Of a stretch of DNA of 64,000 nt, positions 1 to 64,000 are shown piece after piece. The notes beneath the pieces are model-generated. The model made no database searches and was not told where the DNA came from. It saw nothing but the letters and a program-made list of their open reading frames with translations. The number at the start of each line of letters is the position of its first letter. The stretch's first letter is position 1. Source of the DNA: Hypoxylon rubiginosum (taxonomy: Eukaryota > Ascomycota > Sordariomycetes > Xylariales > Hypoxylaceae); NCBI GenBank assembly GCA_902806565.1, contig CADCXA010000032.1:62001-126000 (forward strand), written 5' to 3'. The position numbers were made by a program, and so were the translations under genes.

Positions 1-1
1 G

Positions 2-738
2 GTTGGTACTCCAACGTCCAAGGACGGCACCAACCCGGGGCTCCGCTACACCTGCCTGCAAGACGTGATGACACGATTTCCGGAGACCGCCGAATTTCCC
101 AAGAAGCCTTGTTCGTACTTCCTCGCTTGTCCCATCGCTTTACATCTAAGCTAACAAGATATCTGCAAGGTCCTGCCGGCATTATGGCGATCCACCATTT
201 CCCTGCGTAAGTTGCCCCATTCCAAAGCTATTTATTCCTTCGTCCGCTGATCTGCGTAGTTGTTGGGATGGTAAGAACCTCGACAGCCCGGATCACCAAT
301 CGCACATGTACAATACGAACCAGGGAGGATTTATCCCCGCGGCTGCCTGCCCGGCGTCGCACCCCGTTCGCGTTCCGCAAGTCGCTTACGAGACGATGTG
401 GGATACAGCGCAGTTCAATAGCCCAGATATCTGGCCTCAGGATGGCTCGCAGCCCTTTGTCTGGTCGTATGAGGACAGTGTAGGGTTTGGCACGCACGGA
501 GACTATCTGTTCGGCTGGAAGGGCGATGCACTACAGCGTGCTATGGACTCCAAGTCTTTACTTAGCAACGGAATCGCTACCCAGAGCGTAGCTCAGGCAA
601 ACAAGTGTACTATCCCCAACACGGTCAATGAAGAGATCGACGGCTGTAAGTACTTCTCACGGTTTATTATATCGTTCTTGAGCTAATTGTTATTCTACAG
701 GGCTTGAGAGCCTCCCAGGTAGAAAGATGGATATGTAA
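2..738 (+). CDS. DUF1996 domain protein, 3' part (partial at window start)
   Basis: C-terminal part of a DUF1996 protein, a secreted or wall-associated fungal family of unknown biochemical function. The 5' end lies outside the window. Exons read 2-110, 170-206, 260-645 and 701-738, with introns 111-169 (GTTCGT donor, CTAAC branch), 207-259 (GTAAGT) and 646-700 (GTAAGT). Splicing gives a continuous frame containing the family hallmarks: GLRYTCLQ, then KKPCPAGIM, then CWDGKNLDSPDHQSHM, then a GD-F-GWKGDALQRAMD block and a C-terminal LESLPG. The usual DUF1996 N-terminus (signal peptide, DPI-like motif) is missing only because of truncation. Domain identity is clear; substrate and role are unknown. 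Confidence 0.85.
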
Positions 739-1351
739 ATGTCCGACTATAGGGTGTTTTTGTCAGACATCCATATTTTTCCATTTACAGCAGAGATTTA
801 ATCTCCTAACTCCTTTCTATCAGATAATGGGAGAGGTGCTCCAAACCAAAACTCTTAATCGCGATTTTATTACTCGACCATCTCTTCTAATGCTTTCTGT
901 CTAACCTATTTCTCTGTAACCTACGACCCCAAAGCCGACCCTGAATCTTTAGTATTATATCCTGGCGATTACTACCTATCTATGTATCTACCTTATGTTT
1001 AAGATGGGGTTAGGCCACCGTCCCCGTTGGTGACTGCGATGCTATACCTCAATAACATCTGGTGTACTCGACAAGCCTAGTTAGACCGAATATCTATATC
1101 CACATAAGTAATTGAGTATGGTACTGGTTATTATTATGTTGCAATCGCGAGGAAGAAAAATCGTGCGAAAAGGTGTTGTAGAAAGCTTGGTTTCTTAATC
1201 TAGAAGCTCAATGCGATGCCGAGCTAAAAGCTAGATGCACAAACCACGTGGTGGATGCCTGCAACATATTACATCTCCTATCAGAGTTTGCTCAGTACCA
1301 GAAACTGAACAGAAACATCTTCCCATTTCTCATTGTCCCCGCCCGGGGATT
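739..1351. other. intergenic, nothing supported
   Basis: Sequence between the DUF1996 gene and the convergent gene at 1352-2441. It must hold both 3' UTRs. I see no ORF with family features, no tRNA and no repeat. Confidence 0.5.
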
Positions 1352-2441
1352 TTAATCTTTGAGGTACCTGAACACAGCTCCAGCAGGAACAAGGCTCCCA
1401 CCCGGGAGAATAATGCCGCCTTGGAGCCGCAGCTCCCCACAAAGGGTTGTGCCTCCTAGAAGAGCGGAGCCGCTGGGGATGGTCATGCTTCCGGACAGGA
1501 TCGTTCCAATCGGGAGCTGAGTCCCGGGCCTGAGTAAGGTCCCGCCAACAAGGAGGACACAGGCTTGCTGCGCGAACTGGGAATCTGAATCTGTTTGTGT
1601 ATAGATGGTGGCGGTGTCGGGGATAAGAAGTTCTCTCCTGAGGCATAGGACGCCTCCGAGGCTGGTGCGACTTCCCACCACCAGGTCTTGCGTCAGCCAC
1701 ATGGGACGCGAGCCCAGTACCAACTCGGCATCGGTGGGGATGACAAGCTCGGCTTTGGCAGGTATCTCCCAGTCCCAGTATAGGAGTTCGGGGTTGGGTA
1801 GGGCGCGGTCGGTTCTCGACAGAAGGTCAGGATAATACTGGCCCACCCGGATGTCGGCGCCGGCTGGGAGGCCCAAGGAGGGTGACTCTAATTCCCAGTC
1901 ATCCCAGCTATCGCCTCCCGAACCTACTAAATGCATCACCAGGTTCACTCCAGGAGGACCATTTATTTTACACTCAGGCACTAGAACAACGTGAGTTAGT
2001 GGTCCACTCTTTGGATAGCAGAATAAAGAAACCATGGTGTGACATACCGGACAGCTCCACGCCGTTGCCAGGGACCGTAGATCCGCCACTGGGGATTCCG
2101 ACCCGCCCAAAACCAGACACAAAGTAGTAAGGGAGATCGAGGCTAATACTGCTACCGCGAGGCAGCGGGATGGGGGGGGCCAGTTCTGATGTGATTGCCG
2201 CTCCCCCGTCGGGGAGCTTGAGTATCGCCGGCTAAGTAAAGAGAGCTGTTAATGCGCCATGTACATCGCATATACCAACAGTATACAAAACCTACCTCCT
2301 CACCCTCACCCCTGCCACCATCTCCTCGTCGTCCTCCTTCTTGTCGTCCTCCTTCTCGTCGTCCTCGCCCTCGTCGTCCTCCTCTTTGTCTAGCTCGACC
2401 TCTGCCACTGCCACTGCCGCCACGCCCAGCACGACCACCAT
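1352..2441 (-). CDS. hypothetical protein with LP/PG-rich repeats, 3 exons, probably secreted
   Basis: Three exons on the minus strand: 2441-2310, 2231-2048 and 1980-1352, with introns 2309-2232 (GTGAGG...TTAG) and 2047-1981 (GTATGT...CTAAC...CTAG). They join in one frame of 314 residues. The first exon starts with a short hydrophobic stretch (MVVVLGVAAVAVA) followed by a strongly acidic D/E/K low-complexity run. The rest has recurring short hydrophobic-Pro-Gly motifs such as LPAGADI, IPSGSALLGG and ILPGGSLVPAG, suggesting a regular beta-solenoid-like fold. An alternative first exon in another frame (ATG at 2457, Arg/Gly-rich, GTAGGT donor) also joins in phase, so the N-terminus is uncertain. 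I do not recognise the family and assign no function. Confidence 0.6.
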
Positions 2442-3805
2442 CGTTTGCGTTGTTCATCTACCAATATCATTAGTACCTATCCATTTACCTAAATCAAGAA
2501 GGTTTCAGGGATTACTTACGGTGAAAAGAATTCAGGTGGAAATGGTTGGCTGGGGGAAGTGGTTGAAAGACCGTTGTGATATTTGACGGAAAAGAAGAAA
2601 AGAAGAGAAGAATGTGGGGGAAGGGACAGAGGTATTGATGTCTGCAGATTGGCCTGGCCCTACACTAGAAGTTATTGGAAAGCGCGTCCGTCTATATTTA
2701 TTACTTGGTAGGAACGAAGATATGTGGGTAGGTAATCGCAGAAGTACCTAGGGCAGGCACTACCTTATGTACCTACCTAGGTAGGTATGTATTTATTTAT
2801 CTTCTGTTATTTACGTGTAGCTACCTTAGCCTTTTCGCTATGCTTTCCAACGATATAGCACGCATCAACTATATCCACTACCTAGAGGTACCGAGCAACG
2901 AGTATGACTTCACACCATGATCATACCCACATGTACCTAACACGCAGTTATGCACTATTAGGCTTTGGCTTTCTTTCCTTTATGACATAGGACTATCGGT
3001 CTGTATCAATGAAAGGCACAGCGAGATGGCAACCACACAGGAGAATAGAGAAGTTTTAGAAGTGAATATCAGGTACCTAGGTAGGTCATAGAGCGAAACT
3101 ACCGTGACTTTAACGTCTCTATTCTGTTCTTGCTCCCCATCTCCTCGTACTCGACAGCATCCGTGATCCATTCGCAACTGATTCGAAGAAAAATGTCCTA
3201 GTATAATTACACCATCTCCACCGGAGTTGCAATCTACCTCCATGGCCATACTCTTTTCTCATTTTCTATTACGTTTTAGAGCATATATGGGATTGTATCG
3301 AATCCAGTCAAACACGAACTGTCAAAATGGCACCCCGCACGTCTTCGTATATCCCTAAACCCACAGCAAGGGTTCTGGAGTCGGATACGATTGCAGACGA
3401 CTCTAAGCACAGCACTATCGAGTAATCGTCTACCAAAAGGATGTCCTATCAGTCGGCTATCCCTAATAAGCGAGTACTAACCAACAATGTGGGACTTACC
3501 AAGATGAAGGAGCCCAAGATGGGTCCCATATTACCAACTCTACCAGAATCGTGTGCCAACATCGAACAAAGCCACTTGAGTAGAACCACAGCCCTGTTCG
3601 TCGAGGGGAGAGGAGATAGGTTGATAGCTTTTCACGCAACATACTTGTTCACTCCATGATTTCCAATTGGCGCACATGCAGGTCGCCAAATCCCCTTTTC
3701 GGATATAAAATGCATCACCTCCTGCTTCGTAATAGAGGATCTGTTGTGTAAAAACCTTTACCCTCTACATTCTTAGTGTATCTAGAGTGAAAGGAACCTT
3801 CGGCT
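2442..3805. other. intergenic; two unsupported short ORFs
   Basis: Promoter region of the minus-strand gene and of the plus-strand peptide gene. It contains TACCTACCTAGGTAGGTA-type palindromic runs near 2765-2790 and 3073-3088. Two short plus-strand ORFs (3327-3425, 32 aa, with a good AAAATGGC start context; 3441-3659, 72 aa) have no recognisable motif and I do not call them genes. Confidence 0.4.
3703..3712 (+). promoter_or_regulatory. TATA-like box upstream of the small peptide gene
   Basis: A GGATATAAAA stretch lies about 95 bases upstream of the ATG at 3806, followed by a pyrimidine-containing leader. Its position fits a core promoter for the 48-residue peptide gene. It is inferred from sequence only. 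Confidence 0.35.
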
Positions 3806-4016
3806 ATGGGGTTGGGGTTATGTGTCTCGCTGATAGCCATACAATTCGCAGTTGGGCCCGGCACGGAAAGAGACGACAAGTAAGTATCTTAGGTCCATCC
3901 ATGCGGCTTTATAAGGTATCTGGTATTGATTAGTTTCATTTAGCCTGGGTTCGTCAACTTCTCAGGAAGTGAATCCGCAACTCCGCCCCAACAATCTCAG
4001 CATGGCCATTTCATAA
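3806..4016 (+). CDS. small secreted peptide, 48 aa, 2 exons
   Basis: A tiny gene that a length cut-off would miss. Exons are 3806-3879 and 3944-4016, with a 64 bp intron (GTAAGT...TGATTAG...TTTAG). The product is 48 residues. The first 17 or so form a good signal peptide (MGLGLCVSLIAIQFAVG), and the rest is a polar, Ser/Asn/Gln-rich tail without cysteines ending LSMAIS. A TATA-like element sits upstream. There is no Kex2 site, so it is not a repeat precursor. It could be a secreted effector-like peptide or a chance ORF with an intron-like sequence. The agreement of signal peptide, canonical donor, branch and acceptor favours a real gene, but no homologue is recognised. Confidence 0.4.
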
Positions 4017-4089
4017 AGCAATCGTCCTCGAACCCGTGCTCATAGAAGCTTGTGCTTCATAACTTTTGCTTCATGCGTGACCCTAAGCC

Positions 4090-5099
4090 TCAACTCGTTG
4101 ACACATGTGGCCGCAGTGGCAGAGTAGCAGTCGAGCAGCCATTCTCCTTGTCGCTTTTATCTCCACACCCGGTGCAAGCATCGGCCTTTGCCGAGCCGGA
4201 AAGACCGGAAAATGGACACGTTGGGGAGGAAGGGAGCCCTTCCTCGATGTCATCTAGTATCTTCTTGCCGTGGAGGAACCCTTCGGCCTCGATCTCCTGC
4301 TTCTCCATCTCGTCGGCGAACTCGTCGCCGTCGCGGACGTACCATTTTGCGAATAAGTCTTGAAAAATTAGCAATTTTCCCCTGGCATTTAAGAATCCTC
4401 GAATATCCCCGAGGAGGATATTTTAATACATACCGTTCTGGACCCAGATTACCTTCCCGATTGCCTTGACAAGCGCGATCTTCTTGTCCATCCGCAGGCG
4501 TGGATGCGACAGAAGCGCCTCCGTAAGCGTATCCTGAATGAAAGCTAGACAGGCGCCGATGTGGACATATTCGACATGTAAGGGGTGCTCGCGGCCCTTG
4601 CCGACGTGCATCATGCTTGCTAGCTATCAGCAAAATGCGCAGTTTTACTACTTGCAAATGATACCCACCCGACTTTATCCAAATACTCCCAGAACTCCAA
4701 CGTGCTCGGGTCGGAGCACAGCTTCGCCAAGTACGCCCTTAAGAACATCTTCCGATGCAAGATTTGGGGGCTGTTCTCGTTGAGGCTGTCATCTACCGGG
4801 CCCTCGTAACTCGTGCTCCGAGTCTCTAACGCGCGTGCCGTGATATCATACTGCAATAGCTTCTGATAGACGATGTTGACGATGGCAGGGATAAGCTGCC
4901 TTATGTATTTTGACCCTGAAATCAGTGCCTCGATATCATCTTCAAGCTTTGTCAGCATCAAGAGCGGACGAGCGAAGGAAATGAGCTTCATACTTGAGCT
5001 AAAATCAAGGAAGGAGTGTAAGTATTGTATCCGGGCCTCCAAGTTAGTATAGAGGTCGTGTCGATCAATGTGTTGTCTGGGACGTGCTAGGGGGCCCAT
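4090..5099 (-). CDS. protoglobin / globin-sensor domain protein
   Basis: Three exons: 5099-4669, 4615-4434 and 4358-4090, with introns 4668-4616 (GTGGGT...CAAG) and 4433-4359 (GTATGT...GCTAAT...CAAG). They give 293 residues. The first exon encodes the N-terminal helices (DRHDLYTNLEARIQYLHSF) and an E-F helix region. The exon 1/2 junction restores DKVGMMHVGKG, followed by HPLHVEYVHIGACLAFIQ, which is the proximal-histidine F-G-helix region typical of fungal protoglobin-domain proteins. Exon 3 supplies the last globin helix (DLFAKWYVRDGDEFADE) and a disordered Cys/Ser-rich tail absent from the core fold. Likely a haem-binding cytosolic protein; ligand and role are unknown. The assignment is from pattern memory. 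Confidence 0.75.
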
Positions 5100-5988
5100 C
5101 GCGAAGAGTGGTTAGGATGCTGAAGCTGATGTTACACGATGAGATGGAGCTAAGCTAAGCTGTATCAAGACAGATTCGGATTCTTCAGGCTCAATGAAAT
5201 CGTCAGTAATGAGAAAGATGTAGAACTATGATGGCCTTGAAAATGGAAGATTCAGATTCAATTCTATACGAATGAAATTGATATGACAATCCCTTTCCCC
5301 ATTTCCGACCCAGAGTTGAACAATAGAAAGATGATGGCGTGACATCGGGCCATCGAACCATGGCGTCGGGCGCATTCGGTGTGTGACCAGACCTAGCGAC
5401 AGGTGTTCTAGGTTGACTGGCTAGGAGATCGCCCAGTAGCGAGATCTTTCCTGGGCATCCTTAAGATCCGAACTTCGTCAGGCCAATATGATGTCAATCT
5501 CAGCCTACGTTTCATCTTTATGGCCATGCTGGTTGTTGTTGAGATTTTTAATGTTGATCGCCAATTCGCAAACCAACAACCCCGCGTAAAAATAGGTTGT
5601 CTCGATTGCGTTATGACGATACTGAATACTTATGTTAACCGGTATAATGCCAAAACGCATATAAAATTCACAATAACTGAATAATGGCCTGTACCCCGCC
5701 CCCTATTTTTAGGTGGAACAACAACCTTCCAGGTTCTTTCTAAAGCTTCTGCTGAAGCCGTAACGAGCTCGCGATCAAGTACTCGTTTCTTAGAGGTCAT
5801 CATGAGGTATGCATATCTCGCACTTATTCCATGATTGTTCTTCGGATCAAATGTGTGCTGAACTTAGGAAGCTCTCGTCTTGTTTGATTATCCTGTACAA
5901 GTATATCCTGTACAAGTATATCCTGTACAAGTACGCCACAAGTCAGCCCTTTATCAGTCGCTGAAGACACCGGGTATATCAGTAGCGA
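5100..5988. other. intergenic with a 15-bp triplicate
   Basis: Upstream region of the protoglobin gene. No coding signal. It holds the 15-bp tandem triplicate at 5887-5931, annotated separately, and becomes AT-richer toward the hAT-like element. Confidence 0.4.
5887..5931. repeat. tandem repeat, 15 bp x 3
   Basis: The unit TATATCCTGTACAAG is repeated three times (first copy has one mismatch). Each copy contains the palindrome TGTACA. It lies 50 bases upstream of the left target-site duplication of the hAT-like element. Confidence 0.9.
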
Positions 5989-6390
5989 CAGCGCTTCCAA
6001 TCAATCAATCATATGATTGGTTTGATTGATATTTGATTTGGTTTAGATTGCCTAATTAGAGAATTTTAAAAATTTATCGGGATTAATTAAATTTTTTATA
6101 TAATTGATTGATTAATAGGTTGAGAATGACGTATATATAGACCTATTAATTATTTAATATAGCATAGTAAAAATGGGTATATACCTTATTGATAATAAAT
6201 GTTATGATAATTTTTGGTGGTTTGGCTTTTAATATAAGTCTAGAGGCCCTGGAAGCCTTTTTATTGGTCTGATAATTAGACCGGTCGGGAATAGCCTTAA
6301 TCAATTGTAAATATTTAAATATTTGGTTCGGTCTTATATAATTCAAATAAAAGTTATTTATTTAACTGCTTTGATTGACTGGAAGCGCTG
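5989..6390. mobile_element. non-autonomous hAT-like element (MITE), 402 bp
   Basis: Terminal inverted repeats of 20 bp: left CAGCGCTTCCAATCAATCAA at 5989-6008, right end at 6371-6390 whose reverse complement differs at one base. The element is flanked by perfect 8-bp direct repeats AGTAGCGA at 5981-5988 and 6391-6398. An 8-bp duplication and a CAG-starting terminal repeat are the signature of the hAT superfamily. The interior is very AT-rich and encodes no transposase; the single 66-codon ORF inside (6346-6146, minus) looks fortuitous. The AT richness may be internal-deletion sequence or RIP decay. Confidence 0.85.
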
Positions 6391-6549
6391 AGTAGCGACA
6401 ACCTTTTTTTTTTCAGTTCACTTTGTCAAGCCTAATTAGGTACCAAGGTAGATACTGATGGGACATATTTATCGGTTCAATACATAGCCGACTATATAAA
6501 TGTCGCGCCTTAGGATATGCGATTTGAGATGTATTGACCGACAGGTATC

Positions 6550-9500
6550 CTAGTCATAGTTTCTGTAAGGAACCAGCTGAACTGTCTCCAAGGGCTCATC
6601 TTGCCCCTCAAAATCCATACTAACAGAGCAATGTGATGGAGAGGATGGCGCACACGAGGTTTTATCACGTTTCGATTTGAGCAATGCCATTTCCTCCTTG
6701 ATTGCATGCGACAGGATTTCGAAGCTTATGTCAACTGGGCGTAGGCCAAGAAGTGCTCTGAACGCAGTCCGAGTGTCGAGTTTCGAGTTCGCTTGCGACC
6801 TAGAAAGATAGTTGACGTATTCATGGTAGCGATGAGCTTTGCCATAGTCGCAAGAAGACATATAAACTCTTGCTAGCTTAATGTATACAGTTGGGTCCAT
6901 AAGCGGAAGTGGCACGCTCTTGGATAGGACTGCTATAAAGTATCTCGAGTGCCTCGGGGAATGCGCCAGGGTATGGAGGACTCGATCATATGCCGCATTC
7001 GAATTCGGACATAACCGGAGAAGTGCCCTTAATAACAGGTCGTTTGATGCGTAATCTGTCGGATCGAAGGCTCCGAGAAATCCCACAAAGACATCCGGGT
7101 CAATGAGAGGCGTGCGATAGTTGTGTTGCAACATATCAGCAAGCTTTTTCTTGCAGGCTTCCAAGTGTGCCGGACTTTGAAGCAGCAAGTTCAGAAGTCC
7201 ATTGTAAGACTCATCCGTCATGTCGTCGACCAACGATAGCAGATTTGCGAGAGGGCTGACATCTTCAGGGAAAGCTTGAAGAAGCCGGCCGCACAGGCTG
7301 TAGACGTCAACACCTGTGCTAGGTATATATCTTCGGCCATCTTCGTCTTTGATTTGAGCGATCAAGGCGACGTAATCGCGGAGCATAAACACGTTTCCGC
7401 TTGCTTTTTCCAAAATGGGATTACAATCCACCCAGGTTTTCGGATGCATTTGAATGAAGTCGGCGAATGCAGCCTTCTCGGTATCTTCGCCGCGGTATAC
7501 TTGGGCAAGGATCCCAAGAAGATCGTACCACAGAGTCTCGTCGAGCAGTTTGTGCGGCCTTATTTTCCCAGCGGCCCTGACGCAGCAGTTCAAATCTTGA
7601 ACTCTACGGATGTTATTGCCGGTGATTGCGAGGAGTAGGGCTGAGTGAGACTCATATATAGCCCATATGACCTTACTCTTTATATCGGCGGAATAACCAT
7701 CATCCCCTATACTCCCTTCTACAAGATTTGGCCTGTGAACGAGTTTCAAGAACAGCGATAGGAATATTCCCGGTGACTCGTGTACTCTACTGGTGTGGTG
7801 AAGCCAATATTTCTTTGCGTATGCAAGGAAGTGAAATTGGCTGATGGATGTGCCTCCGAACCGCTCGATTTCCGCTGAAAGAACTTTGCCGATGTTGACG
7901 CTGTGTTTAAAGTGTTGACTTTTTAAAAGTCCTATTGCCATAGATCGCACTTTGCTCGAATCATTCAACGATAAGTTAATGATCTTTTGGGGGATACCGT
8001 CCGCTGGAAGAGTCGACACGGTCTTGGTTGAGAGCTGGGCATCGAACCCTTCCCAATTAAGGTAGGTGACTATTCGATGCCCAAGTTCTTGTTCCGCATC
8101 CTCGATACTGAAAGGTACTCTATTCTGGCCTTCGAATCCGCCGAGGAGAAACTGCCTGACGCTCGGATGAATCAGATGTAACGTGAAAAGTTCCTCGTCA
8201 AGGACGACTAGACTTCCACAACAGCGCAAGATATTCCGAGTATCGTTGACGACCTTTACAGGAGACAAATCCGTGTCACCGGGAGTGAGGCTTATCACCT
8301 CTCCAAATTCGTCCAGAGAAAGAGGACGCCTAGCAGCAGCGAGAATTTTCAGAATAGGCGATTGATAAGTTGGCGCCTCATTGCGGCATTGGTCAAGGAT
8401 ACGTCGGAATATATCTGGAAGATTCCTAGGAAGATGCTGCAACGCCTTCCGAATATCTTGGTCGGTTTTCTCGAAGCAAAGGGATTCGATCTGTAGTCGA
8501 GCCCAGAGGAACCTAGATCACTACTTAGCTAAGTCCAAAACAAGATTTCAAAGCAACTTACATTCCTTGGGCGCCTGCCTGGATGGCATCCCGGATCTCT
8601 AGAATGATACGGGGATCACCAACCACAAGCGATCCATCCTGCAACTTTGATATCAGCTGTGCTTCGATATAAGGCGAGAGCTCCGGTCGTTCGCGAGGTA
8701 GAGTGAGAGACATTCTAGAACATAGGACGTCCATGTCTTTTTCTACCTCATTGCTTGCTTCGAGGCTGAATGAAACGCAAATCTTCAATTGATGAGGTCT
8801 TTGAAGGGCCCCAAGTGTACCAAGTAGTAGGACACGCTCATTTCTGGTACAGGCTTCTACGCCATCGATGATAAAGACTGTTTGACCCGCATGATCCAGA
8901 GCTGACGACAATATTAGTTGTATCTCGCTTTCGTCAAGTCCCCCGCGAAAGTCGCTGGAAAGCTCAGCCGACAGATCAAGTGGAAGCTGTTCCAGCAATT
9001 GACGTGCAAGACATCCTAGTATAGTCCTGCTCTCTAGTGACTTCGAGTCATCTTGACAGCAGAAGAAATATGCTGTCCTGTTTTTTGGATGGTGCAAGTT
9101 CAAATCGTCCACCATGTTAGCAAGTTGAACAGATTTGCCGGACCCTAACTTTCCTCGGAACAGTAGTGATGAAGATATATCCTGATCTAGCCACGTCTTG
9201 TATGTAGCCTGTTCGTAGGCCCATGTCGCATTCCCTTGCTTCCTAATTCGCTTCCAAGCTGTCCGATAATAGGGGTAAGTTGAGCATTGGTCCAAAAGTT
9301 GCAGGTAGCTTTGCAGGGCTCTGCGACGCGTCCCAGATACTGTAAGAGACTGGATCATACTATATACAGCAGACGAATGCTTCATCTTCTCAAGCTGTAA
9401 TTGCTCTCTGATAGCGTTGGTATTGTCGCTGATCTGGGACTCGTACTCTGCAACATTACGATCTTGGATGAAAGCTTTGATTTGGCCTAGGAATGATTTC

Positions 9501-10087
9501 TGACAGAGACGAACAGTGTCGTGGCAGATCCGAACGATCGTTGTGAAGTATTGTGCCATAAGTCCTTGCAGCGACTTCGATTGAGGGAACAGGGATGCCA
9601 TTTCGTGATATCGAGGTGCTGATAAGCCAACTCTCATAAAAAGAAGCGAGATTCGATCTAGATATGTGGAAAACCTCACCGCTGTCTAATTCATATGAGT
9701 CTCATATTCGTGACAAGATAGAAATTCAATACATACCAGGAGAGTCGTCCGTACTATCGCCCATGCACCACAGGCAATTAGATTCTGAGAGCCACCCGCA
9801 ATGATATCCCCTAAGGATACGTATTGCTGGACAGATTCCAGGATCATCGTGAAGCGGGGACCGAAACATCTGTGGTGTCCGCCTTTCTGTTGCCGTGCTT
9901 TCTCGTCGATCTCAGCCGTCAAGTTCATGACATCGCGAACGTTAGGTGGTGAAGCAATCGCGGTTGCCCTGATCATCTGAAACCCTGCCTTTTGTTCCGG
10001 GCTCAAGATGCCTTCAAAATCCGAGACGGCTTCCCCCAGCTCAATCTCCGACCTCGAGCGGCTAACCTTCCTTACAACGAGTGCCAT
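6550..10087 (-). CDS. NACHT-domain NLR-type protein with DUF7708-like N-terminus
   Basis: Three exons: 10087-9737, 9685-8562 and 8512-6550, with introns 9736-9686 (GTATGT...ATTAG) and 8561-8513 (GTAAGT...CTAG). The product is 1145 residues. Residues about 20-220 resemble the helical N-terminal region (DUF7708) of fungal NACHT proteins (VSLGDIIAGGSQNLIACGAW, then RISLLFMRVGLSAPRYHEMASLFP). The P-loop GKLGSGKS lies at 295-302 and the Walker B VFIIDGVEA at about 387-395. The splice at intron 2 restores AQGMFLWARLQIESL, a conserved motif at the end of NACHT modules. The C-terminal 600 residues are helical and lack recognisable ankyrin or WD40 repeats. Such STAND proteins mediate non-self recognition and programmed cell death in fungi. 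The ligand is unknown. Confidence 0.88.
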
Positions 10088-11156
10088 AATCCATATAGGA
10101 GCAGTATTTCTTACGATTAACGTATTTCTGATGTGCTTCGTCTTAGAAGGGTCGAGGTATGGATGTGAGTCGAAAAAGGTATCGATGACATCGTAAAAAT
10201 CGGCTCCTCTAAGAGGCTGAGTTGCCCTATCCCCTCAATTACCATACCATTTGTGCTGAGGTGTTAGGGTAGGTAGGTATCATAATATCTATGAAACACA
10301 AAGCCACTATATGGGTTACCTACCTAATGTCTTGGGGGCGATTAGGTAAACCGCGATGATAGGCAGCTGGCGGTACACAGAATGAATATCACTGACAAAG
10401 TTGTGATACTTTCAGCTCAATCATATTCTCCAGGAACCCCCCTTTTGGCCGTGGCTTAGTACGTACTAAATATAGTAAGACAGCCAGCACTCCAAAGTAG
10501 GGTGGCATTGCATAATCGGATCTCCAATCATCAGCCAAATTAGATATAAATACAATTAACGGATGACGTATTGATGTAACACTATATATCATATATATCA
10601 TAGTGATCGGGATATATATAGATAAAACTACCAAGAGCTACCGCCACGAGTAACCTTTTACGCACTAGTATACAGCATCGGCCATGGTCATATAGATTAC
10701 CCTGATTAACTGGAGTCCCAATAACAGCACGTGAAAGCTCAAGACTATCGACCCTGAGCGACTGCAGCCCTGGCTCTTCCGCCTTTTTGGCAGCCTCAAA
10801 CATGCCTCACGGAGCTCCATTATAACAGTGACACAGGAGCCAGTCGAAGTCATTAGAACGAGGATTGAGAGTACCTAGGTAGATAGGTAGTTATTAAAGA
10901 GCGTGAGAGTTTATTATTGTAGCATACTAAGATACCCAGCCGAAAACCTCGCCTCTAAATGAGTGTGAATACTAGCGATGATGTAGTAGCGATCAACAAG
11001 TCCTTAGAGCCGACGAACCAGACATGCAGCACAACCTCTACCACGGCTACCGAAGTGTGCTCACAGCCAGAGAGGCAATGAGCCGCGATACCCTTACTCA
11101 CAATCTTATAGCCGATCCTGACATCACCGAGCAACGTCTCGTCCCCGAAGCAGCTA
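10088..11156. other. intergenic, nothing firmly supported
   Basis: About 1.07 kb between two minus-strand genes. A minus-strand ORF starting MFEAAKKAEEPGLQSLRVD (10803 downward) looks coding-like for about 30 residues, then loses character. It may be a gene relic, but no family was recognised. TACCTAGGTA-type runs occur near 10265-10275, 10316 and 10870-10885. Confidence 0.35.
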
Positions 11157-11906
11157 TCAATATAGCCCAACCACGATGTCGCCGCGGACCCTAGCCGTGG
11201 CGTGTATCTCAGCCTCAAGATCGAGCTTGATCCCGACCAGGAGGGCTGCGTCCTTGAGCTTGCCGCTGTCATCGACCGGGCCCTTGAGGAGGTTTCCTGA
11301 TTATCTAGAGTCAGCATGCTTAATACTGACATGACTTCAGATGTAGCGTATCTGGTGGGGAGCTCACCGACAGGTCCGTTGGCACTGCCGGACAATCCAG
11401 GCATCGGAAGGCTATGCTTCGCGGTAGTAGTATCCCGATCCCGGTGACGATCCAGGCCAGCGAGGGACGTTCCCCCTCCGCCGGTGGTTGTGGTGGGGCC
11501 AGCTCTGTACAGACGTTAACAAGAATGCTTATAGTGTACCTAATACAAATGCGAATTATACTGACGGGGAAGACATGATGACTTTATCTGGATACTTTGC
11601 AATAGATTCTTGTGGGTCCTGAGAAGGTATGGGGTTGGCTCGAGATCTAAGTGACGGCCACTTTAACTTCCTTCTTAGAGGGGGCTGGGACGGCTTAGGC
11701 GGGTATGGGTGCTTGTGATGGGAACGACGCTGAGAGAATCCCCAAGATGATCTTCGTGGTGGTGGGCTGGGTGGGCGAGAATGCCTTTCAAAGTTAATGA
11801 TGTTAGTAAAGGTTGAATCACTTGCTGCCCGTTCCCTTCCTGGAGCATCTAAGATCGTCTTATGCGGGTCTTGTATGTCTTCTTCTCCAAGGAAGAAAGT
11901 TCTCAT
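11157..11906 (-). CDS. conserved hypothetical protein, 3 exons, C-terminal KLDLEAE/ARVRGD motif
   Basis: Proposed exons 11906-11596, 11504-11368 and 11296-11157, with introns 11595-11505 (GTATCC...TTAAC...ACAG) and 11367-11297 (GTGAGC...CTGAC...TCAG). The frame is kept for 195 residues. The last exon is convincing: it reads NLLKGPVDDSGKLKDAALLV, then GIKLDLEAEIHATARVRGD and a short tail. This resembles a small C-terminal domain that I associate with uncharacterised Sordariomycete proteins. The middle exon is Gly/Thr-rich (GPTTTTGGGGTSLAGL). The first exon is Pro/Arg/Ser-rich and disordered; its connection through a weak GTATCC donor is tentative, and a start at 11404 is the alternative. No signal peptide. 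Function unknown. Confidence 0.55.
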
Positions 11907-12631
11907 GTTGAGACATCCAGAAGAGTTCTTGATTTATTCCTCCCATCTTTATAAAGACTGAATTTGAAGATGGCCACATAGTATGAGAGCCGCACAGCGG
12001 CACGTATGAGGGGACTCTCCAATTACGATTTGGGCATTAAATGTGTCTTGTGTAAGTCTGTCTACGAAATGTCGTTCTCATCTCGTAAGATACTGACATG
12101 TTAACCGTCAGTTCTCCCGGCCGGCATGCGTAATTCTTGGACCTAGATGGAATTCTCTTATAATGGAGAAAACCGAACATGGCTGCAAATCGTACGATTA
12201 GACGGAAAACGAGGCCAAAGAAGTTACACTTCGGCACCTGCAATGCAGGACAGTTCACTGCCGAGACCATTCCTTAACCATCGCTATCAAGCGGGGAAAG
12301 GTCCGAAGTGTTTTGAAGAAGTCTAGCGTCAGCTTCGTTACCGTGTCTCCAGCCCCTTTTATGCAAGGCACATATCTAGGAGCGCCGAGCACGCAGGTCT
12401 ACTTCAGTTCACTCCCGAGAGGTTGGTAATGTTGGGTATCAATACATCGAAGGACGAACGGGAGATTATTTGAGGGATCTGCTGTATTACATGGTACAAT
12501 CACGCAGGTGCTACGCGTTGTACAGTCTTTCGGCTATCCGTGAATACATGTGTGAGTTCAATGGAAGCATAAGAGCGTAGCTTTCAGTCACTCTATGTTC
12601 ATCGTGGAACGCACGATCAGGAGCAGTCACC
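11907..12631. other. intergenic, nothing supported
   Basis: Divergent promoter region between the minus-strand hypothetical gene and the plus-strand gene at 12632. A TTTATAAAG element at about 11949-11957 could serve the minus-strand gene. No other feature seen. Confidence 0.4.
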
Positions 12632-13426
12632 ATGTCCCAGTCTCTGACCTTTCTTGTCGCGTTCTCCGCCGTCGTCGGCACCTCTGAAGCCATTAGACAG
12701 ATTCAATCGGATGCTAGAAGAAAGGAGCATCGAAGTCGAAAGAACAACCTAATAGTACGATGTCCTAAGTCTTCTCAATACAGCCCTGTTCTCGAAGGGA
12801 GACGGATAGTACTTTCCGGTGATAATGTAAATATCTCAGCATCTCCCTCCTCGACATGGCGAACTAATCGATGTATCGCACAGCTTTATATCGATACTGG
12901 CACTGACCACGAACAAGTATTCGGTCATCCATTTACTGGATATTTCCTGCCATACCCTGATACGAAGTACTCTGGCCTTGTATCGACAATTTGCGATGAT
13001 CCGCCCATCATGAACTGGATCTACGTTGATCGGAACACATACAAGATCAAATTCGGCACTCGCACCTGTGCGCAGCCCAACTGGCCCGGTCCCTTTGATT
13101 GCTCTCGACAGGACAGGAGATTGACATTTGCTGGCTGGGAGGGCTTCTTCGCTGTAAAAGAAGGAGAGTTCTGGGCCTTGTACTTTGACGTCGATCAGGA
13201 TAACCTAAAGTCAAAGGTGGAAGAAGGGATTCCGGTGCTCGGGGTAGAAATCTTGCGAACGGAGACTCGTGTCCAACCTGTCAAGCCAGAGGAGCCGGAT
13301 GGAGCCGAATCCAAGGGCGCAGGGGCTGAGAGCAATAGCTCACATTCTGAAAAGGCGCTGGATTCAAGAGAGGAAGAGGCTCATGGGCCCCTGGATGAGA
13401 AGTTGGAATCCCCTGGCGTAGACTGA
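12632..13426 (+). CDS. conserved fungal hypothetical protein, single exon
   Basis: An intronless 264-residue ORF with a good start context (CAGTCACCATGTC). The N-terminus (MSQSLTFLVAFSAVVGTSEA) is hydrophobic but is followed by IRQIQSDARRKEHRSRKNN and then a folded region. I associate this pattern with a cytosolic Ascomycota family of unknown function rather than a secreted protein. The middle is Trp/Tyr/Cys-rich (PIMNWIYVDRNTYKIKFGTR; FAGWEGFFAVKEGEFWALYF). The last 50 residues are an acidic, disordered Glu/Ser-rich tail. No catalytic motif is visible. Confident as a gene, not as a function. Confidence 0.75.
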   Translation: MSQSLTFLVAFSAVVGTSEAIRQIQSDARRKEHRSRKNNLIVRCPKSSQYSPVLEGRRIVLSGDNVNISASPSSTWRTNRCIAQLYIDTGTDHEQVFGHPFTGYFLPYPDTKYSGLVSTICDDPPIMNWIYVDRNTYKIKFGTRTCAQPNWPGPFDCSRQDRRLTFAGWEGFFAVKEGEFWALYFDVDQDNLKSKVEEGIPVLGVEILRTETRVQPVKPEEPDGAESKGAGAESNSSHSEKALDSREEEAHGPLDEKLESPGVD

Positions 13427-14971
13427 GGTAGTCACATGAGAGATCACGAACTCAGCCACATGTTGGAGCCTTTAGAATCGAGCACAAAGCATCCATTCTA
13501 CTATTCAGACACGTGTTCTTTGAAACCAAGAAATTCACTTCGGGCGATTCACAAGGGTTATATTGCCTACAGCTAGCCTAAGTGGCCATATAATCCCAAG
13601 ATTCAGTGTTGAGTCTATCCCACTGATATCAGTTACCGCGTGGACTTTCGGTACGTAAATCGGAACCCTTCCTGACGGAATCGGATATGAGATCTTTTTG
13701 CATATCATGTTCTCGTATCTGAGAAAAGTACCTACCTATACACTCTGTCATCTATGGGGTGCTCCTACATTTCGATCAAGCCACCGAAAAGTGCTCGTAG
13801 AACACAGCATACTACGTACGGGCATTCTAATTCGGCAATAATATCGATCTTCCTCCGTAAGAATGGTCTTATAGATCGTAATTCCTTACTCATATCACCC
13901 CATAGATTAGCGTAGGTGCGGTCAAATATGTTAGTCTTTCACCAGAATCGTTCGATCATAGAGTTAAGAACCCTTCGGGTTTCTCCGCCGATACTGTGTT
14001 AAAGGAGATATATGCAGGACTGAATCAAAACAGTTATTATGTGTTACTGGCGGGTTACCCCTTCAGCGCAGCACTGCATCTAGGTGACCATCAATGTGCC
14101 TAAGGGACCTGATTATGTCCAACTAGGCGAGTTTTACACCGAAATTTCCTCGATATCCTTTCCGTGACTTCAACGCAGGACATAGGTATTTCATTATGGA
14201 CTAGCTACCTTTCCAGGCACTAAGCCCATCGTGGGTAGAAGTCTATTGAACACCCAATACGACAGGTCTCGTGGCATCCACGCGGATTTCGGGTGTTCAC
14301 CCATAAGTGCCACGGAGCTACGTAGTTCCACCGCGTTTCTTTTCACTCATCTCATAGATGTTAGCAAGGAAGACCACGAAGGCGCCCCGAATTGTCAGTC
14401 GTAGGATAGCGATTCGATGATCATAGGTCTGAGTCGCGACAACAAATACTCTGTCACAGCGATCTTAGTGAGTGGTCGAGATCTTTGAACCTGGATCCCC
14501 TCTTCTACTCTTCTTTCGTTTCATAGCACGATTATGCTACAGCAGTGTTACGTTCAACATGGTGGCTTCCAAGGGAACAACTTGCCGAGCCCAACGCTGA
14601 CCTTTTCATCAGATTTGACTGGCTGGGGCACCGAAAGCCCGTCATTGGCAGTAACATCCGTACCTGCCGGGCTTAGGTTTTACTGTACGACGCTGCTAAT
14701 AGGAGTGTATCATATTCCTCATATATGAGCGATGGTTCACCTTCGTAATACAAGATGTAGAATCCTCTTACATTTGCATGATCTCATGAGTGTACTCAGC
14801 AACTACCACGGCGCACGTTATTATCCATTAACCGAATGATTTTCGATATCCCCCAACCCAATTCCGGTTAGTTAGGGTCAACTAAAGTGTGCAATTTATT
14901 ATCTATTGTTGGTGCTGTAATCATTTCCTTGCCCTCCCTCCCAGTAGGAGACATGGCATTGGCCTCCCCAC
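13427..14971. other. intergenic, nothing supported
   Basis: About 1.5 kb with only short ORFs. The 64-codon ORF at 14534-14728 has no motif and no splice partner. No tRNA, repeat or relic was recognised. Confidence 0.4.
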
Positions 14972-15978
14972 TCAGGGAGTTGTGCTAGCAAGGAATGAGC
15001 CCAAGATCTGCCCAAAACGCTCGCGCTCTTCGAAATGTCCCATGTGGCTAGAGTTCTCGAGTGTTACCCACTTAACCTTGGGAATTGTCTTGAACCAGGG
15101 CTCAACGCAGAGGTCGTGTGCTTCATCATATCTCCCGTTCAGCAGCAACGTCTCTGCCTCGATGTTGTGGGCATCATGGTAGCCTTCCCAATCCTTGAAG
15201 GAGCCGATGATAATGAACTCGGACGGGCCTTGCCTGTTATTTGTCGTCAGTTTGAGACCTGCGTGCACTGGCCGTGCGTCTTGAGAGAGGCAGAGAGAAC
15301 TTACAGCGTGAGGTAGGCTGTCGGGTCGTCCTTCAGGTTCTTGAATGCACATTGCACTTCTTCGGGATGCGGGTCTAACCGACAGACGTGACGGCTGTAA
15401 AATACAGAAGCAGCCTTCTCGAACTCTTCGCTCTCGTAATCACCGCGCTTGTTGCACTCCTCAAGCGTGCTGCGCACATCTGGCGGCAGCGCCGCGATCA
15501 GACCCTCGTAGCCCTTGACAAGGAGCGGGATGCTGGCCGGTCCGCCGGCGATGACCAGCTTCTTGAGCCCGCGCGGCTTGCGCGAGGCGTAAGCGCCGCC
15601 GAGCATCCCGCCCCAGCTCTGGCCGAAAAGGTAGAAGCCCGGCCCGTCGCGCAGCTTCAGGTGGTGGATCAAGTTGTCGAGCTCGAGCATGAAGAGCTCA
15701 AAGGTCCAGAAGGAGGTGTCGCCCTTCTTCTCCCGCAGGTGGGTGGACCGGCCGCAGCCGATCTGGTCGTAGAAGACGATCGGGATGCCGTGCTGCTCGT
15801 AGACGTCGGTCAGCGGGGCCAGGTACTCGTGGCCGGCACCGGGCCCGCCGTGCAGCGCGACGAGGGGAGGCTTCCCGGAGTCGAGGCTGCCTACGATCTT
15901 GTACCAGGTCTTGCATGGCTTCCCGGCGTTGGGCGCATCGAAGTCTACTTCACCTTCCGAAACCAGGAGTGGTGCCAT
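14972..15978 (-). CDS. proline iminopeptidase-like alpha/beta hydrolase (peptidase S33)
   Basis: Two exons, 15978-15305 and 15233-14972, with intron 15304-15234 (GTAAGT...CTGAC...ACAG); 311 residues. The oxyanion-hole motif HGGPGAGHEY is at 43-52. The nucleophile elbow GQSWGGMLGG places Ser121 as nucleophile. Asp261 (LNGRYDEAHD) and His288 (SSHMGHFEE) complete the triad. The HGGPG + GQSWGG combination is diagnostic of the prolyl aminopeptidase / L-amino-acid amidase family (S33). No signal peptide, so cytosolic. It lies 0.85 kb from the UstYa gene and on the same strand. Because the neighbouring precursor repeats contain an invariant proline, a role in trimming a peptide is conceivable but inferred only. 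The first exon is unusually GC-rich at the third codon position. Confidence 0.88.
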
Positions 15979-16832
15979 ATTGGTTCGGTGTGCCCGTGGT
16001 CAACTGGGGTTTGGTTCTATCGGTGTCTTTTTTCCCCTATGTGCTCGGGTGAACGGCCGCAATAGAATCTCTCAAGGTGGGGCGACGGAGAGAAGGATGT
16101 AGGTATGTAGGTAGGAATTATAATTCAAACTTGGCCAAGAAGGGAGACTTGCCGCGGCATCACTTAAGTAGAGAAATTATATGTAGACTGTTGATGCATC
16201 GCCTCGTGCCTGCCATACCAACACCTACGGAGTGTTGATTCTAGTCCATTCCCCTAATACTAATGCTCCAAAGGCGGGCACGGGAACATTAGAGGTTAGC
16301 CAATCAAATAATCAGATGAAACCCCTTTTATGCATCCATAATTATGTAAGGGAGGGGGGAAACATAAGATGCTCAGATGGATCAAGCCGAGACACATGTA
16401 CCTACCTAGGTACACCATCGAATCCTTCGTTTCTGCGAGGACGGAAGGACTGGTACCTACGCTATCGCATGCAGACTAATACAGGATCCTTCGATGCTAC
16501 CAAGTATCGTCCTACCTAAGTAGATTCGGTAGGTAGCGCCTATTGGATTTCGTACATATGCGAGCTATGGGACGGGATGTAGTATCATCGAATGTCGCAA
16601 TGTACCCAAGTATTGATAGTCTCGTTTGTCGGTAATTCGCGACGCGAGTAACCGCCGCCCTCTGCCAAAATATTTATGGGTCCTTACAGTGTACCTAGGA
16701 GGTAGATGGTCGCGATGAAAGGGTCACTACAGTCTACTACGATGACTGGGTGTAATTTACCTCGGTATCCAAATGCTTTTTACCAAATCCAAATATCATA
16801 CAATATCTCCACTTTAACACGGCTCATCCTCC
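15979..16832. other. intergenic, nothing supported
   Basis: Upstream of the hydrolase gene and downstream of the UstYa gene. It contains GTAGGTATGTAGGTAGG (16098-16115) and TACCTACCTAGGTACAC (16398-16414), members of a dispersed CCTAGG-type motif. No coding signal. Confidence 0.4.
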
Positions 16833-17878
16833 TCATGAGCTTGGCCGCCGTGGCTGATACTTGTACTGCCCGGGACGGAGAGCCCTCTGGCGTGCCCAGT
16901 CATTCAAGCTGTCCCATCTCACACAGGTTGTCACCGAGTTTGACTTCAGGTTCCTGCTCGGCAACTTAGTTTCCTCGTCCCATTCCGAGGTATAGAGCCC
17001 CGTGTTGGCATGGCACATTAGCGCTTGGCGAATCGTGTCGATGCAGTGGTCTTATGAAACGAGGTGCAGTTAGCTCGCACGTTCTTCCTTTTTCTGGAGG
17101 CGCAACAGTAAGTAGGGGGTAAAATACCACTATGCTCGCGTGAAAATCCTTCCAGATGCTTTTCACCGGCTAGCTTGGGGCCGTAATAGTCCCAGCTTAG
17201 TAAACGGCGGATATTATTCTAAAATGTTAGCGATGAAGCGTTAGACGAAGTCTGCGCTACTCATACCAGACAATGTAGGTGATGGTATGCACCTAGAACC
17301 CCGACATAGTCGTTGCCCTTGCCCCCTGTAATCTGAACGCGGTTTGTCTTGTTCTCGTTCAGGAGGCTTAACTCATCGTCTCCGATTCTGATGTTGAGAG
17401 CTGGATGGATGAGAGCTTAGCTTCTGCTTTCGTCAAGATCATACTATACAGGTAGATAGCTTACAGTAGAGCGCGTCGTCCCATATGTCATCCAATGCGT
17501 CAGATGGCTCCTGTTTCCACGGTAGCTGAGGCGGGTACCATTCTGGCCGTTCCTCGTATTTCAGAGCATCTTTGGGTAGGGCTAATTATGGTAAGCGAGC
17601 GTCTCCAGCCACTGTCATGTAGAAGACTTACTGAAATGACCATCGTCAATTTCACTATGATGTGTGGCAGCACATTTCGATGACTTGTTGGAAAGTTGAA
17701 TTGTTTGGAGTATTGCGATGTATAATAGGAGAAAGACTATCGGTAACGAAAGAGCATTGGTACGCAACCAAGAACGGGCAGGTCGCCGTTGTATGTCTCG
17801 GGATTCCTCGAGCCCATCGTCGCTATACACGCCGCGTCCAAGTAGACGATCCCCGCTGTCTTCGGAGTGCTTTTCCAT
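16833..17878 (-). CDS. UstYa-family (DUF3328) oxidative cyclisation protein
   Basis: Five exons: 17878-17632, 17581-17465, 17400-17267, 17218-17128 and 17050-16833, all with GT...AG introns of 48-77 bp; 268 residues. A cytoplasmic basic N-terminus is followed by one transmembrane helix (about residues 43-62, LSLPIVFLLLYIAILQTI). The lumenal part carries both signature motifs, HHLHC at 161-165 and HSDHC at 195-199, the latter extended as HCIDTIRQALMC. In this family, known from ustiloxin, phomopsin, asperipin and cyclochlorotine biosynthesis, the HxxHC motifs bind metal and the protein oxidatively cyclises peptide cores in the secretory pathway. It is transcribed away from a Kex2-repeat precursor 1.3 kb distant. 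An in-frame upstream ATG at 17989 is possible, but the chosen start gives the normal topology. Confidence 0.9.
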
Positions 17879-19206
17879 GATGCCCAAGTCTTGCAAGAAG
17901 TGTTGAGAGAGCAGAGGATGATGGGGGATGAAATGGGTTGAAGACAAGGTGAGTGTAGCTACGTCAGACGAGACGAAATGCGATATCACCCCTTCAACTT
18001 GTGCTGATGTAAATGCAGAGCTGAAGCTATGTCGTTGGACGTTATACGCTGCTTATCCAACGCATGATTCCATGCTGGCATCAGACGATGAGATGAGAAA
18101 TCGTTACGGCACAGCCGATGAGGCAGATTTGTTAAACTATCCAGTAGAACCCTGCATACATCCTAGTCCAAGGGGGGAGGGAAAGATCGGCACAACTACC
18201 GTACATACGATAAACTCACAGACGATCTGAGCCCCTCCGCTCTTTCAGGTTGGATAAGAATGCACTAATGCGGGGAAAGTCTAGGCTTGGGCGAATAGAT
18301 TAACACCGTTCGATGGAATAATTTCTGCTACCCACCGAGGTACCCAATAGCAACTGTCATGGCCCGAGACCTGCGTTGGGTCCTAGACTTCGTAAGGCGG
18401 CGCATGCAACTTCATGAACACAGCATAACTCTCATAGCCTGCCTGTTCCTGGAATCTGTAGACGGAAAAAGGGGGCGTAGTCAATGGTTAACGATGCATA
18501 GTAAGCTTCCAATATATGTAAGTTCTCCAAGTTTCTTTGAATGCCACTTTGTTCCTGGGAAGACAATATTGATCTGCAGGTCTAGTACGCCGAGAATTGC
18601 GAGACTACCAGCCAGTGGTAAGCTCTGCTCCTTCTCGGACGCTAGTCGGAATATACCGACCAAAGTGGGTTATTTCATTGGCCCCTGAGTAGGACCGAAG
18701 TCTGCAATAGCCATCTTCTGTTCTTGATATCGGAGGTGTGCTGCCGGCCATTTCAAGGAAATAAATTTGGAGGATCTCAACCCGCCCAGCGATGCAACAT
18801 TTGAGCCCGATTGGGTTGAACTATTGGGTCGTTTCCCGCGTATACGTGAGAGATCCTAAACAAGCTTACCATGAAGCTAGCGTAAGCTTCGTGCTTCGTC
18901 GTAAGGCTAGACCGTATCTCAGGAGATCGTCTTAGTGTCGATATTGATATCACATGCGTCCACTCTCATGTAGTGCTACCTATGGACCGGTGGCCGGGAA
19001 ATCGTGTCGGAGTGTCCTAGCTTGAGGGCCTGAGGAAATTCCATTGGCCGATGACCTAGGCCTTATTTAGGATAAAGGTGCCCAAGGACCCATTACATAC
19101 CTCGTTATTCATTACTATATTTCGAGACTTCAATCCTGATCTCCGCATCTTCTCGGTCTTCTCTCTCTTCTCCTACTATTACACACCTAAGAATTCAACG
19201 GTGACA
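17879..19206. promoter_or_regulatory. divergent intergenic region between UstYa gene and RiPP precursor
   Basis: Shared upstream region of the two divergent genes. Near the precursor it has an inverted CCAAT box (CCATTGGCC, 19041-19049), an AT-rich GGATAAAGG at about 19070 and a C/T-rich tract (19142-19180) typical of fungal transcription starts. An 8-bp perfect inverted repeat AAGCTTAC-N12-GTAAGCTT lies at 18862-18889. Short ORFs inside (e.g. 18359-18688) show no family features. Confidence 0.5.
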
Positions 19207-19618
19207 ATGATCTCTAAGCTTTTCCTCATCACGCTGCTAGGATCGGCCGCTCTGGCCTCCCCGATCAACTTAGGTAACTATTCTTCATGCTACCGTACAG
19301 CTAGCATCCGAACACTCCTAACAACTCGCAGCAAACCGCGACTCGAACACCATCGTGCTTCAAGACGTTCCCGTAGCGGACAAGCGAGACTCCAGCATCG
19401 TCTTCCTAGACGTTCCAGTCGATGAGAAACGGGACACCGCAATTGTGTTCCAAGATGTTCCTGTGGCAGAGAAACGGGATAATTCGATCGTGTACCTAGA
19501 TGCTCCCGTAGCGGACAAACGGGGCACTGCAATTGTGTACCAGGATGTTCCCGTGGCGGAGAGGCGAGATTCGAACACTATTGTCATGGGAGACGTTCCG
19601 ATAGTAGATGAATCTTAG
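19207..19618 (+). CDS. Kex2-processed repeat precursor (candidate UstYa-dependent RiPP / KEP)
   Basis: Two exons, 19207-19273 and 19332-19618, with a 58 bp intron (GTAACT...CTAAC...GCAG); 117 residues. Residues 1-17 are a clear signal peptide (MISKLFLITLLGSAALA). After a short spacer ending ANR come six repeats at 26-41, 42-56, 57-71, 72-86, 87-101 and 102-117. The first five end in KR, KR, KR, KR and RR at 40-41, 55-56, 70-71, 85-86 and 100-101, ideal kexin sites; the last ends at the stop. Repeat consensus: D-[ST]-x-I-V-[FYLM]-[LQG]-D-[VA]-P-[VI]-x-[DE]-[KR]-R. The position after IV is Phe or Tyr in four copies. This is the architecture of fungal dikaritin-type precursors (UstA, PhomA and GigA class), and a UstYa gene is divergent to it. 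Less likely alternatives are a pheromone-like precursor or a repellent/structural secreted repeat protein. Confidence 0.88.
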
Positions 19619-19994
19619 ATGAATCTGACTAAGCGGCCAATCCGTAGTGCTGGGTACAGAAGAGCTACCTAAGGACCCGATGCCACGGAACCGGTTGCAG
19701 TATAGTGGGCGTAGGATAAGGTTATGGAAACCCCCAAAAAACAAGTTTTGAATGTAAATATGTACTATTCGTTCATAAGAAGGAAAAAAGGGGGCAGGGG
19801 AGAAAATTTGGAAACATTTCACATACTTCACATATGCTGGAAATATGAGTCGTGTGCTCGATGTGGTTGATGTTTTAGAATCCACTCGATATTCATCAAT
19901 ATTGCTCATTCCCGTCGTATCAATTAGCGGTTCAAAGCACGGAACAGCTCGTATTATTTTAGTCATAACCTTACACAGCCATTTCCTGCTACCG
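19619..19994. other. convergent intergenic, nothing supported
   Basis: 3' regions of the plus-strand precursor and minus-strand SAT4 gene. No further coding potential or recognisable terminator signal beyond general A/T richness around 19730-19810. Confidence 0.4.
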
Positions 19995-21347
19995 TCACCA
20001 ATCCTTCATATACCCTTCACTTCCAAGGGCTTCCTCACGTCCCGATCCTTGACCTTGATTTTGACCTCTTGTGCTCGTTATCACCGTATTGTCGGTGGTA
20101 ATCTTGATATAATTACTTCGATCTCTGTTCTTCGAGGAGTCGCCCGAGACTAGTTCCCCACTCGTGTCATTGCGAGCGGACCCCCGCAGCTTAGACAGCG
20201 CGTATTGGGATGTGAAGGCCCTGTTGTCGGCCGATATGAGACCGCTTCGCAGAGAGCGCAGGAACGGCCAGAAGTATGCCGCGCATGCTGCTGATATGCT
20301 CGCGAATTGGGCGAACTGCATGCTAAGATAATATGGGAACCCTCGAAGCGTGAAGTCGGTTTCGAAGACGCGGGGGAGGTAGACGAGCTGGCAGATTGTC
20401 GCTGCGATGGCCCTACAACAAGTTAGGACTGTCTGAATCGTATAAAGGGGAACGTCGGTGAGAACGAACAATATCCTGACCGAGAAGAAGCTTAGGACGG
20501 TGATTCGCGTCCGAAGGGCCATCTTCAATGGGTATACCACCACTACCGGAAGTGCTATTAAAGCAGCATCCGTAATAATATTCGTGACATCCACAAATGC
20601 CAAATATGCGCGCTATCGAGTTGGTCAGTAGTAGCTCCTAAACGAAACCCGTTTTCTTGTTGCGGTCGCTTTCTCACCCTATCAATACATTTGACATCAT
20701 CACCAGTCTCCCACGGCCCGTGGCTGCCACATTGGAAAGCCGTCCCGATGAAAGCTGCCAGTGCCCATAGTATGACGACCGTTACGAACATGGAAGTCAT
20801 ACGACGATGTCCACTGTCCGGCGACAAGGCCGTTAAGCCTGCGCAGACGGACAGTTTTGCGAGCGCCAGAGCAAGGATATAAAGCAGACCACCCGCAAAT
20901 TGGACCTAAGTGGACGAAATCAGTCCAGGCACGTACAAGCCAATTTCCAATGAAAGATGCGCACCTTAAGCCCCGTCGCCAGTTCTTCGTCGGATATATC
21001 GCTTCGCGCCTTTCCCCATATTTCACCTCCTGGGACAAGAATCGTCACGGATTCACCCAGGCCGGCGAGCTAATGATTCACAAGTTAACTCAGCCGAAAG
21101 TTCATCTAGCTGCGGTTACACGTACGAATGCCGAAGTGATGAGCACCTCCTCCCATCCAAATCGCTGGTTCGTCTTCAGGAAGAACTTAGTGAGGAAGCG
21201 AAAGCAGAGCATAAGCGCTGTTATGGCCAGGAGGAGCCAAGTGACCATCTGCAGTATCGGGTTCAAATTCGAGTCCGTAATGACGATTCCCTGCGGCGGC
21301 GTTGGCGGCGCGACCTCGTCGGAGGCGCGGCGAAAAGCCGACGGCAT
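19995..21347 (-). CDS. SAT4/fungal rhodopsin-domain integral membrane protein
   Basis: Five exons: 21347-21126, 21069-20965, 20905-20678, 20612-20470 and 20412-19995; 371 residues. The introns (donors GTACGT, GTGCGC, GTGAGA and GTTCGT) keep frame and family pattern. Seven hydrophobic helices are expected: MVTWLLLAITALMLCFRF, then GLLYILALALAKLSV, then TVVILWALAAFIGTAFQC, then DVTNIITDAALIALPVVVVYPL, then SFFSVRILAIAATICQLVYL, then SISAACAAYFWPFL. The ITDAALIALPVVVV...SFFS-R order is that of the fungal SAT4/rhodopsin-like family (PF20684). Members are often found beside secondary-metabolite genes, and PTH11-type relatives act as receptors, but no ligand is known here. The hydrophilic C-terminal tail is charged. 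Convergent with the RiPP precursor, 376 bp away. Confidence 0.85.
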
Positions 21348-23809
21348 CGCTACAGACGCCGTCTACGTTCGAAGTCGAAATGATGAGCCTCGGGATAGAT
21401 TGCGAACGAGCGACGGCGGGTCGGACATGGGCAGGGCTGAGAAGCCCCAGGGTTTCCCGCGACGATGCGTATCGAGAAATAAAAGAAAACAATTATCGCG
21501 GGTGAAGTAAGACTGGGTACCAGGTTGCCGAAATAGAATAAGACGGCTTTGATTCAAGCGCGCCCCGTGCGCACCGACCCAGGATAAATAGGAATAGGGG
21601 AGTGGACACAGCCCAGCCAACCAAGACACACGCCGTGGGCGCTTACGGGGGGACAAGACACAGATTTGCGATCGCCCCATTCAACCAAGCCTGCGGCAGT
21701 TGGCCCCATTAGCTTATTTGACGAGACGGTGTTATAGGATCATCTAGCTATAGGTCTGACATACCTCATGTGGGAGCACACGTTACACTGAGGAGCAAAT
21801 GAGACAAGACCTCGTGAACGAGGTCGTATCAGGGGCGGCCCCTATTTCTCTAGATATAAATGGAATGGTTTTTCCCATTCGGAATAGATTTCGTCTTTCC
21901 TACTGATTCACCCTCTTTCCTCTTTAAGCGCGCTGCAACTGGGCGAAGGATGCGGGACCTCGGGATCTACGGAGACAGGCACGGGAGCTACTTAGGGTTA
22001 AGCAGAACTAATGTCAGTAAGACAGTGGGGGAAAGGCAGTGGATCTGGATAGAAGGGTGATAGACGGGCCTCATAGGCTACGGTGTACAGGGATTCGTCA
22101 AATCTCCCCCAGTCCTTCAGCTGGCTTAGCTTTGGTGCTCGGCCTCTATTATCTTGACAAACTCCGTAGCGGACGCTACACCAGGATCCTTTTCGCTAGT
22201 GGATGGAGCCACCAAGCCGTATATAAAAGAATAGTCCAGGCCCCCGCCATCATCTATCTGAGAACGTCCCGACATGCTTTTGCATGTGGCGATGCAGGTA
22301 TGAGGTAGTAGGAGGTATGTACGATATCACATTCCTACACTAGAGAATCGTTCCTCGCTTCCTCGCTTCCTTCACGAGGGACACAGCACCCACTCCTATA
22401 AACCCACGCAACATCGGCTGCCAAGCTGTGTTGGATTATAGGTAGGTACGGTCTGTACATGGAAAGCTGGAGGGTCGTAGTGCATATATTGTGCTGAGAC
22501 CGGCGCCCACGTTGCGACCTTTCGAGACGAGACCTGTAAGCCAATCGCAGCCCGTCGCGAACTCGACTGGACGTAGTGCGACGTAGGATGCGTTGCTATC
22601 AGGTAATATCCGACGGGTTAGCCACCGGCCGTAGTCCTATGCATAAAGTGGAAATTCAGTGAATCCTGCGCCATCTCAGTGCAGGGTCGCACAAGACACG
22701 CAGTGCTACAGTAGGAAGGAGACAAGCAATTCCAAAATTATCGCGTCCAAGTTTTTTTTTCTCAGTCGCAAAGAGCACGCACGAGTCGCTCTCGAAGGTT
22801 CCTCGAAAGGTCGCAGTGGGGAGACCTCGCGTCTGTCAACGCAGAATGCTAGCGTTCGTCGCCAAGACGGCCCGACTCACATGGAACGGGTCGGTCCAGC
22901 ACGCCGGTGTGCATATGTACGTGCCATGAGAGCTTAGGGAAGACTAGTGTAGACGCTACAGTCTGGAGGGTTACAATTCATGATAATAGGGGATAATAGA
23001 GGATAATAGAGAAGACTTATGTTAACATGCCTCATTATACATACATACCTCTTAGGTGTGTACAATACAATTAGCATTGCAAGATAATCACAGGAGCATA
23101 ATGCGGGGGATTTGGAGTGTTTGGATGGCGGCCATGATAGCGACCGTGATTCGTGGAATGATCGAGCCACAGGACCTCCCTGGTGACCTGGTTGGTTGAT
23201 CCGTAAGCCATGCCATGCTGAAGGAGCTCTACCCCAACCCCAACCCCAACCTTGCTGGGTGTATTGCACAAGACTCCGGCCGTAAAAGTGCCTTCGAGCA
23301 CGATAATGGACTATACGCCGAGTTTCCGATCGGCGCTGATAGCTACTTTGGGCTCTGGGCTTCGGCGCGAGGCTCGATTATGTGCACACTCATACATTTT
23401 GGCTAACCAACACACCCGAAAGACCCTTACGCGCAAAGTAAGTAATCGGTTATCGAGACAGGATCCAAGAACCCTTGTTTTCTGGAGGGCGAATGCGTAG
23501 TTTCTCTTAATCTGGCCGTCAGCTCATTATCTATCTACAAGGGGTCGCCTTCGAATGGCAATATTCTAGAACACGTTCAGCTGAACGATTGGTCCCCCCT
23601 TACTCAGGCCCGTTGGTGGGTTTGCGCCTCTTTTATCAATGCGACGGGCTGGCATACAACGAATTCTCCTCATTTTCCGTCCTGTGTTACCCAACTTACA
23701 TCTGTCGTGTTGCCCCATATCAGCCTCCCTTACTCCTGATCGTAAAAATTTGATCTGGAAAAAAGCTTACCGCCCCCCCTCCCCCGTCCCGGTCACTCTC
23801 GCACGCGAC
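21348..23809. other. intergenic 2.4 kb, nothing supported
   Basis: Divergent upstream region between the SAT4 gene and the permease. It contains only short, motif-free ORFs, one CCCCAA x3 microsatellite at about 23231-23250 and a C-rich tract just before the permease start (23771-23800). No RNA gene recognised. Confidence 0.4.
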
Positions 23810-25552
23810 ATGCCGCCCTCGCAAACCGTCATGTCCGTCAAGAGCGATATCGAGCTGCGCGTCACGACGCCAACCCACGGCGACCACACCGAGCGCACGT
23901 TCCGCACCATCGGCGGCTCTACCAAGGATGACGAGCAGCTACAGCGCCTGGGCAAGCGCCCGCTGCTCAACCGCGGGTTCGGCTTCATGTCCATCCTCGG
24001 CTTCTCCTGCTCGGCGCTGCTCTCCTGGGAAGGCATCTTGGTCACTTCCATCTCCGGGCTTCTGAACGGAGGCCCGGCCGGCGTGATATGGGGGTTTCTA
24101 ATCAACTGGGCCGGCACCATATCGGTCTACACAGCGTTGGGGGAGCTGGCTTCCATGGCGCCGACGGCCGGTGGGCAATGTAAGAACGTCGATTGCCCCC
24201 TCTTCCAGCCTACCTGCTAACATTGCGACTCAGATCATTGGGTTGCCCTGATGGCTCCGCGGTCGTGCAGTTCGTTCCTGGCTTACATGACAGCCTGGAT
24301 GACGACTCTGGCCTGGCAAGCTCTTGCGGTCTCCGTCGGTTATATCATTGCGACCATGCTTCAAGGCATCATCGTGCTGACGAACCCCACCTACGTACCG
24401 GAGAACTGGCACACCGTGCTTATCATCTGGTTGGCCGGGCTATTCGCCGTGCTGGTGAACTCGACGACGAGCCGCGCCATCGCCAAATTCGAGGGTTTTA
24501 TCCTAATCCTCCACTTAGCAGGGTTCTTTGGCGTGCTGGTTCCAATGGTGTATTTTGCCCCTCATAACGATCCGGCGGAAGTGTTCACCACGTTTCTCAA
24601 CACGGGCGGCTGGTCGACGCAGGGGCTGTCGTTCTTCGTAGGCTTCCCTGCGATTGCTGGAAGTCTATTGGGCGCCGACTGCGCCGTGCATATGTCCGAA
24701 GAGATCCAGCACGCTGCGGTTGTGGTGCCGCGGGCCTTACTATTCACTATCATTATTAACGGGACACTTGCGTTCGCTATGGCCATCGCGTTGATGTTCT
24801 GTCTGGTCGACTTGGAGGGGGCACTAGGAGCTGCCGAGACTATGTACTACCCGTTTCTTCAAATCTTCTACGCCTCCGTCAAGTCGATAACCGGTGCCTG
24901 CGTCATGGCGTGCATCGTCTTCGTCATGGCTGTCTTTAGTAGTGTAGGCGTGTATGCCTCTGCTTCTCGTATGCTGTGGTCGTTCTCTCGCGATAGGGGC
25001 TTACCGTTTGACGGTTATTTGGTAAAGGTAAGCTACTATTCCTCATACCTCATTCCCGTTATGCTTTGATACTGAACAGTCGGCCAGTTAACCAGGAGGG
25101 CCCTACCTGTCAATGCGATTGTCACTACGTTAGCTATCACCGTGCTATTATCGCTTATAGTGCTTGGCTCTGCCATCGCGCTGAACGCTCTTCTCTCCCT
25201 AGCTATCGCCGCTCTATTCTCGTCGTATCTCCTGGTGTGCGGGCTTTTACTGTGGCGGCGCACCACGGGTGCTTTCCAACCGCATTACAATGCATCCGAG
25301 GTCATCTCCCCCGGCAACCTAGCGTGGGGCCCCTGGAAGCTGCCTGAGCCGCTAGGCGTATTCAACAATGTTATCGCTTGCCTGTACAGCATCCTCCTTC
25401 TGTTCTGGTCGTTTTGGCCACAGACGACCCCCACAACCCCCGAGAACGCAAATTGGAGTGTCCTCGTATGGGGAGCGGTCGTGATTTTCAGCATTGTGTG
25501 GTATGTCGTACGGGCCAAGAAGTATTTCAAGGGCCCTATCAAGGAGGTTTAG
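23810..25552 (+). CDS. APC-family amino acid/choline/GABA permease
   Basis: Three exons, 23810-24179, 24234-25027 and 25088-25552, with introns 24180-24233 (GTAAGA...GCTAAC...TCAG) and 25028-25087 (GTAAGC...CTGAAC...CCAG); 542 residues. After a 60-residue cytosolic N-terminus the first helix region has GFGFMSILGFSCSALLSWEG. ELASMAPTAGGQYHWVA spans the first splice and is the conserved helix 3 entry of fungal GABA/choline permeases (UGA4/HNM1 type). Further hallmarks are VYASASRMLWSFSRDRGLP and the NSTTSR loop. Twelve helices are expected. It probably imports amines or amino acids at the plasma membrane or vacuole. A longer in-frame start exists at 23639, but the chosen ATG gives a normal N-terminus. 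A role in exporting or salvaging the RiPP is speculative. Confidence 0.88.
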
Positions 25553-26039
25553 AGTTGAGAAAAGGGGCGACCGTTCGGTCGACAATGGATGGGCTATGGA
25601 CATAAGAGTGAAAGAGCAGTTGTCTGTTGACTCTTGGGAACCGTTAATATTGACAGAAACTCGCAACTGAATAAAGATAGGTTGATAGAATAAATACATA
25701 TAAAAGGTATCTGATAGATAGAATTCCTGAAGAAGTGCAATGTTAGGTTAGGAGGTAGGTACCTAATGTTCCTCCCACCCGAGCCGGACCGAAATGTCGG
25801 ATATATCCCTACCAATTTGGCAGCCTCAGGCACCTCTGCTTTTCTAAAACATTCGGTTTCGAGTCATCAATAATTATAAACATGGCTGTTGTCGAAAGCT
25901 GGATGTCGTATCTAGAGCCCTGGGGCTTATCGAAGGAGTGTCGCTGTACATTCATGGGGCAGTTGAGGAAGGCTGCCCAAACACCAACCTCAAGAACGAA
26001 GAATATTATCTCCGTATTACGGATGCTAGAATTCAGAGG
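25553..26039. other. intergenic downstream of permease
   Basis: Permease 3' region. A plus-strand ORF begins at 25882 and runs into the methyltransferase relic; its first 50 codons show no recognisable family. AGGAGGTAGGTACC at 25749-25762 is another CCTAGG-type motif. Confidence 0.35.
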
Positions 26040-26500
26040 GGGTTCTTTTAATCCAGATGCACACAGCTTTGATTTTCCTGGAGGTGGAAATTTCCCGGAG
26101 GCAATCCTCCAAACAATCAGGCCCAGCTTCCAAGTACAAGACCTTGGTGACGATTCCATCTTTACCCACTCATTCCTCCTTCGGTTTTGCCCATCATTGA
26201 TGACCCCATTGCGGCTGCTAAAGAAATATGCCGCGCGCTTAAATCAGGCGGCAACACCATCACTGCCTTCTGGCTGTCGATCCCGCAAGGAAAGTCCGCT
26301 CAGGAGACCCGTCGGGTCGGTGTGGGGCCCCGGCGCACGACTCACTGTCTAACCGAAGATGGAGCACAGCGACCGCGGGTACATCAGAAGCCAATTGGTG
26401 GAAGGTGGATTTAAATTTGAGAATGTCCAGCTGTTTAAAAAAAAATCTGTATTTTTGCTTGTTAAGAATCTTTCTGGAGGGCCATTAGCCAGGCGCCCTG
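26040..26500 (+). pseudogene. relic of a class I SAM-dependent methyltransferase
   Basis: Fragments of one methyltransferase-like protein fall in different frames. Frame A, to about 26180, gives a region ending FQVQDLGDDSIFTHSFLL. Frame B (about 26180-26300) gives DDPIAAAKEICRALKSGGN, matching the conserved post-motif III pattern of Methyltransf_11 enzymes (DP-A-AKEI-R-LK-GG). A third frame (about 26360-26470) gives SDRGYIRSQLVEGGFKFENV, like the C-terminal GF-v motif. No single ORF or plausible intron set joins them, and the motif I (GxGxG) region is not seen. The gene is dead or fragmented. The family assignment is reasonable; the original substrate is unknown. Confidence 0.55.
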
Positions 26501-26784
26501 TGGGTGGAAGGAGGAGGATGAGCAGTAGGTACACTGGAGATTTCATAGCACGTCCATCCCAGACTATTACTATGATCACCTTGTCCGGGTACTTTGAAGC
26601 TAGGTACTTGTCTAAGGTAATCATTTCGCAGCTTCGTATCTAGAAAAGCTCAAACCCTCTCCTAAGTCTTGATACATACTATACGTACCGTACTTCATAC
26701 CTTCGCTTCCATTCCGCCTAGTCATCTCGATCGTAACCGTCTTATTTACTTCAGGCCCCTGAATAGCTCCATTGTCCCGTCCAT

Positions 26785-27330
26785 CTAGGCTTTCCGACTC
26801 AGCAAATTTCTAGAAAGAGCTAATGGCGGTCTGACCCTGGGTAAGGGGCGGGCCGTCCGATCTATTATTGTGCGAGCGTCTGGAACCGCCAGAGCCCTGG
26901 GACCCGGTAAGAGAAGACAGCAATATGGGGCTTCGCACGCCACCACGACGGAGCCGATGGCCTGGCCGCGGAATAGGTATTGGGTGGTGGGCAGGCAGGG
27001 GGCGATGAGGGGGATTCCCGCTTCGATCATCGGCCAGTACATCACAGTTGACACGGACTTATTCTCGTCGATGGTTGGGTCTAAGCTGTACTTGATCTAC
27101 GCCACAAAGGAAGATTTCAGCGATTGCAGTCTTGCGCGCTAGTGTAAGGTATATGGTCCAGATCTGAGGTGAGTGGTTAGTATTTGGTCGACTGGATTTT
27201 GGTGAGTTGATTTGTTTGCCATACCTGGGGCATTGGCAACGCAATGACGATCACATCAGTTATCAGGTCGGTGACGAGCAGCGACTCTACAATCTGCCGG
27301 ACCTCGATGTCGCTATGACAGTAGGTGAAG
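26785..27330 (-). pseudogene. relic of a SAT4/rhodopsin-domain membrane protein
   Basis: The C-terminal half of a second SAT4-family protein on the minus strand. It reads VTDLITDVIVIALPMPQ, then across a plausible intron (GTATGG...CTAACC...CTCAG, about 27226-27165) IWTIYLTLARKTAIAEIFLCG. After a break (in-frame TAG or frameshift and about 10 missing residues) it gives SLDPTIDENKSVSTVMYWPM and IEAGIPLIAPCLPTTQYLF. This is the family's helix 5 to helix 7 order. The N-terminal helices are not recognisable upstream. With the intact SAT4 gene at 19995-21347 it makes two family members in 7 kb. Confidence 0.55.
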
Positions 27331-27894
27331 AGATGGGCGACCCGCCCCAATGAGCAGCCCAATGTGTGCCACAGTCGAATGCAACGGCGAAGCCAAGTAG
27401 GCAACTTACCAGCTATAACAGCAGCCTCTATTCTGGAGACTAAGATGACTGCGGTTTCTTCCTCTTTCATACCGACCTCCATGTAGGACATGCATTATGA
27501 AGCATAAAGCAACCCTCCCTAATCTCAATCATAAGATGCACGAGCTTGGATAACGTAGCAACCGGAACCAGGTCTACATCCATACCGGCCTAGGTACCGG
27601 TGTAATTAACAGGCCAACCAGCCTTCTGAGGACAGCTTCGTGCGAAACTCGCCTTTGGTGCCGAAAACCAGCACACAGGCTCGCAGCCGGTACGGACCGA
27701 ATGCAACGGAGATTACTATATTCCTATTTTAAGCTACCGAAAGAGCCTCCTGTATCTGTACTTATTCTTGACAGCGGCTGCACGTAGGGAGATAAATGAA
27801 GCGCCATACTCTCCTCAATATTCAACTTCAAATTAGTCTTCTACTTTCTATCGCTAACAAGAGCTCTCCATCGCCAACGAGAAAGATAACGACA
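27331..27894. other. intergenic, nothing supported
   Basis: Region between the SAT4 relic and the small secreted-protein gene. It could contain further decayed SAT4 coding sequence on the minus strand (up to 27491), but I see no clear motif. Confidence 0.35.
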
Positions 27895-28351
27895 ATGACC
27901 AACTCTCTAATGAAGTTATTGGCAATCCCCGCTCTCCTCCTCACCGGAGCTGGAGCTGTTAAAATCTTGACCGATTACCCGTACAACAGTACCTTCGAAG
28001 TAGGCAGCGAATTCGTGCTGGAATGGGAAAAGGAAATCGGGGACGACGGGGACGCCTTTAAACTGACGATGAACACGTTCCTGGTTGCACCCATCATCGT
28101 CGAGCCCGGTCCAAGTTATGATTTTAACGGCAGCGACATTGTTCTAGATGGTCAGTACTGAATTTATGGTTTTCAAATCCCGTTCTATTTACTTACTATT
28201 ATCAATAGATGCTGTCGGTTTCTCCGATGGGAGCTACACTTGGGTCATCGAACCTGTCGATGGTCGCACAGGCTACACGTATTGGTACCGATTTGGGTTG
28301 CAATACTCAGGCACTTATGTTTATCCCAAACCATTCTTTATCGACTACTAG
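27895..28351 (+). CDS. small secreted protein, Kre9/KNH-like fold
   Basis: Two exons, 27895-28150 and 28209-28351, with a 58 bp intron (GTCAGT...CAATAG); 132 residues. The N-terminus (MTNSLMKLLAIPALLLTGAGA) is a signal peptide. The mature part starts VKILTDYPYNSTFEVGSEF and continues FVLEWEKE. It later has FSDGSYTWVIEPVDG and ends FFIDY. A start with an 'I-x-P...x-G-x-x-x-x-L-x-W' strand pair and a late 'GSYTW-I' strand is the pattern of the Kre9/Knh1 N-terminal domain, found in fungal cell-wall proteins. There are no cysteines and no GPI signal. It could be a wall-associated or effector-like protein. The upstream ATG at 27796 would destroy the signal peptide position. Confidence 0.65.
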
Positions 28352-29513
28352 GTAGCGTTGCTCAGCTGCTGTCTCCATGGATGCTCGGAGCGCTGTGTAG
28401 TCCGGGTAGAATCGAGGGCCCGGGCTTGAAGAAGAGCAATGTTACTTGGAGAGTGTTCGCAGAGTGGTTCTTCTACCTACCGGGACCAGATGGCTACCTA
28501 CTCAGGCAACCGGCCGTCACTTTTTCAAAAGTTAGCTTTGCTAAGCTCCGAGTATATACAAGAGGCAGGGACAAAGGGGCCACCTCCCATACCAACAGAC
28601 TTGTAACCCTACCTGGGTGATAAAGGCTCAGAACCTGACAGAAACATCCCTAACGTTGTTTGAAACATAATATTATTCCGGTTTCTTCCGGTCCGGCTAT
28701 GTGCATGGGTACCTAAGTAAGATGTGTTATAGAGGCGTTGCGAATAGCTTCAAATATTTAATGTGGATCCGAAAAACACTCTGCGAACCCTCTCTAAATA
28801 AGAAAGTTTTACAGTCTCCAGATAACTTGGTCCCAAAGAATAATGATAGCGTTCATAATCAATGGTATCTGACACACAGTTATACTGGTTTCCTGGTTGC
28901 TGTATGGTCTGAAGCTTCTATGTTTGGCGAAGAAATGGCGCGATGAAGCGCATTACTAAGAGCGTTGGGGAAGCCATGAGAACTCTACACATTCTGGCCA
29001 TGCTTGCTTCTACCAGTCGTTCGCATTTAAAAGTTTCGTCGGGAGATATACTACTAGTCCTACCGCTAGTATGTGTTTTCTCTTTGCTTACCATAATGGA
29101 GAATGCCCTTCTCATCTTAGCTCTAGGCCCTGGTTTCTTGCGAACCCTTAGCTACCTCTTCCCAGCCCTTGGAGTGGATTGGGAGTGGCCTTCGTGATGT
29201 TTAAGGGGTACAGGCGTATCTCTACAACTAAAGCCTCCATGCGTTAACTGGGGGACGGACTAAAGGAGACTCGATCTTCGTAGTTTCTCTCGTCCGTGCA
29301 CTCTAAGAAGATGGAGGATGAAGCATTTTGACGGCGGATCACAGTAATGAATAGATGTTAGTCCAAGGATGAACTGATGATATCTTGATGCCATTATTTA
29401 TACTATACAATCTTTGGACCTCCTTGAGAGATGCCCGCTACTAAGTCTATGCCATCAAGTCACATAATACCCTGTATAAGCTACATGCGCTACATCCCCC
29501 CTTCGCAGTCGGG
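28352..29513. other. intergenic, nothing firmly supported
   Basis: About 1.16 kb between the secreted protein and the aldolase (convergent). A plus-strand ORF at 28943-29197 has one hydrophobic segment (LLVLPLVCVFSLLTIMENAL) but no family match or splice partner. I do not call it. Confidence 0.35.
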
Positions 29514-30508
29514 TCAGTCCAGCACCGTCGGATCCTCCTGGACAACCTGATCGTAGTAAGGCTGGAATCCGAGCCACATTTTGCTCGAGTTGCCGCTCTT
29601 CCTGTGCGTAAATTCGGCCTCCTCGTCGCGGATGTATTGCTTCTCAAAGCCGGGCCCCGCCGCGGCGTTGGCCAGCATCTGCGCGTGGCAGCAGCGGTCT
29701 AGCGCGATGAACAGGAATGCCGCTTCGTCGACCGTGCGGCCGCAGGTGATCATGCCGTGGTTCTGCAGGATGACATTGCGCTTGGTAGGGCCGAGCGCGC
29801 GGGCGATACGCGCGCCCTCCTCGGTCGAGAGGACGGTGCCGCCGTACCGCGGGTACACGGCCAGGTCGTTATAGAAGCGCACCGCGTCCTGGAACAGCAT
29901 CTCGATGGGCCGCCCGAAGCAGCTGAACGCCTTACCGTGCACCGAGTGAGCGTGACACGCCGCGTTGAGGTCCGGCCGCGCCTTGTGGATCTCGCTGTGG
30001 ATGGCGAACGCCGGCGCGTTGATAGTCGACTGCGCACCGCCGGGGAGCACTTCTCCCCGCTGGTTCACGAGAACAAGATCTGACACGCGGATTTGCGCAA
30101 AGTGTGTGCTTAGTGGGTTGATCCAGAAGTGCTCTGCCGCCTCGTCGTTAGAATTTCTCTTCTTGTTTCTCCTCACAAGTTCTCTGGAGCTGGAGCTGAC
30201 TACGAACCTGGATTCACAGGGTCCCTCAGGGAGACATGGCCCGAAACTCCTTCGTCAAATCCTTGCTTGGCAAATACGCGAAAGACCGCTGCCAAGTGCT
30301 GTTTCTGATACTGGCGCTCTTCCTCTTTGCTGCTAAACTTTGGTGGAGACCTGATGACCACCTTCCCTTCCTTGTCTCCGAGAAAGTTCACTTCTCTGAG
30401 GAATTTGGAGGTTTCATCCTCAACCTGAACAGGGAAGTTGATCTGGGGTGTCTTGTGTAAAGATGATTCTGTAGTAGTCTCGGCAGTAGTCAAGGCTGAG
30501 GGCGCCAT
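29514..30508 (-). CDS. class II aldolase/adducin family protein
   Basis: Two exons, 30508-30208 and 30133-29514, with intron 30207-30134 (GTTCGT donor, TTCTAACG branch, GGCAG acceptor); 306 residues. The splice restores the family sequence SLRDPVNPEHFWINPLSTHF. Downstream are SDLVLVNQRGEVLPGG, the metal-binding HAH at residues 161-163 (NAACHAHSVHGKAF) and the second His in LQNHGMITCG. These are the canonical features of fungal cytosolic class II aldolase/adducin-domain proteins, which act on small phosphorylated or hydroxy substrates; the precise reaction is unknown. The N-terminal 60 residues (SPPKFSSKEEERQYQKQHLA) match the fungal subgroup. The second exon is GC-rich. Confidence 0.88.
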
Positions 30509-32727
30509 TGTAGCTTTGTGGAGTTATCTTGCTAAGTTCAAGATTGTTCTTTCAGAGCTAAGTTATTTGATTTGAATATTAGTCTTCTAGTTTAGAGAAC
30601 AGATAGTTGGGCTTGGCTACCTTTTATCCTCGCGTCTTGGGAAGCAAGCCGATCAGGCATGGTGAGTGAGATAGGCTTGAATAGTCAAGCAGCTACAGTT
30701 TACAAGCTCAGATAGATCGTACTGATCGCTGCCAGCACAGTATAGGTATTGAAGTCTATCCCGCAATAGTAAATTCGACAAAAGCTAAACACTTAGAAGA
30801 TCAAGATGTCTTGGCGGGAGTTAAAGAACCCCCGTCTTACTACTATGATCTAGTAAACGGCAGTACCTACGTCGTGATGAATTCACGACATGAACAGGGA
30901 TTGGCAAGGTAAGTAGTGAGCCGCACGATCAAGAATAGCTACGATGAGCGAATGGTTACTAAGGCACCATGCTCGTATACTGCTGGCTAATGACACAAAA
31001 GGCAAGCTGTCACGAGACATCTCCCAGAAACCTAAACGGCGACAACTGGCATAAAGAGTGACCGAGCATGGAGAGAGTCCGTCGTTTTTCGGTATGGTAG
31101 GGTTACATACCTACCTCCCAAGTAGGTATAGAGTCACGTGGACCCTCCACCTGATGGTAAGCTGGCGCATGTCAACCTCTTTTTGTCTCCGCTCCGTGAC
31201 AGCTTTATAAATAGACCTCACATTGCATAATGACATGCGTCTTTTATAGTACGCCCCCACGCTTACTAAAACTAGCTGACCTCTAAGGTTCACGATATGT
31301 GAACTATGGATATCCATTAGTACATGGGGTTTTTTTTCTGAACTTTATTTTAACCTCTTTAAGAATTGAAAATATCTTTTAATCAGGTTTTTATATATAG
31401 AAAATATTACCTACGGTGCCTCCTAGGTATTTAATAATATTCAACTTACTAACTTGAGAGTTATATAATAACTGATGAATACGTATTGGTTAGTGGGTAG
31501 TGGGCAGTTCCTAGAGAAAAATATATACAGGGGATGCCAAGAGTGCGCCTATATCCTCTCTAGGGACTGGTAGGTAACGGGTTTTTCTTCTAAAGCTTGC
31601 CGACCTCCCTGCTCTTGCAGCATCTGCAAATCATCACTACGATCTACGGTTGAGCTAAGAATTGGAGGCTTAAAGCCCGAAGCCCGCCCCGAAGCCCGAT
31701 GCTCGGCTCGGCGTAGAATATGCATTATGGGCGAATAGAAAGATGAGAATCAGTTGATGACGCGCGAGATACGACCATCCATGAGCTGCAGTGATCCGGG
31801 CAAAGGTCTAAAGAGAACAGTGCCACACCTTAGCTATCAAGATGTTACCAACTTGCTGGAGGGTAGGTTTCAGCTTACTCAATGAGGCACCATTTAGTGA
31901 TTACATTCACATGGAACCGTTACTGCGTAAGACGGAGAGCAATGAAGAGTAACATGATTCAGATATGGCGGTTACTAAAGCTTAAGGGGGTGACAGTGAA
32001 TGCGCCCCTTTTGCGGTCGACCATACCCGTTTATAGTAGCTTCTCCGTTACCATCCCTAATACTTCAACTTTTGACCTGTTACTCTAGCTAACTTTTAGC
32101 GCCTAATTCCTAGGTACCTATGTACCGTACTTTAGGTATGATACGCTATTCTTATTTTCTTAAGGGCCAACGGGTTCAAATTCGAACAAGATAACGAAAT
32201 TTTGCCTCTTGCGTTGGAAATTAGCCTTGCGAGTGAAGATTCAAATCTAAATCCTGAATCTTGATTCTCTCATCTTCGTTTCTTACTTAGACTATTACAT
32301 TGTATGATTGTCTCAGTTGCCAGAACTTACAATCTAACAGAGCATGATCTAATTGGTTCCGGACAGTATTAGCGCACCATAAAAGAAACCTCGGCTTTGA
32401 ACTTGTGAGTAATAGGAGGGCTCAAAGAGGATCATAAACAATACTTAGAGTCCTGCTGCCCCTTTCTTTTTTTAAAAGCCATAAGTTGCAACGAAAGAGC
32501 TTGTTCATTAAACAATGTCTAAGATGCTACGTCAAGTACAACTGACCATTCATAAAGAATACGGTGCATGAGCTGGTATTAAATACATTACTTGGTAAGC
32601 TACCCATCTCAGTAGTAAAACCCGGCTGGTGCTGCTCAATATCCACGCTATAGTTTGAGCATCTGTGCTCTACTTGTTAGTAGTCCCTTAGCCACTCATT
32701 TTAGCATCAAGAAAGGACCTAGGTAGT
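30509..32727. other. intergenic 2.2 kb, AT-rich in parts, nothing supported
   Basis: Divergent upstream region between the aldolase and the DUF7924 gene. It contains AT-rich patches (31325-31480 and around 32150-32330) and several CCTAGG-type motifs (e.g. 31111-31130, 32109-32125). No ORF with recognisable features, tRNA or transposon end was found. Confidence 0.4.
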
Positions 32728-33897
32728 ATGGGAAAAGCTCAGCTGATCCCTTTGAAGCGGAAGCGCATGCAGATTGTCAACGCAAAAGACCTTCCAGACT
32801 CCCACATAGTGTACCAACATTGCTGCACATCGTCTGAACTTGATGCTATACTTGATTGGCTTCATGGTATTCCGCTCAATCGCCTGCTCGCTACGAGACT
32901 TCAAGAAAGAGAAATAGTCTTCCCAAACAAAAGGATGATCCTGGAATGTCCCGTGTCGGAAAAGGAGGCCGCATTGCCCTCTCCAACCAGCTCTACCAAA
33001 AATTCCGAGGTTTTGAAGCGAAAAAAGCTAAAGATGATGGCAAATACTGGTGCTGATAGTGAGCCTCCGTCTGATAGCAAATCCCTGGCATTGATACAGC
33101 AGCCCAACTACCAGCGGGTGAATTTAAGGAAGAATAATATCATTTATGAGAGAATTATGATCCGAAAGTTACCCAAGGATGTCGCGGCAACATGGAACAT
33201 TATTCGGAATTCCTTAGATGTGAAAGACGGTAGAGATATTACCCCTACTATGAAAAAACTGACATTCATTCAGCATACGGGAGCTGAAGGAGCAAATTCT
33301 GTGATTCATTTACTCCAAAATGCAGTCTTTTCTACCCCCCAAAGCCCTCTTATGTCTATAGCGAGCACGAGATTCCGTTCAGAACTGGTGCCAAATAAGG
33401 ATGCAGACAATCCAGTATCGACTCCTTGGCCAGATCTGACATATGCGTATGACGGAGAGCTGGCCTTCTCGTCGGCACAGCGGCAAATTCTATCTGGGAG
33501 CTCGAAACTAACTGTTAATAAATCCAGTACAGCGACATTTCCACTACTTATCGTTGAATTTAAAGGAAATAATCCAATATGGATTGCCTCAAATCAATGT
33601 CTCGGAGACTCAGCAGCTTGCATCAATCTTACGAACACCTTGAACCGGGCACTCGAGCGAAAGTCGGTTGCAAAAATTCAGACAACTGTCTTCAGCATAT
33701 CTGCTAATGCTTATGAAGCTGTTCTCCACGTCTCTTGGGAGGAGGGAGGTCGGTACATCATGAAAGATTTAGACTTTTTCCACCTTCGCCGACGAGAAGA
33801 GCTCTTGAGGTTGGATGTATATGTGAAGAGCATTTTAAAATGGGGAAAGAAACAGCGATTGAATGAGATTCAAACGGCCCTTGATCTATTGCGCTAA
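32728..33897 (+). CDS. DUF7924-like protein, PD-(D/E)XK nuclease-fold candidate
   Basis: An intronless 389-residue ORF. The N-terminal 120 residues are basic and Ser/Pro-rich (KRKKLKMM at 98-104, a possible nuclear localisation signal). The C-terminal part carries WPDLTYAYDGELAF (235-236 = PD), then FPLLIVEFKGNN with E277 and K279, then IWIASNQCLGDSAACIN. This PD...E-F-K layout is how I recognise the fungal DUF7924 family, and it resembles the PD-(D/E)XK nuclease core. Members are multicopy in many Pezizomycotina, often in accessory regions and next to HET genes. Enzymatic activity is untested, so nuclease function is inference. Confidence 0.7.
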   Translation: MGKAQLIPLKRKRMQIVNAKDLPDSHIVYQHCCTSSELDAILDWLHGIPLNRLLATRLQEREIVFPNKRMILECPVSEKEAALPSPTSSTKNSEVLKRKKLKMMANTGADSEPPSDSKSLALIQQPNYQRVNLRKNNIIYERIMIRKLPKDVAATWNIIRNSLDVKDGRDITPTMKKLTFIQHTGAEGANSVIHLLQNAVFSTPQSPLMSIASTRFRSELVPNKDADNPVSTPWPDLTYAYDGELAFSSAQRQILSGSSKLTVNKSSTATFPLLIVEFKGNNPIWIASNQCLGDSAACINLTNTLNRALERKSVAKIQTTVFSISANAYEAVLHVSWEEGGRYIMKDLDFFHLRRREELLRLDVYVKSILKWGKKQRLNEIQTALDLLR

Positions 33898-34498
33898 AGT
33901 CGGCATGCTAACCACGCTGACTGCTTCGTGAGAGGCTACTAGTAGCATTTCCACAATCGGATTAATCCTACATGCTTCAGGTATCGATTATATGGTAGCG
34001 GTGGTTGTCAAAACTGAGCTCGTGGTGTTGATACCCCTATTTGACGCCACAATTCCAATACCTAGTAGTAATGGACAGGGTCATAACATACCTAGGTGAT
34101 CTAGGTACACAGACATGGAGGAGCTATTGGTGTATATAACATTTTAATTTATATTTTCGAATTATTGTGTGCGTATGGGATGATATTGCGGAGTTTGCCC
34201 CTGAAATCTGTGAATTTAATGTCTTAATAAAACGCGGCCTCGGGCCTGGATCGCGTATTATTCTTGCCGTTTCTCTATAATTAAAGGCCAGGAGATTCAC
34301 TCCCCAAAACCCTTGAGAAGCGTTATGATAAAACAGGCGTGGTCGAGCTTTGGAAGAAGTTCTCTAGGCTCATTGGCCACGTCCCGCGTAATATGCCCCT
34401 GTCCTTCATCTTGCAGTTACCAATCGGATATTTCCATCTGCTAACCCCTCCTCTCCCGGTCATCTCAACATTCTTCATATAAACTCTGCGGCATATTA
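33898..34498. other. intergenic with TATA-like element before the HET gene
   Basis: About 600 bp without coding signal. CATATAAACT at about 34477-34486 lies only 20 bp before the first in-frame ATG of the HET gene, which argues that translation starts at the next ATG (34538). ACCTAGGTGATCTAGGTAC at 34091-34109 is another CCTAGG-type motif. Confidence 0.4.
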
Positions 34499-36827
34499 AT
34501 GCCTGTCTCTAAAGATACAAGGTATCATATAAGTATCATGGAAAATAAAAGATTATGCAAGTTCTGTGGCGAAATCAACTTCGAAGCTTTGAGAAATCCC
34601 TTAATCTCGGACTTGCCTGCTCTTCAAGAAGGCCGTGCAGATTCCACTCGACATCCTTTCAAAGACAAACGGGACGATGCTCATAAACTAGCCCGACTTG
34701 GTACATTTGGTGATATTCTTCGGAGAGGCAAGACGTGTCGTCTATGTCAACTTATTGGGGATGTTTTAACTCGGCACACGCCTGGCCAACTACTCGAAAC
34801 AGACATATGTGACGCGGAAACGTCTTTCTTCGGCGTGTACCGCGACCCGAAAGGAAAGAACTATTGGATCCGTCGACTGTCCATCATGGTCGAGATCGGA
34901 ACCGATGCATACAACATCGGTGGCCCGAAGAAAAGCCTATTCAACGCTTTTCAGGCATGCAGCACTGGTGCGACATCTGTTCAGGCGGAAGAAAAGTTCT
35001 TAGACCCCCAGCCTGGTCCTAATACGATGATATTCGGAGGCCGTCGACGCCCACTTCAACTTGACCTCCAGTGGGTTCGCCGATGGATCGACATCTGTGG
35101 GACGGATCACGGCGACGCTTGCGAGCGAGCTGACGTGGGCTTAGGAAACGCGATCGAGAGAATCCGATTCATTGATGTCAAGAATAGGTGCATAGTAACC
35201 TTGAGAGGCGTTCAGCTTTCCGCTTATCAATATATCGCTCTCAGCTACGTATGGGGAGGGCCGCAGAAGCTGAGACTTACCAGCTCCAACAAGAATAAGA
35301 TGGCACAACCGGGGTCCTTAGCCGAGAATCTACCACAAACGATAGAAGACTCGATATTGGTAACAGAATCTCTAGACATTCAGTATATCTGGGTGGACTC
35401 TTTATGCATCATTCAAGATGACGACGAGGACAAGGCAATCCAGATAGGGGCAATGAGCCAGATATACGGTTTTGCTTACCTCACAATTATAGCTGCATCG
35501 TCGCCTAACGTTCATGGGGGTCTACCTGGTCTCCGTCCCGGAAGTCGTTCTCTAGAACAGCGAGAGCTAATTGTTCTCCCTGAGAGCAAGAATGGTGCTA
35601 CTGGCGAACTGCTACCTGGCCTGTCCCTCATGACAACATTGGACCCTCTCGCAAACCCCAATGAACACTTCTTGGAACGCACGCCATGGAATAGCCGCGG
35701 TTGGACCATGCAAGAGCGTGTGTTGTCTCGCCGTGTACTTGTCTTTATGCCGGAGCAAGTATACTGGATCTGCCGTGAGGCTATGTTCTGTGAAGAATCC
35801 TACTTCGAGAATGATCTCGTCCGCTTTCACAGATTCCACGCCGGCGCTTCCGAGCCGACTCTTGCGAACTCTTTTAGAAACTTCTATGAGCCCGAGGATA
35901 GCGAAGTGCGCTTCTGGAAGACGTACCAGGGTCTCGTGGCTAGCTATACTCGTCGGGCTTTCACTTGTGAGGGCGATGTCTTTGATGGATACCTTGCCAT
36001 CCTTCAGGGGATGTCGGCTCTTTCGGGCGAAGAGTTTACTTGGGGCCTACCTCGATCCCATTTTGAGCAGGGCCTGCTCTGGAACTCGTTCACTTTCCTA
36101 CAGCGCAGAGAAGAGTATTCAACTCTTCCAATGACATCATTGCATATCAAGGTTCCTTTTCCTAGTTGGTCATGGATGGGCTGGATAGGAGAGGCGTTTG
36201 TCTGTATCGGGAACGACCACTATGATGAAGACCTAGGGTAAGCTTAACCACTTGAAAAGTCGCAGCGACATCTATCAGCTCACATCACCAATCAGGGAAA
36301 CCCCCGAGTTACTCTGTTTCGAGCATTACCACTCCCCCTTACGCCTCGAGCGCGTGAGAAAGGCTACCGCAAGGTATGACTTGATATCATCGCAGAATCG
36401 TGCGAACTGGAAGGCTCATCACGGTCAACCTGTCACATTATCCGATATTGCTGCGCAGAATCCTCAACTTTTCTCTGCAGAGCTCAGTAAGATTCCCGAG
36501 ACACAGATAATCTTCTTCTGGACGAGCTCTGCTTTCTTTACTGTGGCCCTGCCGCATGACGACGCAAACCGGTCCTTTACAATCATGGACTCGCTTGGAA
36601 ACATAGTGGGCTCTACAGGAACTCTAGAACCTAAGCTGAACGGAGGTCAAGGCCGACATGAATTCATCGTTATAGGTAGCCGGCGGAACCAGTTCTCGGA
36701 GCCAATGCTATTGCTGCTCCAGATAGAGTGGCGGGGAAATGTTGCCTACCGCGTCAACAGCGGAGAGATTAATGAAGACGTGTGGGAGACAGAAGATCAT
36801 ACATGGAAACTTATTGCACTTAGGTAA
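34499..36827 (+). CDS. HET-domain (heterokaryon incompatibility) protein
   Basis: Two exons, 34499-36237 and 36296-36827, with a 58 bp intron (GTAAGC...AATCAG); 756 residues. The HET block is complete: YIALSYVWGG at 245-254, IWVDSLCIIQDDDEDK at 297-312, the YGFAYLTIIAASS strand, and TPWNSRGWTMQERVLSRRVL at 395-414. The N-terminal CKFCGEINFEALRNP is the usual Cys-containing prefix of this class. HET proteins trigger cell death on non-self recognition or in defence; the partner is unknown. A second ATG (34538, MENKRLCKFCG) may be the real start because a TATA-like element lies only 20 bp before the first one. An acceptor at 36265 would leave a 28 bp intron and is rejected. Exon 2 encodes a C-terminal extension without known domains. 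Confidence 0.9.
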
Positions 36828-37524
36828 TTCGACACGTATTAGAGATAGAATCGTAGACCTTGATGGGATTGACGGGAAGTCGAATAGGAGTTGGCCACTA
36901 GAGATAAAGCCTCTTTTCGCAGTCTGCCCAGCAGGTTGCAGTCGGCTTGGTAAATACCTACCCACCTACATAAGTTCCCAACCCGACCGCTTCCCTAATG
37001 CAGAGACGTTTGATTTTTGAACGGACAGGGATGAGCTATTTAGTTGTGTCGTGATATTCCACGGAGAGGTTTGTGCGGTGGGCCATCCAAACCCGCCAAA
37101 CCGGTCAAAACTCGAAAACAAAATTGATGACATAATATTTATATGGCCTATAACTGCCCTATAATACAGGGACCTAAGTGCTAGAGGCCTCAACCATAGC
37201 TCAACAGCAGCTCAACAACAGCTTTACGTATACCCAAATACGTACTAGAATCAACAGATAATAGTTGCAATTAAATTGCAATTAAGTTAAAATTGAATGG
37301 TAATTGAGTTACAACTGAATTATACTTAGGAATGAGCTACCTGGATATGTGGTAAAAGGTTAGGTGTTTTATAAGGTTTTCTAGGGGTTATATCTTGGCT
37401 ACAAATATAAGGAGCTTAGGCACCGAGCCCCGCTATAATTCCAGCGAGTTACAGCGCATACCTTCTATAACTTAAGATTATGTCATCAATTTTCAGAGTT
37501 TTGACCAGCCGTCGTGACCTAATC
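36828..37524. other. convergent intergenic with an 11-bp minisatellite
   Basis: 3' regions of the HET gene and the SDR gene. The only structure is the 11-bp tandem repeat at 37264-37329, annotated separately, preceded by short CAACAGCAGCT/CAACAACAGCT repeats at 37203-37222. Confidence 0.4.
37264..37329. repeat. 11-bp tandem repeat, 6 copies
   Basis: Units read GTTGCAATTAA, ATTGCAATTAA, GTTAAAATTGA, ATGGTAATTGA, GTTACAACTGA, ATTATACTTAG. The period is exactly 11 and most differences are transitions. The same 11-bp consensus recurs in A/T-only form inside the AT-rich block (44191-44300 and 63925-63990). Confidence 0.8.
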
Positions 37525-38602
37525 CTACACTGCAGAGCTATCTGTAATTCGTACAAATTCTTCCTCGGTGTGCTTCCATATCTTCTCAGCTGTTCCATCC
37601 TCAGTCAGGTTCTTCATAAGGGCCTGAACCCTCTCGCTCGTGCCTTCGGCCTCGTAGTCTATCGCGTAGACACCCCCGCCGGTCTTACCGTCCGCTCCGA
37701 CCGCGGTATTGTAGGGCGATGCCGTCGGCGTCGCCACTACGCGGCGGGAAGCGGGCGCTAGTCGCGAAATACGTCTGGCGCTCGCCCGTCTCGTCGACGG
37801 GTATCTGCAGCAGCGCCATGACGGGTTTGAAAACGACCTTCGCGATAGCGGGACCGATGCCGGTAAGCTCGCGCGAAAGGCCCGTGTTGACGAAGCCCGG
37901 GTAGACGTGCACGAACGAGACCTCGGGGGCCTGCTTGGCGATAGCTTCAAGCGAAAGCGTAATCATAGAGGTAGCGTGGCCTCGGAATGTAAACGCGCTT
38001 AGCTTTCTAGCTTGCAAGTCGTCCGGGAAAACCTTCCCCTCTTTACCGCTTGCGGCTACGGTGATGACGCGGCGCAGAAACGGCGCCTGACGAAGCTGCG
38101 GTAGTAGGTTCACGATGAAACGTGTCCTGGAGTAGTACACCAGGGCGGTAGGGTAGTTTAAGCCCTCATCGGTTTCTTCAACAGGATGACCGTTTTAATT
38201 AATAAATCTATATCGCGATAAAAGATTAGGTACATGTATTCATAACTTACCCTTTCCAGTGATCAGGGTTCCGCTACTCAGGAAAAGTAGGTTGATGACT
38301 GTCTCTTTGCTCTTAAGATAACGACAAGCTTCGTCGACGTTCTTAAGAAGGCTGACATCGTACTTCAGATAATGGTACTCGCCCTTTTGGTTTATCTCCT
38401 CGAGTTCTGCCTGGATACGTTTTCCCTCGCTTTCCCGCCGTCCGAGGAAGTAAACTCGGGGTTCTCGCGCCCGCTTGACGAGCTGCTTCAGCGTCGTTTC
38501 CCCGATGCCGCTGGTTGCACCTACAAAGACAGCAACGAGACCGGTGGGAAAACTAGATGCGATACGAGCGTTCGATTCACGGATATCTTGAAGTGAAACC
38601 AT
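37525..38602 (-). CDS. short-chain dehydrogenase/reductase, apparent frameshift near C-terminus
   Basis: Exon 1 38602-38251, intron 38250-38176 (GTAAGT...TTGAAG), exon 2 38175-37525. The Rossmann dinucleotide motif is VGATSGIGETT (about residues 28-38), followed by GRRESEGKRIQAEL, YDVSLLKNVDEAC and LLFLSSG. The splice gives ITGKETDEGLNYPTALVYYS, typical of fungal SDRs whose active-site Tyr lies in LxYYSRxRF. The C-terminus ARFPPRSGDADGIAL continues as AVGADGKTGGGVYAIDY only after a one-base shift at about 37704-37710. Either the gene is frameshifted (or the read is wrong), or a 46 bp intron (37740-37695, GTAGTG donor, no clear branch point) bypasses the site. I favour the frameshift because the skipped bases encode expected family residues. 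Substrate unknown. Confidence 0.75.
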
Positions 38603-38841
38603 GATAAAATGATAAATAGTAGACCGGAGCCGTGCTGGAAAAAATACCTAGGTGGGTAGACTAGGTGGAGAGGAAGGAAGGTCGAAGAAAGGGATGAAAC
38701 AAGAAATTTAATTGGTCCACCCTAATATTTGCCTGGCTTTGTGAAACATGACGGTTAGAACAGGTCAGGTATTTTTGTATGCAACTTGTCTATTATATAT
38801 CAGTATTGTTAAACCTTTTATCTTTTTTACTACTTTTCCTT

Positions 38842-41094
38842 TTATTTTAGTTTGTTACATCGCACGATTTCAACTCTTCCAGTTCTTGACTCCTCAAGTC
38901 TAACATGAGGATCGTTATTCTTAAGCAACATGCAAATTTCCTTGTCCCGAACCGTGCCGCTTCCGTTCAAAATGTCCTCCGTTTCTTGGCTCACAAGCTG
39001 GGAGACCGTGTTCCACGTCTCGCCCAGCAGCGTGTGGCGCGAATATTTCAAAAACAGGCCGGTGATGGCCCATACGCTGAGGAGAGATACCAGAACCAGT
39101 GCGGTAACGACGATGATACCTCGAGACCGTCTAGCGACTTGTACCGGCCGCGACTGTGTTACGACTGCCTCTCGAGGCTCGTCCCATATCTCGAGCATGT
39201 CGTAGTAAACGACCTGCCCGAGGACCGTATACACGCTTTGCAACGCCACAGCGGCCCTATTCGAGCTCCGCAAGATCGAGGAAAATAAGTTCGCGTAGAG
39301 CGGATTGGTGGCCTGGCTAGGGTAGCCAGTACAGCGGATGCACACAGCGATTGACGTGTTTCCCGTCATTTGCTGCGCAGTGTATACCAAGTAAGTCTCT
39401 AACACTGAAGTAGTATTCTGCGTCGGGGACAGACTGCGGTTTTTATCAGAGAAAAAAACGTGGTTCGGGTCGTCAACAATTTTCTCAATGTTGAACACTC
39501 CTCTCTCGCCAAAGTCTTGCGTAGCTTGCTCGGTGCCTAGTAATATTTGGACATCTGCCGTGTTGATGGACTCTGCCGACTTGTTTGCTGTCACCTCAGT
39601 GGTGATAATAGATCTCTTTTCGGCCGATTGGAGGCGAACGTCAGAAAACATGACATTAAGTCCCATGAAGCAGAGGCTAACTTTCATAAACTTTCCGGGT
39701 AGCAGCTCGAAGCTTATCCATTCATCTTCCGCGGTGGAATTCGGCGTCGCGATTGGCTTTTCTAACGCTTCTTCCCAATCGGCAGGGTACAATTCACTAC
39801 TCATGACGAGTATTGGAGATGATTCGGGTCCCCAGGGATCGTCGTCCAGCTTCCATGCTGAGGGGTCGTATTGTTTCTCGCGTATAACCTGTGGAAAGCA
39901 AAAGGAATAAGATGTGGACACGTGTGTGGTATCCGGTGATATACTCATGATGGTGCAGTTGAAATACGGCGAAAGGCAGCGTTCTGAGTTACAAAGGCGC
40001 GTTGAAGGAATTCCAGCTTTAGCAAAGGTTTCCTCATATAATATTTGGCCTGCCATGGTTCCATAATACAACGAGTCGGAATATCTGGCTCCTATGAATT
40101 CACCTGAGATTGTCGGTGGCATACAGGCAACCCTTGAGCTGAGAACAGTAGCACTCCCGTCGTAACCGCGTAGTGCTGCTCTATCTCTCGACTCATGAAA
40201 TGGCAACAATGCGCGGCGTTTCACCCCCGTATCGCTCAGGCCTCGTTGGTTTGGTTGTGCAAAGTAACCTGCTGGTGTCTCACCGAACGATGGAAAAGAT
40301 GAAGGCCGCCCGCTCCAGTAATCGGTCGCTGATGTATCGAAATTGAGATTTGGTCCCGCGTAGAGATTCAGAGATGTGGTTGAAGGGGATTGAACAACAC
40401 TTGCTGTATCTAAATCTGAAAGAAGAATCGTTGACGAGAATTGCGTCCCTAGAGCCGCTAAAAATAGGCAGACCAAAAGGACGAACTCCAGGTGTAGAGA
40501 GAAGTTGTTATGGATTTGGAGTAGAGATAGCTTGATCAGGCTAAACGGTCCGTCGTTTAAAGCTCTTATGATGGAATATTGGGCAGCTTGAGATTTGAGA
40601 ACCTTTCTTCTTTCCAGAATCAGGGCGGCGCACATAGAGGTGCAGAGTGAGGCTTGGGCTCCAATTGCCAAACGGATAACGAGAGAAGAAAGAGTGGTGA
40701 ACTGAGGGAGCCATTCTCCGAGCATGATGTTCCGCCACACATGAGAAGCTTGCTCTCCACCCGTAACCGGTCCTTCTCCGAACCACAAGAAGATCAAAAA
40801 CCCCAGCACCAAGAGAGTGACGATGGTACTACCTAAAAGGGTAAGGCACGCAATGAAACCGATGGACATGCGGATTGATTTCTTCCTAGGAACAAATTGA
40901 ATATCTTCAGAAACGGTAGTTGTCGTTTCCAGGATATCGACTCGCACTTCCGATAGCCGGCCGGGAAGCCCGTTGCCTAAGGCAGCTGATTTCAACGATG
41001 CGGTGTTAGTTTCATTTGGATGATGTGGCTTGTGATGTATATCTGGATTTCGGTCTTCGATAGATTGCTCTTCTCTAGTATCCATATTCAACAT
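38842..41094 (-). CDS. large fungal membrane protein of unknown function, ~750 aa
   Basis: A single-exon gene. The open frame extends upstream to 41448, but MLNMDTREEQSIEDRN at 41094 gives the normal polar start. Segments: a disordered N-terminus; a hydrophobic pair SIGFIACLTLLGSTIVTLLV and GFLIFLWFG; a helix TSMCAALILERRKVLKSQAA that usually faces the cytosol; FVLLVCLFLAALGTQF; a long extracellular domain with many NxT/S sequons and cysteines (CNSERCLSPYFNCTIMS, CIRCTGYPS); a final helix GIIVVTALVLVSLLSVWAI; and a short cytosolic tail. The topology is common in an uncharacterised Ascomycota family. No enzymatic motif is visible. It is the last gene before the AT-rich block. Confidence 0.75.
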   Translation of the reverse strand: MLNMDTREEQSIEDRNPDIHHKPHHPNETNTASLKSAALGNGLPGRLSEVRVDILETTTTVSEDIQFVPRKKSIRMSIGFIACLTLLGSTIVTLLVLGFLIFLWFGEGPVTGGEQASHVWRNIMLGEWLPQFTTLSSLVIRLAIGAQASLCTSMCAALILERRKVLKSQAAQYSIIRALNDGPFSLIKLSLLQIHNNFSLHLEFVLLVCLFLAALGTQFSSTILLSDLDTASVVQSPSTTSLNLYAGPNLNFDTSATDYWSGRPSSFPSFGETPAGYFAQPNQRGLSDTGVKRRALLPFHESRDRAALRGYDGSATVLSSRVACMPPTISGEFIGARYSDSLYYGTMAGQILYEETFAKAGIPSTRLCNSERCLSPYFNCTIMSISPDTTHVSTSYSFCFPQVIREKQYDPSAWKLDDDPWGPESSPILVMSSELYPADWEEALEKPIATPNSTAEDEWISFELLPGKFMKVSLCFMGLNVMFSDVRLQSAEKRSIITTEVTANKSAESINTADVQILLGTEQATQDFGERGVFNIEKIVDDPNHVFFSDKNRSLSPTQNTTSVLETYLVYTAQQMTGNTSIAVCIRCTGYPSQATNPLYANLFSSILRSSNRAAVALQSVYTVLGQVVYYDMLEIWDEPREAVVTQSRPVQVARRSRGIIVVTALVLVSLLSVWAITGLFLKYSRHTLLGETWNTVSQLVSQETEDILNGSGTVRDKEICMLLKNNDPHVRLEESRTGRVEIVRCNKLK

Positions 41095-41744
41095 CCTGCT
41101 ACTAGTTATAAATAAGTTGATTATGGTAGAGTCTGAGCACGGCGTAAGTAATGACAGAGCGTATGATAACCAAAGGAAGAGTAAGCGGCGGAGGCTGATA
41201 CAGTGGATAACATTGTGTACGATACAAGACGCAACTGCCATTCTATATAACTTCTTACCTTCGCATCTTCTTGTCAGACATTGTCTTCCGGTTGTCTCAT
41301 TCCTCGATGGATGCCGTTCGTATCGTTGTAATTCACAAGATAGTGCAAACTGCCAGGCCAAGAGAGATGTCCGTGGCTGTGGCACGTCTCCAAGTCTAGA
41401 TTGCTTAGCATGAAGGCGCACTAGCGATGATTGGTATACGCCTATCAATGAGTTCTGTCACTGCCCGGCTCCAGAAGACGTGGGGACGATGCCTGAATTG
41501 ATTCAGAGATAAGCATGTAAAAAGCAATTGTGTTCGAGGATGGGCTGGGCGAGGATCGTCATTCCTGCCATCGGTTGTATACGAGAGTTGGAGACCCGAG
41601 AACTCGTCTTCATTGGTTTATCCAGCATACGCAGCTTTGCTTGGCCCATCCCTTGCGTTCGGGGATGTCTTAACTCAAAGCAGAGTTATAGTTACCATCT
41701 ATCTTTAACCAGCAAGAACAACCCACCGGCGAACCTGCAAAATT
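41095..41744. other. boundary region before the AT-rich block
   Basis: Upstream region of the membrane-protein gene, with ordinary base composition up to about 41745, where G+C falls abruptly. ORFs here (e.g. 41528-41746) have no recognisable features. Confidence 0.4.
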
Positions 41745-43686
41745 AACCAAAACCCACCTATTTTACTTACACATATTTTAACCAACTCTACTTTATATAA
41801 CATAAAATTAAAAATTCAGAATAAATATTAATTAATTTACTTAGATACAAAATTTAAGATTAATTAATTATATAATTATTAAGAATTAAGGTATAATTTT
41901 TAATATAAAATACTAATTTTTAACTTTTTATAAAAACATTATTTTTTAAATATAAACTTAAATAACTCCATTAAAATTCAATATAACACCTTATAATAAA
42001 AAGATAATAATTAAAGTTATTTTAAATATTACTTAAAATAATATTTTTATTTATATAATATTTTTTAAATATATAATTTTTTAATTTATTATATATTATT
42101 AATTTTATAAATAACTATTTATAAAAGCTTTTTAAAGTATTTAAATATTAATTTATAAATAAAAAAAAAAACTTATTAAATAAATTATTTATTAGGATTT
42201 AATAAAACACGCTTCTAGTTATAATATTATATATTTAATTATAAAAAACTTAATAAACTTAAAAAAACTTTTAAATAAAAACTAATTTAAGGTTTTTATT
42301 CGTTAAAATTTATTTATATATATAAAGATAAGTTATAAAATTAAAGTTATTAAATTTAATAATTTTAATTTTAAAACTATAAAATAATATTTTAACATTA
42401 AATAAAATAAATATAAATAAATAAAGTTTAAATTAATTTTTAACGTAAATAAAAAAGATATTATAACTAGGTATAATAAAAAAGTTATATTTTTTTTATA
42501 TATTTAACTTAATTAATTAATTATAATATTAAAAATCAATAAATTAATTTTAAAAAACTTAGTATCTAAGAAATTTTTTATAAAAAACCTGTAAAACTAT
42601 TCCTAGATATTTTTTATTAAATATATAAATATTATAGGCTAGTTTTTTAAACTAGGTATAATTTTTAAAGAAAAAAACATATAAATAAACTAATTTGAAA
42701 AACAATTTAAAACTATAATTAATTAATATTATATAACGTTTAAAAACGGTTAAATAAACAATAAAATCACTATTAAATAATTAAAAAACATATTTATTAT
42801 TAAAATTAAGTTCTTATTAAAATTCTTTTATAAAACATACTTATTAATATTTAATAACTATAAAAATTATATATTAATTAATATATTAATTTTTTTAATT
42901 TTAAATATTATTTTTTTAATTTTTTTATTTTTTTTTTATTTTTTATATACTAATAAAAGTGGGTTTTAGGATAAATTTATATTTATTTATTTCTTTAATA
43001 ATATTTACTTATATTTTTTATTAATATATATTTTTTATAAGTTTTAATTATTAAATAATAATTTTTATAACGTTTTAAAATTTATTTATTATTAAATTTT
43101 AAATAAATTATTTATAATAATTAATTTTAATTTTATAAACAAGTTTAATTTTCTATATTATTATTTAAAAGCTAAAGTAATTATTTTAATTGTAAAAAAT
43201 AATAAATCTAGTTTTAAAATAATAAAAAATTAGTTAATTAATTATTTTAAAATATTATAATATCTTAAAATTTAATTAAATAAAGAAAATATTAAAAAAT
43301 TAATTTAATAAAACTTAAATATTTATAATCTTATAATATTAACTTTAATGTTATATATAAAACGTTATATTTAAAATTTATTTAAAATATTAAACTTAAA
43401 TATTTATAAAACACTTAAAAATATAATAAAATTATTTAATTATTAAATAACCAAGTTAACTTTTAAAAATTAAAAGGTATTTACACTTAAAACTTAAATT
43501 AAATATAACTAAATTAAAAAGTATAAAAAAATCTTTAACTTTAATAAAAAATTTATTACTATTATTAAAATATTTATAATTAATAGTAATATTAATAAAT
43601 AAATTAAAACAATTTAATTATTTATTATTATTAAAAATAAAAATAAAAAGTAAGATTTTAAGGATATAAATAAGGAGGATTATATT

Positions 43687-43719
<33 letters not shown>

Positions 43720-44190
43720 AATAAAGTAATTTAAGTTTTAGTTAAATATATTAATTAATTAATTAATTTTATTTTTATTTATAATAATTATATATTTTTA
43801 TAATTTTTTATAAATTAATTAAAGTTTTAAGAAATAGGTAAGTTTTAGTTAATTTTACGGGTTTATTAGTGGGTTGTTTTTATTAATTAAGGATAAATAA
43901 TAAAAAAAGCTTTATTATAAATTTACGTTAAACTGTTAAAATAATAAAAATGTTAAATTCGTTAAATTTATTAAACTTATTAAATTTATAAAATAAGTTA
44001 AAATTATAGTGTATATAATTTTTATATTATATAAATATATTAAGTTTTTAATAAATTAATATATTTTATTAATTTAAATTATAAAAAATATATAACAGTT
44101 AATTATAATTATATTTAAACTTAAAATTAAATTTATTATATTTATAAGGTATTTATAATAACATTTAAATTATTATAAAATTGTTATTAA

Positions 44191-44300
44191 GTTATTATTA
44201 AGTTATTATTAAACTATAATTAAGTTATTATTAAGTTATAATTAAATTATTATTAAGTTATAATTAAACTATTATTAAGTTATAATTAAACTATTATTAA
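44191..44300. repeat. 11-bp tandem repeat, 10 copies, A/T-degraded
   Basis: Ten consecutive 11-mers of the types GTTATTATTAA, GTTATAATTAA, ACTATAATTAA and ATTATTATTAA in exact register. They match the 11-bp repeat at 37264-37329 after C-to-T and G-to-A changes. Confidence 0.85.
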
Positions 44301-47300
44301 ATTATATTTAAAGTTTAAATAAAAAATATATAATTTTTATAATTTAAATAAAAAGCTTAATTTATTAATATTAAGGAAAATATAAACTAGGTTTATTTAT
44401 ATATAAGGTTTTAATATTAAAATAATATAATAATTTTTTAACTTATAGTTTTATTATTTAAGTGATAAATTTTATATATATATATAGTTAAATTTAAAAA
44501 CTATATATTAAAAAATTAATTAGTTTTTTTTTATAATTTATATAACTTATTAATTAAAGTAAATTAAAATTTTTATTATAACTTTAAGGATTTATTTAGA
44601 GATAACTAGTTATAAAAATTTAGGATTTTAAGATATAAATTTATAAATATAAATAAAGTAATTATTATAAATAAGTATTATTTATATTTAATTTATCTTT
44701 TATTTAAATAAATACTAGATAAAAAAAAATATTAAATATTATATAAGATATTATTATAAGGTATTTTATTAATAGGAATATTAATATTATAAAATAATAA
44801 TATTATTATAAGATTATTTAAGTAATAAGAGAAATTAAAACGTTATTATATAAGAAGTAATAAACTTAATAGTTATAAACATTTTTATATATATAAAAAT
44901 AACAAATAAAAAAACTTGTTAAATAAAAAAACTTATTATATTTATTTTTAATATTTTTAGTGGTATAAGTATTTAATACCGTTATTTTAAAAATTATAAT
45001 CTTTTAAATAATAAGGGTTAGGTTTTTATAATAAAACTTTAATCTTAATAAATATAAAAGGCTTTTAAACCCACGTATTAATATTATAATAACTAATATT
45101 TAAGAAACCTTAATTTTAAAAAAATTAATATAAATTATTATAAAAAATAAATTAATAGTAACTTAAATAACATTTTAAATTTTATATATTAAATATAAGC
45201 TCATTAGGAAAAACCTATAAAAACAGTTAAATTATTATTATATATGTTTTTATAATTTAATTTATAAGATATTTAAAATATATTTAAGATAAGATTTTTT
45301 TTTTATAATTTAAAGTAAATAATCTAATTATAATTTTATATGTAATATACTTTTAAAAAAATTTATAAAAGTTAAATTATTTTTATTTATTATAACGTTA
45401 AATATAATATAAAAAAGAACTTTTATTATAATAAATTAAAAAAAGTTATATAAGTTTTAAAAAACTAATAAAATTAAAACTTTTAATAAATAAAAATAAT
45501 AATTTTTATTATTTAATATTTATCTACCTAGTATTTATTTATTTAAATATATATTTAAATATTAGTATTTTAAATAATAAAATAATATTTAATAAATTAG
45601 GTAGGTATTTATTTAAATAAAAGGTAGTTAATAATCAGAATAATTATTTTTATTATTTTAGCGATTTTACGTTATAAGTATATATTTAAAAGATAAGTAA
45701 TTTATAATTATTATAAAAGATAATATATGAATTTTTAGTATTTTTTAAATTTATTTTTTTATTTTTAAAATATTTAACAAATAATTATATAATTATATTT
45801 ATTTTGTTTTTATTTATTCTTTTATTTTATCTAATTAAACCATATACTATATTATTTTGTTATATAAAAACTTATTAAATATTAATACTAGTTTTTTTTT
45901 ATTTTTCTTATATTATTTTAAATAGTTTTTTAAACTAATATATTTATTAAAATATAAATAATCCTTATTTTTAATAGGTTTTAATAAATATTATATTAAC
46001 CACTTATTATAAATTTATTATATTTCTAGGGTTAAAAAATTATTAAAGTTATATTTACATATTGGTTTTTTTAATTAATATATTAACTTTAATAATAAAA
46101 AATTAGAAGTTAAATTTATAATATAATTTTTTATTTTTATATTATTTAAGTTTATTTAAAGTTTATTAACACGGTTAGTAACTTTATTTTTTTATTATTT
46201 AATAATATAGGTATTTTATAAATAAATATACTAGGTTATTTTTTGTTATAATAAGTTTTTAAAGATAATATATATTATAATTTAAATATAAAGCTAATAT
46301 TTTTTAAATAAATTTAGATTATATAAACTTTTAAAATATTATTAATAATATAACATTAATATTAATATTTAATAACATGGATATTAATTTATTTATAATT
46401 TAATAATTAATTATATTAATTTAAAAAAAAAACTACTATTATTTAATTTTTATATTGTATTAATTTATATAAAATTTATATAACTTTAAGATATGTACGT
46501 TTTATAAGTATTTTATTTTTATTTTATTTATAAACCGTATAATTATTTAAGGTTTAATTTATATAATTAATTAATATTATATTTAAGTTATAAAAAAAGT
46601 TTTAATTTTATAATTTATATAAGTTATTTAAAGTTAGAATCTTAACGTAATAATTATTTTAAAATATTAGTTAGTTATATTTATAAATAAACTATTAGAT
46701 TTATTAATATTATATTATATAATTTTATAAAAATAAATATTAATATTTATATAAATTTTAAATTTAATAAAACGAAGTTTTTAATATTTATTTATATTTT
46801 ATAGTTAATTTAATCCTAAAATTAAAAGAAGTTTCCACTTTTTATTATAATGAATTTTTTTTTAATTATATTAATAATTTATAGTTTTTAAATATATTTA
46901 AATATATTTAAACTAGATTATATTTTTAAGGATAAATTATTTTATAATTATATATATTAGTTTATATATTAAATTTTTTTTTATGTTTGCTAGTATATTT
47001 AATTTAAGTTTATAATTGTAATAGAATTTAATTATATTATTTTTATATTGTTTGTGTTTAGTTGGATTGGTAATTTTCCGCTTTATATTATTTTTTAAAT
47101 AAATTTTAATAAGAAAAGTATAATTTATATTAATTTTTTTAATAAGTTATAAATAATTAAAAATGGTTTTATCATGGAAATTTATATGGAAAAAATAGTT
47201 TTATATTTATTTTTTTATTTTTTTTTTATATTTTATTAAATTATATTATACCGTATTTTATTATACTAGTTTATATTAAAAGAAATATAATATTAAGTTA

Positions 47301-47384
47301 ATGTTAAAATGTTTTTACGTTAAATAATTAATAATTTTAAAGTAAAGTAACTTTATTTTAAAAAGTATAAATATATTTACCTGG

Positions 47385-48385
47385 ATATTATTAATATTAA
47401 TTTTATTTTTATTAAATTTTTATTAGTTTAAATACCGTTAAAAAGTTTATACGTTTATATAAATATTATACTTTTATTAAAATTTTTTAATAATTTCTTA
47501 ATGGGATAATTAATTTTTTTAATATTATTAAGTAATGATTTTTTTAAATTTAATAAGGTTATATTAAGTTAAGTATTAATAAAGGGTTTATAAGGTAGTA
47601 TAAACGTGATAATCCTTATAAAATTTTTAAAGAATTATAATTTTAAATAGTTAGTTTTTTTTATATTAATAAATAAGAATCTTTTTTTATTAATTAAAAT
47701 TATATTTAGTTAAATATCGTTTTAAGGTTTTTTGGTTAATATAAATATTATAATCTTATTATAATTTTTAAAAAATTACATTTTTAAAGAATTAATTTTT
47801 TTAATATTATTAAATAAAAATGTTTTTAATTTAACTTAGGTTATATTTAATTAAATATTACTTTAAAATTTTTTAGTTAATAAAAACGTTATATTTTTAT
47901 TATAGTTTTTAAAGAATTATGTTTTTAAATAGCTAATTTTTTTAGTATTATTAGGTAAAAACAAGCTAGAATTTAATAAGATTATATTTATTTAAATATC
48001 GGTTAAAAGTTTATAAGTTAATATAAATATTATATTTTTATTTAAGTTTTTAAATAATATTAAATTTAAATAGTTTTTTTTTTTTAATATTATTAAGTAA
48101 GAATTTCCTTATATTTACCAAGGTTGCTTTTATTTAAATATAGTTTAAAAGTTTATAAAACCATATAAATATTATATTTTTATTAAAGTTTTTAAAAAAT
48201 TTAAACTTTAGTTAATTAATTTTAATAGTATTATTAGGTAATAATTTTTTTAAATCCGTTAAAGTTATAATTATATTTAAATAAATATTATTAAAAGGTT
48301 TATATGTTAATATAAATATTATATTTTTATTAAAATTTTTAGCGGATTTTATTTTAAGATAAATAGTTTTATTAATATTATTAAA
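47385..48385. repeat. ~141-bp tandem array, about 7 decayed copies
   Basis: A marker of the type [AG][AG]TATTATTA[AG][GA]TAA recurs at 47385, 47521, 47672 (diverged), 47803, 47944, 48086, 48227 and 48374. A second marker (AAATAT..TTTAAAA.. then ATATAAATATTATATTTTTAT) recurs with the same spacing at about 47432, 47573, 47712, 47852, 47996, 48138 and 48288. Spacing is 131-151 bp, mean about 141. Confidence 0.75.
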
Positions 48386-51356
48386 TAATTTAATTTTTAT
48401 ATAATTAAAAAGTAATAAAAAATGGTATATTAATATTTAAACTTTAAGTATTTTAAATATAAAATATTAATTATATGTTAATAATATTAAATTATATATA
48501 AACTAATTTATTAATTATTTTATTAAAAAACCTTATTTATTTTAGTTTATTTTATATATTATATATTATTATTTATTTTTTTTTATAAGTTATTTTTTAT
48601 TTTTTATAAATATAAAACTTTAAAAGGGTTTTAAATTTTAATTAGTTTTATTTTCTTTTTTTATATTAATTAAATTATTATAATAAATATAATAAATAAT
48701 TATATAAGTAATAATTACTAGATTTTACCTTAGATTTTAAATAATATATAATATTTATAAAATATTTTTTTAATAAGGTTTTTAACGCTAAGAAACCTTT
48801 ATATTAATATTAATAATATAGTAAAATATATTTTATTAAATAATTTAAAAAAGCGGATAGTTAAGCGTGTAAAATTAATTACAGGAAATTTCCTTAACAA
48901 TTTATTAAGTTTAATTAATAAGTTAATATTTTTAAATAACCGGTTTTAATATTTATAAAATAAAATAAAAACATTTTTAACACACGTTAAATCTATAAGT
49001 TTAATTAATTTAAAAGACCAATTAAAAAATATAAATAAGTTTTTATTTTATATTAATAAGTTTTTTATTAATATTAATTTTATAATTAAATATATAAAGT
49101 GATTTTTTAGTATTATTATAAACTAGTTTAAATTTTTTTACCGGTTTAAATAAATTTATTTATTATTAATTTTCTAGGAAATTAAAATAATAAACTTTTA
49201 TTATTATTTTATTATTTTATAATTTTTAAAGATTATATTTAAGATTTTTAATAAAACTTTAAAATTTAAAAAATAATATATTAAACATTTTTATTAATTA
49301 TTATTATATAATAAAAAAAAAATTTTTAGGTTTTAATAAGTTAATATAATAAGCTGTTTTTAATTATATTAAGAAAAATATTTTTAATATATATTTAACA
49401 TTAAAACGTTTATTTATATTTTTAGTTATAATAAACAATTTATTTTAATATAAACCGTTAAAAACTTTTTATTTAAAAAATTATAAATTAAAAATTTACC
49501 TTTTATTATAATATAAATAAAATCCTTTTTAACGGTTTAAAATAAAAATATATTTTTTATTATAATAAAGGTAAAATTTTTATTAATAGTTTAAACTAAG
49601 TTGTTATTTTTTTTTAATAATAAAAAACTTTTTTTATAAGTTTTTTAACGTTATTTTTAAACTTATTTAATTAGGTTATATATTTTTAATTAGTTGTAAT
49701 TATATATATTAGCTTTTATATATTAATTTTTTATATATTTTTTAATTTATATTTAATTTATTTTAAAAGTTGTTTAAATATTGGTACGTTATATATATTA
49801 TTATTAGCTTATTAAAAAAGTAAAACATTATATAATAATTTTATATTTAAAAAAAATATTTTTATTTAAATAATTAATAAAATATAATTAATTAAAATAA
49901 ATAAAGCTATTAACCACCGGTTTTTTAATTTTATTTTTTTAACTTTAAATATATATAATTTTTTATTTTTAACGTGGTGGTTTTATAAACGAAAACGTAT
50001 AATTTAATAAATTATTATATAATATAAATAACTTAATTATTTTTTAATTATAATAAAAAACCATTTATAAAAAAATATAAAAAAAGGTAAAAAAAAATAA
50101 TCGTTATTTTTATTAAACCTTTTTAATTATATAGTTACTAATTTTTTTATATTATATTTTTATTTATAATAATTTTAATATTTTTATTTTTTATAACGTT
50201 TTTATATTAAAATTACTACTTAAAAAACGATTAATAAGTAATACTTAATAAATATAAATGTTAATTAAATTATTTTTATAAAAATATCTATAACTTTTTT
50301 AATAAAAACTTTTATTTAATATATTTATATTACTGTTTATAATTTTATATTACAGTTATTAATTAATAGAAAAAAAAATATAAATAATATGTTATATTTA
50401 ATATTTAGTTTAATACGTTTACTATTTTTTATATTATAAATAATATAAATAATATAATTTATATAATAAGTTTAAATATATTTATATAGTTTTTTATTAA
50501 TTTATAAAAAAGTAAAATAGTTTAAAATACACTAATTAAAAATATATTAATTAAAAGTATATTAAACGGAAGTATATTATAATATAACCATTTTAAGAAT
50601 TTTAATATTACTAATAAAAATACCGTATATACACTTAATATTTTAAAGGAAAAAATAATTATATATAAAAAAATAAAACGTTTAATATATAATTAATTTT
50701 AAAGTTAAATAACTTTATAAGTAAAAATTATTTTTTATATTTTTTTTATTATAAAAACCAGTAAAAAAACATTATATATACTAGTTTATAAAATAATTAA
50801 TAATAAGTCCATGTGATTTATATAATTTTTTATTTAATTAATATATAGATTTTAATAAAATACTAAGTTTAAGTTTTTTTTAAAAATAATAGTTAATTTA
50901 TATATTATTAGTTTTATAATAATGTTTATTATAAACTTAATTTTAAATTACTTTTTTATTTTTAAAAGGTTAAATATTTTTAGTTTATTTAACACTTTTA
51001 AATTTAAACTAAAAAACGCTTTTATATAATAAAACTTTTTAATTATAAATTAATAATATTTAATAATTTTTATAATAAAAATATAATATTTTAGTTTAAA
51101 ATAATAAATATAAAAAAGAAAATTTTTAAGGCTTATATAATAATATATAAAAAAAAGTAGGAAACTTTAAAATAAGTTATTATATAGTTACTAGTTTTAA
51201 ACTTATCCTTATTAAAAATAAAATAAACTTTTTAAAATAAGTAAAAACATTAAAGGTTTTTTATATTAAAATTATTATTTATATTATTTTCCTGTTAAAA
51301 AAAAAGGCTTATTTTATTATTAATTTCACATTATTAATAAACTTATAAACAAGTAA

Positions 51357-51520
51357 AAAAGGTAAAAAAAAAGGTAAAAAAGAAAGTAAAGGAAAAGGTA
51401 GAGAAGAAGGTAAAAAAAAAAATAAAAAAGAAAATAAAGAAAAAGGTAAAAAAGGAGGTAAAGAAAAAAATAAAAAAAAAAATAAAAAAAAAGGTAAAAA
51501 AGAAAACAAAAAAAAAAAAA
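51357..51520. repeat. 12-bp purine-rich minisatellite, ~13 copies
   Basis: Units such as GGTAAAAAAGAA, GGTAAAAAAAAA, AGTAAAGGAAAA, GGTAGAGAAGAA and AATAAAGAAAAA follow in strict 12-bp register. Differences are almost only G/A. A 66-codon minus-strand ORF over it is a low-complexity artefact (F/L/P/S only). Confidence 0.85.
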
Positions 51521-53303
51521 AACGTTTATTTATTTATAATTAATAAAAAAATAAAACATAAAATTAAATATTTTTATTAAAAATTTATCTATTAAAAAAT
51601 CCTTTTTTAAAACGCTTGTATTAATTAATTATTTACAGCTTTATAAAAAACTTATTTAAAAATATAAAACTATTTAACTATTTATTAAACTTATTAATTT
51701 AATTATAAATAACCGTTTTATAGTTAAATATAAAGTTTTTATTATATTAAAAAACTAGATTTAATATAAAGGCTTTTTTATATTAATTAATTAAACTAGT
51801 AATAATTTATAATATAATTTAATTTTAAATTATAAATATAACATTTAATAACGTTAAATACTAGGTTTTTTTTTAATGTAATTATTTTATTTATATATAG
51901 AAGCGTGATATAAAAGGAAATTACCAGTTTATATTTATATATATTTATTAAACTTTTAAATATTAATAATTAAAATATATTTTTTTTTTAATTTAATAAA
52001 CTATTTTATTTATTATATAATAATATAAGGTATATTAATTTTATAAAACTGTTAATTTTATTTATATAAAATTCGTGTTATAGTGATAAATTACTATATA
52101 ATTTCTTAATTTAAAATAAAAAAGGATAGTTATATTAATAGGTATTAATTAATTTTAAAAATTAAAAATTTAAATTAATTTATATAATATTTATTTAAGT
52201 TAAACATAATAAAGATAATAATAAAAATAACGGTAATAAAAATAATAATAATAAATATAATAAAAACAATAAAACTGAAAATAAAATAATTAAAAATAAA
52301 AGAACTAAATATAAAAAAACTAAAAATAAGTAACTAATTAAAGCTAAAGCTTAATTATAAAATTATTAATAAAAACTTATTAAAAATTAACTTTTAATTT
52401 ATATTTATATAAATAAATTATACAGTTAATTACTTAAAGTATTATAACTTTATTTTTATTTTATTTTACTTTTTAAACTTTTTTTGTTATATTTTTTATT
52501 AAGGAGGTATAAATTTATTTAACTTATTTAAGCACTTAAAATATAATTTATTTAATGTTAAAATGATAAAAACAACTAAAAAACCACGTTAAAAACTATA
52601 TATAAATATATAAAAAATAATATAAAAAATAATATATAAAACCATATAAAATAATATAATAAATAATATAAATAATATTAAAATAAAATTATTTATAATA
52701 ATTATAAAATAAATGTTTTTTAATTTATTTAAATCCTTCGCTTATTATTTACAGATATTTATAAAAAATATAAAATCTTAAATTACCTTTTTATAATTTT
52801 TATAATCTTTAAGTATTCTTAGAAATATCCCTTTTTTTTTTCTGTAAATTAAGTTATATATTTTAAATTTAAAATAATTATTTTATATATTTAAATAAGT
52901 TTTTTACATTTAATAAAAAGCGTGTTATAAGAATCTAAGTTTAATAACTTAAAAAAATAATTAAGTTTTATTTTTATAATAAATATTTTTAATATTAATA
53001 AATATAATATATATATATATATTTACCAGTTAAATTATTAATTATTAATATTATTTATAGAAAATTCTTAATTAAAATATTAGTTTTTAATGTTTAAAAA
53101 GGCTGTAAATTAATAGTAAATGTATTTACTTTATTATTTATTAAATATATTATATTATTTATATTTTTATTTATATTATATATTAAAATCTAATTATTAT
53201 TAATAAAAGATATTATTTTACTTATAATATTGTTAATTATATTTTTAACTTTTTAAAACACGTATTTATTTATTTATTTAATACCACGATTTTATTTATA
53301 ATA

Positions 53304-53460
53304 TAATTATTTAAGGTTTAAAACTTGTTTATTATACGATGGTTTATAATTTTAATATAAGTATTTATAGTTTTAATGTGATTATTTAAAGTTTAAAACT
53401 TATTTATTATATAATAATTTATAGTTTTAATATAATAATTTATAGTTTTAAGTTTATTAA
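53304..53460. repeat. ~75-bp direct duplication with transition-only divergence
   Basis: The copy starting at about 53308 (TTATTTAAGGTTTAAAACTT) is repeated from about 53383 (TTATTTAAAGTTTAAAACTT). In the aligned stretch the visible differences are nearly all C-to-T or G-to-A (e.g. TATACGATGG against TATATAATAA). Confidence 0.75.
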
Positions 53461-55686
53461 TTAATTAATTATAATTTTAAATAAATATTATATATGTTTA
53501 TATTTTATATTTACATATTTAAAACTTATATTTAATTATTTATAATACAAAGTATATTTAAGATTTTATTATTTTATTATATAATAAATAAATTAGTATA
53601 TTTCGTGAACTTTTATAATAAAGTTTAATAATTATTTATTATAATAATAAAATCTAACTAATTATTAATATTTATTATAAAAATAAAATAAAAAGAATAT
53701 AAATTTAATTTAAGATAAAATATTTAAAGAAAAAATTTATAATGTTAATTAAAAAAAGGAGAAGTTTTTATTATATTTTATATATTTATTTAATAATTTA
53801 ATTTAATATAAATATATAGATATAATTTAGCGGGGCTATGTTTTTTTATATATTTACCTTAACTTAATTAACTATTTTTATTATTAAAAATATAATAAAT
53901 ATTTTTTTATAATTTAAAAGATGTAAAAATTATTTGTTTTTTACCGTTAAAATTTTATAATCTACGAATTTATTTTTTTTTTAAGATACGTATTAATATT
54001 TAAAACTTAATTAATTATATAAATATAATTTAAAAAACGTTATTATACGCGGGATTTTATATATATAATATAATATATTAAATATCACTATAAAATAAGT
54101 TATTTTTTAAAAAAAGAAAAAAGTTAACTAATTATTTTATAATTATATAAAAAGTGAAAAATCTAAAAAATATCTAGTAATTATAAGTATATTATTATAA
54201 TATAAAAATATATATTTAAAATAAAACCGTTATTTTTAAATAAAACTTTTATTAATATATAATGTTATTAAAAAAGTTTATAAAAAAAACAAGTATATTA
54301 ATATATTCGTAGCTTTATATACTTTTAAATTAATTAATTTTATTTTTCTTAGTTTTAGTATAAAAAGTAATATAAATATCTTTAATTAATTAATATTATA
54401 ATAAAAAAAATAAACATATTAATAAAAGTTTAATTACCTAGTTTCTATTTTTAATAAAATTATAATTTTAATAAATATTAATTATTTTTATTTTTAATTT
54501 TAAGGTATTTTTTTTTTTTTTTTATAATTACGTTAATAAAAGATATTATATAGTTATTAAATATTTTATATTTAAGTTTTATTATTTAACTATATTATTA
54601 GTTTATTATATAATTTTATTTTTATTAAATTTTATTATATTTATTAGCCTTTTTTAGCTTTTGTAGGATTTTTTTAAATATTTTTTTAATTTTTTAATAT
54701 TAATAATATTTTAATTAACCATTATTTTTTTTATTTTATTTTATATTATTAGTATAAAACAAGTTGCCGCGCTTATTTTATTAATTGGCTTAGTTTTTTA
54801 AATTTTTTATTATATTTTTTATTATTATAAAAACATTTAATTTTTGTTTTTAAAAACCGTATTTTTAGTTTAAAGTATAAAAATCTATACGTTTTTTAAC
54901 ATTTTATAACTTTAATATATAAAAAACTATAAATATATATTTTGTTTTAATTATACTTATAAAAATACTTTTTTTTATTAGTTATAAAATCTTTTTAAAT
55001 TATAACTTTTTTATAGTAAAAAAAAGATTTACCGTTTAAAAAACTATATAATTTAAAAGATAAAAGCGATTTATTTTTTTTAAAAAAATTATATAATATA
55101 TTAAAAAAGCTTAATTTATTTTTTATTAAAAGATTATATAGTTTAGATAAGGTTAGTTTATTTACTATAAAAAAACTAAAAAAAACTAACTTATTTTTTA
55201 ATAAGAAATTATATAGTTTAAATAAAATTAACTTGTATTTTATAAAGAAATCTTAATTAACCAAGTTAATAATAAAACCTTAATTTTAAAGATTAAAGGA
55301 ATTTTATAAGGTATAAGTAACTTAATATATAGGTTAAAAGTTAAATATTATTATATTAATATATATTAATATATATAAAATATATTATAACATTTTATTT
55401 TAATTTATTTAACCAGATCACGTATTTTATTTTCTTAAGTTTATAGTGTTTTAAATATTTAAAATATTTATATTATATTATTTAACATTGTTTTAAAATG
55501 TTAGTTTAACTTTATCTTTTTTTTAAACATAAAAATATTTAATATATAATCTAAAAATAATATTTTTTTTAAAACTAATTTTATATTAATAAGTTTTTTT
55601 TTAATAATACCGTTTTTATCACCGTTATTTAAACTAAACTAAAAATTAATTATTATTTTATTATTATTTAAAAAAAAGTTATTTGT

Positions 55687-55860
55687 TTTATTTAAATATA
55701 ATATATTTAATTTAAAGTTTAATAAAAAACTTTTTATTTTATTTAAATGTAACGTGTTTAATTTAAAGTTTAATAAAAGATTTTCCGTTTTATTATTTAA
55801 TAATTACCTTTTTATTTTATTATTTAATAATAAACTTTTTTTTATATTATTTAATAATAT
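55687..55860. repeat. 51-bp direct duplication followed by a ~27-bp repeat
   Basis: Two copies of a unit beginning TTTAAAT (55691 and 55742), each containing TTTAATTTAAAGTTTAATAA, are followed by three shorter units ending TATTATTTAATAAT. All are A/T-degraded. Confidence 0.65.
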
Positions 55861-57044
55861 AACCGAAGTTTAAAATACTAGATTTTTATTTTTTTAATAT
55901 ATTTTATTTTTTTAGTGTGTTATAGTTTTTAAGTCTACTATAAAATAAACTAAGTATATAAAAAAAACATAAAAGTTTAATATAAATAAGGTATTTAATA
56001 TTTTTTTTTAATAACTAAGGTTTAAATTTAATAATATTGTTTTTAATAATAAGTTTCTTAATAAAAATAATTATAATATATTAATAGTAACTTTAAATAC
56101 CGTTATAAAGGTTAAATAAATATATAATTAATTTAAAAGGTTATTATTAAAGATATATTGTAAAATAAAAACAATTAAATTTAAAAAAATAATATTAACT
56201 AAAAAACTTATATTTAAAAGATTTAAATTAAATAGTAACCTAAGTTAAATAAGTAATTAATAAAAAAGGTAAGGTAAAAATATAAAAATAAATATTATAA
56301 TAAAAAAAGCTGTTATTTAAAAGGTTTATTAAGATATAATATTTAATAATTATATTTATATAAATTAAGGTTTAATTAAAAAGATTTTAAATTTATTTAT
56401 ACTTAAACGTACCTTTTTTTTTTTTAATAAAGTCACTAAAAAAACATAGTTTAATTTGTAAAAACTTTTTATATTAATATTTAATATTATTTTAAAATTG
56501 TTAATATATAAAGTTATAATATATATATTATAATTAAAACTTAATAAAAATAATATACTTATATATATATTTATTAAAATTATATATAATAAAAAAGTTT
56601 TATTTACTTGGTTTTTTATAAAGTTAAAAAGCGGTGATTTTAATAAGTGTTTTATTAATTAAGTTAAGGAAAACTAAGTTATTATTAACTTAATAATATA
56701 TATTAATTTAATAAAGATATTTAATAATTAATTATAAGATATATTAAATGTTAATAAATTTAAGTTAAATATTATTATATTTAATTTTGTTTTTAATAAA
56801 ATAAATACACACTTTTATATTATATAGTGATAAATATAAAATAACGTTACTTTTTTTTATGTTTATTATATTAACATTTTTATTTTAATAAAAAAAAAAA
56901 TATAAAAACCTATATATAATAATTTTTAATATTATTTATTAGGTAAAAAAAAAAAGCCGTATTTTATTAACAGTTATTAGTTATATAATAATATTATAAA
57001 TAATAATTAATATTTTATCGGTATTATTTCTTTTATTATAACGT

Positions 57045-57495
57045 AAAAAACATTTTTATAAAAATAACCAGGCATTTTAATTTTAATTTTTACTAGCTTT
57101 AAATAAGTTTTTTATTTTATTATAAAATTTAACTTTTATAAAAAAGCGGCCAATAAAACATTTTTATAAAAATACGTAGATATTTTAACTTTTATTATTT
57201 ATAAATAAGTTATTTTATTTATTATAAAGTTTAACCTTTATTAAATTACAGTTAATAAAATATTCTTTTAAATGTTTATTAATATTTTTATTTTTAATAA
57301 TTAAAAGTAAGTTATATTATTTATTATAAAGTTTAACTTTTATAAATTTAATAATATTATTATTTAAATAATAAAAAAAACATTTTTTTAAAAACATATT
57401 AATATTTTAACTTTAGCCACCTATAAATAAAAAGTTAAATTTAATTATTATAAGTAAGCGTTAAATATCTAACCGTTTATAAAATAAAACATTTT
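57045..57495. repeat. ~100-117 bp tandem array, 4-5 decayed copies
   Basis: AAAACATTTTTATAAAAATA-like starts occur at about 57047, 57156, 57257 (diverged), 57374 and 57485. Between them, ATTTATTATAAAGTTTAACTTTTATAA-like blocks recur in register. Confidence 0.65.
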
Positions 57496-60400
57496 AAATA
57501 TATAAATATAATTAAAAAACTTATAATAAAATTAAATAAAATAAAAGCTTTTTATAAATTAAATATTAAGATAATATATATTATAAAATTTTTAAAAGTT
57601 TTTATAATTATTTTTATTAGTTTAATTTATTTATAATAAAACTATTTATAATAAGGTTATTTATATAAAAACGGTTTATATTTAATATAATATTTATTTT
57701 TAAATCCCTCGTTAAATTTTTTTAGTAAATTATTTTAAGATAAATAAAAAATTAAAAAATTAAAATATTATATTAAAGTAATCCTTAGTTAACTAAGGTA
57801 GATTATTTCTTTTTTTTTTTTTTTTTAACTTTTTCTCCTTTTTTTTTTTTTAATTATTATAAGAAATAATATTAGTATTAATAATAAAAGTACTATTTAT
57901 AATAAAAACACATTTAAAATAATTATTTATTAAAAAAGTAAAGTTTATAATATTTTATTAATTTTTAATAATTAATAATATTATAATATTTTTTTTAATA
58001 TAAATAAAGTATTTATAGTAATTTTAATAAAATATATTAATTTTTATTTTTTTTATAATATTAACATATTTATAATTTACTTTTACTAGTTATATATTTA
58101 TTTAACTTTTTTTTTTATTAATATCTAGTATATTATTTATTAGTAATAAATAATTAAATAAAGATAGTATTTTTTTATAATTTATTATAATAAAGTTTTT
58201 TTAGTTTATAATATATATAATTATTAATTTAAGTTATTATTTTTTTTTTATTAAAACGTTAAATGTTTAATTATAATTATAATGTTAATTAACTAAAATA
58301 AATATATAAGATACTGGTATTTATTTATAATTATAACATATTATTTTTTTATAAAGAAACTGCTATTTATAGTAATTATATATGAAAATTATTTTTTATA
58401 TATTTTTTTATAATTAAAATTATTATTATTAATTACGCCGCTTAAAATCTTTTCGTTTTTTTATAATTAAAAAGCTTTTTAAATTATAATATATTTTTTT
58501 TAAAATAACCACCATTTTTTTTAATGGAATTATTTTTTTTACCGTTATTTTCTTTTTTTTTTATATATTTAATATAACTTTTTATTATAAGTATTGTTTA
58601 TTTAAACCAGAGAAAATAATCGGTTATAAAAAGGGAAAAAAAAATATTAATAGTTAAATATATAAAATTAATTATAATTAATTTATTTTACAAATTATTA
58701 ATTATTATTAAATATTTAATTAATTTAATAAATCTTTTTTATATTTTATAAAAAGTAATAAAAATGTTTATAATAAATATAAGGGGTATATTAAAAAATA
58801 TATCTTTTAAAAAGTATAAAATTAACTTTATTAATAATTATATAAAATAAATATATTATGTTTTAATTAACGTAAAACATTTTATTATAATAATGTTTAT
58901 TATTATATAATTATTATATATATTACTAGTTTTTTTTAATTTATAATTAAAAGTATTTAAAGATTTTAATTAAATTTATTTACCCTTTAAATTTTTAGAA
59001 ATCTAAGGTAAAAATAATCTTTTAATATTTATTTATTTATAATTTTTTATTTAATATATATAGCGTTTTTAATAGTATATTTAATTTTAAAAAGCAGGTT
59101 ATAAAATATTTTTACCACTTAATATTATATAATAAGAAACGGTTTTTTTAAAATTAAAAAAAAAGAATAATAATTATTATTTTTCTTAAAATAAAAAAAA
59201 AAGAAATTAAACGTATATTTTAAGTATTTACTTTTTATAATTTTAATAGTTATAATATTTAGCTGGTTTTTATTTAAGTTATTAAACTATTTAACTTTTT
59301 AAGATCTTGGTAACTTAATAAGAATATTAAGTTTAAATTTATAATAAAAATATTAATTAGATTAATAAAGATATTATTTTTATTTATAATTAACACAAAG
59401 TTTATAAATAAATTAAAAGTGATAAATATCAAAGCTTTATTATTTATAATTAATATAAAGTTTATAAATAAAATAAAAACAATATATAATAAGGATTTAA
59501 TAATTATAATTAAGGTGAAAATAATATTTATTTTAATGTTTTATTAAGTTTTATTAGTTTTAATTAATAAAAAAAAAAACGTTTATAATAATAAAAATAA
59601 AATATAAGTGATTATTTAATATATAAATAGGTTTATTATATATATTACCGGTATATTATTTTAATATTAAATTGATTTTTATATTAATTTAAAAAGTTAT
59701 ATATTTATTTTATTTTTAAGTATATAATGTTTCTTAGTTATTTTTATTAAATAGGGGGGAAAAACTATAAAAACAATAAAAAAAAACTAATTAGTATATT
59801 TATTTACTTATAAATAAATTTTTAATTTAAATTAAATAATTTTTTTATTTTATTTAAGTTTATTATATAAAATAAATATATATATTTAGTTTATTTATAT
59901 AAATAAGATATATATATTTTAATTTAAATGTAAAAGCGTTTAGTTTATTTAGCGGTGTTAATAATCTAATTTTAAATATAAATCTTAGCTTAAAAAAAAG
60001 CTATATACCAGTAAAATTTACGTAAAAATAAATAATTTTATTTAATTAAATCGCCGGAGATATATAAAAACGTATAAATTAATAATTATATATATAATAA
60101 TATTAATTTAAACGTTTAACTTTTAAAATATCTTAATATTTAACCAGTTTATTTAATTCTTTATTATTATAATTACTTGATTATAATTTATTATTTTTAT
60201 ATTTTAATATTATTTTATATTTTTTTTATATTTTTTTACCTTTTTTCTTTTTTTTTAATATAAGTTTTAATAATAAATTTAATGATAATAAATTTAATAT
60301 TTTAATTATAATTAATTATATATAAACTAGATTTTATAATAAAATATAAAATATAAATTATAAGTAAATTTATTAGTATAACGGTTTTAGTAATAAAGTA

Positions 60401-63400
60401 AAATATCTTGTTTATAATAAGCGTTTTTATTAAAATGTTAATAATAATTATAAAAAAAAGATAAAAATATAATAAATATTATAGGATTTATTACCGTTTT
60501 TATTTTAATTTAAAATCTATATATTTATTGTTTAATATTACGTTAATAAAAATAAAAGAATATTTATTTAAATGTTTAAGTAATATAAGTTTATTTATTA
60601 TCTATTAAAAAAATTATTTAATATAACTAAAAATAAGTTATATAAATATTAAGTTAAATAAATACCACGTGTATTTAAATTATTTTTTTTAAGAACATAT
60701 TGTTATTAAATTATATAATAATAAATAGTAAATAATTAATAATAATTAAGTTATAGTATTTATAAAACATTTTAAGGAGAAAAAAAAAGCTTTTATTTAG
60801 CTTTAACTATTAAACGATTTTATAAAAATATAAAATATATTAATTAGTTTTTATATATTTTAATTAAAAGTTAAAGGTTTTTTAACTAATAATATATATA
60901 AGGTTTATATTATAATATTTATATTATATATTTATAAACTATAAAAAGTTTATTATTTTTTATTTTTTATTATATTTATATTAAAAACGTTAACTTTTTT
61001 AAACCAGCTATTTTTAAATTAATTATTATTAAGTTAATTATTTTTAAATTAACTATTTTTATTAAATTAACCATCTATATTAAACTAACTTTAATTATTA
61101 ATTTTTAAGTTTAAAAATAAAATAATACGTTATATAATAACTTAATATATATATTTTTATTAATATTTATTAAAAAATTCCATTTAATTTAAATAAAACC
61201 GTTAATTATATTAATAAAAGTTATAATCACTTTAATATAATACGTATTTTACTAAAAAAGTTAACGTAAAAAAGAATTTTTAAACTAATTAATAATAATA
61301 ATTCCAGCTTGCTTTTAATTTAAAAAATATTTATTAATTATTAAGTAAATAAATTTATTTTTTAAGTTTAAAAACACCTTATTATAAAAAATAATAATAT
61401 ATTAATAATAAAAATAAATTTTAATTTTAAAATAAAGTCGAGATTAAATAAAATTAATATTATTAATACCTTAAAAACTATTTTAAAATCTAATAAAATT
61501 ATTATAATTAATTAATTATTAGTATATAATATATATATTTATAAATAAAAGGTTAATTTATTATTAATTAAATTTATTAATAAAACTTAAAAGCGTTAAA
61601 TAATAACAATAATAATCACCACCACCTTTAAAAAAATCTAGGAATAATTTTTATTTTTAATAAATATAATATTAATTAATATATAAAAGTAATAAGGCTT
61701 AAATATTATTAAAAACTTTTTTATAAATAATAATAATTTATAAATAATTACTATTATATTAAATTAAATATTATATTTTTAAATTTTAAATAAACTTATA
61801 TTAGTTTATTATTTTATATTATTATATTATTATTAATTAATTAATTTTCTAATATTAATATTTTATATTTTTAAGTTAATTAATAAAATTATAGATAATA
61901 ATTAAAGGATATTATTTATATAAAGTTATAATATTAATATATATAGTTTTTTTATTTATAATTTAAAATATAAAAATAATAATAACTTATAGGTAAGATA
62001 TTATTTTTAGATATATTTATAAAAACCAGTGTTATAATTTTAAAGAAAAAAATATTTTGTTAAAATTTATTTATATTTTTTTTTCGCTGGGAGCTTAAAT
62101 ATTCTTAATTATTATATATATAATATAATATATTATAATATAATAAATACCGTTATTATTAAAAATATTAAGATTTAATATTAATTTTAAATTAAGGTAG
62201 TTAAAGTGATATTAATATATAATTATAAGTGTTAATATAAATTTATTAAAGGAAATAACGTAATAGTATAACAGTAAATTATTAGTATAATTATTAAATA
62301 AATATATAAAAAATAAATTCAGGATTTAAAAGTAATATATATATATAATAAGTTAAATAAATATAAAGATTTAAATAAAGTTTATAATATTTAAAAAACT
62401 TAGTAAATTAGTTTTATATATATTTTTATTATAAATTTATAATTATTTAATTAATTAAAATAAATAAGGTTAGTTATTATTAAGTAATAATTTTAATTAA
62501 GTAGGCGGATTATTTTTTAATTATATATAAATAATAATGTTATATAATAATATAAAAACTAAAAATAAAGCTATTAGTTTAACAGTAAAAAAAAAACAAT
62601 ATTTAAAAATAATAAATAGTTTTAAAATAAATAAAATAATAATATTTAAAACTAGTATTTATAATTAATAAATATATATAATAATAAATACGTGATATAA
62701 TATAAATAAATAACGTGGGGAATAAAACTGTTATTTATAATAACACTCGGTAAAAATAACTTAATAATAACTAAATAACAATTTAATAATAACTTATTAA
62801 TAATTTAAATACGGTTTAAAAATAGTTATAAATCTATTATATTTTAACGTGAATTACTTTTTACTTTTAATATATTTTTTTATTTAATAAAAGCTTAATA
62901 TATTAACGTTTAATTTATAACTTTAAAAACATATTATAAATATTTTTAATATATTAAAATAATAACGTTTAAGCCGTTTATTAAAACTAATAATAATAAA
63001 AATAATATAATATTTTTTTTTAATATATATATTAATTTTTATATGTTTAAAAACTAGATATTAATAAAATTAATAAATATAAAAGGTATTTTAATTATTT
63101 AAAACCTTTATTTTAATTATAAATATTTTTATAATATTTAAAATCTTTTAAATTATTATTAAATTATTATATAATTATTATTAAACTGTTATTTAACGTT
63201 GGTTTAACTGTTTTTTAACTATGATTAATAAAAATAAAACCTGTTTTAAATAAAAATTTTATTAGTTAAGTTTTTATAAATTAGTTAATATTAATTTTAT
63301 TATTAATTAGTAATATTTAATTAGTTTTTTAAAGTAAAAAAAGCGTATTAAAAAAGGTTATAAACTTTTAAATATATTTATAAGTTAAAATGTTAATAAG

Positions 63401-63924
63401 TATTATAATAATTTAATAATAAGTGGTATATTAATTATTATAATATTTTTTAATAGTTAAATCTTAGTTTTTTAATATAATAATAATATGTAAATTAAGT
63501 TAAAGTTTAATTAACATTTAAAAACTAATAGATTATAAAATATATAATTAAAATTATACTTGGATTTAATATTATATATAATATTATTTTTAAAATTAAA
63601 AAAAATATAAATATATTAATAATTATATAAAAGATTTTAATTAATAATTATAGTTTTAAAAACATTAATATAATTTTTATGTTAAAATAAATATATAAAT
63701 TATAGTTAAATAACGGTTTAATTAAAATTAAGTAATAATTAATAAATATAATTAATTTACCGCTAGTTTTTTTTACGTTAATTAAGAAATCTATTATTAA
63801 AAACTTATAAAATACTTTTTAAATATTAATAAAATAAATATTAATTAAATAATATAATATTTTATATAAATTTATTTTTATAAAAAACTAACATAATATA
63901 TAATTTTATTATAAGTTTAAATAA

Positions 63925-63990
63925 ACTATTATTAAATTATTATTAAACTATTATTTAATTATTATTTAATTATTATTTAATTATTATTTA
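63925..63990. repeat. 11-bp tandem repeat, 6 copies, A/T-degraded
   Basis: ACTATTATTAA, ATTATTATTAA, ACTATTATTTA and ATTATTATTTA x3 in exact 11-bp register at the window end. This is the same family as 44191-44300, and the array may continue beyond the window. Confidence 0.75.
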
Positions 63991-64000
63991 GTTTAATTTA

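Follow-up and report, generated by a model that had tools for sequence, protein, structure and literature searches.

A short gene of Hypoxylon rubiginosum and the UstYa (DUF3328) oxidase gene beside it probably belong to a Tyr-poor family of UstYa-type RiPP loci, in which a precursor would be secreted, cut by kexin and oxidised at its cores by UstYa. The pair lies in a 64,000-nucleotide stretch of one contig (C32), hereafter the window. DUF3328 is regarded as the class-defining enzyme of UstYa-type RiPPs (as cited in PMC12048977), and under that definition the gene content makes this a UstYa-type RiPP locus. Only tentatively do we go further and propose a UstYa subfamily that dispenses with Tyr and tyrosinase and would introduce a phenol-free cross-link (C-C or other), or another oxidation, into Ile-Val-Phe/Leu/Met-x-Asp cores, within a module of UstYa, S33 hydrolase and permease that occurs twice in the genome.

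The precursor family offers a natural test of how UstYa enzymes choose and join residues and of what they need. Residues at the third core position vary both inside single precursors and across nine proteins, where aromatic Phe and Tyr as well as Leu, Met, Val and Ile occupy this one site of otherwise near-constant cores.

The precursor gene and its repeats

The precursor gene has the following features, the coordinates of the cores and Kex2 sites having been converted from residue positions.

19207-19618 (+): precursor open reading frame, ATG at 19207, stop codon ending at 19618, 117 aa
19207..19273 (+): exon 1, predicted signal peptide (MISKLFLITLLGSAALA, next residue S) and start of the pro-region, from the translation, its hydrophobic run and the similar N-termini of P0001-P0004
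19274..19331 (+): intron of 58 bp, donor GTAACT at 19274, CTAAC branch-like site, acceptor CAG at 19331
19332..19618 (+): exon 2, six repeats and stop codon, from the translation
19352..19375 (+): core 1, IVLQDVPV, edge repeat, non-aromatic
19397..19420 (+): core 2, IVFLDVPV
19442..19465 (+): core 3, IVFQDVPV
19487..19510 (+): core 4, IVYLDAPV
19532..19555 (+): core 5, IVYQDVPV
19580..19603 (+): core 6, IVMGDVPI, edge repeat, non-aromatic
19382..19387, 19427-19432, 19472-19477 and 19517-19522 (+): predicted Kex2 sites KR, at residues 40, 55, 70 and 85
19562-19567 (+): predicted Kex2 site RR, at residue 100

Translation and coordinates confirm the 117-aa gene with a 58-bp intron, six cores and five KR/RR sites claimed in an earlier note on this DNA, which had also given the residues at position 3 (L, F, F, Y, Y, M) and position 4 (Q, L, Q, L, Q, G) exactly. 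The open frame is preserved by 12 donor/acceptor pairs; the pair 19274/19331 is the one that leaves repeat 1 intact and also produces a junction resembling those of annotated homologues (PINLAIRDS in P0002, PINLADRDS in P0003, and similar in P0001 and P0004). On inspection of the translation, the N-terminus shows a hydrophobic run and a possible cleavage site between ALA and S, and it is similar in the homologues. The pro region is short and ends in a single Arg before repeat 1 (ANR), where four of the eight homologues have KR. Successive cores start 15, 15, 15, 15 and 16 residues apart, and the repeats contain neither Cys nor Trp. Repeats of 13 residues, considered unusually short in the earlier note, are in fact of ordinary length, 13, 14 and 8 residues being typical for ustiloxin, phomopsin and asperipin-2a, respectively (PMC7329392).

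Kex2-processed repeat proteins (KEPs) have been defined by at least three tandem repeats, each of at least eight residues, between KR, KK, RK or RR (PMC7329392); the precursor contains four full inter-dibasic repeats plus the two edge repeats. A scan of the window for open reading frames with at least three consecutive similar inter-dibasic segments picked out a single one; 30 dinucleotide-preserving shuffles of bases 1-41500 yielded no such frame, and the repeat array is not a product of chance. When repeats are compared with each other, the six conserved core codons give pS 0.65 and pN 0.06, and the two variable ones pS 0.54 and pN 0.52. Thus, silent changes dominate the former while the latter change freely, which indicates that the core motif is constrained and that positions 3 and 4 are not. 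In its own genome the precursor finds itself only (two exon matches), with no second copy at E <= 10.

A Tyr-poor precursor family

The homology search that the earlier note had suggested for the 117-aa protein returned four proteins, and a profile of the resulting five added four more, for a total of eight homologues with 3-5 cores each, as opposed to six in the window precursor. They come from Hypoxylon fuscum, H. texense, Hypoxylon FL1150, H. fragiforme, Hypoxylon NC1633, Hypomontagnella monticulosa, Hm. submonticulosa and Durotheca rogersii. Their N-termini are similar, apart from an extended annotated model for P0001 and a short one for P0082. The D-[VA]-P motif, which had been noted as unfamiliar, is therefore not unique to the precursor and marks a small Hypoxylon/Hypomontagnella/Durotheca family.

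All matches of one pattern in the nine proteins amount to 35 cores, in which Ile1 (34 cores), Val2 (33), Asp5 (33), Val6 and Pro7 (30) are nearly constant. Position 3 is most often Phe (18), followed by Leu (8), Met (4), Tyr (3), Val (1) and Ile (1), so that 14 of the 35 cores carry no aromatic residue there. This scarcity of Tyr is a new observation here; the oxidases of this kind that have been studied use Tyr. Aromatic cores are commoner among internal repeats (14/17) than among first and last ones (7/18; Fisher P 0.015, from hand counts and with species that are not independent). The rule that every core requires an aromatic residue was rejected on account of the 14 cores that lack one.

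Dibasic sites mark most, though not all, repeat boundaries of the nine proteins, FL1150 having HER once. A repetitive protein that is secreted or placed in the wall without being cleaved would equally show tandem repeats and a predicted signal peptide, but the dibasic site kept at most boundaries while repeat number varies, together with the co-location with UstYa described below, makes it very unlikely. Membership of a characterised non-RiPP family had been named in advance as an outcome that would speak against a RiPP precursor; none of the nine proteins gave a Pfam match above cut-off. The same result speaks against a mating pheromone precursor, although the predicted signal peptide and the KR-separated repeats are shared with alpha-type pheromones; with repeats that lack Cys and Trp, and since KEPs annotated as mating factors or pheromones are almost all described without DUF3328 genes, with three exceptions (PMC7329392), this origin is scarcely credible.

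A full-text search, supplementary tables aside, found no paper on the IV[LFYM]xD[VA]P[VI] precursor family. DVP does not occur in the main texts of PMC7329392 and PMC6339444, whose supplements may list the family unnamed. Hypoxylon is mentioned once across the two, among the genera that PMC7329392 gives for type G-6, which contains Tyr and has DUF3328 neighbours. A survey of Hypoxylaceae with PhomA, OphMA and GigA as RiPP templates described a cluster resembling that of ustiloxin in H. rubiginosum, in H. pulicicidum and in species of Hypomontagnella, and noted that no estimate of the true diversity was possible (PMC8403587); it may or may not include the present family.

The probable UstYa partner and the neighbouring genes

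Four genes near the precursor are considered here.

16833..17878 (-): UstYa (DUF3328) oxidase, 5 exons, 268 aa, from a PF11807 match of 143 bits and the gene model
14972..15978 (-): S33 proline-iminopeptidase-like hydrolase, 2 exons, 311 aa, from Pfam and PDB sequence matches
23810..25549 (+): amino-acid permease (AA_permease_2), approximate bounds, from Pfam
19995..21347 (-): fungal rhodopsin-domain membrane protein, approximate bounds, from a PF20684 match of 20.6 bits for one exon, below the curated cut-off of 27

The UstYa gene and the precursor gene are divergent and 1328 bp apart. With its two HxxHC motifs (HHLHC and HSDHC), the former is the class-defining gene expected beside a UstYa-type RiPP precursor. 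It is the one DUF3328 match of the window, the next on C32 being 480 kb away. Along its whole length the protein shares 84% identity with P0005, whose model has a helix at residues 30-67 and a mean pLDDT of 75.4; the window UstYa is likewise predicted to have one N-terminal hydrophobic helix. A fold search with the P0005 model against the PDB gave no match at E <= 0.001, so that no mechanism can be drawn from structure, and a sequence search of P0005 against the PDB gave none at E <= 1.

Among candidates sharing words with the query, 76 UstYa homologues were found, and a tree of 77 rows was built with the window protein. Co-location was taken as a precursor and a UstYa on contigs of equal size in the same species, the listings being compared by eye. 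Among the 76 homologues listed, a UstYa is found on the precursor-matched contig in five of the eight homologue genomes, namely FL1150 (contig of 227572 bp), H. texense (4018741), NC1633 (614853), Durotheca rogersii (700361) and Hm. monticulosa (898871). A shared contig gives no distance, one of them being 4 Mb long, and adjacency is seen only in the window and in H. texense, where the consecutive locus tags Hte_010557 and Hte_010558 place precursor and UstYa side by side. In the tree, the window protein, the five contig-matched UstYa and three others form a nine-row clade (98/88 support), and none of the 68 rows outside it matches a precursor contig. No contig-matched UstYa was found for H. 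fuscum, H. fragiforme and Hm. submonticulosa among the 76 listed, and no precursor was detected for clade rows P0006, P0010 and P0011. In Hm. monticulosa, P0024 scores above the contig-matched P0060 overall; the P0060 model is irregular, ending just past the would-be splice of intron 4 and missing the second motif, as is that of P0007, which misses the hydrophobic helix. Two HxxHC motifs are present in 72 of the 77 rows.

The earlier note had proposed a UstYa-dependent RiPP precursor from the layout of the gene only. That assignment gains support from the adjoining UstYa with both motifs, from the UstYa of one clade that accompany precursors in relatives, and from the presence of a kexin-type P-domain, encoded at one place in the genome. 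The same gene arrangement speaks against a precursor that Kex2 cuts into linear peptides for secretion (as signals, effectors or surface-active agents), never oxidised, with UstYa acting on another substrate. Consistent with the latter are the three homologues without a contig-matched UstYa among those listed, the non-aromatic cores, the mostly hydrophobic character of the cores and a DUF3328 gene near only 22% of surveyed KEPs (PMC7329392). All considered, we regard linear products as unlikely and retain oxidation by UstYa as the preferred reading.

The S33 gene lies downstream of UstYa on the same strand, and its product, with HGGPG and GQSWGG motifs, has proline iminopeptidases as its best PDB matches (E 2.9e-81). 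Its family has eight loci in the genome, one of which (C29) is a weak partial match, with weaker matches on C16 and C21 left out. Three of the eight (window, C67 and C27) are 580-1022 bp from a UstYa match, with P about 1e-6 under random placement, a value that weakens if the C67 and window loci derive from one duplication. Such recurrence of an S33 gene beside UstYa is also new. On C67 the S33-UstYa order on one strand is repeated with an amino-acid permease beside it. The C67 UstYa is the closest to that of the window (172 bits, among the loci compared, which cover about 30 of 43 matches), the closest S33 paralogue by summed bits is on C67, and so is the closest permease paralogue (278 bits versus 147 for the next, also on C67; 48% identity in the N-terminal exon). 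As C67 thus holds paralogues of all three genes, UstYa, S33 hydrolase and permease occur together twice in the genome. From these data the S33 gene is a probable, and the permease a possible, cluster member; the fungal-rhodopsin gene at 19995-21347 may or may not belong to the cluster.

The second group spans C67:208146-214499 (L052) and has two permease matches. An AT-rich block of 2-6% GC apparently truncates its UstYa gene on the 5' side, where the helix-coding exon was not found. At C27:340590-345410 (L053) a third UstYa gene lies by an S33 gene in divergent orientation, with a fungal-rhodopsin match 2 kb off. No precursor was recognised at the C67 and C27 loci in a list of open reading frames of at least 90 aa, or at least 45 aa with at least three dibasic sites, which short or split exons could escape. 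Fungal-rhodopsin matches were seen by eye less than 5 kb from one of 23 UstYa spans in at least five cases (C15, C31, C32:561 kb, C69 and C27), with an expectation of 0.8 for 150 matches; this proximity may reflect just common genomic neighbourhoods.

The locus is flanked by genes for a NACHT/NPHP3_N protein (8561-9685, -) and a HET-domain protein (34445-36238, +), which we take to be typical fungal incompatibility-type genes. At 41750 the GC content drops sharply, from about 0.47 to about 0.09, and remains at that level up to the window end at 64000; this AT-rich block is perhaps due to repeat-induced point mutation or part of a centromere.

Proposed chemistry and relation to known systems

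In ustiloxin, phomopsin and asperipin-2a the ring is closed via Tyr, a residue described as mandatory for their cyclisation, and a tyrosinase is needed for ustiloxin and phomopsin (PMC7329392). Tyr is present in 65.6% of repeats of KEPs beside DUF3328 genes, so that Tyr-less types exist in such surveys, the abundant ones having His-His or Trp (PMC7329392). In H. rubiginosum, 24 tyrosinase matches were found in the genome at E <= 0.001, none of them on C32. Single patterns detected no P450, methyltransferase or flavin site in the window, and the corresponding domains are absent from the Pfam matches of its 30 larger open reading frames, a scan that small exons would escape.

The predicted signal peptide would direct the precursor into the secretory pathway. 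Cleavage by kexin after KR/RR would yield as many as six peptides, each about 13-16 residues long and with one core. The adjoining single UstYa would then modify the core by oxidation. Most likely this would join side chains inside one core, among them that of Ile1 and, where present, that of the aromatic residue at position 3. With Phe as the usual aromatic residue and no tyrosinase match on the contig, a Tyr ether as in ustiloxin, phomopsin and asperipin appears unlikely; the three Tyr cores among 35 and the same lack of tyrosinase exclude a phenol ether as the product of the cores in general and, given the cores without an aromatic residue, an aromatic-based link cannot apply to all. By analogy with the Ile that precedes the aromatic residue in epichloecyclins and with the Phe-Leu bond of victorin, a link between Ile1 and position 3 is favoured for the aromatic cores, which would leave the others linear; the higher aromaticity of internal cores fits it weakly. 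A link between constant residues, e.g. Ile1-Asp5, independent of position 3, is equally open. If Ile1 is joined to position 3, the non-aromatic edge repeats might be released unmodified or act as spacers. The S33 enzyme probably trims or otherwise processes the peptide product, as its recurring adjacency to UstYa suggests, which makes it a candidate for the core-trimming protease, of a kind called unknown for ustiloxin in a 2019 review (PMC6514808).

A close parallel is the asperipin-2a locus (aprA, aprY, aprT and aprR; PMC6514808), with a Kex2 repeat precursor, a single UstYa homologue, a transporter and no tyrosinase among its four genes. However, asperipin-2a is closed via Tyr side chains, a residue rare in the present family, and no isoflavone reductase was recognised in 30 open reading frames of the window, where an S33 hydrolase and an amino-acid permease are nearby instead. 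The epichloecyclins (GigA; PMC9233826), likened here by description only, similarly derive several related peptides from imperfect repeats and have Ile upstream of the aromatic residue, as proposed here, but their linked aromatic residue is Tyr and their cores are nonapeptides. In victorin, a Phe side chain is bonded to an internal Leu that precedes it, which sets a precedent for such a link (PMC9233826); likened by description only, victorin differs in being a chlorinated, host-selective toxin from another fungal class. Ustiloxin and phomopsin have a signal peptide, which is predicted in the present system as well, and share with it KR-bounded repeats (of 13-14 residues in their case) and a DUF3328 partner (PMC7329392), whereas their cores are Tyr-x-Ile and need a tyrosinase, as opposed to Ile-Val-Phe/Tyr/Leu/Met and no tyrosinase match on the contig here. 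With tyrosinase and multiple DUF3328 genes missing, the locus falls outside the five-gene definition of dikaritins by Ding et al. (as cited in PMC12048977), of which the transporter or peptidase could be represented by the nearby permease and S33 hydrolase.

The repeat scan of 45 loci recovered the window gene again in two (L009 and L010), nothing in 42 and one other array in L027. The latter, at 2346-2654 (-) of that locus, C18 about 61.7-62.0 kb, encodes a second Kex2 repeat precursor with repeats [GH]DQPIEDYVISVDK[IT]-KR. With several UstYa matches nearby (C18:39.7-61.1 kb), as well as matches to tyrosinase (C18:74.8-77.2 kb), this locus looks like a classical Tyr-x-Ile dikaritin cluster.
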